In this document: in pieces, positions 1-64,000 of the stretch | Numbering within the stretch: position 1 is the stretch's first letter | Layout: each line of letters starts with the position of its first letter | NCBI GenBank assembly: GCA_021740785.1 | Contig: JAIOZI010000006.1 | Span: forward strand, 1-64,000 | Reading direction: 5' to 3' | Length of the DNA: 64,000 nucleotides | DNA from: Melioribacteraceae bacterium | Lineage (GTDB): Bacteria > Bacteroidota > Ignavibacteria > Ignavibacteriales > Melioribacteraceae | Notes under the pieces: generated by a model | Database searches by the model: none | The model's input: the letters and a program-made list of their open reading frames with translations, nothing else | What the model was told of the DNA's origin: nothing | Program-made: the position numbers and the translations under genes

Positions 1-60
1 ATAGCAGCTTATTATTCCTTGTATTGCGGAACTGTATTTTTCTATAAATTTGTTTCCCAT
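1..60 (-). CDS. N-terminal fragment of a gene cut by the window edge
   Basis: An open frame starts with ATG at 58-60 on the minus strand and runs off the left edge after 20 codons. A GGAAG stretch lies about 8 bases upstream, as a ribosome-binding site would. The visible residues begin MGNKFIEKY and include a GIISCY motif. From memory this resembles the start of a family of long hypothetical proteins often found with mobile elements (a Y..I.G.ISCYDR pattern). The fragment is too short to assign. It is real coding sequence only if the frame stays open to the left. Confidence 0.4.
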   Translation of the reverse strand, partial: MGNKFIEKYSSAIQGIISCY

Positions 61-209
61 TTCTGTATCTTCCTTTTGTTTGCCACAATTTAGTGATTAT
101 TTCTTTTTGGTTCTGGCTCTGCCAGTTTAAGATTAAGAGTATGAGTATGAGTAAGATTAAGAAGAGTCATCATGCTTATGAATGAGAGTGCTAATCAAAT
201 GGAGAAATG

Positions 210-1394
210 ATGAAAAAAATTATACTAATTTCTCAAATATTTTTATTGATGTTTGTTTCAATATCCGCGCAAGAAGATACAACTTCCGTGCAGGATGCGG
301 CTTATAACAGGCCCTTTATTTCAAGCGATATTTTATCAACAGTTGCAGTCGGGGGATACCTGGAAGGGAATACAAACTATTTTTCCGAAGACGGAGTTTC
401 TGAAGGTTTTTCAATGGAGTTTCGCCGGTTCAATATTTTTCTTTACTCTACAATTATCCCCCGCATAAAGTTTTTGGCTGAACTGGAATTTGAACACGGC
501 GCTGAAGAAATAGCTTTGGAAACAGCGCAGGTAGATTTTGTATTAGACCAAGCCTTTGTATTGAGAGGCGGAATTATTATTGTTCCCATTGGCGCCTTTA
601 ATCAAAATCATGATTCACCCAAGTGGGAATTTGTTGAACGTCCGTTGGTATCAACTCAAATTATTCCTTCAACACTTTCAGAAGTTGGGTTTGGAGTATA
701 TGGAAAATTCTTTTTGGGAGACTTATTATTTACATATGATGCCTATTTGGTAAACGGGTTAAGTGATGGAATAATTTTAAACAGTGAAGGAAGAACATTT
801 TTGCAGAGCGGTAAAACTCCCGCACGTTTGGAAGAAGATAATAACGCATCGCCGACATTAAGCGGCAGGGCGTCGGTTAAATCAAGAAAGTACGGCGAAC
901 TTGGGTTATCCTATTACGGCGGGGCTTATAATACATATGAGCTTGAAGGTATGGAGGTTGATGAAAAAAGAAATCTTGGAATAGTTGCTGCAGATTTTAA
1001 TACTAAGATTGAAGAAGCATCAATAAGAGGTGAATTTGCCGTAACCTCGATTGATGTTCCAAAAGATATCACGGAAATTTACGGTACAAAACAATGGGGC
1101 GGATACGTTGAAATCATATATCCGATAATGCGAAGAGAAATATTAGGATTTGAAAAAGCGGTTGTAAATGTTGGATTAAGATTGGAACGTATTGATTACA
1201 ATGTCGGCGTATTTTCTACTACAGGCAAAAACATTTTTGATGAAGTTAATGCATTGGCATTTGCTCTGAGTTTTAGACCTTCTGCAACTATTGTATTAAG
1301 AGCAAATTACAGGCATCACTGGACGCGCGATGCTTTGGGGAACCAGGTTATAAAAAGCGCCGGTTTTCAATTCGGGCTGGCGGCATATTTTTGA
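210..1394 (+). CDS. Outer-membrane porin, phosphate-selective (OprO/P-like) type
   Basis: The protein has a signal peptide (about residues 1-20, ending S-A-Q) followed by roughly 370 residues of alternating beta-strand-like sequence ending in a C-terminal Phe, as expected of an outer-membrane barrel. The stretch around residues 118-165 (GGIIIVPIGAFNQNH, then IIPSTLSEVGFGVYGKF) matches a conserved block of the OprO/P-like porin superfamily. Two ATGs lie in tandem at 207 and 210. The GGAG at 201-204 is better spaced for 210. The gene is convergent with polyphosphate kinase, which hints at phosphate uptake, but substrate specificity cannot be read from the sequence. Confidence 0.8.
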   Translation: MKKIILISQIFLLMFVSISAQEDTTSVQDAAYNRPFISSDILSTVAVGGYLEGNTNYFSEDGVSEGFSMEFRRFNIFLYSTIIPRIKFLAELEFEHGAEEIALETAQVDFVLDQAFVLRGGIIIVPIGAFNQNHDSPKWEFVERPLVSTQIIPSTLSEVGFGVYGKFFLGDLLFTYDAYLVNGLSDGIILNSEGRTFLQSGKTPARLEEDNNASPTLSGRASVKSRKYGELGLSYYGGAYNTYELEGMEVDEKRNLGIVAADFNTKIEEASIRGEFAVTSIDVPKDITEIYGTKQWGGYVEIIYPIMRREILGFEKAVVNVGLRLERIDYNVGVFSTTGKNIFDEVNALAFALSFRPSATIVLRANYRHHWTRDALGNQVIKSAGFQFGLAAYF

Positions 1395-1452
1395 GAAGTT
1401 AAACTTAAATAAGACGGCTCAAAAAGTTTTATCAAAAAGAATACTGCGGAAA

Positions 1453-3585
1453 CTATTTTTTTAACTTGCGCTGAACAATGTTTAGAATACCTGGAGAGGT
1501 ATTTTCCATCAACCATTCCTGCAAATTGATTTTATCCTGAGTTACTACAGGTCTATTAAACACATATTTCCCGGTGGGTAAACAAATTCTAGACTTTTGA
1601 TTATCCAGCAAAGAAATGTCAAGCAATGTTCGCTTAATCTTATCCCTGATTTTTTTGTTTTCGATCGGGAATGTAACTTCAATTCTTCTATCGAGGTTTC
1701 GCGGCATCAAATCGGCGCTGCTTAAGTAGATTTCTTCATTATCATTATTGTAAAAATAATATGCGCGGCTGTGTTCCAAAAATCTGCCGACAATACTTCT
1801 TAGATAAATATTATCACTCAATCCCGGTTTTTGCGGAACAAGACAGCAAATTCCCCGTACAATTAAATCAATTCTGACCCCATTGTTTGAGGCTTCGTAA
1901 AGTGCGGCAATAACAGTTGCATCAACTAACGAATTCAACTTAAATATGAGATGACCTTTGCGTCCTTTCTTAACATTTTTAATTTCACGTTCAATAAATT
2001 CAAGAAGTTTATCGCGTGTATTTATCGGCGAAACAAAAAGTTTACGGTAATTCTTCTGAACAGAATAACCCGTGAGATAATTGAATACTTCGGATACATC
2101 GGCGCAGATATCTTCATCCGAAGTGAAGAAGCCTATATCAGTATAAAGCTTTGCAGTCGATGGATTATAATTACCGGTAGCCAAGTGAACGTATCTTTTT
2201 ACGCCGTCTATTTCTTTTCTAACAACTAGAGTCATTTTGGCATGAGTTTTTAATCCAACCATTCCGTAGACAACATGAACGCCCGCTTTTTCAAGTTCAC
2301 GAGCCCAGTAGATATTATTTTCTTCATCGAATCTTGCTTTTAATTCAACCAATACCGCAACTTGTTTTTTACGCTCGGCAGCTTCGATCAAACACTTCAC
2401 AACAGGGGAGTTAGCTCCCACCCTGTAAAGAGTTTGTTTAATTGCTAATACATCCGGATCATCGGAAGCAGCTTTTATAAAGTCAACAACCGGGTTAAAG
2501 GAATCATAAGGATGATGGAGAAATACATCTTGAGTTCGCAAGAGCGCAAAAATAGACTGTTCTTCTTCTTCAAAAAGTGTTGGCGTAACGGGATGAAACG
2601 ATTTTTCTTTCAAGTGATGGACAGGTAAATCGTAGAGCAGCATTAAATCACTTAACCCAAGCTGACCATCAATTATGTGAATATCCCGCTTGGTTATCTG
2701 CAGGTTTTCAGTAAGTGTATCGATCATGAAATCCGGCATATCTTTTTCGACTTCCAATCGCACGACAGAACCGAATTTTCTCTGCTTAATATTTTTTTCA
2801 ATTAACTCAAGAAGATCATCGGCTTCGTCTTCCTGTATTTCGAGATCAGTGTCGCGTGTAATTCTGAATCTATGTGCCCGGAGAATTTCCATACCGGGAA
2901 AAAGAATCGGAAGGTTGTGTTTAATCAGATCACCGAGCCAGACATACTTTGCAACAACATCTCCGTTTGTTGATACGCTCGGAGATTTTACAATTTCATC
3001 AATACGAAGTAACCTCGGTAGAATGCTTGGAATCTTAACCCTTGCAAAATGCTTTTCACCATTTGGTTTTTTTACAAATATTGCCAGACTTAAACTTAGA
3101 TTCGATATGTAGGGGAATGGTCTCCCGGGGTCAAACGCAAGCGGAGTTAATACCGGGTAAATTTCATCATAAAAATATTTTGACAGGTGATTTTGTTCGG
3201 CTTCGGATAAATCATTTATGTCAACAATAAAAATTTTGTTTTCTTCCAACTGTGGAAGAAGTTGTTTATTCCAGACATCGTACAGTGTGTCCAGCATTTC
3301 CTGTACTTCCTTTTCAATCCGGCTCAATTGCTGAATTGGTGTAAGTCCGTCAATTGTTGGCTCTATTACTTTTGCACGAATTTGTTCTTTTAACCCGCTT
3401 ACGCGAATCATGTAAAACTCGTCAAGATTCGAAAAGAAAATTGCGACGAATTTTATTCTATCCAATAACGGCAGATTTTCATCCAGCGCTTCTTCCAAAA
3501 CACGACGGTTAAATTCCAGCCAGCTTAAATCACGGTTGAAAAAATTCTGAGGTTCAAAGTATTTTTTTAAATCATCCTTAGTCAT
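1453..3585 (-). CDS. ppk1: Polyphosphate kinase 1
   Basis: PPK1 reversibly polymerises the gamma-phosphate of ATP into inorganic polyphosphate. The 710-residue protein has the full family layout. The N-terminal helical domain begins with the motif FFNRDLSWLEFNRRVLEEA. The head domain and two phospholipase-D-like catalytic domains follow. The phosphorylated-histidine region is visible as YVHLATGNYNP, and the second conserved histidine as FLEHSRAYYF. Length is normal and no key residue is missing. Its 5' end overlaps the 3' end of the dCMP deaminase gene by 8 bases, so the two are probably co-transcribed. Confidence 0.97.
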   Translation of the reverse strand: MTKDDLKKYFEPQNFFNRDLSWLEFNRRVLEEALDENLPLLDRIKFVAIFFSNLDEFYMIRVSGLKEQIRAKVIEPTIDGLTPIQQLSRIEKEVQEMLDTLYDVWNKQLLPQLEENKIFIVDINDLSEAEQNHLSKYFYDEIYPVLTPLAFDPGRPFPYISNLSLSLAIFVKKPNGEKHFARVKIPSILPRLLRIDEIVKSPSVSTNGDVVAKYVWLGDLIKHNLPILFPGMEILRAHRFRITRDTDLEIQEDEADDLLELIEKNIKQRKFGSVVRLEVEKDMPDFMIDTLTENLQITKRDIHIIDGQLGLSDLMLLYDLPVHHLKEKSFHPVTPTLFEEEEQSIFALLRTQDVFLHHPYDSFNPVVDFIKAASDDPDVLAIKQTLYRVGANSPVVKCLIEAAERKKQVAVLVELKARFDEENNIYWARELEKAGVHVVYGMVGLKTHAKMTLVVRKEIDGVKRYVHLATGNYNPSTAKLYTDIGFFTSDEDICADVSEVFNYLTGYSVQKNYRKLFVSPINTRDKLLEFIEREIKNVKKGRKGHLIFKLNSLVDATVIAALYEASNNGVRIDLIVRGICCLVPQKPGLSDNIYLRSIVGRFLEHSRAYYFYNNDNEEIYLSSADLMPRNLDRRIEVTFPIENKKIRDKIKRTLLDISLLDNQKSRICLPTGKYVFNRPVVTQDKINLQEWLMENTSPGILNIVQRKLKK

Positions 3586-4090
3586 ATTCTTTTTCTATTA
3601 CCTTCGCCGACGTAAAGCTTTCCAAATCATAATCGATTACTTTTTCCGGCATATTTATTCTTCTAATCGGCACATTTGCTTTTGCAAAAAATTCTTCCGC
3701 TTTGGTATCATGATAATCCGAAAAAATAACAACTTCTTTTATCCCCGCGCCGATTAAAGCTTTCGTACAGTTTGTGCAAGGCATGTTTGTAACATAAGCA
3801 GTTGCATCCTGCGTACTTACACCGTGAATAGCGCATTGAATGATTGCATTCATCTCAGCGTGAATTGTACGGATGCAATGATTTTCATGAACCATGCACC
3901 CGATATCTTCACAATGTTCATCACCGGGAATTGATCCGTTATAACCAGTTGAAAGAATTCGTTTATCACGAACCAGCACGCATCCGCAATGCATCCGCGG
4001 GCATGTAGCTCTTTCGGATACGAGCATCGCAACCTTTAAAAAGTATGTATCCCACGTCGGGCGTTCTTTATTTCTATTTGAATGTTTCAT
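3578..4090 (-). CDS. dCMP deaminase (ComEB type)
   Basis: The enzyme is a zinc-dependent deoxycytidylate deaminase that makes dUMP for dTMP synthesis. The zinc and catalytic motif HAE appears in TIHAEMNAI and the two-cysteine motif in MPCTNCTKALIGAGI. The N-terminal TWDTYFLKVAMLVSERATC block and an extra Cys/His cluster (GDEHCEDIGC...ENHC) are typical of the dCMP deaminase branch rather than tRNA adenosine deaminase. At 170 residues it is of normal length. It starts at ATG 4090 behind an AGAGAA stretch and is the first gene of a pair with ppk1. The link to polyphosphate is probably only positional. Confidence 0.93.
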   Translation of the reverse strand: MKHSNRNKERPTWDTYFLKVAMLVSERATCPRMHCGCVLVRDKRILSTGYNGSIPGDEHCEDIGCMVHENHCIRTIHAEMNAIIQCAIHGVSTQDATAYVTNMPCTNCTKALIGAGIKEVVIFSDYHDTKAEEFFAKANVPIRRINMPEKVIDYDLESFTSAKVIEKEYD

Positions 4091-4269
4091 AATTCTCTTT
4101 TTTATAAAAACATTAACATAGCTAATTTTTAGTCAATTTTCCTCAATAAAAGGATTAAATCGTACAAGAATCGACATCACATCGCCATATCAATTTTAAA
4201 TTCTTAATTATTTTGGATATTTTCCGATTCAGATACCGGGAAAGAATTTCAAATTTTATACGCGGCGAC

Positions 4270-5862
4270 ATGATTAACAAAAGAAAAGCTTTTATTAACG
4301 GGAAAATTTATACAGTGGATAATTCCAATCCCTGGGCGGAAGCATTATTTGTAGAAGGAAATTATTTCAAATACGTCGGTACGAACGAGGAAGTAAAGCA
4401 ATTAATTGATTCTTCCACAGAGATTATTGATCTGAAAGGACACCTGGTACTGCCCGGTTTTATTGACAGTCATCTTCATTTAATGATGGGCGGATTTTCT
4501 CTTCGTGAAGTTAACCTTGCAACTGTGAAATCAAAAAAAGAATTTCAAAATAGACTTGTTGATTATGTTGATGAGTTGAATCCGAAATTTGTGAAAGGGG
4601 GCGGATGGGATCACGAAATATTTAACCACCCGGTTTTGCCTGATAAAGATTGGATTGACGAAGTAGTTCCGGATCGACCTGTATTTCTTACACGACTCGA
4701 TCTGCACATGGGATTGGCTAACTCCAAAGCGCTTGAACTTGCCGGTATTACCGGGGATTCTGTTAACCCCGAAGGAGGAGTAATTCAAAGGGATAGCGCA
4801 GGTAAATTGACCGGCATTCTAAAAGATGAAGCAATGCAGCTTATCTACCGGCAAATGCCGCAGCCAACTGAAGATGCAAGCATAAAGGCATTTAAAGCAG
4901 CCTTAAATGAATTCAAAAAGTTCGGTATTACCTCGGTACATGATATCTCAAGACCGCGTGATTTGTCGTTTTACCATCAATTGTTTTTAGATGGCAAACT
5001 TACATGCAGGATAAATACAATCACTCCTATAACTGAATTGGAATCTTTAATTAATTCTGGAATCTCTTTCGGCTTTGGAAATGAGTATATAAAAACCGGT
5101 TCGGTAAAAGCATTTTCCGATGGCTCGCTGGGTTCAAATACTGCTTGGCTATTTGAAAATTATAAAGATGATCCATCGACAAACGGGCTTCCTACAGATA
5201 TAGTTAACTCGGGTAGATTAAAAGAACTTACATTGAAAGCTGACCAGAACAAGATCCAAATTGCAACACATGCAATCGGTGATAAAGCTAACGATTATGT
5301 CTGCTCGTTATACGAAAATGCCACGCGTGAAAATAATAAATGGGAGAGGCGGCATAGAATTGAACATGCTCAGCACATGAAACATTCCCAGATAACACGG
5401 ATGAAAAATGAAAATATTATTGCATCGATGCAGCCGGTTCATTTAATGTACGATGGGGTTTGGTGTGAAAATAAATTGAACAACGATCAGCTTAATAGTT
5501 CATACCTGATTAAGTCACTCTTAAATGCAGGTGTTAAAGTTTGTTTCGGCAGTGATTGGACAGTTGCACCGTTAAATCCGCTAATGGGAATTTTTGCTGC
5601 AGTTACTCGAAGAACTAATAAAGGTAATAATCACAAGCTCGTTGCAATTGAAGGCATTTCAGTAGCCGATGCGATTAAGTGTTATACATTAAATGCAGCC
5701 TATGCATCATACGAAGAAAAAATTAAAGGAAGTATAGAGGCAGGAAAGCTTGCTGATTTTATCGTTCTCGATAAAAATATTTTTGAGCTCCTACCCGAAG
5801 CTATAATTGATACTAAAATCATAATGACAGTATTTGATGGGGAAGTAATAAATAGCATCTGA
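4270..5862 (+). CDS. Amidohydrolase of the YtcJ type (amidohydrolase 3 family)
   Basis: This is a metal-dependent hydrolase of the amidohydrolase superfamily, about 530 residues. The N-terminal beta-sandwich strand reads RKAFINGKIYTVD. The metal-binding HxH lies in GFIDSHLHLMMGG. Later histidines are in ATHAIGDKAND and HRIEHAQHMKH, and the final metal Asp in FGSDWTVAPLNP. The C-terminal LADFIVLDKNIF strand is typical. I prefer ATG 4270; the frame could also begin at a TTG at 4213, but that would add 19 residues unlike the family start. Substrate cannot be predicted. It has its own promoter region, divergent from the dCMP deaminase. Confidence 0.9.
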   Translation: MINKRKAFINGKIYTVDNSNPWAEALFVEGNYFKYVGTNEEVKQLIDSSTEIIDLKGHLVLPGFIDSHLHLMMGGFSLREVNLATVKSKKEFQNRLVDYVDELNPKFVKGGGWDHEIFNHPVLPDKDWIDEVVPDRPVFLTRLDLHMGLANSKALELAGITGDSVNPEGGVIQRDSAGKLTGILKDEAMQLIYRQMPQPTEDASIKAFKAALNEFKKFGITSVHDISRPRDLSFYHQLFLDGKLTCRINTITPITELESLINSGISFGFGNEYIKTGSVKAFSDGSLGSNTAWLFENYKDDPSTNGLPTDIVNSGRLKELTLKADQNKIQIATHAIGDKANDYVCSLYENATRENNKWERRHRIEHAQHMKHSQITRMKNENIIASMQPVHLMYDGVWCENKLNNDQLNSSYLIKSLLNAGVKVCFGSDWTVAPLNPLMGIFAAVTRRTNKGNNHKLVAIEGISVADAIKCYTLNAAYASYEEKIKGSIEAGKLADFIVLDKNIFELLPEAIIDTKIIMTVFDGEVINSI

Positions 5863-5951
5863 TATTTTTTAATAATTTTGTTTTATTATTTGTTACTTTT
5901 ATTCTAAATTCAACTGGAAATTATCTAAATAGAGATAAAAAAGAGTAAGGA

Positions 5952-8900
5952 ATGGTAACAACTTATACGAGAATTTTGTTAGTGATATTCTTTGCAGTAT
6001 TTCAACAAGCGCTCGTATTTTCACAAATAAATTTGGTTGAGAGATATTTTTCTACCGAAAAGTATCAAAACCCAATCGTTCATCAGTGGACTACAGAAAA
6101 CGGTCTTCCTCAAAATTCAGTTAACGCAATTGTTCAAACTCCCGATAATTTCATTTGGCTCGCTACCTACGATGGATTAATCCGTTTTGATGGAGTAAAT
6201 TTCACCAGTTTCAATATTGATAACACACCTGTTTTAGGTACCAATAGAATTAGAAATCTTTTCCTTGCGTCTGATAAATCTTTATGGATCGGGACGGAAA
6301 ACGGCGGCATTATTAAATACAAAGATAAAGTTTTTACCGATCTCAGTAACCTGTTTAATCCTGTTGTTGGTGCATATATTACATTTACCGAAGATGCTCA
6401 AAATAATATCTGGGCAGGTTTTGATCATTATCTAAAAATTTATGACGGTTCGAATCTGAAATCAATTGATATTGATGCAAATTCTCAAAGAGACTACATA
6501 AATACTATTAGTGCGCTTGATGAATTTATTTATGTCGGAACCAATAAAGGTATTAAAGTTTATTCCCCTGATGGAAATTTTGTGAAAGATGAACTCGAAT
6601 CTTTTTACATCATGTCTATGACTTCTGCTTCCGACGGAGTTTTATGGGTGGGTACTTCACAAGGCTTATATTCCAAGCAAAAGAATTATTCCAAAATTAA
6701 TGATGTGCCGATAACAAACATCAGCAGTTTGTTCTCTGCTGGAAACTATCTTTTGATAGGTACCGACTATCATCAAATTTTTGTTTTGAATAAGTCGGAA
6801 GAAAAAGTTTACAACTGTGAGGTAGACCTGCTTAACAATACAAAGGTTATGTCATTTGAAACCGATCATGAGGGTAATCTTTGGCTTGGGACTAATGTAG
6901 AAGGACTTCTTTTGTTAAGAGACCGCTTTATTAATACACTTACCGAAGATGACGGATTGGGAGTTAATATCACCTATCCATTATTCAAGAGTAGAGACGG
7001 CGGTATTTGGGTCGGAACTAACTGCGGCGGTTTTTCTAAAATTACGAAAGAGGGTATTAAAACATTCCGTGCCGATGAACAAAACGTTATTAATGAATGC
7101 GTTTGGTCTTTATATGAAGATGATGACGGTACATTATGGATTGGAACATTCGGCGGAGGATTATATAAATTCGACGGACGAAATTTTACCCAATACAGTT
7201 TTAATCAAGGGATGCCGACAAATGCAGTGTTTGCAGTAATGCGGGCTTCGGACGGGGTTTTATGGATTGGTACAGGCAACGGGCTTTGTAAATTGGTTGA
7301 TGAAGAAATTACCGTGTATCAAACCGATGATGGTCTTGTTAACAATCATGTGAATTATTTAGCAGAAGATGATAACGGCAGTTTGTGGATTTCAACCTCC
7401 GGCGGGTTAAGTAAATTTTCTAACGGTGAGTTTACTAATTATTCACAAGAAAACGGATTCCCTGCAAATTCTATAAGATTTATTCACTTTGATGATGATA
7501 ATAATCTTTGGATCGGATCATATGGAAACGGACTGATTCATTATAAAAATAATAAGTTTACCAAAATCGATAAATCAAACGGATTGTTTGATAATGTAGT
7601 TTCAACAATCGCGGAAGATGATTTCGGCAACTTTTGGATGACCTGCAACAAAGGTTTATTCAGAGCAGAAAAAAGTGAATTGCTGAAATTTATTAACGGT
7701 GAAACGAATTTTATTAATTCGGTATTCTATCAAAAGAATGACGGTCTGCTAAGCAATGAATTTAACGGCGGTTCGCAGCCTTCATCACTAAAATATCCCG
7801 ACGGCACTCTTTGGCTTCCCAACTTGAATGGCGTTGTAGTTGTTGATCCCGCTAAAGTTAATTTCAATTCTGCCCCGCCGAAATTATTCATCGATAAAGT
7901 TGTTATTGACGACAGCATTTTTGTTGAAACTAATTCGATTGAGTTTAGTTCATCAACAGAGAAAATTGAAATTTCATATACCGCGTTAAGTTTCAGCGCA
8001 ACACAAAATGTGAAGTTCCAGCATAAGTTAGAGGGACTAGAAAAGGACTGGAGCAAAACTACCTATGATAGAAAAATAATTTATAGATTACTGCCTCCCG
8101 GGGAATATAAATTCAAACTTCGTGCATGCAACAGCGACGGCGTTTGGAATACGGAAGGAGCGTCTATAAACATTATCGTTAGAGCAATGTTTTACGAAAC
8201 CCTCTATTTTTATGTCGGTGTGAGTATTTTATTAATAATTGCCGTCTGGTTTATTTATAAAATCCGGATGTTAAATTTAGAAAAGAGAAAGAGCGAATTA
8301 GAAATTCAGGTTAACGAAAGAACGGCTAGCCTGCAGAAAGAAAAAGAAAAAGTAGAGCAAGTACTGCATGAAGTTGAACTAGCTAGAAAAGAGATTGAAA
8401 ACCAGAGAGACATTGCCGAAAGAATGAATCAACATAAAACCGAGATGATGAGAATAGTAACGCATAATCTTAAAAATCCGGTTGGCAGTATAAAGAGTTC
8501 GGTTGAGTTGATTAATTCCGATTTAGATGATAAAGAAATGGCTGAAGAGATGCTCGGTTTAATTAAAAAAGCCGCCGAAGAAATGTTGGATTCCATTCAG
8601 CAGTTACTCGAAAGCAGCAAGATTGAAGACGAAAACATTAAGATGAATTTTGAAAAAGTCAGTCTGATTTTTTTAATTGAAAAACTGATTTCCGCATGTG
8701 AACCGCAGGTAAATAGAAAAAATCAAACCATTGATTTTATTTATGACCCTGAAAAATATATTGAAGTAAGAGCGGACGGCGGGAAGCTTTCCGCAGCAAT
8801 TGAAAATTTGATTAGCAACGCAGTTAAATATTCTCCGAAAGGTAAAATAATTACGGTAAGTTTGAACAGCGAACCCGGTGAAAGCGTTACGATATGCGTT

Positions 8901-9119
8901 AAAGATGAAGGTCCCGGTTTAAGTGAAGAAGATAAAGAGAAAGTATTCGGCAAGTTTCAGAAACTTTCCGCCCAACCTACCGGTGAAGAATCCTCAACAG
9001 GATTGGGTTTATCGATAGTTAAAAGAATAGTTGAACTGCACAACGGGAAAGTTTGGGTTGAGAGTGAAGCAGGAAAGGGTGCAAAATTCTGCATTCATCT
9101 TCCCACTAATCTTAACTGA
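5952..9119 (+). CDS. Two-component-regulator propeller sensor histidine kinase
   Basis: This 1,055-residue membrane sensor has a signal peptide and then a large periplasmic propeller region (about residues 35-640). Its repeats carry recurring LWIGT-like motifs (SLWIGTENGG, TLWIGTFGGG, VLWIGTGNG). A Y_Y_Y domain follows (about 690-755, ending PPGEYKFKLRACNSDGVWN), then one membrane segment (about 765-785) and a coiled coil. The HisKA phospho-acceptor is His838 in THNLKNPVGS, followed by a HATPase domain with N box ENLISNAVKYS, DEGPGL and TGLGLSI. Unlike many Bacteroidota hybrid sensors it stops after the ATPase: there is no receiver or AraC output domain, so its response regulator must be encoded elsewhere. 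Ligand unknown. Confidence 0.95.
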   Translation: MVTTYTRILLVIFFAVFQQALVFSQINLVERYFSTEKYQNPIVHQWTTENGLPQNSVNAIVQTPDNFIWLATYDGLIRFDGVNFTSFNIDNTPVLGTNRIRNLFLASDKSLWIGTENGGIIKYKDKVFTDLSNLFNPVVGAYITFTEDAQNNIWAGFDHYLKIYDGSNLKSIDIDANSQRDYINTISALDEFIYVGTNKGIKVYSPDGNFVKDELESFYIMSMTSASDGVLWVGTSQGLYSKQKNYSKINDVPITNISSLFSAGNYLLIGTDYHQIFVLNKSEEKVYNCEVDLLNNTKVMSFETDHEGNLWLGTNVEGLLLLRDRFINTLTEDDGLGVNITYPLFKSRDGGIWVGTNCGGFSKITKEGIKTFRADEQNVINECVWSLYEDDDGTLWIGTFGGGLYKFDGRNFTQYSFNQGMPTNAVFAVMRASDGVLWIGTGNGLCKLVDEEITVYQTDDGLVNNHVNYLAEDDNGSLWISTSGGLSKFSNGEFTNYSQENGFPANSIRFIHFDDDNNLWIGSYGNGLIHYKNNKFTKIDKSNGLFDNVVSTIAEDDFGNFWMTCNKGLFRAEKSELLKFINGETNFINSVFYQKNDGLLSNEFNGGSQPSSLKYPDGTLWLPNLNGVVVVDPAKVNFNSAPPKLFIDKVVIDDSIFVETNSIEFSSSTEKIEISYTALSFSATQNVKFQHKLEGLEKDWSKTTYDRKIIYRLLPPGEYKFKLRACNSDGVWNTEGASINIIVRAMFYETLYFYVGVSILLIIAVWFIYKIRMLNLEKRKSELEIQVNERTASLQKEKEKVEQVLHEVELARKEIENQRDIAERMNQHKTEMMRIVTHNLKNPVGSIKSSVELINSDLDDKEMAEEMLGLIKKAAEEMLDSIQQLLESSKIEDENIKMNFEKVSLIFLIEKLISACEPQVNRKNQTIDFIYDPEKYIEVRADGGKLSAAIENLISNAVKYSPKGKIITVSLNSEPGESVTICVKDEGPGLSEEDKEKVFGKFQKLSAQPTGEESSTGLGLSIVKRIVELHNGKVWVESEAGKGAKFCIHLPTNLN

Positions 9120-9231
9120 AATAAAGACTTGAGGTCTATATGTACGTTGGAAATTACTTGCATTTATATAAAGTTTTTGGGATTTTCACAAAGTTTAATT
9201 CAGTTCAGATCATCTTAACCTTGGAGGGGTT

Positions 9232-10755
9232 ATGAAAAAGATAATGTATTTATTAATTGTTATTGCATTTTCTCTAATTCTTGCAGGTGATAATAATGTT
9301 CAATGGGATGGTACTTTCCATGGTTCTGCAGCAAATTCGGCATCGAGCACTATTGTATTTGCCGAAACCTATAATTTTTTAGATAACACCAATGGTGGCG
9401 ATATATATGATGATGAAACAATATATTTTGCATCAAGTGCCTATAAAGATGATATAACTGCAATGAAAGTAAGGGTTTGGAATGGATCTATTGCAGTCTG
9501 GGCAGATGGTTCTTTTCAAAAAAATCAAAATTGGTATAATTGGATGGGCAGTGGCTACACTGCAGATTATGGTATTTGGCGTGCAAGTATTGCAGCTGGT
9601 ACTGGTGGTATTGATGCAATTGGTACGATATATTATCGGATTCAGCATATTGATGGTACAGATGATGATTATTTAGTTAGTAGTGGAGGTGATTATCAAA
9701 ATCCCTATGGTCAATTTGTCGATGATGATGGTCTTGCTACAGATTATTCTTTTTCAATAATAGATGATGATGAAGTTTCTCCAACCTTTTCAAATCCCAC
9801 ATTCATTGAAGCAAACAAAAAATTTCAGATTGATATAACTGATGCAAGCGGGATATATGATGATGCAACTGGTTCTGCCGGACAAGGAATTTATATGATT
9901 TATGATGATGATGGAGAAGTAAATACAAATAATGATGGGGAAGTTCAATTATCATTATCTGCAGGAGATACATATATTACAGATTCTGCCCTTCCATATG
10001 ATATCGGAACGACAGTTTCATATAAGATATTTGCTTATGATAATGATGCGGATAGAACCAATGATAAAACTTTAGGGACTTATGAAAGCTCAGGTGTGTT
10101 ACCCATAGAACTCACCTCATTCACAGCTCTCACAAAAAACAAAACTGTTGAACTGAAATGGTCAACTGCTACTGAGGTGAATAATTATGGCTTCTATGTA
10201 GAGCGGACTTCAGTTCGCTCGGAAGAACTGACTGAAACGGGTCCGGCTTCGTCGGAAAACGACTACGAGGGGACAGGTCCGGCTTCGTCACAAACCGACT
10301 ACGCCGGGACAGGCTGGGAAACGCTCGGATTTGTTGAAGGTTACGGTAACAGTAATGCACAGAAAGATTATTCATTTGTTGATGCAGATGCCGGTTACGG
10401 TACTTTCTATTACAGGCTGAAGCAAGTCGATTTAGACGGCGCTTTTGAGTACAGTGATGTGGTAGAAGTTAAGGGCGGCGAAATACCAAATGGTTTTGTT
10501 CTTGAACAGAATTATCCTAATCCTTTCAACCCTAAAACGACAATTAAATTTGCATTTGCTGAGGATACCCGCGCACAGTTGAAAGTTTTTAACCCGGTCG
10601 GCGAGCAGGTGGCGGAGTTATACAATAATGTTGCAAAGGCTAATGAAGTTTACAATGTTGAGTTTAACGGATCACAAATGGCTAGCGGAATTTACTTTTA
10701 CAGGTTAATCACTCCAGATAATGCTGAAGTTAGAAAGATGCTGCTTATCAAGTAA
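9232..10755 (+). CDS. Secreted protein with T9SS type A C-terminal sorting domain
   Basis: The protein is exported by Sec (signal peptide about residues 1-19) and probably then by the type IX secretion system. The C-terminal domain (about residues 415-507) has the conserved LEQNYPNPFNP start, a GEQVAELYNN strand and the MASGIYFYRLIT..RKMLLIK end. Upstream is the usual LPIELTSFTA/NYGFYVERT fibronectin-like linker. It is interrupted around residues 325-363 by a repetitive stretch not expected in the family. The Asp/Tyr-rich N-terminal half (residues 20-280) matches no family I know. A strong GGAGGGG precedes the ATG. The function on the cell surface is unknown. Confidence 0.9.
   Translation: MKKIMYLLIVIAFSLILAGDNNVQWDGTFHGSAANSASSTIVFAETYNFLDNTNGGDIYDDETIYFASSAYKDDITAMKVRVWNGSIAVWADGSFQKNQNWYNWMGSGYTADYGIWRASIAAGTGGIDAIGTIYYRIQHIDGTDDDYLVSSGGDYQNPYGQFVDDDGLATDYSFSIIDDDEVSPTFSNPTFIEANKKFQIDITDASGIYDDATGSAGQGIYMIYDDDGEVNTNNDGEVQLSLSAGDTYITDSALPYDIGTTVSYKIFAYDNDADRTNDKTLGTYESSGVLPIELTSFTALTKNKTVELKWSTATEVNNYGFYVERTSVRSEELTETGPASSENDYEGTGPASSQTDYAGTGWETLGFVEGYGNSNAQKDYSFVDADAGYGTFYYRLKQVDLDGAFEYSDVVEVKGGEIPNGFVLEQNYPNPFNPKTTIKFAFAEDTRAQLKVFNPVGEQVAELYNNVAKANEVYNVEFNGSQMASGIYFYRLITPDNAEVRKMLLIK
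10237..10308 (+). repeat. Two in-frame 36-bp tandem repeats inside the T9SS cargo gene
   Basis: Two adjacent 36-base units (10237-10272 and 10273-10308) agree at 30 of 36 positions. They encode TGPASSENDYEG and TGPASSQTDYAG, and a ninth-base fragment of a third unit follows. Each unit starts with CCGGCTTCGTC and ends with an imperfect inverted copy (GACTACGCCGG in unit 2), so the DNA can form hairpins. The stretch is more GC-rich than its surroundings. The bases just before it (10202-10232) also contain the inverted pair CAGTTC/GAACTG. The reading frame is kept. Confidence 0.75.
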
Positions 10756-10780
10756 TTTTTAAAGCAGCAGAGAATATTCA

Positions 10781-10818
10781 AACCTCCGTTTCTCTTTGAG
10801 CAGCGGAGGTTTTTTTTC
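10781..10818 (+). terminator. Rho-independent terminator of the T9SS cargo gene
   Basis: The 8-bp arms AACCTCCG (10781-10788) and CGGAGGTT (10804-10811) form a stem followed by a run of T. It lies 26 bases after the stop codon. Confidence 0.9.
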
Positions 10819-10819
10819 A

Positions 10820-10985
10820 AAATACCACAGAAAAAAAACACCTTCATGAAATCCTAAAAACTCGGTTACACAGAGAACCACGGAGTGAACACGGAGAACC
10901 GCAGAGGAACAACAACCTTCGTGAAACTCAGTGCCTTGCTCTGCGCACCTCTGTGTAACCCAAAGCCTTGAGGGGAAACGATTTC
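10820..10985. repeat. Intergenic repeat with 12-bp inverted ends (CACAGAG/CACGGAG type)
   Basis: This non-coding stretch contains a perfect 12-bp inverted repeat, GGTTACACAGAG at 10864-10875 and CTCTGTGTAACC at 10949-10960. The bases between are rich in related words (ACCACGGAG, ACACGGAG, CCGCAGAGG). Sequences of this CACAGAG/CACGGAG style occur as dispersed intergenic repeats in many bacterial genomes, and I take this as one copy. It fills most of the 257-base gap between the terminator and the convergent DUF2279 gene. Confidence 0.55.
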
Positions 10986-11012
10986 ACTTGGTTACTTCTA
11001 ATTACAAGAAGA

Positions 11013-11855
11013 TCAGAATTTTAGTCCGTACCAAACTACATCCGGATAAATTTTTACAGCGGGGGAGGGCAGGTGATAGAAATCCAAAGCGCCTTTAATC
11101 AGATTCAAAAACCAGCCGTCACCCGGAAGTTTTTTTAGATTCAAATCAAGAGAAAGATACAATTCATGCTGCCGTGAATTCTCGAATCCCAAATTATTAA
11201 CGCTGTGTCCGATTGCTACATTTATAAAATCGGGAATTGCTTTATCAATATTCTTCGGCAGCCACTGGTTAACATCAAAACTTATCCAATTGAAAGTGCT
11301 TTCATAATCATCCAATATATACTGATTATTTCCCTCCTTGTATCGCTGCGAAGGGTAATAACTGATTTTAAAACTGATTGGTTTCAGAAAATGAAATCTT
11401 TTCTGCATGTGCGGATATAATGCTCCAAGTGAATTTGCCCCAAAATCTCCCCAACTGAATCCGTAACCCTTTGAAAAACCATCGCGGATTTCAATGAATG
11501 TTTGGTATGAGAATGTAAGCAGGCTAGCATACAACATACTTCTTTCACCGGGAATATCGCTCCATCTAAAAGCTTCGTAGTAAATGTTTGTAAGTAAATA
11601 AGCAAAATAGAAGTGACCGAATTTATCGGAGCCTAATGCGTATTCCCAATCGTTCTGCCAATTGGTATGGAAGGATGATTTCTCACCTTTCCACCACATG
11701 TTATTTTGAATTCCGTAAGCATAAACGAATCCAGCCGCTGTAACTCCGCCGACTAATGCAAGCCGGTTAATATTAATTTCCGTGGAATCAATTTGAGCAT
11801 TATGATGTGAAGAAAAAATTAGAAGTGATATGCAAATAAGAAAAATGTTTTTCAT
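11013..11855 (-). CDS. DUF2279 (YfiM-like) envelope protein
   Basis: This 280-residue protein has an N-terminal signal sequence (about residues 1-20). The core block is SDKFGHFYFAYLLTNIYYEAFRW, followed by ASLLTFSYQTFIEIRDGFSKGYGFSWGDFGANSLGA, with conserved His, Asp and Glu on what look like membrane-associated helices. This pattern is that of DUF2279, which includes YfiM. The C-terminal third is strand-rich and ends in Phe. The family has no firmly known function. The gene stands alone and is convergent with the T9SS gene. Confidence 0.8.
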   Translation of the reverse strand: MKNIFLICISLLIFSSHHNAQIDSTEININRLALVGGVTAAGFVYAYGIQNNMWWKGEKSSFHTNWQNDWEYALGSDKFGHFYFAYLLTNIYYEAFRWSDIPGERSMLYASLLTFSYQTFIEIRDGFSKGYGFSWGDFGANSLGALYPHMQKRFHFLKPISFKISYYPSQRYKEGNNQYILDDYESTFNWISFDVNQWLPKNIDKAIPDFINVAIGHSVNNLGFENSRQHELYLSLDLNLKKLPGDGWFLNLIKGALDFYHLPSPAVKIYPDVVWYGLKF

Positions 11856-12242
11856 TTTACCGATGAGTTGTTATTCGAATATAATAAATTCGAGGCTATT
11901 GAAAAATTCAAAACATCATTTTTGATAAAATACGGTTCACCGTTTTAATTTATGATTACAGCTCGTCTTCACATGGATTCGGAATTAAAAATTATATTGA
12001 TCCGTTCTGAGTATCTCGTAAAGGCATTTGACTTTTTTCATTCAAAAGATGAAAATTGTAAAAAGAGATTCTGAATTTCGTAAGAATGTATTAGATATGT
12101 CATCCCGGTACGAATTTGCCGGAATCTTAAGTTGTCATTGGCAAACTGTTTTTAATGCGCTATTTCGGATGGCAAGGCTCTCGATTTGATGGTTTAATTA
12201 GATTTAGTATCGAGAGATGTGGTTCTCTACTCCTTGGAACAC
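11856..12242. other. Intergenic region with degenerate repeat-like sequence
   Basis: I find no convincing gene in these 387 bases. The part at about 12100-12140 reads like the widespread 'GTCATCCCGG...CCGGAATCTT' style of intergenic repeat. A perfect 8-bp inverted pair, CTCTCGAT (12178-12185) and ATCGAGAG (12209-12216), lies just downstream of the ATPase gene and could act as a weak terminator, although no T run follows. Confidence 0.4.
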
Positions 12243-13433
12243 TTAAACCTGATAAGCACAAAGACTTTTACTTATTTTGCTGAATGAATGTGAGACAAGA
12301 TAATATTCGTCAATACTTAAGTTTTCGGAGAGACGTTTCAATTTCTTCAAATCATTTTCAACTGCGTTCGTTTTAACTTCCAACGCTGTTAAATTGTTGT
12401 TATTCTTTACAATAAAATCAATCTCCGCACCGCTTCTTTTTTGATAATAATTAACGGCTTCGTACTTCTTTAAATTAAGAAATACCGAGTTTTCGAGTAA
12501 ACTTCCTTTTGCTATCTGAGAAAATTGATTCACAATACCGTTGTCGCATAAATATACCTTTTTCGTGCCGCTAATCTCTTTGTCTCTATTAAGCGTGAAT
12601 GGGTTGATCAAAAAAATAAAATATGTCCCTTCTAACAAACTTATATAAGAATAAACTGTATCCCGGCTGACTCCCAATATTGATGATAATTTCGAAATAT
12701 CCAACTTAGAGCCGACTCTCTCCATTAATATGAATATCAGTTTCTTGAATGCATCTATCTTTTTAAAATCCGCTAAAGTAATAACATCAAGCTGAAAATA
12801 GGAATTAAAAATATCTCTTAACATCAACTGTTTTTGTTTTTCATCTTTTTCAAGAACAACTTGAGGGAATCCGCCATATCTAATATATTCTTCATAATAC
12901 TTAGAGAGTTTCTGGTATTCGATAAAGTTTTTCGAGCTGCTTTTTTCGTTAAAATTATTGCTCAATTCAAGGGGAATTTTATTAAAAGTTAAAAACTCCT
13001 CAAAAAATAACGGAAAAAGTTCAAAAGTTACTTTTCTTCCGGCGAGTGATTGCGGGAATAAATTTTTTAGATAGAAGCTGCTTGATCCAGTTATAAAAAA
13101 TTTAACATCATAGTGATCGTATAAATATTTAACTGCACCAGTTACTTCGGGTTTGAATTGTATCTCATCAATAAAGAGGTAAACTTTTTTAGTAGGGATT
13201 ATTCCATAAGATTTTAAGTTTGCAAAAATGTTGTTATAATCAATTTCATCAAACAGCTTCTGGTCGAGAATATTCTGTAGGTCAAGAAAAACTTTATTTA
13301 CACTTTTTATTGAATCGAATAACATCCGCATTAAAGTCGTTTTGCCGGTACGACGCATACCGGTTATAACAACAACCTCACGAGTTGTTATCTGCTTCTC
13401 TAATTCCGGTTGTATTTTACGCCTAAATTGCAT
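12243..13433 (-). CDS. AAA_14/DUF4143 ATPase
   Basis: This 396-residue protein belongs to a widespread family of P-loop ATPases of unclear function. Walker A is GMRRTGKT at residues 25-32 and Walker B is VYLFIDEIQ. A sensor-like ITGSSS and the family block LAGRKVTFELFPLFFEEFL follow. The C-terminal DUF4143 part holds a helix-turn-helix-like segment (LSSILGVSRDTVYSYISLLE) and a nuclease-fold-like end, RSGAEIDFIV...LTALEVKT. Members are often multicopy and laterally exchanged, and the surrounding degenerate DNA fits a mobile or accessory location. No partner gene is adjacent. Confidence 0.93.
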   Translation of the reverse strand: MQFRRKIQPELEKQITTREVVVITGMRRTGKTTLMRMLFDSIKSVNKVFLDLQNILDQKLFDEIDYNNIFANLKSYGIIPTKKVYLFIDEIQFKPEVTGAVKYLYDHYDVKFFITGSSSFYLKNLFPQSLAGRKVTFELFPLFFEEFLTFNKIPLELSNNFNEKSSSKNFIEYQKLSKYYEEYIRYGGFPQVVLEKDEKQKQLMLRDIFNSYFQLDVITLADFKKIDAFKKLIFILMERVGSKLDISKLSSILGVSRDTVYSYISLLEGTYFIFLINPFTLNRDKEISGTKKVYLCDNGIVNQFSQIAKGSLLENSVFLNLKKYEAVNYYQKRSGAEIDFIVKNNNNLTALEVKTNAVENDLKKLKRLSENLSIDEYYLVSHSFSKISKSLCAYQV

Positions 13434-14043
13434 AGCGGTAATCTACAATATTGGTACTAATTTGTCAATATAAACTCGACAGTTTTCCATTTTTATAGTT
13501 TTGAGGGGTGTGGAAGATAGGGTAGTTGCCTGCATTACCGGCTGGATCCATTTGTGTCAATCTGAAGGAGTCTGTTTAAGATCCGTTAGTATTTTTTTAT
13601 GACTTCTTTCATGTTTATCTCTTTTGATAGGGACTAATATATATGCCTGTTTACAAGGACAAATAATGATTCGTAAACTCATTATTAATTCTTCTAATGG
13701 CGCCTGTCTGCCAATAGGTGTACCTGTCAAAGGATATGTAAACCTATATACCGATAGATAAGGGCAAGATCGCAAAACCCACAGATTTATCGCTTATTTT
13801 TCTGTACTTATGGTCGTAAGACCCACCTCGCTCAACTTGTCGGAACTGGTAGAATGCTGATGATCAGTGTGTTTAAGAATGACAGTTCATCTATTCATTT
13901 CCATAGGAGTCCAACGGAGATTTAACTTCGTTGCGTTTAGAATGACGGGCTTTTATTTCGGCAATGGGTTTCGAATTGAATGACGGACATGTATTTTGGC
14001 AATTTGTTTCTACCAGAATGGCTAATTTTTTATCTGGAATTTA
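13434..14043. other. 610-base intergenic region with degenerate repeats
   Basis: No gene is supported here. A 72-codon frame on the minus strand at 13557-13775 has no recognisable features and I leave it out. The part from about 13860 to 13950 (AGAATGACAG, then CAACGGAGATTTAACTTCGTTGCG and AGAATGACGGG, seen as separate words) resembles a decayed copy of the 'GGAGATTTCACTTCGTTCAGAATGAC' type of dispersed intergenic repeat. Together with the 11.9-12.2 kb stretch it frames the ATPase gene. Confidence 0.4.
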
Positions 14044-15096
14044 TTAAAACCTGTCATCGTAATGTATCACTACGTTTTCACTTAACGGGTAACCGACGCA
14101 GGTAAGACAATATCCTTTCCTCTTTTCTTCTTCGGAAAGAACAGATTGATCGACCAACTTTATTTTACCTGAGAGCAGCGTAGCTTTGCATGTGCCGCAA
14201 GAACCGAACTGACACGAGTTAGGCAGATCGATACCGTGTTCGAGCGCGGTATATAAAATTGAATCCCCGGCTTTAACAAGCAAATTATGACGAACTCCTT
14301 CATGTATAACTGTTACACTGTAATCACGCTCTTCATATTCTTCAGCATCTTCAATAATGGAAATCTCATAATTTTCTTTGTGGATTTTCTCATGATTAAC
14401 TCCATGTTCTTCCAGACCGGAAATTATATTTTTCATCATCCCGGAAGGTCCGCACAAATAATAATCGGAATTGTCAAATTCAGTAAGATTATTTTTTGAT
14501 AAATATTCTTTGACATTATTGAAATCAATTCTTCCGTTATGACCGTCCCAATTTTCGGATGGTTGGGTAAGACTATTATAAACATCAAATCTGCCGTTGT
14601 ATATTCTCTTCAACTCATCAATTTCATTTCTAAAAATGATGGATTTTTCGTTCCTGTTTCCGTAAAACAATATCACTCTTGAATTTGTATCCCGTTTGAG
14701 TTCGGCTTTCATCATTGAAATCAGCGGAGTTATTCCGCTGCCTGCACCAATGAAAATGTGAGTGTTTACATTTTCCTGAGTATTCAAAATAAAATTACCG
14801 AGAGGGGGCAAAGCAGATATTTTATCTCCGACTTTTAGATTATCCATTATAAAATTGGAAGTAAAGCCGTCCCGTACTTTTTTTATTGCTATACCGAGAT
14901 ATGGGAGTTCATCGGGAGTTGTGCAGATTGAAAACGCTCGTCTAATTTCTTCACCGTTATCGTTAAAGATAAGTGTTAAAAACTGTCCCGGCAAAAATGA
15001 AAAATCATTTTCTTCATTTGCTTTCAGTAGATAGTAATTCGTTTCATCTGCAATCTCATCTATTTTTATTATGTCTAATTCAAGATAACTATTCAT
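14044..15096 (-). CDS. Ferredoxin-NADP reductase-type oxidoreductase with C-terminal 2Fe-2S domain (PaaE-like)
   Basis: This cytosolic electron-transfer protein has three domains in 350 residues. An FAD-binding barrel carries RRAFSICT (about residues 54-61). A NAD(P)-binding domain carries GAGSGITPLISMM and YLCGPSGMM. A plant-type 2Fe-2S domain follows from about residue 262, with cysteines in SCQFGSCGTC and a fourth in YCLTC. The order matches PaaE, the reductase subunit of ring-hydroxylating systems, and related stand-alone reductases. No oxygenase genes lie nearby, so the electron acceptor is unknown. A 325-base upstream region contains a palindrome that may control it. Confidence 0.9.
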   Translation of the reverse strand: MNSYLELDIIKIDEIADETNYYLLKANEENDFSFLPGQFLTLIFNDNGEEIRRAFSICTTPDELPYLGIAIKKVRDGFTSNFIMDNLKVGDKISALPPLGNFILNTQENVNTHIFIGAGSGITPLISMMKAELKRDTNSRVILFYGNRNEKSIIFRNEIDELKRIYNGRFDVYNSLTQPSENWDGHNGRIDFNNVKEYLSKNNLTEFDNSDYYLCGPSGMMKNIISGLEEHGVNHEKIHKENYEISIIEDAEEYEERDYSVTVIHEGVRHNLLVKAGDSILYTALEHGIDLPNSCQFGSCGTCKATLLSGKIKLVDQSVLSEEEKRKGYCLTCVGYPLSENVVIHYDDRF

Positions 15097-15422
15097 TACT
15101 TCTTTGTATTTGTGTAAAAAAGTGATAACAATTTACATGTAAGGTTAGTTCATATAGCGGAAATTATTACCGGAATAAAAGTCCGAGAAAAATAAATCAG
15201 GTTTAAAAGAGGAAAGCTGCCATGGTTGAGGGCGGACCATAGCAGCTGGTTTGCTTAAAAGGAGGGTTATAACTTTTACCGTTTAATCGGTCACTATTAG
15301 TGACACAATTTATATGCCAAATATTATTTTGGCTCTACAATTATATTATCGTAATCATTCTAAAAAAGTTTATCCCTATAATGAGAATATTTATTCTGAT
15401 TTTCTTAATGTTCGAAATGAAG
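15097..15422. other. Hairpin-rich intergenic region
   Basis: I see no gene in these 326 bases. They hold several inverted repeats. One is a hairpin with arms 15216-15226 and 15236-15246 (one mismatch). Another is ACCG-N6-CGGT at about 15279-15292. There is also GCCAAA-N6-TTTGGC at about 15316-15333, and the perfect palindrome listed separately. None is followed by a T run in the direction of the kinase gene, so they do not look like ordinary terminators. Confidence 0.45.
15290..15304. promoter_or_regulatory. Perfect 15-bp palindrome, candidate operator
   Basis: GTCACTA-T-TAGTGAC is a perfect 7-1-7 palindrome, the size expected of a dimeric regulator site. It lies about 195 bases upstream of the oxidoreductase start and 120 bases past the sensor kinase stop. 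The cognate regulator is unknown. Confidence 0.35.
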
Positions 15423-16631
15423 CTATTTGATAAGTACGATTTTGAAAGTAGTCGATTCATTCGGAATTGAATTCTTGACAAAGATCTTACCTTTATGATA
15501 ATCTTCGACGATGCGTTTAGAGAGACTAAGTCCTAATCCCCAGCCTCGTTTTTTCGTACTGTAACCCGGTCTAAATATATCTTTACGATGTTTAAGATCA
15601 ATACCTTTCCCATTATCGCTTACATCTATTTCTACAGTTTTATTATTATTAATGATGTTGAATTTGATGCTGCCTTCTTTATGTTCAATTGCATCTAAAG
15701 CATTTTTAATCAGATTTTCCAAAACCCATTCGAATAGTTCGGCATTAATCATCGCAGCAACTTCATGATCGCCCTTAATTTCAAGTACAACATTTTTCCC
15801 GGTATGCGGTAGACGCCTGTGGAAGTAATTATTTACCCGACTGACAATTTGATATACATTTTCTATTTTCAATTCAGGCTTCGACCCGATTTTTGAAAAC
15901 CTGTGAGCAATTTTGTTCAGCCTGCTGAGATCGCTGTCAATTTCTTCAGCAACATCAGCAACTTTATCGGGTGAATCTAAATTCATCTTCAAAATTTCGG
16001 ACCAGCCCATTAAGGAAGAAATCGGAGTGCCGAGTTGATGAGCAGTTTCTTTTGACATTCCGACCCAAATATTACTCTGCTCACTTTTTTTGATATAGCT
16101 GAAACTTAGGTATGCAATTGAAATAAAAACAAACGCAAGTAAAATTTGCAAGTAAGGATAAAATCGAAGCGCCTGAATCAAATTAGAATCGCCGTAATAA
16201 ATTTTCTTCCATACAACGTTTGCCGGGTAATAGACAATTATAGGATCATACCGGCTTCCAAGCTCCTGGATTTTTTTCTGCAGGAAAATTTCAACTTCAT
16301 TTGAGGTTAATGTTGAATCGATCTCCAAATTCCTAATACCCGATCCCGTCGGATCATAGGGAACTTGATTGAATTCATCGGTTAGAATTAACGGGAAATC
16401 GATTCGTTTAATTATATTTTCGAAAATGAATGTGAAATCGTTATTTAATGATTCGGAATCGGCAATATATTGAAGAGCTTTAGCATATAGTTCTACAACT
16501 TCACGTTCACGGTTTTGAAGTTTTTCTACAAGATTTTGTGTATAGTATAAGGTTCCTAATGCAATCGCTATTGCAATTGAAAGGAGTAAAAGTTTTATTC
16601 TAAGCGAGGCGGGACCGCCGGACATCTTCAT
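15423..16631 (-). CDS. Membrane sensor histidine kinase
   Basis: This is a two-component sensor of 402 residues. Membrane segments at about residues 11-29 and 157-180 flank a periplasmic domain of about 125 residues that I do not recognise. The phospho-acceptor is His198 in KETAHQLGTPISSLMGW, a HisKA variant common in Bacteroidota. A HATPase domain follows with N box ENLIKNALDAI, DNGKGID and GWGLGLSLSKRIVEDYH. No response regulator gene is adjacent. It lies 80 bases downstream of purA, possibly read from the same transcript. A start at ATG 16631 is supported by an AGGAAA stretch upstream. Confidence 0.93.
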   Translation of the reverse strand: MKMSGGPASLRIKLLLLSIAIAIALGTLYYTQNLVEKLQNREREVVELYAKALQYIADSESLNNDFTFIFENIIKRIDFPLILTDEFNQVPYDPTGSGIRNLEIDSTLTSNEVEIFLQKKIQELGSRYDPIIVYYPANVVWKKIYYGDSNLIQALRFYPYLQILLAFVFISIAYLSFSYIKKSEQSNIWVGMSKETAHQLGTPISSLMGWSEILKMNLDSPDKVADVAEEIDSDLSRLNKIAHRFSKIGSKPELKIENVYQIVSRVNNYFHRRLPHTGKNVVLEIKGDHEVAAMINAELFEWVLENLIKNALDAIEHKEGSIKFNIINNNKTVEIDVSDNGKGIDLKHRKDIFRPGYSTKKRGWGLGLSLSKRIVEDYHKGKIFVKNSIPNESTTFKIVLIK

Positions 16632-16710
16632 TTTATTTTCCTGACTTACTTTCCACTATCGAATCAAATATAAATATAAAACGAATCTAAAAACAGTGCA
16701 GTATTTATGG

Positions 16711-18043
<1,333 letters not shown>

Positions 18044-18058
18044 ATTTTTATCAAAAAA

Positions 18059-18400
18059 TTATTCCTCGTAACTCTTAACAGCTTCTTCAACAGAAGTGTA
18101 ATGCTCGAAAATAGTAATAAGCTTAGTAATAACAAGTAAGCTGTTAATTTTATCAGTAGCGTTAGCTAATTTGAGAGAACCGCCGCCGTTTTTCATTGTC
18201 GTGAACCCGCTTATCAGCATACCTAATCCTGAACTGTTCATGAATTTAACATTGGCAAGATCAACTACTAAATTCTTTTTGTCCTCATCCAGCAGTTTGT
18301 GCAAAAGTGTATTGAATTCCTGAGCATCGGGACCACCCATCACATTCCCCTTTAATTCAACAACAACAGCGCCGTAATGTTCACGTGTTTTGATCTTCAT
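18059..18400 (-). CDS. STAS-domain anti-sigma factor antagonist
   Basis: This is a single STAS domain of about 113 residues like SpoIIAA/RsbV. The phosphorylation loop appears as VKFMNSSGLGMLISGF, with the conserved Ser pair and the SGLGML helix. In partner switching the unphosphorylated form binds an RsbW-like kinase and frees its target. ATG 18400 is chosen because GGGAGAG lies directly upstream; an upstream TTG at 18412 would put that site inside the gene. It is divergent from the sigma factor and about 4.3 kb from a second STAS gene. Confidence 0.92.
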   Translation of the reverse strand: MKIKTREHYGAVVVELKGNVMGGPDAQEFNTLLHKLLDEDKKNLVVDLANVKFMNSSGLGMLISGFTTMKNGGGSLKLANATDKINSLLVITKLITIFEHYTSVEEAVKSYEE

Positions 18401-18586
18401 CTTCTCTCCCAAATTGTTTTTTTCAGGTTATTTATATAAGATTTTTTCAAAATATTTCCAAATAATTTTGAACAATTAGAAAAATAATTGAGTATAAATA
18501 ATTATATTACTGTGTTAAGTTATGTAATCTGATCAAAAAAACAAAGATCAAAGTCAGCTATAAAATCACTAGAAAAATATTTGTAC

Positions 18587-18636
18587 CGGATCATAATTAC
18601 GGTATCGGAACATAATTTCCAATAGGTCGTCTAAAA
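18587..18636 (+). promoter_or_regulatory. Direct repeats and possible ECF promoter before the sigma factor gene
   Basis: CGGATCATAATT (18587-18598) and CGGAACATAATT (18606-18617) are direct repeats with one mismatch and a 19-base period, about two helical turns. The second contains GGAAC (18607-18611), and CGTC (18628-18631) follows after 16 bases. GGAAC-N16-CGTC is the style of promoter used by ECF sigma factors, so the gene may control itself. The start would then fall at or next to the ATG at 18638, giving a leaderless message. Confidence 0.35.
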
Positions 18637-18637
18637 T

Positions 18638-19237
18638 ATGAGTTCAGAAAAAGATATTGATGTAAAAAATAATACTAGTCAAAACCCGCAGGATGATGAG
18701 GATTTTTTACTGGTTCAAAGCTTTATCGATGGTGACGAATCCGCATTTACGAAATTAGTTGGCAGGCATAAGGAAAAAGTTCGTAATCTAGTTTTTCTAA
18801 CTCTGGGCGATACTGAATTTGTTGACGATATTTCGCAGGACGTGTTCATAAGTATTTTTCATAACGTGAAGAATTTCCGTTTCGATTCGAAATTTACTAC
18901 TTGGCTCTACAGAATAACGGTTAATAAATGTAGAGATTATTTAAGAAAGAAACGGGTTCGAAGTATTTTTGTTCCATTGAAAGATACAGATGATGAGCCT
19001 GCCGGGAGTATGCGGACTGAGAACATGGATATTCCGCGGATGGTTCGCAAAGCAATTGATAAACTGCCCGATAAATTAAAAATTCCGCTTATCTTAAGAG
19101 ACATCGACGGATTGAGTTACAAAGAGATTGCCGATAAGCTGGAATGTGAAGTTGGTACGGTTAAGTCGAGAATATTCAGAGCAAGAGAGAGTTTGAAATT
19201 TATTCTGGAACCGTATCAAAAAGAATTAATGCGTTAA
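18638..19237 (+). CDS. ECF-type RNA polymerase sigma factor
   Basis: This sigma-70 family factor has 199 residues. Region 2 (about residues 40-100) shows EFVDDISQDVFISIFHNVKNFRFDSKFTTWLYRITVNKCRDYLRKK. Region 4 (about 130-185) shows DKLKIPLILRDIDGLSYKEIADKLECEVGTVKSRIFRARESL. Regions 1 and 3 are lacking, as expected for group 4. It is followed after 18 bases by a membrane protein where an anti-sigma factor would usually be, and then by SpoIIE/STAS/RsbW genes. The start codon has only a weak ribosome-binding site. Confidence 0.95.
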   Translation: MSSEKDIDVKNNTSQNPQDDEDFLLVQSFIDGDESAFTKLVGRHKEKVRNLVFLTLGDTEFVDDISQDVFISIFHNVKNFRFDSKFTTWLYRITVNKCRDYLRKKRVRSIFVPLKDTDDEPAGSMRTENMDIPRMVRKAIDKLPDKLKIPLILRDIDGLSYKEIADKLECEVGTVKSRIFRARESLKFILEPYQKELMR

Positions 19238-19255
19238 ACTTAGTCAGGTGGTTTT

Positions 19256-20563
19256 ATGGAGACTTATCAATCTAACGGAAGTAAGACATTCGATTTAAAA
19301 AAATGGCTGCCGGGAATCGGGCTTGCCATTCTCACTATCAGTTTGATGTTTTTTTTCAAATTCAATAAAAATGAAGTGTCGGAAATAATTGAGGAAGGAA
19401 AAGCCAACATTGCTTCGTTTTACACTCAGAATTTAAAACCACTCTTGTTCAAAACTGATATAACAAATGAAGACGTTTTTAATTTTGCGATGTATAAAAA
19501 TTTGCCGATTGATAAGGAAAAAAATAATGTTATCCAGATTTCCGATACAGACGGATCATCGGGCAGCGATGTAATAGAAATCAAACCGGCTGTATGGAAA
19601 GCTAATACCGATAATTATAAATCCTTTGTTAATTATCTTGGGGTAAATGAAAATCAGAAAGCGCAACTTGACTCGATCTTAAACTCATATAAAGATGATT
19701 TATACACATCCGTTTTGGTTAACCAAAATAATACGGTTGCAGTAAATCCGAACATTACACATCTCCGGGATGCGATACTAGCAGATTTGATTACATTTGC
19801 AGATCGAAACAGCAAAACGCAGCTTAGACGAATTGTACCAAATGCCTCATCTTTTGCCGGCAATGCTGCCGTGCAGGATATGATTGCATCGGTTGAAAAT
19901 GATTCTTCCACCGATTATATATTCTTTACACCCGATACAATATTTAAAGAAGCATATGCTTTCGATAAAGCAAAATTTAGATTTGAAGTCAAAAACATGG
20001 AATCGGATCTTGCTAATCTCAGAAGTGAATTAAAGAAAATTGACTTCAGATTTATTAACGGTAAGAAACAGGAATCTGGGAAGGGTAGTGAAAAACTCAA
20101 TTACACGATAACCGATTCTAATTCATACCGGGTGGTATTACCCCGTAACCTTGGTATGGCAGTTGTGGGAACAACACTTGACCAGATTCAACCGATAATT
20201 GAAAATGTTACGAAAAGTGTAGTTGCGTACTCAATGAATTTTGATACTACTCAAATAAAGTTCAATGGAATTGAATTTCCCGATGCACCGATTCCTCCCG
20301 ATTTACATTTCGAATATAATCTTGAAGGATTAGAAGAATTGGAAGGATTGGGTGGCATAATTTCCAACAGTATTAATATTGCAACAAAATATGCTGAACA
20401 TGGTCAAAACTGGACAGAGTTCGGATTAAAAATGGATTCAATGTTTAAAAATGTTCATACTATTAACAACGACAGCTCATTGAAGATTGGACTGGATAGT
20501 TTAATGATAGAACTAAAAAAAATGAAAGCGGAAATAAAAAAAGAAAAGGATAAGAATGATTGA
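19256..20563 (+). CDS. Unknown single-pass membrane protein downstream of the sigma factor
   Basis: I do not recognise this 435-residue protein. It has a short cytosolic N-terminus (about 18 residues), one membrane helix (WLPGIGLAILTISLMFFF) and a long extracytoplasmic part. The segment LGVNENQKAQLDSILNSYKDDLY (about residues 140-162) resembles the helical repeat of Spy/CpxP-type periplasmic sensors. The C-terminus is charged and helical. Position and topology suggest an anti-sigma factor or a sensor for the sigma factor 18 bases upstream, but the N-terminus is too short for a zinc anti-sigma domain. Function is inferred from context only. Confidence 0.7.
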   Translation: METYQSNGSKTFDLKKWLPGIGLAILTISLMFFFKFNKNEVSEIIEEGKANIASFYTQNLKPLLFKTDITNEDVFNFAMYKNLPIDKEKNNVIQISDTDGSSGSDVIEIKPAVWKANTDNYKSFVNYLGVNENQKAQLDSILNSYKDDLYTSVLVNQNNTVAVNPNITHLRDAILADLITFADRNSKTQLRRIVPNASSFAGNAAVQDMIASVENDSSTDYIFFTPDTIFKEAYAFDKAKFRFEVKNMESDLANLRSELKKIDFRFINGKKQESGKGSEKLNYTITDSNSYRVVLPRNLGMAVVGTTLDQIQPIIENVTKSVVAYSMNFDTTQIKFNGIEFPDAPIPPDLHFEYNLEGLEELEGLGGIISNSINIATKYAEHGQNWTEFGLKMDSMFKNVHTINNDSSLKIGLDSLMIELKKMKAEIKKEKDKND

Positions 20564-20676
20564 TCCTTTCATTTTTTGTTTGTTGACGATGCACGAACAG
20601 ATTTCAATTAACCGCCCAGTGAATTTTATGGGATGCAATTTCATTTCGAATAATTTATAGGGTGCTGTATATTTCA

Positions 20677-22746
20677 ATGCTTACCAAACTTGGAAATCTA
20701 GCAACTTCACGAAAACTTGAGAATGCAATATTTTTTTCAATTGTCCTCTTCGTATTTAAAATTATTTTTCCTGTAATTGAATCAACTGTTTTTCTTTTTG
20801 TTAATGAATTGCTGGTCACCGGTGCAGTCTTTTTTTGGACATTATATGTTATTGATTTCGTGCATTCAAAAATTACAGCGCCGTTGTCAATAGTATTAAA
20901 TGCCGGAATTCTAAACGCGCTCATATTTTTTATAATATCTGTTTCGTCGGCTATCTTTAATGATGTAGCTGATATTGGATCTAAAACTGATTTTGTCTAC
21001 ACAATATTTTCTACTCTACTTTCATTTGTATTTGTTGCATCGTTAACCTATATATTTTCTGCATTCCGGGAGTTGTTTTATTTAAGACAAAAACGTGATC
21101 CGCAAAAATATTTTAATACAATGGTTCTCTTCGTTTTTCTTGCTTCCATTTCCAATTCATTGATGTTCATAAATTCCGATCTGGATTTTTTAAAAAATAC
21201 ATTCTATGTAGTTGCAATTGTAATGATATCAATTAATTCATTGCGCGTTTCCTGGATCGCATTCATGATTAAAAAGCAAAAACTGTATTTGCTTATTATC
21301 TCCGTAGTGCTTTCAGCATTATTTGGAATCAACTTTGCACTTACACTGAATGATACACTTGTAACGGATATCATTATAAATTTTTCGCCTGCTCTGCATA
21401 CCTTCTTAAATCTAACAATGATTTACGGAACAATTTATTTTGCAATCATTTTCTTTACGGCACTGTTTCATCTTCCTACTGCAGAAGCTTTTGATAGAAA
21501 GGCTGAAGAGTTGTCCTCACTTATTGATTTAAGCAAACTTGTTACACAAGTGTTCGACTTCAATGAACTAGCTGAAACAATTGTTTCCACGACTAATAAA
21601 GTATGTAATTCGGATTCGTCCTGGCTTGTAACTAAAAAGGGAAATTCTTACGAGATTAGTTCGGTTAATAATATTGGTTATGTAATTGCCGATAAACTAA
21701 CGACCGCAATACTGGATGAAAACTCGGACATGAATGAGTTAGTTACGTTGAACCAAAGATCAATAAAAGTAAAAGTTAAAAATGATCTTCACACGGTGAA
21801 CTTTAACGCACTGGCGATTGCGCCATTAAAAGTGCATGATAAAATTAATGGATATCTATTCGCCGGTAGAAAACAAAACATGAAGTTTGATGTCGATGAC
21901 TTAAAAGCGGTTGGCGCTTTTGCTGATTATGCTGCGGTTGCTCTTGAAAATGCAAAGTTACTTGAAGAATCATTGGAAAAGGAAAGACTTGAAAGAGAGC
22001 TGGAAGTTGCACGCGAAATCCAATCTAAAATTCTGCCGAGCAGAACACCGGTTGTGAAAAATTTGGAGATATCAGCTTTATTTGTCCCGGCATTTGAAGT
22101 GGGCGGAGACTATTATGACTTTTTCCGTTTGAGCGATGACAAACTAGGTTTTGTTATAGCTGATGTTTCCGGTAAAGGAATACAGGCAGCGTTTATAATG
22201 GCTGAAGTAAAAGGAATTTTCGAATCATTATCGCTTCTCATTGAAAGTCCGAAAGAACTCCTCAGTAAAGCAAACGAAATATTAAAGAATAGTTTGGAAA
22301 AGAAAAGCTTTGTAACAGCCATCTATGGTGTAATCGATGTTAAAGAGGGAAGGTTGTCGTTTGCGAGATGCGGACATAACCCGCTGTATATTTCGAGAGA
22401 CGGCAAAATGACACCGTACACACCGAACGGTATTGGTTTGGGTTTGGACTTTGGCTCTAAGTTCAGCGATAACTTAAAAGAAATGGAAATTAAATTAAAT
22501 AATGACGATATTATAATCTTGTATACAGATGGAATACCGGAATCTAAAAACACGGATATGGATGATTTCGGATATGAAAGATTTGAAAGAGTAATTCTCG
22601 AGAATAAAAATAAAACTCTTGATGAAATATCTACCGAGATAATGCAGAGAGTTAGTGTTTTTTCTGAACAAAAAGCTCAGCATGATGATATTACTCTTGT
22701 TATCTTTAAGTGGAATTTTAATAACAATTTAACTGGAGAGTGTTGA
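20677..22746 (+). CDS. Membrane SpoIIE-type serine phosphatase with GAF domain
   Basis: This PP2C-like phosphatase probably dephosphorylates STAS proteins. The N-terminal half (to about residue 270) has about eight hydrophobic segments. A GAF-like domain follows (about 275-435), then a short coiled coil and the SpoIIE domain (about 445-690). Metal-binding aspartates lie in VGGDYYDFF, VIADVSGKGIQAAF, LYTDGIPESKN and QHDDITLVIF. I choose ATG 20677; a GTG at 20662 is also possible. The stop codon overlaps the next start by one base (TGATG), so it is translationally coupled to the STAS gene. Confidence 0.92.
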   Translation: MLTKLGNLATSRKLENAIFFSIVLFVFKIIFPVIESTVFLFVNELLVTGAVFFWTLYVIDFVHSKITAPLSIVLNAGILNALIFFIISVSSAIFNDVADIGSKTDFVYTIFSTLLSFVFVASLTYIFSAFRELFYLRQKRDPQKYFNTMVLFVFLASISNSLMFINSDLDFLKNTFYVVAIVMISINSLRVSWIAFMIKKQKLYLLIISVVLSALFGINFALTLNDTLVTDIIINFSPALHTFLNLTMIYGTIYFAIIFFTALFHLPTAEAFDRKAEELSSLIDLSKLVTQVFDFNELAETIVSTTNKVCNSDSSWLVTKKGNSYEISSVNNIGYVIADKLTTAILDENSDMNELVTLNQRSIKVKVKNDLHTVNFNALAIAPLKVHDKINGYLFAGRKQNMKFDVDDLKAVGAFADYAAVALENAKLLEESLEKERLERELEVAREIQSKILPSRTPVVKNLEISALFVPAFEVGGDYYDFFRLSDDKLGFVIADVSGKGIQAAFIMAEVKGIFESLSLLIESPKELLSKANEILKNSLEKKSFVTAIYGVIDVKEGRLSFARCGHNPLYISRDGKMTPYTPNGIGLGLDFGSKFSDNLKEMEIKLNNDDIIILYTDGIPESKNTDMDDFGYERFERVILENKNKTLDEISTEIMQRVSVFSEQKAQHDDITLVIFKWNFNNNLTGEC

Positions 22747-23099
22747 TGGCAGATTTCAACGTCCAGGTGCGCGGAGTTGGTCACGTAAGCATAGTTGATC
22801 TTAAAGGTTACTTGGACGCTCACACAGCACCGGAACTTGAGAGCACATTTAATAAACTTATAGAAGCCAGCAATTATAAAGTTGTAGTTAATTTTGATGA
22901 GCTTGCTTATATCAGCAGCGCCGGTCTTGGAGTGTTCATGGCTTATGTTGAAACAATGCGTGAAAATAATGGGGATATCAAGTTCGCTAATATGAAGGAT
23001 AATGTTTACAGTATCTTCGACTTGCTTGGTTTTCCTATGCTCTATGAGTTTTTTAAAGACGAAGTCGAAGCAATTGAAAAGTTTAATAACCAGGATTGA
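22746..23099 (+). CDS. STAS-domain anti-sigma factor antagonist
   Basis: This second SpoIIAA/RsbV-like protein has about 117 residues. The conserved loop is ELAYISSAGLGVFMAY, with Ser-Ser before AGLG as the likely phosphorylation site. It is sandwiched between a SpoIIE phosphatase and an RsbW-like kinase, as in known partner-switching operons. ATG 22746 has GGAG about eight bases upstream and overlaps the previous stop. Confidence 0.94.
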   Translation: MADFNVQVRGVGHVSIVDLKGYLDAHTAPELESTFNKLIEASNYKVVVNFDELAYISSAGLGVFMAYVETMRENNGDIKFANMKDNVYSIFDLLGFPMLYEFFKDEVEAIEKFNNQD

Positions 23100-23102
23100 T
23101 CA

Positions 23103-23537
23103 TTGAGCGAAAAAACTAAACCTTTTGAAAAAGAGTTAATAATAAAGAGCTCGACTGATAATCTATCCGTGATTAGAGACTTTGCTAAAAATGCTGCTAA
23201 AGAAAGCGGATTCTCGGATGATGAGGTAGGTAAGATAGTACTTGCTGTTGATGAAGCATGTACTAATGTGATTAAACATGCTTATAAATATGCGCCGGAA
23301 GGAGAAATGAGTGTTAAAATTATTTATGATACTTCCAAATTTTCTATCGTAATTTCTGATGAAGGCGCTGATTTTGATCCCGGTTTAATTCCCGAACCTA
23401 ATCTTAAGGAATATCATAAGCAGAAACGAATCGGCGGACTCGGTATGTTCTTGATGAAAAAATTAATGGACGAAGTAATTTATAGAGAAAAAGTTAATAA
23501 TAAGAATGAAGTAATTCTTGTAAAATATATGGTTTAG
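23103..23537 (+). CDS. RsbW-like anti-sigma serine kinase
   Basis: This small GHKL ATPase of 144 residues has the features of SpoIIAB/RsbW. The N box is VDEACTNVIKHAYKY, the G1 box SDEGADFDPG and the last glycine-rich motif IGGLGMFLMKKLMDEV. The family phosphorylates STAS antagonists and can bind a sigma factor. The gene begins with TTG two bases after the stop of the STAS gene and ends four bases before the next gene. Whether its target is the ECF sigma factor 4 kb upstream is unknown. Confidence 0.92.
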   Translation: MSEKTKPFEKELIIKSSTDNLSVIRDFAKNAAKESGFSDDEVGKIVLAVDEACTNVIKHAYKYAPEGEMSVKIIYDTSKFSIVISDEGADFDPGLIPEPNLKEYHKQKRIGGLGMFLMKKLMDEVIYREKVNNKNEVILVKYMV

Positions 23538-23541
23538 TTGT

Positions 23542-25221
23542 ATGCAGTATCCCGATAAAAATGCCGCACTCCGAAACCTTTCAGCCTTGGTTGATTTCAG
23601 CAACCTCATAAATTCCAGTCTGGATCTTAATTTTACTCTCAATAATATGCTGCTGACATGCTTCAGCAAACTGCTGGCTACCAAAGGATTGATTGCACTC
23701 AATTCTAATAATAATTCATTGGAGGTCAAGACATTCAAAGGATTTTCTAAAGATATTATCTCGCAATTTCCGAATGTCAGTATTGATGATTTCGAAAACA
23801 ACCCGGACTTTAAAAATTTTGCAGAAGAAAATAATATCCGAATTTGTCAAAAGATTGTCTCTTCAAATAACAAGCTGGGTGTTTTATGTTTAGGTCAAAG
23901 GATGGGCGGCAGTCTTTATGATGAAGATGATAAAAGTTTTCTTCAGACAATTGTTAATATCGGTGCCACCGCGATTGAAAATTCTCAGATTGTTGAGGAA
24001 TTGAAGTCTGTGAATAAAAGACTTGATGCTAAAGTTAATCAGCTCGGGTCACTCTTTGATTTAAGTAAAGAATTCAGCGGTATACTAAAAGTTGAAATGG
24101 TTGGCAAACTTTTGGTCTTTTCTATCATCGGGCAACTGCTTGTTTCCAAGTTTGCAGTTGTTACTTGCGAGAATAATTCCTATAGAATTCTTGAGACAAA
24201 AATTCCCGAAGAAAAATTGAAAGGAATTATTAAGGATTGTAATCTGAATAAAATAACATCCCCAATTAGAGGGGATGAGCTTAACAAGGAATTTGAAGAT
24301 TTCAGAAAAGTGGGTATCGAACTTGTAATTCCTATGACAATAAAAAGTGAAACAAAAGGATTGATTTTATTAGGGCGCAGAAAAAATGAGGTTGAATACA
24401 CACAATCGGATATTGAGTTTGTATCGTCTGTCGGCAGTTTGGCAATAATTTCAATAGAGAACGCAAGGTTGTTCGAAGAAGCCATAGAGAAACAGCGTCT
24501 TGAAAAAGATTTGGAAATAGCGCGGAATATCCAACGAAATCTACTTCCGGGTAGGATTCCTCAATTGAAAAATTTTGAAATTGCGGCATTTAATAAATCA
24601 GCACGACAGGTTGGCGGAGATTATTATGATGTAGTTACTTTAGATGATCACCGCACATTAATTGCTATAGCCGACGTATCGGGAAAAGGAGTTCAGGCAG
24701 CTCTATTAATGGCAAACCTTCAAGCATTTTTGAAATCAATTTGTAAGCAGAACATTCCAATAAACGAAGCGTCTAACCTCATAAATGATCTGGTATCCGA
24801 AAATACAACGATGGGCAGTTTCATAACATTTTTTTGGGGAATTATTGATGATGAGGCTAGAACCTTGACTTATGTTAATGCCGGTCATAATCCGCCATTG
24901 CTGGTTCGTGATAATGAGATAATTAAACTACGAATAGGCGGGATGATTCTCGGTGTAATGTCAACGACAATTCCGTATGAATCCGAAGAAATCGAACTTA
25001 GAAAAGGAGATAGGATTTATCTTTTTACTGATGGTATAACTGAAGCGATGAGCATGGATAATGAAGAATTCTCTGATGAAAAATTGGAAGATTTTGTTCT
25101 TAACCAAAAAGATTTGTCCGCTGATGAACTGATTAATTCATTAATGAAGGAAGTTAGAAACTATACCGCCGGCGCTGATCAATCAGATGACATTACTTCG
25201 CTTATACTAAAAGTTAATTAA
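23542..25221 (+). CDS. Cytosolic tandem-GAF SpoIIE-type phosphatase
   Basis: This 559-residue soluble protein has two GAF-like regions (about residues 15-150 and 170-310), the coiled linker EKQRLEKDLEIARNIQRNLLP and a SpoIIE domain (about 330-557). Catalytic metal ligands are in VGGDYYDVV, IADVSGKGVQAAL, FTDGITEAM and QSDDITSLIL. It differs from its neighbours by lacking membrane segments, so it would read cytoplasmic signals. It is tightly packed behind the RsbW-like gene. Confidence 0.92.
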   Translation: MQYPDKNAALRNLSALVDFSNLINSSLDLNFTLNNMLLTCFSKLLATKGLIALNSNNNSLEVKTFKGFSKDIISQFPNVSIDDFENNPDFKNFAEENNIRICQKIVSSNNKLGVLCLGQRMGGSLYDEDDKSFLQTIVNIGATAIENSQIVEELKSVNKRLDAKVNQLGSLFDLSKEFSGILKVEMVGKLLVFSIIGQLLVSKFAVVTCENNSYRILETKIPEEKLKGIIKDCNLNKITSPIRGDELNKEFEDFRKVGIELVIPMTIKSETKGLILLGRRKNEVEYTQSDIEFVSSVGSLAIISIENARLFEEAIEKQRLEKDLEIARNIQRNLLPGRIPQLKNFEIAAFNKSARQVGGDYYDVVTLDDHRTLIAIADVSGKGVQAALLMANLQAFLKSICKQNIPINEASNLINDLVSENTTMGSFITFFWGIIDDEARTLTYVNAGHNPPLLVRDNEIIKLRIGGMILGVMSTTIPYESEEIELRKGDRIYLFTDGITEAMSMDNEEFSDEKLEDFVLNQKDLSADELINSLMKEVRNYTAGADQSDDITSLILKVN

Positions 25222-25246
25222 ATACCCATTCTTATAGATTGCAGGC

Positions 25247-27817
25247 ATGGTTACTATAATAAGAAAATTTAAAGATTTTATTGCTAAATACCGTCTTAAA
25301 CTAACGGTACCTATAACAATACTGTTATCAATTGTTGGTATTATAAATCTTTATTTTGTTCTTGAAATTACACCTGTTGCAAATGATGAGTGTCTTTGGT
25401 CACCGAAAAAAATTACTAAAGATAGTTCTGCAATATTTTTTGACCTGGTAAAATTCGAAGGTGTTACTTGGAATGCAGGTATAAGGGACGGCGATCAACT
25501 CTTAAAAATAAATGATGTAAAAATCACCAATACTTTCATTGCTACCATTACTTTGAATAGAATCCATAGCGGAGATTCAGCAACCTATTTATATTCAAGG
25601 GATGGCAGAACATTTGAAACAAAGGTTGAGATAAAAGAATTAATACAATTCCCTTTTCTAGCTCTTTCACTAATCGCGTTGATCTGGCTTTTAGTAGGGC
25701 ATATTGTAATAGTTGCAAAACCCGACGGAAAGCCGCAAGTGCTTTTCTACAGGGTAGGCGTCTTTTTATCATTGTATGCAACCTTATCTTTAATAATTGG
25801 TAATTTTGCCAATAACCCGATTTTTGAAATGCCATGGTTGGTAGTTTTAATTGACCAAGTTTGGACCATCGGTGGATTTTTTGCCCCCTTTGTTTTCCTT
25901 CACTTCTTTTGGGTATTCCCGGTAGAGAGAAAATTAATTTCGAGAAAATACACCCTTAGAATTCTATATAGCTCTCCGATTTTTTTAATAGTTGTTTTTA
26001 CTTTATTAAAATTTGCATTTGACTACCCTTCTAATCAAGCTAACTTTTTTATAAGTGGTGCGATTGCGGCATTTTCATTTTATTTATTCATGATCAGTTT
26101 AATCATCGGTTTCATTTCGTTATTCAAGAGTTATCTAAAATTAGAGAAAGAGCGTGACAGGAATGCGATATTTATCATCCTAATTAGTTATGCACTTGGT
26201 TTGGGAGCGATGATATATACATTAACTGTGGCAAATGTTGTTACTGATTTGATATTCAATTCACCGGAACATTTTGCCCCGATAATTTTGATAGCGATAA
26301 TCCCCGTTTCATTCGGTTATTCTATCTATAAATATTCTTTGATGGATGTTAGCGATGTTTTGAAAAAAGCTATTATGTACGGTGCAGCTACTATTATTAT
26401 TGCCGCAGTCTACTTCTTTGTAATTTATTTGGTAGGGCAAAGTCTTAGTATGGCAATCGGTACGCAGTACCAGGGAATAATTGCAGGAATAATATTTATT
26501 GCTTTCGCGCTCCTGTTTCAATCTACGAAAGATAAATTCCAGGAAATTATTACCCGCAAGTTTTATCCTGAGCAGTTTAGTTATCAAAAAGTTTTAATAA
26601 AATTTAGCAATGATATTTCAACTATTGTAGGATTGGAGAATATTCTTGAGTCGACATTCAGAACATTTGTAGATTCGATTAAATCCGACAAGTTTGGAAT
26701 TGTTTTGAAATCTACAAGCGGAAAATATGAACTACGGAAAAACTATAAGCTGCTTAAAGATGATTTAAATCTGACGGTTGATGAACAAAAAATAAAAGAG
26801 TTTATTTCATATCGAGAGTCAATTAAACAGCAGCCTGTCATCGAAAACAAAGAGTTCGAAGATTTATTCCCCGAGAACGCACAATTGTTGAAGAGGGAAA
26901 AAATATATACAATCATTCCACTTATAATTAAATCAAAAATCATTGGTTTTCTTTTATTCGGACTAAAATATTCAGGCGCCCAATTTTCGGGCAAGGATTT
27001 GGAGTTACTTGTTGCAGCATCAAATCAGACTGCGCTTTCAATTGAAAATGCAAGATTGTATGAATCGGAAGCTCAGAAAATGAAGATGGATCGTGACCTG
27101 GAAAATGCAAGATTAATTCAGCAAAGTCTCTTACCGAAAAAAATTCCCGATATTCATGGTTTATCAATTGCCGGAAAAATGATTCCTGCGATGCAGATCG
27201 GCGGTGATTATTATGATCTCATTAAAATATCGGATGATAAAATTTTTGTTGTGATCGGTGATGTTTCTGGGAAAGGATTATCGGCTTCTTTTTATATGTC
27301 CAAACTTCAAACGATGATGAGATTGTATTGCACGGATGGAAAATCACCAAAAGAGATTCTAACTGAAATTAATAAACGCTTCTATGAAAGTATAGACCGT
27401 CGTTGGTTTATAACAATTTCAATAGGGCTTTTCGATTTAAGTAAAAATACAATGAGTTTTTGCCGAGCCGGGCACACTCCTTTAATTCATGTGAAGGCAA
27501 GGGAAATATATTCTTACCAATCAGGTGGTATCGGAGTCGGGTTGGAAATGGGTGATATTTTTGAAGAATCGTTAGAAGAAATTGAAATTCCTTTTAATAA
27601 AAATGAGCTGTTCGTATTTTACTCTGACGGTATAAACGAAGCAATGAATTCGAATAATGATTTTTATGGTTTGCAAAGGTTGGAAGAAAGATTAAAAGTC
27701 GATTTCGATCAAACACCACAATATATAATGAACGGCATAATTAATTCCGTAGAAAAATTCAAAGGTAATGCCGAACAGAACGACGACATCACACTGGTTG
27801 TTGTTAAGATAAAATAA
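25247..27817 (+). CDS. Membrane PDZ-like/GAF/SpoIIE phosphatase
   Basis: This is the largest phosphatase of the cluster at 856 residues. A membrane segment at about 18-38 is followed by a PDZ-like extracytoplasmic domain (about 45-120; GVTWNAGIRDGDQLLKINDVKI). About seven to eight more membrane segments run to residue 425. A GAF domain follows (about 455-600), then the SpoIIE domain (about 625-856; IGGDYYDLI, VIGDVSGKGLSASF, YSDGINEAMN, QNDDITLVVV). The combination suggests sensing of an envelope ligand or peptide and control of a STAS protein. All metal ligands appear intact. Confidence 0.9.
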   Translation: MVTIIRKFKDFIAKYRLKLTVPITILLSIVGIINLYFVLEITPVANDECLWSPKKITKDSSAIFFDLVKFEGVTWNAGIRDGDQLLKINDVKITNTFIATITLNRIHSGDSATYLYSRDGRTFETKVEIKELIQFPFLALSLIALIWLLVGHIVIVAKPDGKPQVLFYRVGVFLSLYATLSLIIGNFANNPIFEMPWLVVLIDQVWTIGGFFAPFVFLHFFWVFPVERKLISRKYTLRILYSSPIFLIVVFTLLKFAFDYPSNQANFFISGAIAAFSFYLFMISLIIGFISLFKSYLKLEKERDRNAIFIILISYALGLGAMIYTLTVANVVTDLIFNSPEHFAPIILIAIIPVSFGYSIYKYSLMDVSDVLKKAIMYGAATIIIAAVYFFVIYLVGQSLSMAIGTQYQGIIAGIIFIAFALLFQSTKDKFQEIITRKFYPEQFSYQKVLIKFSNDISTIVGLENILESTFRTFVDSIKSDKFGIVLKSTSGKYELRKNYKLLKDDLNLTVDEQKIKEFISYRESIKQQPVIENKEFEDLFPENAQLLKREKIYTIIPLIIKSKIIGFLLFGLKYSGAQFSGKDLELLVAASNQTALSIENARLYESEAQKMKMDRDLENARLIQQSLLPKKIPDIHGLSIAGKMIPAMQIGGDYYDLIKISDDKIFVVIGDVSGKGLSASFYMSKLQTMMRLYCTDGKSPKEILTEINKRFYESIDRRWFITISIGLFDLSKNTMSFCRAGHTPLIHVKAREIYSYQSGGIGVGLEMGDIFEESLEEIEIPFNKNELFVFYSDGINEAMNSNNDFYGLQRLEERLKVDFDQTPQYIMNGIINSVEKFKGNAEQNDDITLVVVKIK

Positions 27818-27917
27818 GCGGCTTAAAGTCACATCCTACTTTATCAAATTGTATTATAACATTTTTATTATATTCCTGTTTGAAATCCGGAAAAAGTTCA
27901 ATTAAAATGAGGTTTAT

Positions 27918-28742
27918 ATGAATATGTCACAATATTGGTTGTTGGTAGAGACGTGGTTATCTAAATACTCTCTCCAGGTAGTAGGGGCAATTGCTATTTT
28001 AGTTTTAGGATGGATAGCAGCAAAATTACTTCGCAACTTTTTTAAAAAATTACTCGTAAAAGCTTCGGTAGAACAAACAATCATCGGCTTCCTATCAAAT
28101 TTAATTTACGGTTTACTGATCACTATTGTAATTTTAATGGCACTCGGTCAGTTAAATGTTGAAACAGGATCATTAATCGCCATCATTGGCGCTGCCGGTT
28201 TGGCAATTGGTTTTGCTTTGAGAGATTCACTTTCTAATTTTGCCGCCGGAATAATGATTATCTTTTTTAAAATTTTCAAAGTTGGTGATTATATCGAAGG
28301 CTCCGGAACCGCCGGAGTGGTAGAGGAGATTCACATATTTGTTACAAAGCTTAAATCACCGGATAATAAAGTGATATATGTCCCTAATGGTGGATTAATT
28401 GCCGGTGTGATTGTTAATTATTCAGAGAAAGATACACGTCGTGTTGATATGGTATTTGGTATAAGCTATGATGATGACATTGATAAAGCAAAAGGCATCC
28501 TTGCCGGTATACTGGAAAATGATTCAAGAGTTTTGAAAGATCCGGCACCACAAATCGTACTTTCAGCTCTAGCAGACAGCAGCGTAAACTTTAATGTAAG
28601 ACCATGGGTTAACAGTGCCGATTACTGGGGAGTTTATTTTGATACAACGGAAGCGGTGAAAAAAAGATTTGATGTCGAAGGTATATCAATCCCTTATCCG
28701 CAAAGAGATGTTCATTTGTATCAGCAAGGAAATAATAATTGA
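27918..28742 (+). CDS. mscS: Small-conductance mechanosensitive channel
   Basis: This inner-membrane channel opens under membrane tension to release solutes on osmotic downshock. The 274-residue protein has the MscS core: three membrane helices in the first 115 residues and a glycine/alanine-rich pore helix (IGAAGLAIGFALRDSLSNFAAG). The beta domain (GDYIEGSGTAGVVEEIHIFVTKLKSPDNKVIYVPNG, seen in pieces) and the C-terminal alpha/beta domain follow. It has its own GAGG ribosome site and overlaps the next gene by four bases. Confidence 0.95.
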   Translation: MNMSQYWLLVETWLSKYSLQVVGAIAILVLGWIAAKLLRNFFKKLLVKASVEQTIIGFLSNLIYGLLITIVILMALGQLNVETGSLIAIIGAAGLAIGFALRDSLSNFAAGIMIIFFKIFKVGDYIEGSGTAGVVEEIHIFVTKLKSPDNKVIYVPNGGLIAGVIVNYSEKDTRRVDMVFGISYDDDIDKAKGILAGILENDSRVLKDPAPQIVLSALADSSVNFNVRPWVNSADYWGVYFDTTEAVKKRFDVEGISIPYPQRDVHLYQQGNNN

Positions 28743-29371
28743 TTTCAGTCGAGACATTATTATTATTCTATCCTGTATTTGCAATCCTGACAATTATCGG
28801 GAAATACAGGATGAAAAAACTGTATCAAATGTTTAAACCGCTTACCCTACTATTGTTAATAGTAATACTTGTTTTAAAGGAGCGTGCAGATTTTTCCATA
28901 TACAGTCTGCTGCTCCTCTGTGCTTTTATCTTCTCTTTAATAGGTGATATTTTTTTGATGTTTAATAAACCAAAATTTATTAACGGGTTGATTGCATTTC
29001 TAATTGGACATTTATTTTTTACTACTTCTTTTGTTATTGAATCCGGGAAAGTCTTAATTGTTTATCTGATTCCAATACTCATTTCGGGGCTCTTTTTATT
29101 CAATTATTTTTCAAAGCATGTTGATGTGAAATTAAAAAAAACCGTGCTCGTATATATTGTGATAATATTAATTATGCTTTGGAGCGCTTTGAATTATTAC
29201 CTCGTTGAACCTGGTATGAATTCAAGGTTGGTGTTCTTTGGTGCGGTATTATTTTTTATTTCTGATTTAACATTAGGTATTAACAAATTCAAAAAACCAT
29301 TTTACTTGGCTGAAGTTATTATATTAGGCACGTATTATACAGCTCAAATCATGTTTTACCAATCCATTTAA
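28739..29371 (+). CDS. YhhN family membrane protein
   Basis: This 210-residue integral membrane protein has about eight hydrophobic helices. It carries the YhhN/TMEM86 patterns FSLIGDIFLMF, GLIAFLIGHLFFTTSF and GAVLFFISDLTLGINKF, with conserved acidic residues inside membrane helices. The animal members are lysoplasmalogenases; activity of bacterial members is less certain. It starts at TTG in a TTGA overlap with mscS, so it is translationally coupled. Confidence 0.85.
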   Translation: MISVETLLLFYPVFAILTIIGKYRMKKLYQMFKPLTLLLLIVILVLKERADFSIYSLLLLCAFIFSLIGDIFLMFNKPKFINGLIAFLIGHLFFTTSFVIESGKVLIVYLIPILISGLFLFNYFSKHVDVKLKKTVLVYIVIILIMLWSALNYYLVEPGMNSRLVFFGAVLFFISDLTLGINKFKKPFYLAEVIILGTYYTAQIMFYQSI

Positions 29372-29377
29372 AATAAA

Positions 29378-29404
29378 AAAACCGGTAATTTGGTTACCGG
29401 TTTT
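29378..29404. terminator. Bidirectional terminator
   Basis: AAAACCGGTAA (29378-29388) pairs with TTACCGGTTTT (29394-29404). A/T runs on both sides serve the convergent YhhN gene and secF. Confidence 0.88.
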
Positions 29405-29428
29405 AAATAAAAACTATTTCTTATTGAT

Positions 29429-30568
29429 TTAAAACTGAATTTTGGTTTTTCTCTTCGTAGCATACTCAAGTACGAATGCACTCGCAACGAAAACCGAGGA
29501 ATACGTACCGATTAAAACACCGAAGAAGAGAGTAAATGCAAAACCTCGTAGTACCTCGCCGCCGAAAATTAACAACACGAATGTCACCATTAGGGTAGTT
29601 AAGCTTGTTATTATTGTACGAGGCATTGTTTTATTGATGGCTTTATTGATGTTATCTTCAATTGGTGCTGTTTTATGAATTTTAAAGTTTTCTCGTACCC
29701 TGTCGAATACAATCACTGTATCATTAATAGAGTAACCTACCAATGTAAGGAAAGCGGCAACCACATTTATAGAAATTTCCAGGTTTAAGAAATCAAATAA
29801 TCCATAAAGCAATGAGAATAATCCTAATGTAATCATAACATCATGAAAGAGAGCAGCAACAGCGCCGACTGCAAATGCGAATTTAAAACGGAACCCAAGG
29901 TAGATAAGAATTCCGAGTAAAGCTAAAACAACTGCAATTATTGCATCTCTCTTTAACTCATTCCCTATTTTTGGCCCAACTATATCTTCTTTTAACACTG
30001 AGAAATGATTATCAGGCATACTTTCTTTTAAATTTTCTTTTATCCAATCAGAAATTCCAACTCTTACAACCATTGTAGTATTTTCAGCTTCTGTTGTCCC
30101 ATGTCCGGTTTGAAATCCGTCTATAAACAGAGCTTCAATCAACTGTTCTGTTGTATCAACATTTGCGAACTGGAATGTAACGGAATTTCGAGTGGAATCA
30201 ATAATTGATCTTTCAAGTCCCGGCATATGCTTATCGATATTGGTTTGAATAGCTCGAATAACATTAGGGAATAAATCAGCGGGTATTTCCTGCAGTTCGG
30301 TTCGAACAAGCACGCCGCTTTCACCGCCAAAAGTTTTTACTTCAACATTACCTAAACCAATAGTATTTAACTGATTACGCACAGCGCTTATATCAACTTG
30401 CTTTTCAAACTGAAGTGCGATTTCGGAACCGCCTTTAAAATCAATTCCAAGCTCCAATCCTCTAAGAAGTAAACTTATGATTCCAAGAACAAGTAAGGTT
30501 CCCGAAATTGCATAAGCAATTTTTCTTTTTCCCAGGAAGTCTACATTTAAGTTTTCAAAAATTCGCAT
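29429..30568 (-). CDS. secF: Protein-export membrane protein SecF
   Basis: SecF works with SecD on the Sec translocon, using the ion gradient to pull proteins across the inner membrane. This 379-residue protein has six membrane segments. The family motifs are ELGIDFKGGSEIALQF in the first periplasmic loop and the later FRFKFAFAVGAVAALFHDVMITLG, LTLVGYSINDTVIVFDRVREN and GFAFTLFFGVLIGTYSS. The gene follows secD after 27 bases. Confidence 0.97.
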   Translation of the reverse strand: MRIFENLNVDFLGKRKIAYAISGTLLVLGIISLLLRGLELGIDFKGGSEIALQFEKQVDISAVRNQLNTIGLGNVEVKTFGGESGVLVRTELQEIPADLFPNVIRAIQTNIDKHMPGLERSIIDSTRNSVTFQFANVDTTEQLIEALFIDGFQTGHGTTEAENTTMVVRVGISDWIKENLKESMPDNHFSVLKEDIVGPKIGNELKRDAIIAVVLALLGILIYLGFRFKFAFAVGAVAALFHDVMITLGLFSLLYGLFDFLNLEISINVVAAFLTLVGYSINDTVIVFDRVRENFKIHKTAPIEDNINKAINKTMPRTIITSLTTLMVTFVLLIFGGEVLRGFAFTLFFGVLIGTYSSVFVASAFVLEYATKRKTKIQF

Positions 30569-30595
30569 TTATTAAATATCTCCTTAGTAAAACTT

Positions 30596-32509
30596 TTATC
30601 CAATGTTTAATTTTTTCCCTTGTGCAGCCATCATATCCAAAACCAATCTTGTAACAACCAGTGCGGCAAACAAACTGGATGCGATACCAATCATAAGCGT
30701 AAGAGCAAAACCTTGAACCGGACCGCTGCCAAATTGGTAGAGAATTATACCGGTGAAAAAGGTTGTTATATTTGCATCAAATATTGCTGAGTATGAGTTT
30801 GAGAATCCGCTGTCGATGGAAGCTTTAACAGTTTTCCCGGTCAGCAATTCTTCTCTAATTCTCTCAAAAATAATTACGTTCGCATCAACTGCCATGCCGA
30901 TGGTTAATATAATACCGGCGATACCCGGCAGAGTTAAAGTTGCCTGGAACCCGGCTAAAATTCCCATAATAAATACAACAGTAAAAAACAGCGCTAAGTC
31001 TGAAATTGCTCCTGTTGTTTTATAATAGAAAATCATAAAGATAACAACGAGCATGAATCCAATTAATGTCGAGTTAAATCCCTGTGAAATAGAATCTTGA
31101 CCCAATGATGGTCCAACAGTTCTTTCTTCAATAATATCAATCGGTGCGGGAAGAGCACCGGCTTTAAGTACTATTTCTAATAGTTTCGCTTCATCTAAAT
31201 CCGGGATCCCTTCAATCTGTGATCTTCCGCCTGTTATTTTTCCGCGGATATTCGGTGCAGAATAAAACATACCATCGAGTACGATTGCCAATCTTTTACC
31301 TGCATTTGAACCTGTAATCCTTGCCCATTCTCTTGATCCTTCGGCATCCATTTCGAATGTTACTATCGGAGCAGTTGTCTGCGGATCAATAGTAGAAACC
31401 GCATCAGTAATAACACCACCTGTGAGTTCAGGTGTTTTATTAACAAGGATCATTCGATAAACATTTTCACCTTCCTGAACCGGTTCGGCTTTCGCGCTGA
31501 ATACGAATTCCACGTTGTCGGGAATTATTTTTTTAACCTCGGGTCGCTGTAAATAATTTTCTAATTTAGCTTTATCGGACTCACGAACAAATGCATCAGC
31601 TACTTCACTTTGAGGGTTGATTAAAGCAACGGAATAAAATGGATGTTGTTCTGCAAATTCCTCTTGTGTTAAATCTTCAGTTGCAGTCGTATCGTTTTCA
31701 GCTATTAATGATGAATCTTCTTCGACTTCCGAACTATCTTCCAATACAGATGTTCCGGCTAAAACTTCATCAATTTTATTCATTATCGGAATTGTGAAAT
31801 CGGGGTCTTTTACAATTTTAAATTCAAGCAAAGCCCTTCCTTGAAGCAGTCTTTTAGCCTCTTCCTCTTTAGCAACGCCTGGAAGTTCAACAATAATTCT
31901 TCTTGAACCTTGTTTCTGAATGCTGGGTTCGGAGACACCGTATTGGTTAACACGATTGCTAATAATTTCGATTGCACGTGTAACAGCATCGGATTCTTGT
32001 TCCTCAAGTCTGCTGATAATTTCACTGTCATCTTCTCGTATCGAGCCGAAATATCTGCTTAATCGAACACCTTTTTCCTGAAGTTTGGCAGCTAATACTG
32101 AAACCACATTAGCATCACCTTCCGATGATTCTTTTGCTGCCTCATTCAAAGTTTCAAAGAAAACCGGATCAGGATCTTTTACTAATCGTTCGAGTAGCTT
32201 AGCGGTATTTACTTCCATAACAAGGTACATACCACCTTGAAGATCCAATCCAAGCTTAATCCTTTTTTCTCTTGCATCCTTTATCGAAGGATCTGAAACC
32301 ATCAAGCTGTCTTCCTTATAATTAAGGATATTTTTAAGCTTATCGCTGGACATGTTCGGATTAGCAGTTTTAATACTGTCTCGCATATTTTCGATTGCTG
32401 CGTTTATTTTCTCGGAGTTTTGGTAATCCTGAAAAGTAGGGTATAGGAGGTAAAGACTTAGCCCGAAGAAGGCAACAATCATTATGATTCTAAATCTGAA
32501 TTCTTTCAT
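30596..32509 (-). CDS. secD: Protein-export membrane protein SecD
   Basis: This is the partner of SecF, 637 residues. An N-terminal membrane helix is followed by the large periplasmic domain (LGLDLQGGMYLVMEV; AIEIISNRVNQYGVSEPSIQKQG; GRALLEFKIV). The C-terminal five membrane helices include GMAVDANVIIFERIREEL and GFALTLMIGIASSLFAALV. The periplasmic domain carries an acidic, Ser/Thr/Glu-rich insertion at about residues 250-295. Separate secD and secF genes are as in many bacteria; no yajC is adjacent. Confidence 0.97.
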   Translation of the reverse strand: MKEFRFRIIMIVAFFGLSLYLLYPTFQDYQNSEKINAAIENMRDSIKTANPNMSSDKLKNILNYKEDSLMVSDPSIKDAREKRIKLGLDLQGGMYLVMEVNTAKLLERLVKDPDPVFFETLNEAAKESSEGDANVVSVLAAKLQEKGVRLSRYFGSIREDDSEIISRLEEQESDAVTRAIEIISNRVNQYGVSEPSIQKQGSRRIIVELPGVAKEEEAKRLLQGRALLEFKIVKDPDFTIPIMNKIDEVLAGTSVLEDSSEVEEDSSLIAENDTTATEDLTQEEFAEQHPFYSVALINPQSEVADAFVRESDKAKLENYLQRPEVKKIIPDNVEFVFSAKAEPVQEGENVYRMILVNKTPELTGGVITDAVSTIDPQTTAPIVTFEMDAEGSREWARITGSNAGKRLAIVLDGMFYSAPNIRGKITGGRSQIEGIPDLDEAKLLEIVLKAGALPAPIDIIEERTVGPSLGQDSISQGFNSTLIGFMLVVIFMIFYYKTTGAISDLALFFTVVFIMGILAGFQATLTLPGIAGIILTIGMAVDANVIIFERIREELLTGKTVKASIDSGFSNSYSAIFDANITTFFTGIILYQFGSGPVQGFALTLMIGIASSLFAALVVTRLVLDMMAAQGKKLNIG

Positions 32510-32635
32510 ATATCATCATCGAAATTTGGTTTTAAAAACAAAATTTAATTTTAATCAAGAAAAGAAATATAGACACAACTACAATCAAAATCAATTAAAA
32601 CATACTGCTGAAATATCTGCTAAGTGATTGCATAA

Positions 32636-32664
32636 CAATAAAAAAGCCGGACAAAATCCGGCTT
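32636..32664 (-). terminator. Terminator of the rpsF-ssb-rpsR-rplI operon
   Basis: AGCCGGA (32657-32663 read on the minus strand) pairs with TCCGGCT (32645-32651) around a short loop. The A run at 32639-32645 gives a U run on the minus transcript. Confidence 0.88.
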
Positions 32665-32689
32665 CTTAAAAAGAGATTTCTATCGATAA

Positions 32690-33133
32690 CTATTCTCTTA
32701 CAACCCATGTTTTTACTGTTGCAGAAACTTCGTTAAATAGTTTTACATTAACACTATAAATTCCGAGAGATTTAATCTGTTCAGGAATTTCAATTTTTCT
32801 TTTGTCAACGTCGAAACCTTTTTCTTTAATCGCATCAGCAATCATTTGATGTGTAACTGAACCAAAAATTTTATCTTCTTCCCCTACTTTTACGGGAATT
32901 GTAACTGATACTTTTTCAAGTTCAGATGCAATTTTCTGTGCTGATTCTAATTCTTTAGCCTGCTTTTTAGCCATCTGCTTTTTTTCTTCTTCAAGCGCTT
33001 GAATACTTCCGGCTGTTGCGGCATAAGCTATTTGTCTGGGTATTAAAAAGTTCCTAGCGAAACCGTCTTTAACGTCAACTATTTCACCAATTTGACCCAA
33101 CTGCTCGTAGTTTTTTCTTAAAATTACTTTCAT
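32690..33133 (-). CDS. rplI: 50S ribosomal protein L9
   Basis: L9 binds 23S rRNA near the L1 stalk. The N-terminal domain MKVILRKNYEQLGQIGEIVDVKDGFARNFLIP is classic. A long connecting helix rich in Lys/Glu follows, and then the C-terminal domain with FGSVTHQMIADAIKEKGFDVDKRKI. At 147 residues the length is usual. It is the last gene of its operon, 14 bases behind rpsR. Confidence 0.98.
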   Translation of the reverse strand: MKVILRKNYEQLGQIGEIVDVKDGFARNFLIPRQIAYAATAGSIQALEEEKKQMAKKQAKELESAQKIASELEKVSVTIPVKVGEEDKIFGSVTHQMIADAIKEKGFDVDKRKIEIPEQIKSLGIYSVNVKLFNEVSATVKTWVVRE

Positions 33134-33147
33134 TTTCGTCTCCTGAA

Positions 33148-33357
33148 TTACTTAACGGCTTCTGAAATATAAGGCATAATGGCAATCTGCCTTGCTCTTT
33201 TAATAGCTCTAACCAGTTCTCTGTGCTGCTTAGCGCTAAGACCGGTAATTCTTCTGGGGATTATTTTTCCCTGATCAGTAATGAATTTTTGTAGCCTTTT
33301 AGAGTCCTTGTAATCAATATATTCGCTAATAACTCTTTTTACTTTTTTTGTCTTCAT
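33148..33357 (-). CDS. rpsR: 30S ribosomal protein S18
   Basis: This small-subunit protein pairs with S6 on the platform. Its 69 residues carry [43 protein letters not shown], the conserved core. The CxxC zinc-ribbon variant is absent. It sits four bases behind ssb in the standard operon order. Confidence 0.97.
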
Positions 33358-33361
33358 TTAA

Positions 33362-33847
33362 TTACTCCTTTTTATCATCATCATTGATGAGATCTGATTC
33401 TTCATCAGTTAAAAATTTGTCAAACGAATTATCCTGATAACTGTTGTCGCTGTCGTCATCATTATATGAATTCGAGTCATCATCATTTTCATCACTCTTG
33501 TTAAATTTATTCAGAAATTGAATTCGTTTTGCTTTGATTTCAACAATTGTTCTGTTTTTGCCTTCATCGGTTTTGAATGTCCGGCTTTGAAGTTCTCCGT
33601 CTATTAATACCGCACTTCCTTTTTTTAATCTATCTCTACAGCTATCAGCTAATTTATTCCAAGCAACAACTCCAACATAGCATACATCTTCCTGCCACTG
33701 ATTACTTGAATCTTTATATCTTCTGTTGACGGCAATATGAAAATTAACAACCGGTGTTCTATTTGATGTTTCACGAAATACAGGATCCTTAGTTAAATTA
33801 CCGGCAACTATAACACTATTTAATTCAGGCATTTTTAGGTCTGCCAT
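33362..33847 (-). CDS. ssb: Single-stranded DNA-binding protein
   Basis: SSB coats single-stranded DNA. The OB fold occupies residues 8-115 (LNSVIVAGNLTKDPVFRET; VVNFHIAVNRRY; ADSCRDRLKKGSAVLIDGEL). The tail is rich in Asp, Asn and Ser. The extreme C-terminus reads NDDDKKE and lacks the usual DDDIPF-like hydrophobic tip that recruits repair and replication partners. Location between rpsF and rpsR is the conserved arrangement. Confidence 0.95.
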   Translation of the reverse strand: MADLKMPELNSVIVAGNLTKDPVFRETSNRTPVVNFHIAVNRRYKDSSNQWQEDVCYVGVVAWNKLADSCRDRLKKGSAVLIDGELQSRTFKTDEGKNRTIVEIKAKRIQFLNKFNKSDENDDDSNSYNDDDSDNSYQDNSFDKFLTDEESDLINDDDKKE

Positions 33848-33896
33848 TACTATCCTCCATCATATCTTAGTTATTATTGCTTAACAAATTTTACAA

Positions 33897-34280
33897 TCAT
33901 TCTGTTTTATCAGTCACACTTGTATCGCTAACTTCTTCCGCTCGTTTGGCAGCATCTTCTTTCTGTTTTTGAAGGTATTCCAATGCTTTTTTATCGAGTG
34001 CGATAGTAAGAAACCTAATTATAGTTTCATCCAAGTTAAAGATTCTTTCTACTTTGGCTACAATATCTGTCGTTGCTGTATAACGATACACAGCATAATA
34101 ACCGCTTTTTGATTTTTGAATTGGGTAAGCCAGCCGCTTACGTCCCCATTTCTCAAGATCGGTTATTTCACCGCCATTGGTTTTAATAGCTTCCTGGATT
34201 CGGCTGAGAGTTGTTTCGACTTGATCATCTTCAAGCGCTGCATTAATGATTACAACGCTCTCATAGTGTTTTGTTATCAT
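33897..34280 (-). CDS. rpsF: 30S ribosomal protein S6
   Basis: S6 dimerises with S18 on the small subunit. The 127-residue protein starts ITKHYESVVIINAALED and has the conserved GGEITDLEKWGRKRLAYPIQKSKSGYYAVYRY block. The C-terminal tail is acidic and charged. A strong GGGAGGA ribosome site precedes the ATG. It is the first gene of rpsF-ssb-rpsR-rplI. Confidence 0.98.
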   Translation of the reverse strand: MITKHYESVVIINAALEDDQVETTLSRIQEAIKTNGGEITDLEKWGRKRLAYPIQKSKSGYYAVYRYTATTDIVAKVERIFNLDETIIRFLTIALDKKALEYLQKQKEDAAKRAEEVSDTSVTDKTE

Positions 34281-34299
34281 TCAATCCTCCCTATGGACT

Positions 34300-34340
34300 T
34301 TGTTTTAGGCCTTCCGGACTTTCCGGAAAGCAGGGTTTTG
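34300..34340 (-). promoter_or_regulatory. Hairpin leader of rpsF, candidate S6:S18 autoregulatory site
   Basis: The leader contains CTTTCCGGAAAG and, overlapping it, TTCCGGA-AAG-TCCGGAA (minus strand, about 34312-34331). These are two mutually exclusive hairpins, 30-50 bases before the start codon. Many bacteria control this operon by binding of the S6:S18 complex to a CCG-containing leader hairpin. The match here is suggestive, not proven. Confidence 0.4.
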
Positions 34341-34361
34341 AAATAAGTTTTAAATATAATA

Positions 34362-36428
34362 CTATTTTATCAACGGTGCAATAACTAATGATACTACAGA
34401 CATTAGTTTAATCAAAATGTTAAGCGACGGACCCGATGTATCCTTAAACGGATCACCGACTGTATCCCCAACTACTGCTGCTTTATGCGCATCTGATCCT
34501 TTTCCGTAATTGAATCCATCAATATTAAGACCGCCTTCAATTAATTTTTTAGCATTATCCCATGCACCGCCAGCATTTGATTGGAAAATTGCCATCAGAA
34601 CTCCACTAACTGTTACTCCTGCTAACAAACCTGCTAACATTTCTTTACTGAATATTCCAACTACAACCGGCACGGATACAGCCATTAACCCGGGAAGAAT
34701 CATTTCCCGTATTGCTGCTTTAGTAGAAATCTCAACGCATTTTGAATATTCAGCTTTTGCAGTTCCTTCACGCAAACCTTTTATTTCCCGAAATTGACGA
34801 CCAACTTCAAGTATCATTTCTTTTGCAGCTCTTCCGACGGCGCCCATTGCCATTGCCGAAAACAAAAAGGGCAGCATTGCGCCAATAAATAATCCACCCA
34901 TTATGATAGGTTTGGAAATATCGATTGTGCTGATATCTGCTTGCTGCATGTAGGCGCTGAACAGTGCAAGAGCGGTCAAAGCTGCCGAACCGATTGCAAA
35001 ACCTTTACCGATTGCGGCAGTAGTGTTTCCTACGGCATCGAGTTTATCCGTGCGTTCCCTTACTTCTTTTGGAAGCTCAGCCATTTCAGCAATTCCGCCG
35101 GCATTATCGGAAATTGGTCCGTAAGCATCAACTGCAAGTTGAATACCGGTTATTGAAAGCATTCCTAAAGCGGCAATTGCAATACCATAAAGATTTGCAA
35201 ATGAATATGCTCCAATCATAGCTGCGGCAATAATGAGAATAGGAATAGCTGTTGACATCATGCCAACACCGAGTCCTGCAATTATATTTGTTGCAGCACC
35301 TGTAATTGATTGATTTGCGATTCCCAAAACGGGTCGCTTATCAGACCCGGTGTAATATTCTGTTACAATTCCTATAAGAGTTCCGGCAGTTAAACCTATT
35401 ACAGTAGCAATGAAAACGCCGATACTTGTATATTCAAAATCTCCGATCACCCAGCTTTCAGGCAGCATTGCATTGATAATGAAATATGCTGCGACCATCA
35501 TTAATCCGGTTGTTCCAAATTCACCGATATTGAGAGCGGTTTGAGGATTACCGCCTTCTTTAACGTTTACGAAAAATGTACCAATGATTGAAAGAACAAT
35601 ACCGGCGCCGGCTAAAAATAGGGGAAGCAAAACGGCTTCAAGTCCGAGTTCCGGAACATCCGGTGAAGCAAAAATTGCACCCAAGACCATCGTTCCAATG
35701 ATTGCACCTACGTATGACTCGAACAAGTCCGCACCCATACCGGCAACATCACCCACATTATCGCCCACATTATCAGCAATTGTGGCAGGATTCCTTGGAT
35801 CATCTTCCGGAATTCCTTCATAAACCTTTCCGGCAAGATCAGCTCCAACATCAGCCGCTTTGGTATAAATTCCGCCGCCAACTCGTGCAAACAATGCAAT
35901 AGATGAAGCTCCGAGCGAAAAGCCCGAGAGCACATTAATTACTTTTGCAAGATCCCAGTTGAGATTGCTGTAAGCTATAAATAAAATGCTGAGACCTAAT
36001 ATTCCAAGTCCGACAACATTCATACCCATAATTGCGCCGCCGGAAAAAGCTATCTTAAGAGCAGGTCCCAGACCTGTTCTTGCTGCATTTGTTGTTCGCA
36101 CATTTGATTTAGTTGCAGCGATCATTCCCAAATATCCGGCTAATGCCGAACAAAATGCCCCGACGAAAAACGAAATTGAAATTAACCATGAAGAATTATC
36201 TCTACCACTATTAAAAAATCCAAGAATTATTGCTACAGAAATGACAAAAATTATTAATACTTTATATTCGGTTTTAAGAAATGCAATGGCTCCTTCACGA
36301 ATATGGCCTGCAATTTCAGCCATTTTTTCCGTACCAACTTCCTGCTTATTAATCCACTTGTTCTTAATGAAAGAGAAGACTAAAGCTGCCAGCCCTAAAA
36401 CCGGAATTACATAAATTAATGAATCCAT
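34362..36428 (-). CDS. hppA: Ion-translocating membrane pyrophosphatase, K+-dependent type
   Basis: This integral membrane enzyme couples hydrolysis of pyrophosphate to pumping of Na+ or H+. The 688-residue protein has about 16 membrane helices. It carries the catalytic [23 protein letters not shown] and [25 protein letters not shown] blocks, and [15 protein letters not shown] and [19 protein letters not shown] near the end. The sequence [15 protein letters not shown] has Ala where K+-independent enzymes have Lys, which marks the K+-dependent class. Whether it pumps Na+ or H+ I cannot decide by eye. It is upstream of rpsF with no clear terminator between. Confidence 0.97.
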
Positions 36429-36455
36429 AAGATTCTCCTAAATTCATTCGACTAT

Positions 36456-37049
36456 TTAGTTACCGGATGATTCCTTATTTATTTGTGAAATTTTACTGAA
36501 ATAATTGAGCATTTGACCGGTGCCGCCGATTATAAATTGCTCAATTAGATCTATCACATTACTGCAAACGTTGTTAACAATTAATAATTCTTTTTTAGAA
36601 AACTTGCTCAAAACATAATCTGCCATTTTACCATCTTCAAATTGATCTCCAATCCCGATACGGATTCTCGGAAAACTTTCCGTATTTAAATTATAGATAA
36701 TAGAATGCAGACCGTTATGACCCCCATCTCCGCCTGACTTTCTAATTCTAATATTTCCCAGTTGCAGATTTACATCATCTGTAACCACCAGGAAATCTTC
36801 AGAAGAAATATTAAACTTATCTAATGCTTGAAAAGCAGCTTGACCGCTTAAATTGACAAAATTTTCCGGTTTTACCAAAAAAAAAGGGGAGGCATTTAAC
36901 ATGCCGCCCGCATATATAAAATCAAGATAAGACGATGTTAATTCTAACTTATGCTTTTCTGCAAATTTATCCAGAACATAAAAGCCAACATTATGTCTGG
37001 TTCTCTCATATCTTTTTCCACGGTTTCCGATGCCAAAAATAATGCGCAA
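36456..37049 (-). CDS. pth: Peptidyl-tRNA hydrolase
   Basis: This enzyme recycles tRNA from prematurely released peptidyl-tRNA. Its 197 residues start with IIFGIGNRGKRYERTRHNVGFYVLD, which holds the catalytic His. PENFVNLSGQAA, VVTDDVNLQLGNIRIRKSGGDGGHNGL and FPRIRIGIGDQ follow. The usual first glycine motif GLGNPG is here GIGNRG. It is downstream of rplY, a common pairing. Confidence 0.96.
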   Translation of the reverse strand: MRIIFGIGNRGKRYERTRHNVGFYVLDKFAEKHKLELTSSYLDFIYAGGMLNASPFFLVKPENFVNLSGQAAFQALDKFNISSEDFLVVTDDVNLQLGNIRIRKSGGDGGHNGLHSIIYNLNTESFPRIRIGIGDQFEDGKMADYVLSKFSKKELLIVNNVCSNVIDLIEQFIIGGTGQMLNYFSKISQINKESSGN

Positions 37050-37073
37050 TTTGCAAGCTATTGGTTATTGATT

Positions 37074-37733
37074 TTAATCTTCTTCTTCTGATTCGTCAGC
37101 TTTACCTTTTTTGATTACTTCAGGCTCGGCAGATTCGTCTTCAACTGTAAGTTCATCAGGAGCAGTTGCTTCAAGTTCCTCTTCGGTACGAGGAGCAGCG
37201 CAATATACAACTAATGAATCTTCAGAACTTATGAGTGAAATATTATCATATTTCAAATCTCTTACATGTATTGAATCCCCAATGTCGAGATCACTTACGT
37301 CAATTTCAAGATGTTGCGGGATATCGCGAGGCAAACAACTTACTGCAATTTTATGCAGACTGTAAACCGGTTGACCGCCATTTTTCACACCCTTCATTGT
37401 ACCGATGAAATTTACAGGTACCTGAAGTTCCAATTCTTCACCTACAGTTAATCCTAATAAATCAAAATGAATTACTTTATCGGTTAAAGGATCGAATTGT
37501 ATTGCTTTTACAATACATTTCAACGGTTCGTTATCATCAACCTTAAGGTCAACTATATGTGTTTCGGAAGTGAAAACTAAAGGATTAATATCATTTTCCT
37601 CAACGCTAATTAAAATAGGATCTTGATCTTTAATATAAAATACGCCGGGTACAAATCCATCTCGTCGTAATTGGTTAACGGCACCCTTAGTTGATACTTC
37701 TCTTTTTTTAGCCTCTAATACAATTTCAGCCAT
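37074..37733 (-). CDS. rplY: 50S ribosomal protein L25/general stress protein Ctc
   Basis: This 5S rRNA-binding protein is of the long Ctc/TL5 form, 219 residues. The N-terminal L25 domain (about 1-92) begins EIVLEAKKREVSTKGAVNQLRRDGFVPGVFY. The C-terminal beta domain (about 98-185) has VPVNFIGTMKGVKNGG and LEIDVSDLDIGDSIHVRDL. The tail is strongly acidic. It lies in a prs-rplY-pth unit as in many bacteria. Confidence 0.96.
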   Translation of the reverse strand: MAEIVLEAKKREVSTKGAVNQLRRDGFVPGVFYIKDQDPILISVEENDINPLVFTSETHIVDLKVDDNEPLKCIVKAIQFDPLTDKVIHFDLLGLTVGEELELQVPVNFIGTMKGVKNGGQPVYSLHKIAVSCLPRDIPQHLEIDVSDLDIGDSIHVRDLKYDNISLISSEDSLVVYCAAPRTEEELEATAPDELTVEDESAEPEVIKKGKADESEEED

Positions 37734-37765
37734 CTTATAATTATCTCCAAATGATTTTCAAATTT

Positions 37766-38707
37766 CTAACTCTTATCAACGTCAAACAATGAACTAATTG
37801 ATTGATGTTTATTGCTTCTTATTATGGATTCTGCAAATAATTCGGCACATGTACAAACTTCAATTTTGCTCGTATTCAAGTGCTTCGGCGGAATTGAATC
37901 TGTGACATATAATTTCGTTATCGGAGAATCTTCAATTCTTTTTAATGCATCACCTGAAAATAGAGGATGCGTCACTGCCCCGTAAATTTCTTTTGCACCT
38001 TTCATTTTTAATGCGTTGATTGCACTCACAAATGTTCCGCCCGTATCAATCAAATCATCAACTATCAGTACGTTTTTATCATCAACATCGCCAATGATAT
38101 TCATAACTTCTGTAAGATTCGGCTTCGGGCGTCTTTTATCAATAACAACTAAATTTACATCAAGTCTTTTAGCATAAGATCTAGCAAGCTTAATGCCCCC
38201 GAGATCTGCCGAAACAACAACCAAATTATCAGCCGGTTTCTTTACAACATTGGTAAAAACCGGTGAAGCATAAAGATGATCAAACGGTATATCAAAAAAT
38301 CCTTGAATTTGGGCAGCATGCAAATCCATTGTTATCACTCTATCAGCGCCTGCAACCGTAATCAGGTTGGCAATCATTTTTGCTGTAATTGCCACACGCG
38401 GTTGATCTTTTCTATCCTGCCTTGCATAACCAAAATATGGAATAACAGCAGTTACTCTTTTCGCCGAAGAACGTTTTGCTGCGTCGAGCATAATTAACAG
38501 TTCCATCAAATTTTCAGCCGGGGGATGAGTTGATTGAACTATATAAACATCACGCCCGCGAATGTTCTCTTTGAATTTCACCCAGATTTCACCATCACTA
38601 AAGCGTTTAAGATCAACCTGACCTTTAGTGAAGCCGAGATACTTTCTAATCTTTTCTGTTAAATCCGGGTTTGAACTACCCGAAAAAATTCTTGGTTCGT
38701 AATCCAT
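37766..38707 (-). CDS. prs: Ribose-phosphate pyrophosphokinase
   Basis: This enzyme makes PRPP from ribose 5-phosphate and ATP, feeding nucleotide, His and Trp synthesis. Its 313 residues carry RFSDGEIWVKFKENIRGRDVYIVQST, YFGYARQDRKDQPRVAITAKM, TMDLHAAQIQGFFDIPFDHL, and the PRPP-binding loop VLIVDDLIDTGGTFVSA. Length and motifs are canonical. It is the first gene of prs-rplY-pth, 32 bases ahead of rplY. Confidence 0.97.
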   Translation of the reverse strand: MDYEPRIFSGSSNPDLTEKIRKYLGFTKGQVDLKRFSDGEIWVKFKENIRGRDVYIVQSTHPPAENLMELLIMLDAAKRSSAKRVTAVIPYFGYARQDRKDQPRVAITAKMIANLITVAGADRVITMDLHAAQIQGFFDIPFDHLYASPVFTNVVKKPADNLVVVSADLGGIKLARSYAKRLDVNLVVIDKRRPKPNLTEVMNIIGDVDDKNVLIVDDLIDTGGTFVSAINALKMKGAKEIYGAVTHPLFSGDALKRIEDSPITKLYVTDSIPPKHLNTSKIEVCTCAELFAESIIRSNKHQSISSLFDVDKS

Positions 38708-38809
38708 TTGTAATTTTAGTCAAAATTTAAGACAGATAACAAATATAATCAAAAGAGTATACCAAGTCAAATTATTACAATTCGAACTTACTTTTGCAAT
38801 TTCATCCAA

Positions 38810-39478
38810 TCATCTTTTTTTGCGTATAAGATAATAAACCACAATTACTATTACGAAGAGCGCCAATCCGTAAATAAATTTTGGCGTTTCCTTCAATTTG
38901 AATGGTTCATAAATTGCATAAATTTCTTTACCCATCCCGATTTCACTAAGTGGAAACTGCCAGACTGCCTTATTCAATGATGTTTCGGTTGCATTGTGCT
39001 CAATAATTTCACCGGGCAAATAATAGGTGTACTTAACAATTAAGTCTTTGTTTTCAATCCCGAACCCAGTTGTAAACGGTGATATAAACTGCGTGAATCT
39101 TTTTGTATCATCATCTTGTTTTATTACTCTGAAATATGACTGTTGAAAAGCAGGAACTATAAAAATTGAATCAATGTTTGAAATGGTCAGTTTTATTTGA
39201 GAATGGATTGTACTGTCTTCAAAGTTTTTGAATATCTCGATACTTTCTATTTTGGTGATATCACTTTCAAATTCTTTGCGAATAGAGTCCTTTTCAAAAA
39301 AACCAAATTGATCTAAAAAAAGTGTGTCACTTTTTGTGTTCCACTGCATCCAATAGTGTACAAAGATATCTGCAGAGTTGTCAGATTTGATTGTTGTGAT
39401 CTGAGTATAGTTAAGACAACCATTTATAAAAAATAGAGTTGGAAGCAGTATCAGTATTTGTCTAATTGTCAATTTCAT
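38810..39478 (-). CDS. Putative lipoprotein with C-terminal membrane anchor
   Basis: This 222-residue protein has a hydrophobic N-terminus ending at a possible lipobox Cys (FFINGCLNY) and a C-terminal membrane helix followed by RKKR. The region between, strand-rich with DSTIHSQIKLTISNIDSI, resembles LppM-like (DUF3153-type) lipoprotein domains, but I am not sure. It is alone, divergent from fmdB. Function unknown. Confidence 0.75.
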   Translation of the reverse strand: MKLTIRQILILLPTLFFINGCLNYTQITTIKSDNSADIFVHYWMQWNTKSDTLFLDQFGFFEKDSIRKEFESDITKIESIEIFKNFEDSTIHSQIKLTISNIDSIFIVPAFQQSYFRVIKQDDDTKRFTQFISPFTTGFGIENKDLIVKYTYYLPGEIIEHNATETSLNKAVWQFPLSEIGMGKEIYAIYEPFKLKETPKFIYGLALFVIVIVVYYLIRKKR

Positions 39479-39599
39479 TTTTTACTTATTCGGAAACATT
39501 AAAATAAAAAAAAATATGTTAGATGGATATTTCTTTTATACTGAAAATGCTTTATTTTTATAACTTGTTTGAGATTAAATTAAAGTAAGGATTAAACAC

Positions 39600-39881
39600 A
39601 TGCCGACTTATGAATATAAATGTTTATCATGCAACAGAACCTTTGAGCATTTTCAAAAAATGACTGATGAACCCTTAACTGAATGTAAAGAGTGTGGGGG
39701 AACATTAAAAAAGTTGATCGGTACTGGTCTTGCTCCGATTTTTAAAGGAAGCGGATTTTATCAAACCGATTATAAAAAATCTAATGTTGCTCCAACTTCA
39801 ACTACAAATTCAAAATCATCGGAAACAAGTTCAACTTCTGATTCAAAACCCAAAAATGATACAAACAGTAAAGTAGCATAA
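39600..39881 (+). CDS. FmdB-type zinc-ribbon protein
   Basis: This small protein of 93 residues opens with the FmdB zinc ribbon MPTYEYKCLSCNRTFEHFQ, with its second Cys pair in ECKECGGTL, then KLIGTG and GSGFYQTDY. The C-terminal third is a low-complexity Ser/Thr/Asn tail, normal for the family. FmdB proteins are proposed regulators or ribosome-associated factors, but their role is not settled. Confidence 0.93.
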   Translation: MPTYEYKCLSCNRTFEHFQKMTDEPLTECKECGGTLKKLIGTGLAPIFKGSGFYQTDYKKSNVAPTSTTNSKSSETSSTSDSKPKNDTNSKVA

Positions 39882-39882
39882 A

Positions 39883-39914
39883 AAGAGCCGGCTATGAATG
39901 CCGGCTTAATTTTA
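39883..39914. terminator. Bidirectional terminator after fmdB
   Basis: AGCCGGC (39887-39893) pairs with GCCGGCT (39901-39907), with an A run before and T-rich sequence after. It serves fmdB and the convergent 1,081-residue gene, whose stop codon lies inside the element. Confidence 0.85.
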
Positions 39915-42900
39915 AAAATCCCAACCGAGAGATATATAATAACGCGGTTTCGAAAAATGCTGGTAATCAAACGTCCATGCTACATCGAATCTCCAAAGGA
40001 ACAACATATACAGCCTCATCCCGACACCTGTTGCTGCCAGCAAATCTTTTGTGACCGTCTTTCCTTGAGAATTTCTCTCGAATAACTTTAGTTTATCTGT
40101 TTTGTCCCATGCGGAACCCATATCAATAAAAGCAACACCCAAAATATTTTGGAAGAATAAAGGCAGACCGCCGGTAACTAAATACCTAATGAAGGGGAAT
40201 CTGAATTCCATATTTACCAATGAGTATTTCGTTCCGATTCTTTCTGCATAATTATAACCTCTCAACGGCAGGGCAGGTGTAAGGAATGCGAAATCAGATG
40301 CATCTTCAAGCGGGATATCACCTGATGACCAGGATCTGTTTATCCAACTTTCAGTTCCTCCGAGGAAAAATCTTTGTGGATTCGCTCCACCGGAATAGCC
40401 GCCTGAAAATCTCAATACAATTGAATTGTCGAACCAAAATCTTGTGTAATCTCTCCAATCCCAGGTAAATGAATAAAAGCTTTTATTCTTGTTGTTAATT
40501 CCCGGGTTACCGAAAAGTGTTAAATTAAATCTAGTACCTTCAATTGGTGATGTATAACCGAACAATGTATTATCATGTACAAAACTAACTGAAGGAATTA
40601 TGTATGTTTCTTTATCGATCGGAACCGAAATATTATCGAGGTTCTCGGAGCTTAGATTTAATAAACTCATAGAAGCATCTATCCTGTAAAATCTGCTTAT
40701 CGGATAGCTGGCTGAAACAACTCCCCCGTAATTTCTGAACCTGTACAAACTGCGTCCGAACCGGTTACTTAGATAAACAAACCGTGCAGTATGAAATCCT
40801 TCAAAACCGTAATTTGTTCTCTGCTTCAAATAGTAATAGGCTAACCCGTAATCACTATTTTTTAAATCAATCTGTAAACTCGTAACTCCAATGAGCCTAT
40901 GATTACCTAACATATCGCTGAAAGATAAAACAGTTGTACCGAGCAATCCGTAAAGCGTGCTATAGCCGGCGTTTGCATAAATTAGATCCGGTGAGAAAGA
41001 AATTTTATATTTATTAACAAGATAATTACCGTCCGAATCCAGAGTTTCTTTAAATATTTTTTCCCTCGGTACAGCAGATAAAGAATCTCCAAGTTCTGAA
41101 TGCTCACCGAAAATATAGTTGCTGTAATCCTGTTCTGTTGAATCTTGCCCGCTCTCTTTTGTAATATATTGTCCGGCAAAAATTTGGGCTCTTGAACTGC
41201 TGTCCGCTGAATCCGGTTCAGCATACTTACTAACGATTAATACATCGGAGTCTGTATAAACCGAATCAACCATTAACTCAACCGAGGAGTCCTTATCAGC
41301 TTCTGTTGCGAGTAAATTAGAATCATATTTGTCCGGGTAAACAAGACTTTTCATATATGCGGTCATCGGGAGATCATCAGCAACAGGTTTTGCTTCGAAG
41401 GGATTGTTGATTTGATATATGTTATATCCTTTATCATACAATGAAGTAAATAATAGTTTTTTACCGTCGCGGGAAGTTGAAAGCTGGTTAATTCCATTGA
41501 GTGAATTTGTTAATGGATATGCCGGAATTTCAACCACGCTTGAAATTGTATCCGTTGTTGTTAATTCTATTTTCTTCCTATAAAGATTATCGATTCCATT
41601 TTTATCTGAGACGAATAATATCTCATCCCCCTTTGTTGAAACAACAGCAGATTTCTCATCACTGTATTCCCAATCGGTGATTCGTGTAATTTTTGCAGAT
41701 TGAATTTTTACTGAATAAAGATCCAACTGCTTGTAATTGTGTTCATACATAATGAAATTTTCATCAATCTCGTTTTGGTTAACATATTCTCCTCTATCCG
41801 ATGCAAATAAAATCATATCACTCAAAGGACCCCATGAAGGATCAAAGTCAGAAAAAATATCATTAGTTAAGTTCACCAAGTTTTTCTTTTCGAGATCATA
41901 GTAGTAAATATCCGATTGATTAGCGTCATTGCCGTTGAAAGCAATCTTACTTCCGTCAGGAGACCACGCAACAGATTCTATGCCCTCCAGTTTAAGTGGA
42001 AGTTCAATGCTTTCTTCCTCTTCCGTATCAAAAATTACTATGCGATCGAAACCGCTGCTTTTAACCGAGAATGCAATTCTTTTATTATCCGGAGCCCATG
42101 TTAACGATGGAAAAAGAACATTAAGTTCTTCAAAATCATTGGTTCGTCCACTTTCAATTAATTTCTCGGCTTCGTCGGGATCATTTAAGTCCATAATGTA
42201 GATATCTAGAAAAATATCACGGTCGGAAATAAAAACAACCTTATCGCCTTGAGGTGAAAGCGCGGGACTAGTATTATAAAATCCGCCAACTTTTTCATTG
42301 TCAGTAATTCTTTTGGCGAATACTTCAGGGTCTTTTCTCTCTGCAATTTCGGGCCAATATCTTATTTTGATATCTTTTTTCCACCGGTCATTCAATTCTT
42401 CAAGATCAAGTCCGATAGTTGATTTGAAACCTTCTTCAACATTCCCGATACCTTGAATTTTACCAAGCAGTTCACCGATTTTCTCATCGCCGTATTTTTC
42501 TGCGATGTACCTGAATAACGCCTGCCCGCCTCTATAGGCAAAGTAACCATTTAATTGATTTATATCAGGAAGATATTCATTGATGATAGCGTCACGAATA
42601 AACATATCCGTATTCGTTTCCCATCCGCTGGAAAGATATTCAGCCATTCCTTCATGATACCAAATCGGGAGTTGGAGGGTAATTCCTTTTGCAATAATGT
42701 TTTGAACAGTGCCGCCGTAAAGCATATCGCGCATTACACCATGCACCAATTCATGATGAATAACATGCCTGTATTTTTTATAATCACCTTCAAAAGGAAA
42801 TACTACTCTATTTTTAAACGGTTCAGTAAAGCCGCCCGTACCCTGACCAATATAGCTGTCGGTTGTGTTTGTTTCCTGAAAGTCGTTGTGAGAATCATAT

Positions 42901-43157
42901 ACGATTAGAGATATTCTATTATTAATCTTGTAATTAAGAATTTTCTGGATGGACTCCACTGCATCTTCTGCGGCATGTGCGGCAAACTCTGCAATAGTAG
43001 ATCCGTTTTGATCAAAATATATATCAAAATGCTTAGTTTGGATGTAATACCAGTCATGATTCTTATACTGGACCCTGTTTTGTCCAAACTGTTGAGCATA
43101 AATTATATTAGAGATCAGCGCAAAACAAAAAATTAATAGCAGCGTTAATCTTTTCAT
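39912..43157 (-). CDS. Secreted metallopeptidase-like/TolB-propeller/outer-membrane barrel fusion
   Basis: This protein of 1,081 residues has three parts. After a signal peptide (1-21) there is a gluzincin-like metallopeptidase domain (about 25-290) with the zinc motif HELVH at 135-139 and a downstream YHEGMAEY (167-174) that can give the third ligand. A TolB/PD40-type beta-propeller follows (about 300-620), with repeats such as SPQGDKVVFISDRD, WSPDGSKIAFNG and TSRDGKKLLFTS. After an acidic linker comes an Omp85/surface-antigen-like barrel (about 745-1081) with LPLRGYNYAERIGTKY, ending in a C-terminal Phe. It would be anchored in the outer membrane. Substrate unknown. Confidence 0.88.
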   Translation of the reverse strand: MKRLTLLLIFCFALISNIIYAQQFGQNRVQYKNHDWYYIQTKHFDIYFDQNGSTIAEFAAHAAEDAVESIQKILNYKINNRISLIVYDSHNDFQETNTTDSYIGQGTGGFTEPFKNRVVFPFEGDYKKYRHVIHHELVHGVMRDMLYGGTVQNIIAKGITLQLPIWYHEGMAEYLSSGWETNTDMFIRDAIINEYLPDINQLNGYFAYRGGQALFRYIAEKYGDEKIGELLGKIQGIGNVEEGFKSTIGLDLEELNDRWKKDIKIRYWPEIAERKDPEVFAKRITDNEKVGGFYNTSPALSPQGDKVVFISDRDIFLDIYIMDLNDPDEAEKLIESGRTNDFEELNVLFPSLTWAPDNKRIAFSVKSSGFDRIVIFDTEEEESIELPLKLEGIESVAWSPDGSKIAFNGNDANQSDIYYYDLEKKNLVNLTNDIFSDFDPSWGPLSDMILFASDRGEYVNQNEIDENFIMYEHNYKQLDLYSVKIQSAKITRITDWEYSDEKSAVVSTKGDEILFVSDKNGIDNLYRKKIELTTTDTISSVVEIPAYPLTNSLNGINQLSTSRDGKKLLFTSLYDKGYNIYQINNPFEAKPVADDLPMTAYMKSLVYPDKYDSNLLATEADKDSSVELMVDSVYTDSDVLIVSKYAEPDSADSSSRAQIFAGQYITKESGQDSTEQDYSNYIFGEHSELGDSLSAVPREKIFKETLDSDGNYLVNKYKISFSPDLIYANAGYSTLYGLLGTTVLSFSDMLGNHRLIGVTSLQIDLKNSDYGLAYYYLKQRTNYGFEGFHTARFVYLSNRFGRSLYRFRNYGGVVSASYPISRFYRIDASMSLLNLSSENLDNISVPIDKETYIIPSVSFVHDNTLFGYTSPIEGTRFNLTLFGNPGINNKNKSFYSFTWDWRDYTRFWFDNSIVLRFSGGYSGGANPQRFFLGGTESWINRSWSSGDIPLEDASDFAFLTPALPLRGYNYAERIGTKYSLVNMEFRFPFIRYLVTGGLPLFFQNILGVAFIDMGSAWDKTDKLKLFERNSQGKTVTKDLLAATGVGMRLYMLFLWRFDVAWTFDYQHFSKPRYYISLGWDF

Positions 43158-43200
43158 CTAAACCTCTTTCAATTTTATCTTAATTATATGAGAAAAATGA

Positions 43201-45297
43201 TTAATCTAAAAGGATGAAATCAATCTCTCTTTTTTCTTGATCTACACGAACAACACGAACATTAATTTTATCGCCCAATCGAAATCTTCGTTTAGTTGTC
43301 TTCCCGATTAGGGAATAATTTTTTTCATCAAAAATATAATAATCATCGTCAAGATCTTTCAAGCGCACAAGACCTTCGGATAAATTTTGACTTATCTTAA
43401 CGAAGAATCCGAAATTTGTTATTCCCGAAATAACTGCACGAAATTCCTGCCCGACCTGGCTCTGCATATATTCAATTTGTTTTATTTTGATCGATTCTCT
43501 TTCTGCTGTAACCGCATTTCTCTCCTGCGCAGATGAATGATCGCAGATATAATCGAGCTGTGCTTTATTGTATCGATTCTTTCTGTTGTTCTCGACATAG
43601 TCAAATATCAAACGATGAACAGCTAAATCCGGGTAACGCCGAATCGGGGAAGTAAAATGGGTGTAGTGTTTAAATCCCAAACCATAATGCCCGATATTAT
43701 CAGCAGAATAGACTGCTTTTGCCATTGAACGAATCGCAACATCGTTTATTAACGACTCCTCTTCAGTTCCTTCAACTTTTTCGAGTAATGCCTGAAACTG
43801 TTTTGAATTATTTGCTGAATTTGTGTCGAATGTATAACCCAATGATTTTACAAAATTCGAAAATTCCTGCAGCTTTTCATGATCGGGAAGATCATGTACT
43901 CTATAAACAAACGGGAAGGGATTTTTGTTCGATTTATCTTTTACATGTTTTGCAACTATTTGGTTTGCCAGAAGCATGAATTCTTCAACAAGTTTATGAC
44001 TGTCTTTAATTTGCTTAACTTTTATATCTTTTGTCTCACCATTTTCATTTAGTTCAAATTCAACTTCCGGTGTATGAAAATTTATACTCCCTTTTGATAT
44101 CCGCTTAGATCTTAATTTTTTAGCTAGTTCATTCAACTCAATCAGTTCTTTTGAAAATTCACCTTCACCGGAATCCAGAATTTTTTGAACTTCGTTGTAA
44201 GTGAATCTCCGCTTACTATTGATTACTGATTTTTTTATAGTATAATTTTCCACTTTTACACGACTATTTAATTCAGCAATTACCGAGTATGTAAGCCGAT
44301 CTTCATTCGGAACCAGCGAACAAATTTCATTCGATAACTTTTCATGAAGCATAGGAATTACCTTCCCAACAAAATAAACGCTTGTAGCTCGTTTGAATGC
44401 TTCGTTATCAATTTCAGAACCTTGAGTGACGTAATGTGAAACATCCGCAATATGAATTCCCACTTCATAATTCCCGTTGGCAAGTTTTTCGATTGAGACA
44501 GCATCATCAAAATCTTTTGCATCATCGGGATCAATCGTAAAAATATTTTTATTTCTTAAATCAAGCCGGCTCTTCAATTCTGCTTCATCCAAATCGATTT
44601 CTACCTGTTTTGTTTCCTCTTCTACTTTCATAGGGAATTTGTATGTGAGATTAAATTCTCTTGCCAGCGCAGAAACCTCTGCATCGTAAGTTCCCGACTT
44701 ACCGAGTATCTCCTTCACCCTGCCTTCCGGGTTTAATTGTTTGTCGAACCATTCAATATCGGATACAACTACCTTGTCTTTATTTTTAGCACCGTATAAA
44801 TATTCAGAAGATATATAAATATCGCGGTGAATCATCGGATCATCAGGTTCAACAAAATAAAATGATTTCGTCTTTCTCAATATTCCCACTATTTCGGTTT
44901 TACTTCTTTCAACTATATCAATTATTCTTCCCTCAAGATTTTTTCCTCTTTGTGTTGCAAGGAGTTCAACTTCAACCTTATCGCCGTGAAGTGCCGTGTG
45001 TAAATATTTTTCCGGAATGAAAATGTCTTTGAGATTTTTATTTTCCAGTATAACAAAACCAAATGTAGCGCTATCGGAAAGCTGCAGGGTACCAATAAGT
45101 TTTTCACTCATAGATTTATTTAATTGAAACCGCTTTCCTATTTTTTTTAGAAATCCTTCTTTCTCAAGATTGTGCATAATTTCTTTCAATTGAGCGTACT
45201 CATGCGGATCGGTCAAATCTAATTTCTTAGAAAGTTGTTTAGCCTTAATAGCCGTTGAATGATTATTCTTAAAGAATGCTTTAATTTTATTTTTCAT
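43201..45297 (-). CDS. rnr: Ribonuclease R
   Basis: This processive 3'-5' exoribonuclease degrades structured RNA. The 698-residue protein has an N-terminal winged helix (about 1-65), cold-shock-like RNA-binding domains and an RNB catalytic domain (about 240-560). The metal-binding motif is FTIDPDDAKDFDDAVS; HYGLGFKHYTHFTSPIRRYPDLAVHR closes the catalytic part. A C-terminal S1 domain follows (VGQEFRAVISGITNFGFFVKI). The usual basic tail is short. Its ATG overlaps the tamB stop by one base (TAATG), so it is co-translated. Confidence 0.97.
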   Translation of the reverse strand: MKNKIKAFFKNNHSTAIKAKQLSKKLDLTDPHEYAQLKEIMHNLEKEGFLKKIGKRFQLNKSMSEKLIGTLQLSDSATFGFVILENKNLKDIFIPEKYLHTALHGDKVEVELLATQRGKNLEGRIIDIVERSKTEIVGILRKTKSFYFVEPDDPMIHRDIYISSEYLYGAKNKDKVVVSDIEWFDKQLNPEGRVKEILGKSGTYDAEVSALAREFNLTYKFPMKVEEETKQVEIDLDEAELKSRLDLRNKNIFTIDPDDAKDFDDAVSIEKLANGNYEVGIHIADVSHYVTQGSEIDNEAFKRATSVYFVGKVIPMLHEKLSNEICSLVPNEDRLTYSVIAELNSRVKVENYTIKKSVINSKRRFTYNEVQKILDSGEGEFSKELIELNELAKKLRSKRISKGSINFHTPEVEFELNENGETKDIKVKQIKDSHKLVEEFMLLANQIVAKHVKDKSNKNPFPFVYRVHDLPDHEKLQEFSNFVKSLGYTFDTNSANNSKQFQALLEKVEGTEEESLINDVAIRSMAKAVYSADNIGHYGLGFKHYTHFTSPIRRYPDLAVHRLIFDYVENNRKNRYNKAQLDYICDHSSAQERNAVTAERESIKIKQIEYMQSQVGQEFRAVISGITNFGFFVKISQNLSEGLVRLKDLDDDYYIFDEKNYSLIGKTTKRRFRLGDKINVRVVRVDQEKREIDFILLD

Positions 45298-48200
45298 TAG
45301 AATTCAAACCTATATTTTAATCCGAGTTCATTAATTTTGTCTTCCAAACTGTAAGTCTGCACAATAGGATCTTTTCGTTCAATCCTGATAGAAAAATTTC
45401 TATTGAATATATATTCAATACGAATATTAGCACGATTTACATTTTGAAAAACTTCTGTTGTTCCGCCGATACTGTAACGGATTTTTTGAATTTTACCCGA
45501 CACACTAAACTTTGTAGATTCACCGGATTGCCGGAAAGATATATTGTTAACAACATCTCCCACCGCAGAGTTTACGAATCCTGTTACTAAACTTCCGACA
45601 AAATAAGATGCCGTATTACTAAGCTCACCGGCAAGTTGATTTTTATCACCCGATGTTAGATCATCCCGGAATTTTCCTACAAGAATAAATGAGAATGCAT
45701 CGGCTGCGTCATAACGGTTATCGGCAATATCATTTTCTATATTCCGGGTTCCTATATATACTGCAATATTATCGGGATCGGAAGATAAACTTTGACCCAA
45801 CTTGCTGAGTGGTCCTTGTAATTTAAATTTTACCGCAACTTCCTGTGTAGTTTCCGGGTTATTTGGCGGGCTGTATTCATTCCTGTAAACCGCAACGATA
45901 TCTAAATAAGGATCGGTAACATCTGATTCGAATCTGATAGAACCCTGCGCTTCAAATATTTTGAAAAATTCAAGCTTTGATCCTTGTAAAAGATCGAATG
46001 AACCCTGTGCAACTAAGTTGCCGTCAATGTTTTCATATCTTAAATTGCCTGCAACTTCTACAATTAATTTTTGATTTGCAGCTTGAGATAAAATAAATGT
46101 TATTGTTGCATCATCCACAACCCGGATTTCTATTTCATAATCGAGATATGCAAAGATGGATTTTTTAGCAGCCTTGTTATTAAGCGTATCTTTGGCTGCC
46201 AGCAAATCTTCAAGTTGAATAAAATTCCTTTTTATTTTAGTTGTATCTTCAATGAACACAAAATTAATATTCTCTGATGAGGTATAACCTTCCTGTCCGG
46301 ATGTAAAAACCATATCGGTTTGTCTTAAAAGTATTATTGCTTTTAGAAACGGTTTGCCGTTTTTGAAACCAAGGTTCCAATTACCTTCGCTTCCAACAAG
46401 AAGATGTCCGTAGATACTGGGGTTAACTGCTTTAGTTTTTGGACCCAGTAAAGCAATTTCGCCGAAGAAATTTAAATCGGCATCCGAAATCTTAAATTCG
46501 TCCAGAGTAAGATAACCTGCTCCATACATGATTCCGCCTCTTCTTTCACCGCCGGCATTTTGAATTATTAAACTATCCAAAGTAACCGTTTGATTTTTGA
46601 AGTTAGTACGCAGCCCGAAGGCATAGTCGAGATTATTAGCACGTGCAGTAAAAAATCCGTTAAGAATTGCAAATGTGCCGGTGAATCTAAGGTCTTGATA
46701 ATTGCCTCCAATTTGCAGATCGGCTTTTAGTTGTCCTCTTTGATTTTGAATCGCAGGCAGTAAACTACCAAATGCACGCAGGTCAAATCCTGAAGAGGTA
46801 AAATCGATGTCAAATTCTTTATCCGAACTCATTCTTTCTTCTGAAGATGTAAAAGAAAGATTAATTGGTATATTTCCCACAATTTTTAATCTTGGGTTAT
46901 CCATGTTATATGTTGTATCCAGGAAACTGATATTAACATCAAGGTTTTCATCAAAGTAATTAAAAGTAGAACTCAAGGTTCCGAGTTTTACATTCGCATA
47001 TTCAACTTCATTAACACTGAAGTCCGCTGTTATTTCCGGTTTATCCAATGTTCCGTGGATTTTTGAGAAGAAATTTATATCGGCGCTCAGTCTTTGTCCC
47101 CCGGTGCCCGTTAATAATTTACTAATAACTCTGCCGGGAACATTAGTTGCAAAAATTGAAAAGTTCTGATCGCCGTTAGGTTTAATTTCTCCGTCAATAT
47201 TTATTTTTGCATTATCGTTTACCAATTCAAGGTTATCAACCTTTAAGCTGTTAGGAGTAAATTCTATCGAAACCTGGTCCTTGTTTGCCCATTGAATTCC
47301 GTTATAGTCTGCAGAAAGTCTATCGAATAAAATTCTCTGTTTCTCCGGTTCCATCAAAATTTGACCTTCCAATACAGTGGTCAAAAGGCTGTCGATTTGG
47401 GTATCAATATTAAATATTACTTTACTTTGGTTGAATATAAAGTCGGTTGAAAAGTTTTTAATATCGGAGCCGGCATAAATTCTTTCGCCTGTAAGAGACA
47501 GCGCGCCGAACAGGTTATCGAATTCAACCTTTTGATTATTCCTGCTGAAATTCATATCGACCAGCAGATTATTGAAATAAAAAACCTTATCATCATTCAC
47601 ATTAACGAAATATTCAATATCCATTTCGCTGTTGATAGAAAAATTAGATGAATCATTATTAATACTTCCGTTACCCGATCCGATGATATCAAGTTTTTCC
47701 ATTCCCATGAATAGGGCAATAAGACTGAAATCATTGAATTTAAAATCGAAATCAATATCAATCTCATTATTTATAACCGGTTCAAGAATGATTTCTTTAT
47801 CAACTATAACCGTTGCAGAATCACTTAACACAGAAAGCGGATTCAGTTCGGCTGCTTTCATCTCAATTATCCCGGAAACAGTTTCTGCCTCATAGGCAAT
47901 GAGTTTAATTGTTTCATCAAGTTCGAATTTACCGTTGATATTTAAGTCAACAAAATCAGAAATAAGACTAAGCATTCTAGTTGAATCATCTTTTTCAATT
48001 ACCAATTCCATTCGAGCATCACTAATCAGCTTCTGTTCAAAATAAGAAGTATCCATAATTATTACAACTTTGCCAGAGAGCGAATCGAGATCAAAACTTC
48101 TACCTGAAGCTGTAAAATTAAAATTAAGATCAGAATTTTTAGTAGAATCATCCATAAATTTCTGTAGATCGAGATTTTTAAAATCACCGGTAAAATTATA

Positions 48201-49814
48201 GAGGGGGGAGTTATGTTCATCAAAGTAGAAGCTTCCGGTTAAATCGAGTTTGGAATTGTTTATAGAAAAATCCGTATCCAGGTTAATTAATTTAGATGAA
48301 GCAACGGTTGCAAGGTTTAGAGAATCAATTCTTATATCGCCGATTCTCGTATAAAGTGAATTTAATTTTAAATCCATATTTAAAGTTTCGGGATCCGTTC
48401 CACTGCCGATTATTTTTCCTTTTACATTTATATCTGTTGGTGTATTTATAACCGGCGCTAAATCAAGTTTCTTGGCAGCAAAGTCAATATCGTACTTCAT
48501 AAATTCCGATTGAAAATTTAAACTCGATTTAGCTTGAAAATTACCTTTTCCAATATCGCTTTTAATATCGGCAAAAAACTTGGTCGGTTCGCCAATATAC
48601 TTGCCGGTAAAATTTGTTAAAGAAAGGTTTTTATATTCGGGCAAATCCAAACTCGGAAGCAATTTGTTCGCATCGCTGTAAACTATTTTCGAAGGTTCGA
48701 TAAATGCGTCGATATATAATTCCCCGGGTGTGTGCAATTTTTTAAGTGAGCCTGTAATAGATATGTTTGTATTACCGTACAATAATCTTAGATTTTTTAT
48801 ATCAAAGTTTCCGAATTTTCCTTCGGCTGTTAACGCAAGTGATGGTTTACCGTTTAGCATATCGGTTGAAGTGATGAATGAATTTAAGTCGGTGAATGCA
48901 AAATCATGCGCATAAAGTTCAAGAAATAGAGGGTAGTTTTTGAATTTATACAGATCAACTTCGCCGAATAGATTTAAACTGTCAAGCCGCGCATTAATAT
49001 CTATATTAGAGCTATCCGTACTTATGTGAAGATTCTGTACTTCAGCATATTTATCCGTGATGTTGAAAATACCGGTAAGCTCATTCAGTTTGAACCTAGA
49101 GAGATTGGGAGAAGCGGACATGCTTTTAATGTAAAGCTGGTATTCCGCATCCTTTGGATTTGCTTTTGCGGCAGCTTGTAGGTTCAGATTTCTTAATTCA
49201 AGATCATCTGTATTCAGAACTAAATATTCTTTCTCATTCTCTCTATTCTCAAATGTTTTTTGGATGAGGTTCAAATTAGCAATTGAAAAATCTGCAAGCG
49301 TTATTCTATATGAAAAACCTTCTCCGCTTGATTCCGATTCAACAGTTTTAACTGTATCCTCTTCAATTGAGATTGAATCATCTTCTGCTGATTCAGATAA
49401 TTTCGAAATATTCCAATTTCCGTTTTCATCCTCAAGAATATTTATCCGGATATTTTTTAATCCGAGTTTTCGGATGTAAATGTTTTTTTCAATTAGACGC
49501 AGCGGACTAGTTTTTAATTCAATTCTATCAGCATAGAGAAGCGTATCTTGATCAATAACCAATGAGGTGTTCGTTAATATGAGTGAGGTAAGAATTGTCC
49601 CGTCTATCTTTTCAATATTGAATTCACCGTTAACCGCCGAGTTTACCTCAGTGATAACCCGGTTTCTCAACATTTCCCGGAATGTTGATGTCTGTGAAAA
49701 GCCGAAAAGAATCAACAATAAAATTATAATCCCAATACCAAAGCCGATAAACCAATTTATAATTCTTTTGTATAACGGTTTTTTTGTTTTTGTATCTTTT
49801 TTCTTTTCACTCAT
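45297..49814 (-). CDS. tamB: TamB-type translocation and assembly module protein
   Basis: This protein of 1,505 residues has an N-terminal inner-membrane anchor (about 15-42) followed by a very long, repetitive beta-strand region. That is the layout of TamB and other AsmA-like bridge proteins that span the periplasm, transport lipids and help insert outer-membrane proteins. The C-terminal DUF490 domain is recognisable (about 1130-1505; GNLRYENIDGNLVAQGSFDLLQGSKLEFF and the end LGLKYRFEF). The partner TamA is not adjacent, and the nearest Omp85 gene in the window is bamA. Confidence 0.92.
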   Translation of the reverse strand: MSEKKKDTKTKKPLYKRIINWFIGFGIGIIILLLILFGFSQTSTFREMLRNRVITEVNSAVNGEFNIEKIDGTILTSLILTNTSLVIDQDTLLYADRIELKTSPLRLIEKNIYIRKLGLKNIRINILEDENGNWNISKLSESAEDDSISIEEDTVKTVESESSGEGFSYRITLADFSIANLNLIQKTFENRENEKEYLVLNTDDLELRNLNLQAAAKANPKDAEYQLYIKSMSASPNLSRFKLNELTGIFNITDKYAEVQNLHISTDSSNIDINARLDSLNLFGEVDLYKFKNYPLFLELYAHDFAFTDLNSFITSTDMLNGKPSLALTAEGKFGNFDIKNLRLLYGNTNISITGSLKKLHTPGELYIDAFIEPSKIVYSDANKLLPSLDLPEYKNLSLTNFTGKYIGEPTKFFADIKSDIGKGNFQAKSSLNFQSEFMKYDIDFAAKKLDLAPVINTPTDINVKGKIIGSGTDPETLNMDLKLNSLYTRIGDIRIDSLNLATVASSKLINLDTDFSINNSKLDLTGSFYFDEHNSPLYNFTGDFKNLDLQKFMDDSTKNSDLNFNFTASGRSFDLDSLSGKVVIIMDTSYFEQKLISDARMELVIEKDDSTRMLSLISDFVDLNINGKFELDETIKLIAYEAETVSGIIEMKAAELNPLSVLSDSATVIVDKEIILEPVINNEIDIDFDFKFNDFSLIALFMGMEKLDIIGSGNGSINNDSSNFSINSEMDIEYFVNVNDDKVFYFNNLLVDMNFSRNNQKVEFDNLFGALSLTGERIYAGSDIKNFSTDFIFNQSKVIFNIDTQIDSLLTTVLEGQILMEPEKQRILFDRLSADYNGIQWANKDQVSIEFTPNSLKVDNLELVNDNAKINIDGEIKPNGDQNFSIFATNVPGRVISKLLTGTGGQRLSADINFFSKIHGTLDKPEITADFSVNEVEYANVKLGTLSSTFNYFDENLDVNISFLDTTYNMDNPRLKIVGNIPINLSFTSSEERMSSDKEFDIDFTSSGFDLRAFGSLLPAIQNQRGQLKADLQIGGNYQDLRFTGTFAILNGFFTARANNLDYAFGLRTNFKNQTVTLDSLIIQNAGGERRGGIMYGAGYLTLDEFKISDADLNFFGEIALLGPKTKAVNPSIYGHLLVGSEGNWNLGFKNGKPFLKAIILLRQTDMVFTSGQEGYTSSENINFVFIEDTTKIKRNFIQLEDLLAAKDTLNNKAAKKSIFAYLDYEIEIRVVDDATITFILSQAANQKLIVEVAGNLRYENIDGNLVAQGSFDLLQGSKLEFFKIFEAQGSIRFESDVTDPYLDIVAVYRNEYSPPNNPETTQEVAVKFKLQGPLSKLGQSLSSDPDNIAVYIGTRNIENDIADNRYDAADAFSFILVGKFRDDLTSGDKNQLAGELSNTASYFVGSLVTGFVNSAVGDVVNNISFRQSGESTKFSVSGKIQKIRYSIGGTTEVFQNVNRANIRIEYIFNRNFSIRIERKDPIVQTYSLEDKINELGLKYRFEF

Positions 49815-50301
49815 TAGTTTTTTTATAAGTCTCTATTATTTTCTTAATAATTTTTGATGTAGATTGTTCGGTAATAAATTCAATTCGTTTAATTTCGCCT
49901 CCATTGGAATCAACAACATCCTTGCCTACGATATTTTCTGCCGACCAATCTGCGCCTTTAACCAACACACTTGGAATAATATCAGATATAATTTCAAGCG
50001 GTGTGTCTTCATCAAAAAACGTAACATAATCAACGCATCTTAAGTTAGACATCACAAATGCGCGCTCTTCTTCTTTAATTATAGGTCGATTTTTCCCCTT
50101 AATTCTTCTTACAGAAGCATCGGTGTTTAATGCAACTAAAAGAATATCACCGGCAGATTTGGCTTTGTTCAAATAATCAACATGACCTGCATGAATTATA
50201 TCGAAGCATCCATTTGTAAATACAATTTTTTTGCCTTCCAGTTTCAACTTTTTTACAAGGGCAATTAATTCATTTCTATCTTTAATAATTCTAGCTCTCA
50301 T
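49807..50301 (-). CDS. rfaE2: D-beta-heptose 1-phosphate adenylyltransferase
   Basis: This enzyme makes ADP-D-glycero-beta-D-manno-heptose for the LPS core. Its 164 residues show the nucleotidyltransferase motif FTNGCFDIIHAGHVDYLNKAKSAGD and later IKGKNRPIIKEEERAFVMSNLRCVDYVTFFDEDTP. It corresponds to the C-terminal half of bifunctional HldE. Here the two halves are separate genes overlapping by four bases. It also overlaps tamB by eight bases. Confidence 0.95.
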   Translation of the reverse strand: MRARIIKDRNELIALVKKLKLEGKKIVFTNGCFDIIHAGHVDYLNKAKSAGDILLVALNTDASVRRIKGKNRPIIKEEERAFVMSNLRCVDYVTFFDEDTPLEIISDIIPSVLVKGADWSAENIVGKDVVDSNGGEIKRIEFITEQSTSKIIKKIIETYKKTNE

Positions 50302-51293
50302 TCCAATTCTTTCCTAACTGTGTTGAATAATTTTTCCAATTCAATAGGAACGATTCCGACTTCTTCGCAGACCAATCCACCTGCATAATTTGCGAGGTAA
50401 GCTGCTTCTTGAATTTCGGCACCGGCTGCTAATGCTAATGTTAATGTTGAAATTACCGTGTCGCCTGCTCCTGAAACATCGGCAACTTTTCGTGCTTTTG
50501 TAGGAATATTAATCTCATCAGCATTTTTCTGAAATAAAATTATTCCGTGCTTACCTAATGTTAGCAAAACAAATTGAGAATTTAATTTTAATAACATTTT
50601 TTTCCCGGCAGCAACGGCATCTTCGTGATTCGATATTCTAATTCCCAAAGCATTTTCTGTTTCGCTTTTGTTCGGTTTGAATAGAGTAACATTTTCAAAC
50701 TGAAAAAAGTTTTTGAATTTGGGATCAACAGTAATAAGAATATTTTTTTTGTTTGCCGCGGTTATTATTTCCTTTATAAGCGAATCTGTTAAAACGCCTT
50801 TATTATAATCTTGCAAAATGATTCCATCTAAATTGTCGGTTTGTTGCAGTATAAAGTCAGCAAGCTTTTTTTCGGTATCAGCCGATATGTCGGTTTTAAT
50901 TTCGCGGTCAATTCTTACTACATGCTGATCATTTGCAATCACCCTGGTCTTTGAAGTGGTAGGACGATTATCGTCAATAAGAATTCCCGCACTGTTGATT
51001 CCGGCTTCACTCATAAGCTCGTTGAATTTTAGTCCATCCGTATCATTTCCAATTATACCGATAGGAACCGGTTCGCCGCCGAGCTTAAGAACATTTAATG
51101 CAACATTTGCGGCGCCGCCAAAACGAAAAAATTCATTATCAATTTCAACAACCGGTACCGGGGCTTCGGGGGAGACTCTACTTACATCACCCCAAAGATA
51201 TGCGTCAAGCATCATGTCTCCAATTACCGCAATTCGTTTACCGGCGAATTTATTTTTAAGTGAATCGAGTCTTTGTTTAGAGAAGCTATTCAT
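50298..51293 (-). CDS. rfaE1: D-beta-heptose 7-phosphate kinase
   Basis: This PfkB-family sugar kinase of 331 residues corresponds to the N-terminal half of HldE. Motifs: AVIGDMMLDAYLWGDVSRVSPEAPVPVVEI, FGGAANVALNVLKLGG, and the catalytic anion hole DVSGAGDTVIST near residue 270. It is transcribed just before rfaE2 and overlaps the preceding propeller gene by four bases. Confidence 0.96.
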   Translation of the reverse strand: MNSFSKQRLDSLKNKFAGKRIAVIGDMMLDAYLWGDVSRVSPEAPVPVVEIDNEFFRFGGAANVALNVLKLGGEPVPIGIIGNDTDGLKFNELMSEAGINSAGILIDDNRPTTSKTRVIANDQHVVRIDREIKTDISADTEKKLADFILQQTDNLDGIILQDYNKGVLTDSLIKEIITAANKKNILITVDPKFKNFFQFENVTLFKPNKSETENALGIRISNHEDAVAAGKKMLLKLNSQFVLLTLGKHGIILFQKNADEINIPTKARKVADVSGAGDTVISTLTLALAAGAEIQEAAYLANYAGGLVCEEVGIVPIELEKLFNTVRKELE

Positions 51294-52369
51294 CTTAGGT
51301 TTTCCTCGTTGTAATAAGCAAGTTCATTTGTTAGATTGATTTTTATTAATCCTTGATCTGAGCCAAGCCACATATTCTCACCGTCGAAATACATTGATAA
51401 AATTTTATCTGGAATATCCGGGTGGTTAATTGCCTGAAATTCTTCGGTAATTCTATTTATTATCGCAACGCCTCTGCCGTATTCGGATTTTGAATCCTGA
51501 CCGAATTGATAAAGTGAAACCCAAATATAATTCCCCGTTCGTTCCAGATCGAAAATACCGTTGGCATTAAATCCTTTTCTTTCATCAAATTTTATCCAAA
51601 TGTTTTTCTTGTCGAATTTGTAAAGACCGCCCAGGTTATAATTGGGTCTGTCCCGTGTAATGAATTCATCCAAACCGATCCATACATTTTCCTGTTCAAT
51701 CAGTAATGCGTTAACTGAGACGGCATCACCCTCGCCGTTGAAATAATTCAATCGGTTATCATAAAATTGAACAGCTCCTTCATCATTTAGGTTGCGTCGT
51801 TTATCATATTTATGCAGACCGCCCTCGGTTCCGAACCAGACAAACTTTTCGTCATCAACTGCAATTGATTTTATTGTATTTGTTTTTTCATCCTTATTGA
51901 TTGTAAGGTCATAATCGATGAACCTTCTCTTCTTCAAATCCAGCTTTGATAAATACATAAACCTGCCGATCCACAGGGCATCCTCAAACTCATCATAAGC
52001 CAGAGAACGAATCCAATTACTTAATTGACCGCCTTTACCAAATTTTCTTTTCGACCACATATCCCGTCTTTTGTCCAGCATAAAAAGTCCGTCGATAGAA
52101 CCTGCCCAAACAAACCTGTCGTTTGCGGCAATGCAGTAAAAAAAGTCATGCTGAATATTTCCTTTTGCCGTTGAGTAATTTGAAAAAGTTTCTCTGCGTT
52201 TATCAAATTTTAGAATTCCGTTACCCTCGGTCGCAATCCAAACTGATTCACCATCACCGGTAATATCATTAATAACTAGACCGTCGAAATACTTTTCAAC
52301 CTGTAAATTTTCCTGCCCCAAAAGGGAATAGGAGAGCAGCAGCAATATTAACAATGGGATGTTTTTCAT
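51290..52369 (-). CDS. Secreted two-component-regulator-propeller protein without output domain
   Basis: This 359-residue protein has a signal peptide (about 1-18) and a beta-propeller built from repeats with W.G/WLG motifs (ESVWIATEGNGILKFDKRR; VWAGSIDGLFMLDKRRD; WFGTEGGLHKYDKRR; MWLGSDQGLIKI). An unusual KFDKRR/LDKRR signature recurs. No membrane segment, kinase or other output domain follows, so it is probably periplasmic or surface-exposed. It is the first gene of the heptose operon and overlaps rfaE1 by four bases. Function unknown. Confidence 0.85.
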   Translation of the reverse strand: MKNIPLLILLLLSYSLLGQENLQVEKYFDGLVINDITGDGESVWIATEGNGILKFDKRRETFSNYSTAKGNIQHDFFYCIAANDRFVWAGSIDGLFMLDKRRDMWSKRKFGKGGQLSNWIRSLAYDEFEDALWIGRFMYLSKLDLKKRRFIDYDLTINKDEKTNTIKSIAVDDEKFVWFGTEGGLHKYDKRRNLNDEGAVQFYDNRLNYFNGEGDAVSVNALLIEQENVWIGLDEFITRDRPNYNLGGLYKFDKKNIWIKFDERKGFNANGIFDLERTGNYIWVSLYQFGQDSKSEYGRGVAIINRITEEFQAINHPDIPDKILSMYFDGENMWLGSDQGLIKINLTNELAYYNEENLR

Positions 52370-52517
52370 AGTTTATTTTGAGTATTATCAAACATGAAAG
52401 TTATGATAATGTGAATGAATTATCAATCAATTCTATTAGTAGGGGATAAATTCATATCGGCAGGAAATGAGTTAATTTTATTAATCAAAATTAAGGCGCT
52501 TTGCAAATATTAATATA

Positions 52518-53246
52518 TTATTGAACAAATACTATTTCCCATTCTTCCCTAAATCCATCGATAAGACAGCCGGCGAGTTTTGTATAATCAATTTTTTCAT
52601 TTAAAATAGTTTCCAACTCCGAAGTTTTCTGTTCAAATACATCAAATAAATTGGATGGCTGTTTCCCGGAATTTATATACATAGCTAATTTTTTATGAAA
52701 GTCACCGCACAAAATAGATCCGTGCTGCAAAATTTTCCCGCCAATTTTTCGCTGTGCGCTTCCGATTAATTTCTTACCATTATATTTTACTTCACTTTTC
52801 GCCGAGCTTGCGAAACAAAGTTTTCCTGTTTCTGTTTTTAAAATTTTTGAAAAATCCGGTTGAATATTTTCAAGTTCTAGCAACGAAAGTTTTTGATTAT
52901 ATGTAACCAATCCCTTTATAAGTGCACGTGAAATTTTTTCATAAATGAATCGCGGGGTAAGTTTAAGACTGATCGGCATTACGACTGAATATGTTATTTC
53001 TTCGGCGTGCAGTATTGCTCTTCCGCCGGTGGGACGTTTGACTATATCAATCCCGTCTTCGTCGGCTTTGAGTTTATTAATATCATCAAATGATTGATTT
53101 GCTCCCAGTGAAATGCAGTAAGGCTGCCATCGATACAAACGAAAATATGCTTCGTCATCTTTACAATTTTGAACAAGCTTAGAATCGAACTCCATGTTAT
53201 AGCTGCCGGAATTAAGTCCGCTCTCAACAAGGTGCCAGCTAATCAC
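52518..53246 (-). CDS. Lipoate/octanoate-protein transferase family enzyme (LipM/LplA-like)
   Basis: This 242-residue member of the biotin/lipoate ligase fold transfers or attaches lipoyl groups. Motifs: QPYCISLGANQSFDDIN, VKRPTGGRAILHAEEITYSVV and LCFASSAKSEVKYNGKKLIGSAQRKIGGKILQHGSIL. The Cys before FASS and the GSAQRK..LQHGSI block resemble LipM octanoyltransferases more than ATP-using LplA. Exact chemistry remains open. Its start overlaps the lpxA stop by four bases. Confidence 0.85.
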   Translation of the reverse strand: MISWHLVESGLNSGSYNMEFDSKLVQNCKDDEAYFRLYRWQPYCISLGANQSFDDINKLKADEDGIDIVKRPTGGRAILHAEEITYSVVMPISLKLTPRFIYEKISRALIKGLVTYNQKLSLLELENIQPDFSKILKTETGKLCFASSAKSEVKYNGKKLIGSAQRKIGGKILQHGSILCGDFHKKLAMYINSGKQPSNLFDVFEQKTSELETILNEKIDYTKLAGCLIDGFREEWEIVFVQ

Positions 53247-54016
53247 CTCAATCCCGTTCGCTTTATATTATCCATAAATTCAATCACTCTTTGCACATAT
53301 TTATTTGAGCCGTACTTTTCAATAATCACATCCTTAACCTGCGAATAAGATTTACCTGATTTATAAATCAACATGTAAGTTTCTTTCAATTCCATTATTT
53401 CATCGTTAGTAAATCCTCTTCGTCTTAGACCAACAAGATTCAGCCCGGCAAAACGCAACGGTTCATTAGCAGCCAAAACATAGGGTGGAATATCATAAGT
53501 AACTCTGAATCCGCCGCCAATCATAGCATGTTCGCCGATTTTTACGAACTGATGAATCGGTGTTGTACCGCCGATAATTACATAATCACCGAGATGTACA
53601 TGTCCGCCGATTTGTACCGAGTTAGCAATAATTACATTATCACCCAAAACACAATCATGGGCAATATGAGCATAAGCCATAAGCAAACAGTTCTTTCCGA
53701 CTTTACTAAAACCGGTTTCAACAGTTCCTTTATGAAGCGTAACAAATTCACGGATAACCGTATCATCACCAATGTAGAAATAAGCTTCCTCGTTTGCGTA
53801 TTTTAGATCCTGCGGAATATTTGATACTGAAGCAGACTGCAAAATTTTTACACGGTTTCCGATTCTGGCTCCATCATAAATTGCTGCATGGGGACCGATA
53901 TAACAATCATCTCCAATCTTAACATCATCATAAATTACTGCGTATGGTTCAATGATTACGTTCTTTCCAATTTCCGCTTTAGCGCTTACTATTGCAGTTG
54001 GGTGAATTTGTGTCAT
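53243..54016 (-). CDS. lpxA: UDP-N-acetylglucosamine O-acyltransferase
   Basis: LpxA catalyses the first step of lipid A synthesis. Its 257 residues begin with left-handed beta-helix hexapeptide repeats (TAIVSAKAEIGKNVIIEPYAVI; IGDDCYIGPHAAIYDGARIG). The catalytic His lies in LLMAYAHIAHDCVLGDN. The C-terminal helical domain has LVGLRRRGFTNDEIMELKETY. It lies directly behind lpxC/fabZ. Confidence 0.97.
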   Translation of the reverse strand: MTQIHPTAIVSAKAEIGKNVIIEPYAVIYDDVKIGDDCYIGPHAAIYDGARIGNRVKILQSASVSNIPQDLKYANEEAYFYIGDDTVIREFVTLHKGTVETGFSKVGKNCLLMAYAHIAHDCVLGDNVIIANSVQIGGHVHLGDYVIIGGTTPIHQFVKIGEHAMIGGGFRVTYDIPPYVLAANEPLRFAGLNLVGLRRRGFTNDEIMELKETYMLIYKSGKSYSQVKDVIIEKYGSNKYVQRVIEFMDNIKRTGLR

Positions 54017-54031
54017 AGTCTTTATCTTCGT

Positions 54032-55441
54032 TTAATTTGAATTTTTTTCTCTATCAACAATTGCAGCCATCAATTCAGCTTCACATACAACGTTATTTTC
54101 AACCAACGCCTGCGCTTTAATTACAACAATATTTCTTTTTTTATTAACCAGTTCGGCTTCAAGAATTAATTGATCGCCGGGAACTACCGGCTTGCGGAAT
54201 TTTGCATTATTAATTCCCATAAACATCACAAGCTTTTCAGAAGGATCTTTAAATGAATTTAATAACAGTATTCCGCCGGTCTGAGCCATTGCTTCAATAA
54301 TAAGAACGCCGGGCATAATCGGCTGACCCGGAAAATGTCCGGGAAAGAAAGGCTCGTTTGTTGTAACTGACTTAACGCCAATTACTTTTTTATCCAACTC
54401 AAGATGAATTATTTTATCGACTAATAAAAACGGGTAACGATGCGGTAGAATTCTTTGAATAGCATTGTTATCAAATACAACGCCTTCCTTCTTTACGAAT
54501 TGAAATTTCTTAACGAGTTTCTTTTGCTGGTATAATTTCCTGATTTTTTTTGCAAACTCAACATTGGCTTTATGACCCGGTCGTGCCGCTAGAATTTGAG
54601 CTTTAAACGGCACCCCAATCAGCGCTAGGTCGCCCATTAAATCAAGCAGTTTATGTCTTACCGGTTCATTCCTGAATCGTAGAGATTTTTCATTAAGAAA
54701 TCCGTTTTTACCTACGATAATTTCTTCATCAAGTTCCAGTCTTTCTCTTAATTGATTTAGTTCGCCTTGTTCAAGTTGGTGATCAACAATTACAACTGCA
54801 TTATTAAGATTTCCGCCTTTAATCAAACCTTTATCGGCAAGAGCTTCAACTTCACTTAGAAAGCAGAATGTTCTCGCCGGAGCAAAATCAGAAACAAACT
54901 CTTTTTCTAAATCAAAAAGCCCGCTGTGCTGGCTTCCCAATGCCGGGTTTTGATAATCCACCATAACGGTCAACCGGTATCCGTCAAGTGGTAATGCCAC
55001 GATATCAACCTGTTCTTCTTCATTATGATACATTACGGTTTCGTCGATAATCAAATAATCTTTTGGTTCAGTTTGAGTAACAAACTCAGCTTCCTTTAGC
55101 TTTTCGACGTAGGGGAGAGCGCTGCCGTCACCAACCGGAGGTTCAATTCCATGAACTTCAATGAGAATATTATCAATTTGTAGACCCACAACAGCAGCAA
55201 GAACATGCTCAACTGTGTGAACTTTGTTTTCACCAACTCCAAGTGTAGTACCGCGGGAAACATCAACAACGTAATCGGTATTAGCCGGTATTTTTACGTC
55301 GCCAGCCAGGTCTGCTCTTACAAAGACAATCCCATGATTCTCGGGCGCCGGTTTAAAAGTCATTTTACACTTTGTTCCTGTATGTAAGCCGTAACCTTCA
55401 ATTGAGATTGATTTGGCAATGGTTCTCTGAAGTTCAAGCAT
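54032..55441 (-). CDS. lpxC/fabZ: Fused UDP-3-O-acyl-GlcNAc deacetylase and 3-hydroxyacyl-ACP dehydratase
   Basis: This bifunctional 469-residue enzyme covers two domains. The LpxC part (about 1-305) is the zinc deacetylase that commits to lipid A: HTVEHVLAAVVGLQIDN and HKLLDLMGDLALIG hold zinc ligands. The FabZ part (about 325-465) is a fatty-acid dehydratase: ILPHRYPFLLVDKI and the hot-dog helix FPGHFPGQPIMPGVLIIEAMAQTGG. The fusion is typical of Bacteroidota and relatives and supports the taxonomic reading. Confidence 0.97.
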   Translation of the reverse strand: MLELQRTIAKSISIEGYGLHTGTKCKMTFKPAPENHGIVFVRADLAGDVKIPANTDYVVDVSRGTTLGVGENKVHTVEHVLAAVVGLQIDNILIEVHGIEPPVGDGSALPYVEKLKEAEFVTQTEPKDYLIIDETVMYHNEEEQVDIVALPLDGYRLTVMVDYQNPALGSQHSGLFDLEKEFVSDFAPARTFCFLSEVEALADKGLIKGGNLNNAVVIVDHQLEQGELNQLRERLELDEEIIVGKNGFLNEKSLRFRNEPVRHKLLDLMGDLALIGVPFKAQILAARPGHKANVEFAKKIRKLYQQKKLVKKFQFVKKEGVVFDNNAIQRILPHRYPFLLVDKIIHLELDKKVIGVKSVTTNEPFFPGHFPGQPIMPGVLIIEAMAQTGGILLLNSFKDPSEKLVMFMGINNAKFRKPVVPGDQLILEAELVNKKRNIVVIKAQALVENNVVCEAELMAAIVDREKNSN

Positions 55442-56499
55442 TAGTTGTCTTCCTTACTTTTTTGGTTCAATAAATTTTCAAGGTCAGCTACTTTTTTCTC
55501 AAGTTCTTTAATTTGATTTGCATAATTAGGCAGGTTTCTAACATGTGATTCCAAACGAAGAGCAGTTGTTAATTCCTTTACAGGGTAACCAAAATATTTA
55601 CCCGGCTTTTTTATCGATTTTGAAACTCCGGATTGCGCCCCGATGATAACTCCATCTCCAATTTCAATATGACCAACAACGCCAACTTGTCCGGCAAGAA
55701 TACAATTTTTACCTATTTTCGTACTTCCCGCAATTCCGGTTTGGGCTGATAATGCAGTATTTTCGCCTACTTCAACATTATGAGCTACTTGAACAAGGTT
55801 GTCGATTTTTGTTCCTTTGTGAATAATAGTCGATCCGATTGCAGCCCTGTCGATTGAAACATTAGAACCTATTTCAACTTCATCATGAACAACAACATTA
55901 CCAATCTGGGGAATTTTATCATAACCCCCGGTTTCTCTAGGTGAATAACCGAAACCGTCTGAACCGATAACCGTGTTTGAATGAATTATTACATTCGACC
56001 CGATTTTACAATTCTCCCTGATGGAAACATTAGGATAAATTAGTGTGCCGGAACCTACTTCAACATCTTCCATCAATACTGTGTTGTGATAAATTTTAGT
56101 ATTGTCGCCGACAACACAATTTTCACTAATCACAACGTTTTTTCCGATTGCAGTATTTGTCCCGATTATCGCTGTTTTATCTATCGATGCCGATTCATCT
56201 ATACCGTTCAATTTAAGGCTGGGCATAAAATATTTACCAATTATCAACTGGAAGGCTTTCTCTGGTTTTTCGACTTCGATGTAGGTTAAATCTTTACGGT
56301 TTTTTTGGATTCCCGGTTTAACTAATACCGCACTGGCATTTGTATTTTCCAGATATTTTTCATAGGTGGATAAATAAAGAAATGTTAAATCGCCTTTTTG
56401 TGCTTCATTAATTTTGGCAACATTTGAGATGGTGTCTTCAGGATTTCCAAAAATCTTACCGCCGATTAAATCGGCGGCTTCTTTAATTGTTAGTTCCAT
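55441..56499 (-). CDS. lpxD: UDP-3-O-(3-hydroxyacyl)glucosamine N-acyltransferase
   Basis: LpxD adds the second acyl chain in lipid A synthesis. The protein has about 352 residues. The N-terminal uridine-binding domain is ELTIKEAADLIGGKIFGNP. A long hexapeptide beta-helix follows, with IIHSNTVIGSDGFGYSPRETGGYDKIPQIGNVVV and the catalytic His region NLVQVAHNVEVGENT. The C-terminal coiled coil is QIKELEKKVADLENLL. I choose ATG 56499, which overlaps the upstream ompH gene by 17 bases. Confidence 0.97.
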   Translation of the reverse strand: MELTIKEAADLIGGKIFGNPEDTISNVAKINEAQKGDLTFLYLSTYEKYLENTNASAVLVKPGIQKNRKDLTYIEVEKPEKAFQLIIGKYFMPSLKLNGIDESASIDKTAIIGTNTAIGKNVVISENCVVGDNTKIYHNTVLMEDVEVGSGTLIYPNVSIRENCKIGSNVIIHSNTVIGSDGFGYSPRETGGYDKIPQIGNVVVHDEVEIGSNVSIDRAAIGSTIIHKGTKIDNLVQVAHNVEVGENTALSAQTGIAGSTKIGKNCILAGQVGVVGHIEIGDGVIIGAQSGVSKSIKKPGKYFGYPVKELTTALRLESHVRNLPNYANQIKELEKKVADLENLLNQKSKEDN

Positions 56500-57013
56500 C
56501 AACAATATCTACTTCTAATTTTTCTAGCACTAAGTTAGTTATGTCGTACTCTTCTTTTGCATAGAGAAAAATTATATCGCCGCTCCTATCGAAAACAAAA
56601 TCAAGTTCTTCTTCTTCGGCAACATCCTGAATTGCAGTGAAAATTTTGTTCTGTACAGGCTTCATTAATTCTTCCTGCTTTTTGAACAATTCTCCGTTAA
56701 CACCAAATTTAGTTTGGCGGAATTTCTCAATACCTTCTTCCAATTCAACCAGTTCTTTTTCAACATCAGCACGTTTTTGATTGCTCATGATTAGTTTACG
56801 TTTTTCGTAATCATCATATTTATCTTTCCAATCTTTTTCGAGCTTATTCAATTCTTCCTGCCATTCTTGAATTTGTGCATCTAATTTCTTCTGTGCATCC
56901 TGTGCATCAGGTAGTTTTTTCATTATTGCATCAGAATCTACATACCCGATTTTAATTTCCTGCGCAAAAAGAACGGATGAAAAAACCAGCGTGAAAAGAA
57001 TTATCTTTTTCAT
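56483..57013 (-). CDS. OmpH/Skp family periplasmic chaperone
   Basis: This Skp-like chaperone of 176 residues escorts outer-membrane proteins through the periplasm. It has a signal peptide ending LFAQ (about 1-17), the strand EIKIGYVDSDAIMKKLPDAQDAQKKL, a long charged coiled coil (about 40-125) and the closing strands ELDFVFDRSGDIIFLYAKEEYDIT. It is the second of two tandem ompH genes behind bamA. Confidence 0.94.
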   Translation of the reverse strand: MKKIILFTLVFSSVLFAQEIKIGYVDSDAIMKKLPDAQDAQKKLDAQIQEWQEELNKLEKDWKDKYDDYEKRKLIMSNQKRADVEKELVELEEGIEKFRQTKFGVNGELFKKQEELMKPVQNKIFTAIQDVAEEEELDFVFDRSGDIIFLYAKEEYDITNLVLEKLEVDIVDGTNN

Positions 57014-57033
57014 ATTAATAATCCTATATAGAC

Positions 57034-57555
57034 TTATTTTTTGCCTCTTTTAAGTTTATCGAGAACCGGGAATGTAATATCAAAAGCTTCATCTGCGTAA
57101 AGTAATAAAATATCACCGCTTTTGTCAAACACAAAGTTCATGCCTTCGGCTTTTGCAACTTCCGAGATTGCATTCATTATCTTTTCTTTAACCGGTGCAA
57201 AAATCTCTTCTTGTTTAACATAAAGTTCACCGTTCTGACCAAATTTCTGCTGCTGATATTGAGTTATTTGCTGTTCTTTCATTGCAAGTTCTTGTCGTGC
57301 TTGATTTAATTTATCCGGAGCCATTGTAGTAGCTTGTTTCTGCACAACTTCGTATGAAGATTGTAAATCTTGAACCATACTGTCGCGTCTTGCTGCCCAG
57401 TTTGCCGAAATAGCTTCCAAATCACTTTGTGCTTTTATTGCTTCGGAAAATTGAGCAAAAATAACCTCTGAATTAACATATCCAATTTTTTGCGAAGTTT
57501 GTGCAAATAACGAACCTGCAATAAAAATTAATGATACTAATAATACTCTTTTCAC
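57034..57555 (-). CDS. OmpH/Skp family periplasmic chaperone, first copy
   Basis: This is a paralogue of the next gene, about 173 residues, with KIGYVNSEVIFAQFSEAIKAQSDL, a Gln-rich coiled coil and GMNFVFDKSGDILLLYADEAFDITF. I choose GTG 57555, which gives the signal peptide MKRVLLVSLIFIAGSLFAQ and has AGAGGT a few bases upstream. The longer frame to 57612 would overlap bamA and spoil the signal peptide. Confidence 0.93.
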   Translation of the reverse strand: MKRVLLVSLIFIAGSLFAQTSQKIGYVNSEVIFAQFSEAIKAQSDLEAISANWAARRDSMVQDLQSSYEVVQKQATTMAPDKLNQARQELAMKEQQITQYQQQKFGQNGELYVKQEEIFAPVKEKIMNAISEVAKAEGMNFVFDKSGDILLLYADEAFDITFPVLDKLKRGKK

Positions 57556-57575
57556 AACTACCTCTTTTTTTATTA

Positions 57576-60074
57576 TTAAAATCCTCTTCCAAACTGAAAA
57601 TGAAATTGCCATTGCGGATCTTGACCGTCGACTTCCGGGCGGTCAAATCCATAACCAAAATCAAATCCGATCAAACCGATGGGATTGATCAATATTCTTG
57701 CACCAAAACCAACCGACCTTCGTAATTTAAATAGATCTGCTTGCTGCATGTTGTAAAAAATATTTCCCGCTTCAGCAAATGTAAGCAAATAAATTGGAAT
57801 TGGCTCTAATGCAAGAGCTCCTCGAAGCTCAACAGTATATTTTGTCATAACTCTGCCGCCGATAATATCTCCGCGGCTGCTTCTCGGACCAATTGAACGG
57901 TCGTCATAACCACGAAGCGGGGTAGTGGCAATTATTAACCCGTTGCCGCCCATAAAGAAATACTCAAAAGGCTGTACAGCAGTTCCGGAAGTTAACTCAT
58001 CAAGATAACCCATTTCCATTCCGGCGTAGAGAGCTAATCTATTGGAGTTAAATAATCTTTTATACCAGTCGGCTTTAAATTCAATTTTGTAATAATCAAC
58101 ATCCCCGGGCATTACGGGTCCGCCCGATAACTCTCCATTCAGTGATATCTTAGATCCGCGTGAAGGGAAGATCGGGTTATCGATATCCGTCCTGCTTATT
58201 GTTGCCCCGATTGTATACTGACGTGAAATACCTTCTCGGTAAAAATTACGACCATCAATAACATCATTGTATTGAAATCTGAATAAACCTTGTATGTAGA
58301 AATAATTATCAGGCCATTTTAATCGGCGTCCAACTTTTACAGTACCACCGGATTGACGTAAATCGTAAACATATCTCTGCCGGGTATCGAATACATCGAA
58401 ACCAACAAGAGTCGGTGTATCCATGAACCAAGGTTCGGTAAATCCGAGTGTGAAGGTTCTATAATAATTTCCCACACCAAACTGCCAGCTGAAATTCAGA
58501 ATTTGACCACCGCCAAGTTGAAATGGTTCGGCTATCGAAAAGTTTGTGAGTGTTATTCCAATTGCACCGCTGAATCCGAAACTTCCGCTGTAACCAATTG
58601 ATGCATTCAAATAATCACTCGATTTTTCTTCGACGTTATACACTAAGTTTACGGTGCTGTCGTTAGCGGGACGGTAATCAACACCGGTTTGATATAATTG
58701 CTCAACATTGAAATACTGCAAGTTTGCCAATTGCTGAATACTTCTGAATATCATACTGCGGCTGAAATAATCGCCCGGAATTGTGTATAATTCTCTGCGG
58801 ATTACTTTCCCTTTAGTTTTCGTATTACCCGTAACTTCGACACGCCCAATTTTAAATCTATTATTTTCCGAAATTTTTATTTCGATATCCAGTGAATCCT
58901 CGGCAATCTTTTTTTCGTGAGTTTCGAGATTGAAAGTCAGATAACCGTTATCGAGATAAAGAGCCGCAACATCCGTTTGAGCTTCATTACCTCTTAAGTT
59001 TTGATTGAATTTCTTATAATCATAAATATCGCCGCTCAAGAATCCGAGTCTTTCATTCAACACTGCATCTTTGTAAACCGTGTTACCGATCCATGAAATA
59101 TTTCTAACTTTATATTGAGGTCCTTCAAACACTGAAAGCAATATATCAACTTCGGATTTATCCTCTGAGTAGAGCAGGGTATCGCCCATTACGCGGAAAT
59201 CCCTGTACCCGTTTTCACGGTAAAAATCGGTGAGCAGTTCTTTATCCTTCTCAAAATCTTCACGTTTGAAATTTGCGCTTGACCAAAACTTCCACCAGGT
59301 GGATTCTTCCGTTTCATCAAATTCGCTTTTAAGATCATCATCTTCGAAAGCATCATTACCGACGAAACGAATTTCATTAACCGTAATTTCATCACCTTCA
59401 ACCATATCATACATTAAAAGTATTCTTTCATTTACTTTTTTTAATGTGTTGTAAGGCAGATCGGGATCAAATTCGTAGGTGGTTTCGTGTTCTTCGGAAA
59501 GATCGTTTACATTTCTCCATGTAACGGTAATTTCGTCGTCATCTGTTGTATCGGAAGAGAAAAACTCAAATTGTTTGGCAGTAACCTCGGCGTTCAAATA
59601 TCCTTCTTCTTCATACAACTGAAGTATATTCATTTTCACGCGGTAAATATCCTGAGGCTTTAAAATTTGACCGCGGACGAAATTGATTTTTTCCATTATA
59701 TCATCTTCATCAACTTCATCCCATCCTTCAAGAACAGTATCTTCAATCCTGGGATATTCTTTTACTTTGATTAAAAGAAATACTCCGTTATCAATTTCCT
59801 TTTCAATTTCAATTTGAATATCGGAAAAGATATTTAATGACCATAATCTTCTGATAGCTTTAGAAGTTTCATCACCCGGGATTTCAATCTCGTTGCCAAT
59901 TCTTAAACCGGAATTTGCAATAATCGTTGAGGGATCTGCCGATGTACTTCCTTCGACGGAAATCCCCAAGATTTTATAATTAGCCCGCTGTACCTGGGAA
60001 TAATTAACTTGATTGAATGATAAAATTAGGACGAAACTAAAAATCAGCCACTTGGTTGGAAAGCTTTTTGTCAT
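57576..60074 (-). CDS. bamA: Outer-membrane protein assembly factor BamA
   Basis: BamA is the core of the machine that folds and inserts outer-membrane barrels. The protein has about 832 residues. After the signal peptide come POTRA domains (about 30-420; VNEIRFVGNDAFEDDDL; VRNISWIGNTVYKDAVLNERLGF; IGRVEVTGNTKTKGKVIRREL). A 16-stranded barrel of the Omp85 family follows, with LNASIGYSGSFGFSGAIGITLTNF, and ends in Phe. ATG 60074 is preferred over a TTG at 60116 because it directly precedes the hydrophobic signal. It still overlaps uppS by 38 bases. Confidence 0.96.
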   Translation of the reverse strand: MTKSFPTKWLIFSFVLILSFNQVNYSQVQRANYKILGISVEGSTSADPSTIIANSGLRIGNEIEIPGDETSKAIRRLWSLNIFSDIQIEIEKEIDNGVFLLIKVKEYPRIEDTVLEGWDEVDEDDIMEKINFVRGQILKPQDIYRVKMNILQLYEEEGYLNAEVTAKQFEFFSSDTTDDDEITVTWRNVNDLSEEHETTYEFDPDLPYNTLKKVNERILLMYDMVEGDEITVNEIRFVGNDAFEDDDLKSEFDETEESTWWKFWSSANFKREDFEKDKELLTDFYRENGYRDFRVMGDTLLYSEDKSEVDILLSVFEGPQYKVRNISWIGNTVYKDAVLNERLGFLSGDIYDYKKFNQNLRGNEAQTDVAALYLDNGYLTFNLETHEKKIAEDSLDIEIKISENNRFKIGRVEVTGNTKTKGKVIRRELYTIPGDYFSRSMIFRSIQQLANLQYFNVEQLYQTGVDYRPANDSTVNLVYNVEEKSSDYLNASIGYSGSFGFSGAIGITLTNFSIAEPFQLGGGQILNFSWQFGVGNYYRTFTLGFTEPWFMDTPTLVGFDVFDTRQRYVYDLRQSGGTVKVGRRLKWPDNYFYIQGLFRFQYNDVIDGRNFYREGISRQYTIGATISRTDIDNPIFPSRGSKISLNGELSGGPVMPGDVDYYKIEFKADWYKRLFNSNRLALYAGMEMGYLDELTSGTAVQPFEYFFMGGNGLIIATTPLRGYDDRSIGPRSSRGDIIGGRVMTKYTVELRGALALEPIPIYLLTFAEAGNIFYNMQQADLFKLRRSVGFGARILINPIGLIGFDFGYGFDRPEVDGQDPQWQFHFQFGRGF

Positions 60075-60867
60075 GATCTGTTTTATTATTCGAAATTTGT
60101 TCACTAACAAGTCCAAATCTTCTCTCTCTTCGTTGATAATCAGTAATAGCTTCTAATAAATGGTTACAAGAAAAATCCGGCCATAAAGTATCAGTTACAT
60201 ACAATTCAGAATATGCGATTTGCCAAAGTAGGAAATTACTGATTCTGTATTCACCTCCGCTGCGGATGAGCAGATCCGGATCCGGCATATCTTTAGTATA
60301 GAGGTTTTCAGAGATCAATTCCTCAGTGATATCTTCTGTTTTGATTTTTCCTTCACTATGTAATTGTGTTATATTTTTAACTGCTTCAATAAGTTCCAAT
60401 CTCCCGCTGTAACTAAGTGCCAAATTTAATACCATTTTGTCGTTGCCGGCGGTTTTATCAAATGCATCTTTTAATTCTTTTTTTACGGGCTCAGGCAGAA
60501 TATCTATATTGCCGATAGCCGTTAATCTAATATTATTTTTATGAAGCTCATCCGTTTCGCTCTGCAAACTTCTTACAATGAGACGCATAAGTGTAGAAAC
60601 TTCATGGCGGGGTCTCTTCCAATTTTCAGTTGAAAAGGTGTACAAAGTTAAAAAATTTACACCAAGATTCGCACAAGATTCAACAATTTCTCTAACAGTT
60701 TCAATTCCCCGCTGATGACCGGCTACCCTGGGAAGACCCCGTTTACGTGCCCATCTGCCGTTACCATCCATAATGATCGCAATATGAGAAGGAACGTTTC
60801 CTTTCGTCTTTACATCATTGATATTACTCAAATTTGTTTCTGATAATTTCCTGAGCAACTTTCTCAC
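60037..60867 (-). CDS. uppS: Undecaprenyl diphosphate synthase (isoprenyl transferase)
   Basis: This cis-prenyltransferase makes the C55 lipid carrier for cell-wall and LPS glycans. Its 276 residues carry HIAIIMDGNGRWARKRGLPRVAGHQRG (catalytic Asp), LTLYTFSTENWKRP, and LLIRSGGEYRISNFLLWQIAYSELY with TLWPDF. About 25 residues at the N-terminus and a short tail are extra relative to typical enzymes. It heads the long envelope gene run down to about 52.5 kb. Confidence 0.97.
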   Translation of the reverse strand: MRKLLRKLSETNLSNINDVKTKGNVPSHIAIIMDGNGRWARKRGLPRVAGHQRGIETVREIVESCANLGVNFLTLYTFSTENWKRPRHEVSTLMRLIVRSLQSETDELHKNNIRLTAIGNIDILPEPVKKELKDAFDKTAGNDKMVLNLALSYSGRLELIEAVKNITQLHSEGKIKTEDITEELISENLYTKDMPDPDLLIRSGGEYRISNFLLWQIAYSELYVTDTLWPDFSCNHLLEAITDYQRRERRFGLVSEQISNNKTDHDKKLSNQVADF

Positions 60868-60984
60868 TTGTAATTTTAATTAGACTTACCAAAATAAATG
60901 CCATGTTCCTAAATGTCAAGGAGCTAAAGACTTTAATTAATCCCAAAAAATTCATTGGAAATGATTTTTTTGCCGTTGGTCGCT

Positions 60985-61156
60985 CATAAAATGTTTTAAT
61001 AAAACATTTTATGTTGCGGGATTAACCCCGACAATTTGTAAGAAAAATATTTTACTTAAATAACGAATTCCAAAATTTCTATATGGCTAAGTATTTGATA
61101 TTTCTTAACTTACAAATTGTCGGCCCGAAAGGGCAGATTTTCCAATGGAAAATCTG
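60985..61156. repeat. Nested-palindrome element, MITE-like or structured RNA
   Basis: The 359-base gap before uppS holds four inverted repeats packed together. 60985-60997 pairs with 61001-61013 (13-bp perfect arms, CATAAAATGTTTT). 61028-61042 pairs with 61109-61123 (15-bp perfect arms, CCGACAATTTGTAAG). 61123-61134 is GCCC-GAAA-GGGC. 61134-61144 pairs with 61146-61156 (11-bp perfect arms around one base). No frame of note is present. The compact non-coding, palindromic layout is like a MITE or a structured transcript. I cannot name a known family. Confidence 0.6.
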
Positions 61157-61226
61157 GGTTATTATAAATCTTTGGATTATACAATTAGGTTCGGAAAATG
61201 TTCTCAGTAAAATTATAGGGTAAAAA

Positions 61227-61616
61227 TTAATTTACTCGCTCAGAAGGGATGGATACAATTCGTATTTTTCTTTTGATGTTATCCGGGAGGGTGCTGATTA
61301 AAATTCTGGCTTTATTATTTAATTCGTCTGCAACTCCAACAAAGAGCAATACCTTTCTATTTGCGTTATCACCGAAGCGCGATGCTAAAAACTGAAGTTT
61401 AGATAAAAGTTTCGGATCATTCAATTCTTCTTCTTTAAGTACAATTCCAATGGCGTATTTACTTTTGTATTTACCCACTGCGTCAACTTCATATTCACCG
61501 ATTCTTTTAGGAGTAGGCAAATATGTGCCGAATTTTCTGGAGAGTGTCATGAAGCCGTATTTCCAAAACTGTTTTACTACTTCGTCTACTTTATATTGAT
61601 ATTGTGACTTTCTCAT
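61227..61616 (-). CDS. Small nuclease-fold-like protein of the lexA operon
   Basis: This protein of 129 residues belongs to no family I can name. The middle part, GEYEVDAVGKYKSKYAIGIVL (about residues 39-59), followed by a helix (LLSKLQFLASRFGD) and a strand (RKVLLFVGVA), has the order of a PD-(D/E)xK nuclease core. The expected E-x-K strand reads IGIVL, so catalysis is doubtful. ATG 61616 has GAGG upstream; an upstream TTG at 61628 overlaps the previous stop. It is the last gene of the apparent lexA operon. Confidence 0.65.
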   Translation of the reverse strand: MRKSQYQYKVDEVVKQFWKYGFMTLSRKFGTYLPTPKRIGEYEVDAVGKYKSKYAIGIVLKEEELNDPKLLSKLQFLASRFGDNANRKVLLFVGVADELNNKARILISTLPDNIKRKIRIVSIPSERVN

Positions 61617-61624
61617 AATCAACC

Positions 61625-61873
61625 TCAATTAGCAGCATGCATAATTGGAATTATCGGAGAGAAACTATGCCAATTAAGTACACGCAAATTGAAGATCCTG
61701 TCATACTGGAACATTTTAATTTGACTTGTACCATTGATCCTTCCATAAATAGCTTTTTTTCCTAGGCTGTTTGTTGAAACATAATAAGGTTCCAATACTA
61801 TTTCCTGCATGTTATATAGAAAGCTTACCGGCTTCCTATTTACTATTGCGCTGGTGAAAATATCTGATTTCAT
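61625..61873 (-). CDS. Single-domain WYL-like protein of the lexA operon
   Basis: This is an 82-residue protein. The pattern AIVNRKPVSFLYN, then VLEPYYVSTNSLGKKAIYG, then IKMFQYDRIFNLRVL follows the WYL domain order (AI..R..V.F.Y; V.P......G..Y..G; ...F..DRI..L). WYL domains are ligand-sensing modules in transcriptional regulators, several of which act in defence and DNA-damage settings. Here it stands alone without a helix-turn-helix. The gene lies 11 bases behind lexA. The assignment is by eye. Confidence 0.65.
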   Translation of the reverse strand: MKSDIFTSAIVNRKPVSFLYNMQEIVLEPYYVSTNSLGKKAIYGRINGTSQIKMFQYDRIFNLRVLNWHSFSPIIPIMHAAN

Positions 61874-61884
61874 TTCATTACCTT

Positions 61885-62523
61885 TTAATTATAATATCTA
61901 AATACACCAACTACTTTACCTACTATCGAAAAACTTTCGGTATTTTTTATCACAATCGGATTGTAATTGTCGTTCTCCGGAATCAGAATCACTTTATTGT
62001 TTTTATTTTGATATCTTTTTAATGTTGCTTCATCCTCAATCATTGCAACAATTACATCTCCGTTTTTTACATATTTTTGCTGATTTACTATTACTATATC
62101 GCCTTCAAGAATTCCGGCATTTATCATACTGTCGCCTCGTACTTTCAATCCAAAACAATTTTCCGGATTTGAAGTAATATTTCTATCTATTATGATGTTC
62201 CCTTCAATATTTTGTTCCGCAAGAATTGGATAACCTGCAGCAACACGACCAACTACCGGTATTTCCGATGCTGAACTTTCCAATCCTTTTGATTTCGAGA
62301 AATCTTCAATATTTGTAATTGAGATGGCACGGCTGGCGTTACTCTCTGAAGTTATATAACCTTTTTTAATTAATGCATCGATGTGACGCTTAACTCCGAA
62401 AGTACTTGCAATTCCAAATCTCTTGCCGATTTCACGGTAGGTTGGAGGATATCCGTTTAAGCTTGCATTCTGACGAATAAATTCCAAAATATCTTTTTGC
62501 CGTTCCGTAAGTTCTTTTTTCAT
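61885..62523 (-). CDS. lexA: SOS repressor LexA
   Basis: LexA represses DNA-damage genes until RecA filaments trigger self-cleavage. The 212-residue protein has a winged-helix domain (about 1-68; LTERQKDILEFIRQNAS, PPTYREIGKRFGIAS). The cleavage site is Ala96-Gly97 in RVAAGYPI. The catalytic pair is Ser132 (RGDSMINAGILEGD) and Lys169 (EATLKRY). ATG 62523 gives the standard N-terminus; a longer frame would run back through the promoter and the ilvE terminator. The promoter carries two palindromes that look like its own operators. Confidence 0.97.
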   Translation of the reverse strand: MKKELTERQKDILEFIRQNASLNGYPPTYREIGKRFGIASTFGVKRHIDALIKKGYITSESNASRAISITNIEDFSKSKGLESSASEIPVVGRVAAGYPILAEQNIEGNIIIDRNITSNPENCFGLKVRGDSMINAGILEGDIVIVNQQKYVKNGDVIVAMIEDEATLKRYQNKNNKVILIPENDNYNPIVIKNTESFSIVGKVVGVFRYYN

Positions 62524-62526
62524 TGT

Positions 62527-62576
62527 AGTGCTCTTTTGTTCACTACAAATATAGTGTACGGATGTGCACTTGTCAA
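62527..62576 (-). promoter_or_regulatory. lexA promoter with two candidate LexA operators
   Basis: On the minus strand TTGACA (62571-62576) and TATATT (62548-62553, extended to TATATTTG) are separated by exactly 17 bases. That spacer plus one base is the palindrome AGTGCACATCCGTACACT (62553-62570). A second palindrome of the same length, AGTGAACAAAAGAGCACT (62527-62544), covers the expected transcription start. Both fit AGTG-N10-CACT, with extra agreement at A6-C7-A8 and G12. Confidence 0.75.
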
Positions 62577-62586
62577 GAACTAATTT

Positions 62587-62618
62587 AAAAAAAATAAAAA
62601 AGCCGCTCGAAAGCGGCT
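62587..62618 (-). terminator. Terminator of ilvE
   Basis: AGCCGCT (62612-62618 read on the minus strand) pairs with AGCGGCT (62601-62607) around a CGAA-type tetraloop region. A long A run at 62587-62600 gives the U tract on the minus transcript. It separates ilvE from lexA. Confidence 0.9.
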
Positions 62619-62648
62619 CTCTTAAAATAGATGTAAAAGCAGGAATGA

Positions 62649-63716
62649 TTAATTCAGGTATGTCATCCAACCATATCTGTCTTCAATTCTTCCGTATTGT
62701 ATTCCGGTAATTTCTTTGTAAAGTTTTGTTCCTAATTCACCGGCTTCTTCATCACCAAAAGTAAATAACTTATCTTTGTATTTCAGTTTTCCGACCGAGG
62801 AGATAACCGCAGCGGTACCAGTGCCGAATATTTCAATCAAATTACCGTTTTCGTATCCATCGACAACTTCATCTATCGATATCATTCTTTCGGTAACATT
62901 GTAATTCCAGTCCTTCAATATTTGCAGTACAGACATTCTGGTAATACCCGGTAAGATAGATCCGGTAAGCATAGGAGTAGTAACCTCATCTTTAAATTGA
63001 ACGAAAATATTCATCGTTCCGACTTCCTCAATATATTTTTGCTCAATTGCATCGAGCCATAAAACCTGGGAGAAGCCTTCTCTCTTTGCTTCCCTTTGTG
63101 CAAGCAGACTGGCAGCATAATTTCCCGCTGTTTTACAATCTCCTATACCTTTTCTTACTGCGCGTACATATTTGTCTGTTGCCAATATCGGAACAGGCTT
63201 AAAACCTTCGGGATAATAAGGTCCAACCGGGCTGAGCATTATAATAAATTTGTAACTATCGGATGGTCTCACTCCGAGAAACGGATCGGTGGCAAACATT
63301 AGCGGGCGAATATACAAAGCATGCCCAGGTTTCGTGGGTATCCAATCCTTCTCAATTTTTACTAATTCTTTCAGACCGTTTAGTACGAGTTCATTATCCA
63401 CTTCGGGCATAACAAGTCTGCGCGCTGAGTTATTCATTCTTTCGAAATTTCTTTCAGGACGGAACATTGCAATTCTTCCGTCAACCTGCTTATAAGCTTT
63501 TAATCCTTCAAATATTGTTTGTCCGTAATGAAGTACCATTGCAGCCGGACTAAGTTCGAGCTTTGAAAGTTTCTTGATCGTCGGATTATGCCAGCCTAAG
63601 GCTTCATCATAATCCATTACAAAGATATGGTTCGTCATCATTCGACCAAATATTAGATTTTCAGGTAATTCAACTTTTGTCGACTGATCTTCAGTTTCAT
63701 AATTAATATTAACCAT
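62649..63716 (-). CDS. ilvE: Branched-chain amino acid aminotransferase
   Basis: This PLP enzyme interconverts branched-chain 2-oxo acids with Leu, Ile and Val. Its 355 residues fit the class IV aminotransferase fold: GRMMTNHIFVMDYDEALGWHNPTI, HYGQTIFEGLKAYKQVDGRI, the PLP-lysine region KTAGNYAASLLAQREAKREG, EEVGTMNIFVQF and EIFGTGTAAVISSVG. It resembles the longer, ~350-residue branch. A leader region with the hallmarks of an attenuator lies upstream. Confidence 0.97.
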   Translation of the reverse strand: MVNINYETEDQSTKVELPENLIFGRMMTNHIFVMDYDEALGWHNPTIKKLSKLELSPAAMVLHYGQTIFEGLKAYKQVDGRIAMFRPERNFERMNNSARRLVMPEVDNELVLNGLKELVKIEKDWIPTKPGHALYIRPLMFATDPFLGVRPSDSYKFIIMLSPVGPYYPEGFKPVPILATDKYVRAVRKGIGDCKTAGNYAASLLAQREAKREGFSQVLWLDAIEQKYIEEVGTMNIFVQFKDEVTTPMLTGSILPGITRMSVLQILKDWNYNVTERMISIDEVVDGYENGNLIEIFGTGTAAVISSVGKLKYKDKLFTFGDEEAGELGTKLYKEITGIQYGRIEDRYGWMTYLN

Positions 63717-63785
63717 TTTATCACCTTTCTTATTTCAGAATACTGAACAATATGATTGTTACCCTCACAAATTATTGTATAAATA

Positions 63786-63818
63786 AAAAATGCCCGGTGG
63801 AGGGCTTACCGGGCATTT
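63786..63818 (-). terminator. Terminator hairpin in the ilvE leader
   Basis: AAATGCCCGGT (minus strand, 63808-63818) pairs with ACCGGGCATTT (63788-63798) and is followed by a U run. It lies about 70 bases upstream of the ilvE start and 10 bases after a short Ile-rich frame, so it is a good candidate for the terminator arm of an attenuator. Confidence 0.8.
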
Positions 63819-63824
63819 GAGAAT

Positions 63825-63884
63825 AATTTACCATCTAATAATAATTAGACGGCAAATCACTGTAAAGTTAATATTGATAATCAT
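63825..63884 (-). promoter_or_regulatory. Candidate branched-chain attenuator: Ile-rich leader peptide and hairpin
   Basis: A minus-strand frame from ATG 63882-63884 to TAA 63828-63830 encodes the 18 residues MIININ FTVICRLIIIRW, with seven Ile, one Val and one Leu, and three Ile codons in a row near the end. The Ile run lies in a 15-bp hairpin (arms 63825-63839 and 63844-63858, three G-U pairs, UAUU loop), and the terminator hairpin follows six bases later. No good ribosome-binding site is visible and the antiterminator pairing is not obvious. Confidence 0.6.
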
Positions 63885-64000
63885 ATACTTTTTTTTTGAA
63901 AAACTTCAGGTTCAGTTTGATCACTCGAAAGATAATAAATTCATTTCAATTTTCAATAAAAAAATCGCATTGTTATAGCAAAATTTTTTTGTTAAATTTT

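Follow-up and report, generated by a model that had tools for sequence, protein, structure and literature searches.

The 5' leader of ilvE in this genome of a Melioribacteraceae bacterium (order Ignavibacteriales; hereafter G000) is tentatively explained as an attenuator that would read isoleucine supply through translation of a short leader ORF, completion of which would lead to readthrough of a terminator and thus to ilvE expression when isoleucine is plentiful (probability roughly 0.43). By default, a hairpin (P1) and the terminator stem (P2) would fold and transcription would halt ahead of ilvE. With a ribosome held at the isoleucine codons, P2 would stay free to form, and a ribosome reaching the stop codon close to the P2 stem would hinder P2 and allow RNA polymerase to read through. 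The direction would be reversed compared to trp, ilv, and leu attenuation, with ilvE being off when isoleucine is scarce, and IlvE would consume branched-chain amino acids in a genome that is unable to make them by the usual route.

All leader elements of ilvE are present in the window, i.e. the whole stretch of 64,000 nucleotides that was analysed, and lie on its minus strand:

62649..63716, minus strand: ilvE, branched-chain amino acid aminotransferase of the ilvE_II type (profile NF009897)
63780..63787, minus strand: U-rich tract UUUAUUUA following P2 (sequence)
63788..63818, minus strand: intrinsic terminator stem P2, 11 bp, AAATGCCCGGT / ACCGGGCATTT with the loop AAGCCCTCC (sequence and fold)
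63822..63861, minus strand: hairpin P1, 18 bp, loop UAUU (fold about -20 kcal/mol)
63828..63884, minus strand: predicted leader ORF MIININFTVICRLIIIRW followed by a stop codon, 18 codons, 7 Ile (sequence, shuffles, and relatives)
63928..63956, minus strand: promoter-like motif TTG-N19-TATCTTT, a consensus match only, 72 nt upstream of the leader ATG

The first-pass annotation of this DNA had described an 18-codon frame with seven Ile codons, three of them in a row, and a terminator before ilvE. Both were found again, the frame at 63884-63828 and the terminator as an 11-bp stem at 63818-63788 with its U-rich tract; a hairpin around the Ile codons also exists, its length being 18 bp (63861-63822) instead of the 15 bp given there. 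Seven of the 17 residues after Met are Ile, and P1 takes in Ile codons 14-16 together with the stop codon. The 55 nt before the terminator, which include P1, fold with a z of -7.5, and the leader consisting of ORF, P1, and P2 folds with -36.9 kcal/mol (z = -7.9). As in an attenuator, the intrinsic terminator sits between the leader ORF and ilvE, at a distance of 71 nt from the ilvE start codon (63716). The ilvE gene product matches NF009897 with 482 bits (cut-off 307), and its nearest named relatives belong to the Melioribacteraceae, Ignavibacteriales. Searched at up to three mismatches, the P2 pattern occurs once in G000. The far-side neighbour of the leader is divergent, its ORF starting on the plus strand at a position equivalent to 64025 of the window; P2 therefore does not terminate a gene lying upstream on the minus strand, and this candidate role was ruled out. 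A promoter-like match inside the leader (63866-63838) was disregarded, as the scan yields fewer such sites than shuffles. In the vicinity, a near-consensus promoter-like match (TTGACA-17-TATATT) precedes lexA (62548-62576 of the window, minus strand), and a terminator-like hairpin follows ilvE (62595-62624, minus strand).

An ORF with at least seven Ile codons ending at the terminator arose in 81 of 20000 dinucleotide shuffles of the sequence upstream of P2, and in 35 of 20000 when only ATG starts were counted. Taken alone, this figure is modest because the site was picked from 64 kb, and the leader site by itself is suggestive only because three Ile codons fall within the AT-rich P1 apex. It is the relatives that make the case that the Ile frame at ilvE is probably more than chance. 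In a family sample of 79 genomes, 73 of which carry ilvE, 31 ilvE upstream regions contain a terminator, and most of these leaders have a frame rich in Ile, Leu, or Val that ends at or enters the terminator. The frames have diverged in sequence, examples being MKKILEINIIILGLIVIII, MRKDIINILFVNILLIEIIILM, MTFNIINILLIIV, and MVLNLVNIIKVYLSIIIIENHF. The maximum Ile number summed over species is 118, compared to 35.6+-8.9 in shuffles, the best of 500 shuffles reaching 73, and Ile is the sole enriched residue in these frames (2 of 500 shuffles as high). In the loci L018 and L134, five Ile codons are retained through synonymous change, and third codon positions vary most in ten leader pairs (p 0.03; the pairs are not all independent). 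The motif TTG-N18-21-TATnTT is found upstream of 18 of the 31 leaders, whereas shuffles yield 1.65+-1.2 and none of 200 reaches this number, and between terminator and ilvE none was found in the 31 leaders scanned. This distribution speaks against a start of ilvE transcription downstream of the terminator, an objection which the first-pass annotation had raised against its own proposal of a leader-peptide attenuator on a lone ilvE. Because of the Ile-, Leu-, and Val-rich frames at the terminator and the promoter-like motifs in relatives, that proposal, leader-peptide control of ilvE, is well supported for the family.

In G000, which is reported to be 99.88% complete, ilvE is present, and ilvD, ilvC, and leuA-type HMGL genes are absent. 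Weak KARI_N matches of 24-28 bits were not counted as ilvC; the equivalog for this gene scores 22.6 bits versus 226. A terminator precedes ilvE in 26 of the 33 genomes without ilvD and in 5 of the 37 with ilvD (Fisher p 4e-8, uncorrected, many of the genomes being incomplete). This association is not significant on the IlvE tree, on which 3.2 of 8 independent pairs point the same way and 0.7 the opposite way. A branched-chain 2-oxoacid dehydrogenase was considered as proof of catabolism and rejected, since the E1 component found is pyruvate-dehydrogenase-like and below the cut-off. Relatives within the order are described in the literature as peptide degraders in which several amino-acid pathways are missing (PMC5460018). 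One genome without ilvD (G077, locus L115) has a Leu-rich frame, MNKLQLDNLLFLIILLLTS, upstream of its ilvE, accompanied only by a weak hairpin and a U-run.

The proposed direction of control draws on the position of the leader stop codon. In G000, the stop codon is separated from the P2 stem by 9 nt, compared to more than 20 nt in classical spacing. Among 29 ilvE leaders, the median stop-to-stem distance is +5. In 28 of them the stop is closer than -27, i.e. closer than in the E. coli set, the seven control leaders of which range from -27 to -67; the tandem ilvD leaders of the relative G002 have distances of -29 and -27. In the 24 leaders beyond -13, either the stem would be touched or covered by a ribosome standing at the stop codon or the frame itself crosses the stem, so that translation would end beside or past the terminator as expected for a readthrough-type leader. 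In G000 itself, a ribosome at the stop, its reach taken from E. coli, would only abut the base of P2 and leave the core uncovered. In E. coli, a terminator placed 5 bp after the stop codon works at below 10%, termination is maximal once the stop is beyond about 27-30 nt, and stop codon and terminator are more than 20 bp apart in every known amino-acid attenuator (PMC4824070). For rph-pyrE, E. coli B has a stop-to-stem distance of -9 and the frameshifted K-12 one of -38; the K-12 rph frameshift lowers pyrE (PMC2784333). Since a ribosome that finishes close to the terminator all but prevents termination in E. coli (PMC4824070; rph-pyrE), readthrough on completion of the leader is preferred here, and the resemblance of the stop position to pyrBI and rph-pyrE suggests that ample isoleucine may turn ilvE on.

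Leaders rich in Ile, Leu, and Val have an established mode of action, which also occurs before ilvD in the same family. Applied to ilvE, scarcity of charged tRNA-Ile would stall the ribosome, an alternative structure would displace the terminator, and ilvE would be turned on; IlvE would in that case serve to form branched-chain amino acids, its 2-oxoacids coming from another source, e.g. reductive carboxylation. For the ilvE leader this is doubtful. When a modelled ribosome was placed at control codons or at the stop, with the seven E. coli leaders as controls, the antiterminator probability of the controls was near 1 at the control codons and, with the exception of hisL, dropped close to 0 when the ribosome was at the stop. 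The tandem ilvD leaders of G002 behaved likewise, with 1.0 at Ile and 0.06-0.09 at the stop. In the ilvE leader of G000, the antiterminator probability was 0.01-0.59 at the Ile codons and the terminator probability 0.95 at every Ile stall, i.e. a stall at control codons is not predicted to form an antiterminator; as the last Ile codons are only 21-27 nt from the stem, there is no room for a 2:3 hairpin. A family-wide antiterminator signal was absent in 30 leaders (0.72 compared to 0.71+-0.05 in shuffles), and in two tests, this one included, antiterminator pairing in the ilvE leaders did not exceed that of shuffles. At Ile stalls, possible antiterminators are predicted for L013 (1.0) and for L123, L127, and L129 (0.95), and the L127 duplex reaches a p of 0.005, but this best candidate, CTGGGT:ACCCGG, is disrupted in the sister L129. 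The remark of the first-pass annotation that a 2:3 antiterminator is not clear by eye is thereby borne out by both duplex and ribosome-stall tests, and its enterobacterial model of branched-chain attenuation was not supported, given the lack of an antiterminator signal and the short stop-to-terminator distance; the same tests recover the switch in E. coli and in the ilvD leaders of G002.

An explanation of comparable, i.e. low, probability dispenses with the ORF altogether: P1 and P2 would form an RNA of their own, be it a short leader or the product of a small RNA gene with C-rich loops. Its terminator would lie before ilvE by coincidence, and the Ile frame in G000 would be incidental. The P2 pattern is conserved in 26 of the 164 genomes of the order, in 24 of them as a single copy, and is nearly always located before ilvE. 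The P2 stem directly upstream of ilvE in G000 carries the same CCCTCC loop as this order-wide element. P1 is present at every locus with the CCCTCC loop (mean z -4.1, 8 loci), whereas the other 23 ilvE leaders on average have none (mean z 0.05), and the ilvE leaders appear to fall into two classes, with or without this loop. In family f3, P1 consists of GATTCATTAAG and CTTAATGAATC flanking the loop and covaries, 5 of 11 P1 pairs being changed on both sides, and a consistent Ile frame was not seen at the f3 element. Covariation was taken from f3, and that of P1 in Melioribacteraceae was left uncounted because the P1 sequences are not confidently alignable. Extra P1-P2 copies beside unrelated genes, away from ilvE, were observed in one genus (g67; L233, L245, L246, and L248), with a TANNTTTG-like promoter-like box just before P1. 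The C-rich loops of the P1-P2 copies suggest a small RNA family. An ORF-independent RNA deserves consideration because P2 loop and P1 hairpin precede ilvE elsewhere without an Ile frame. For G000, however, it is opposed by several observations. P1 of this genome, a different 18-bp hairpin with the loop UAUU, does not match the f3-type P1 sequence with its ACCCC loop, and the loci with synonymously retained Ile codons, L018 and L134, belong to the same class and have frames that run through P2. With the promoter-like motif located 95 nt upstream of P1, the transcript would include the leader ORF, and the chance of such an Ile frame is about 0.004.

That the element is a plain terminator or a product of AT-rich chance, with ilvE not being regulated by its leader, is very improbable: Ile codons are frequent where DNA is AT-rich and the palindromic apex of P1 creates ATT repeats, but there is no upstream minus-strand gene to terminate, the arrangement recurs in many genera, and the promoter-like motifs lie upstream of the frame only.

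Control by isoleucine supply through completion of the leader is thus preferred, with confidence for G000 being tempered because an ORF-independent RNA is a serious rival. P1 could additionally pause RNA polymerase. An IlvE that only consumes its substrates would profit from being off in scarcity, which is an argument and not evidence. Somewhat more speculative is the wider proposal of an amino-acid-inducible attenuator that ties ilvE transcription to completion of the leader, is off at isoleucine shortage in lineages without branched-chain synthesis, and may have evolved beside classical ilvD leaders.

Among known systems, the E. coli leaders ilvL, ivbL, leuL, thrL, hisL, trpL, and pheL likewise have a short residue-rich ORF, hairpins, and a terminator before an amino-acid gene. 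They differ in having at least 24 nt from stop to stem and a strong antiterminator at the control codons, compared to 9 nt and none in the ilvE leader. Closer in geometry are E. coli pyrBI, with the leader pyrL, and rph-pyrE, whose ORF likewise stops at the terminator or continues through it, without need of an antiterminator; in pyrL, the stop is located at +43 and the antiterminator duplex has a p of 0.49. Both systems sense UTP through the speed of RNA polymerase, whereas the variable in the ilvE leader would be Ile-tRNA supply, acting via the speed of the ribosome.

The f3 P1-P2 element shares with G000 the position before ilvE, the P2 stem, and the CCCTCC loop, and differs in its P1 sequence, the ACCCC loop, the lack of a consistent Ile ORF, and the extra copies in one genus. 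No Rfam leader family reached its gathering threshold at the ilvE and ilvD leaders; weak full-length matches to Phe_leader RF01859 (29.9 bits) and His_leader RF00514 (24 bits) are far under the gathering scores of 55 and 49, respectively. A full-text search revealed no literature joining Ignavibacteria with leader-peptide attenuation; subscription papers, e.g. a 2010 comparative survey cited in PMC4833913, were outside its scope.

The ilvD leaders of ilvD-bearing Melioribacteraceae encode branched-chain-rich peptides as well. In G002 they are classical tandem attenuators (L202 1642-1930), the Ile-rich leaders MKTIKNILVLIISIIIIQ and MKNFSLINIILLIIVIIIPGYWE each having their own terminator and antiterminator. 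In the others (L183-L196 and L198-L201), leader peptides of about 50-70 residues, most ending in strings like LLGIIILSLLGILITVIG, are found upstream of ilvD together with the segments CTAGGGATT, GGTCAATCCC, and GGGATTGACC, which have possible alternative pairings, and a U-run terminator is absent. Near the ilvD region of G031, a SAM riboswitch was detected with 77.5 bits (L185 957-1075, minus strand). Leader-peptide attenuation is taught as a control of biosynthesis that is switched on by starvation. If the geometry acts as in E. coli, the same parts would have been rearranged in pathway-losing lineages so that supply turns a transaminase on. The leader-peptide device would then be read in reverse, with the enzyme off when isoleucine is short, and the classical ilvD leaders of the same family provide the natural comparison for the ilvE leaders.
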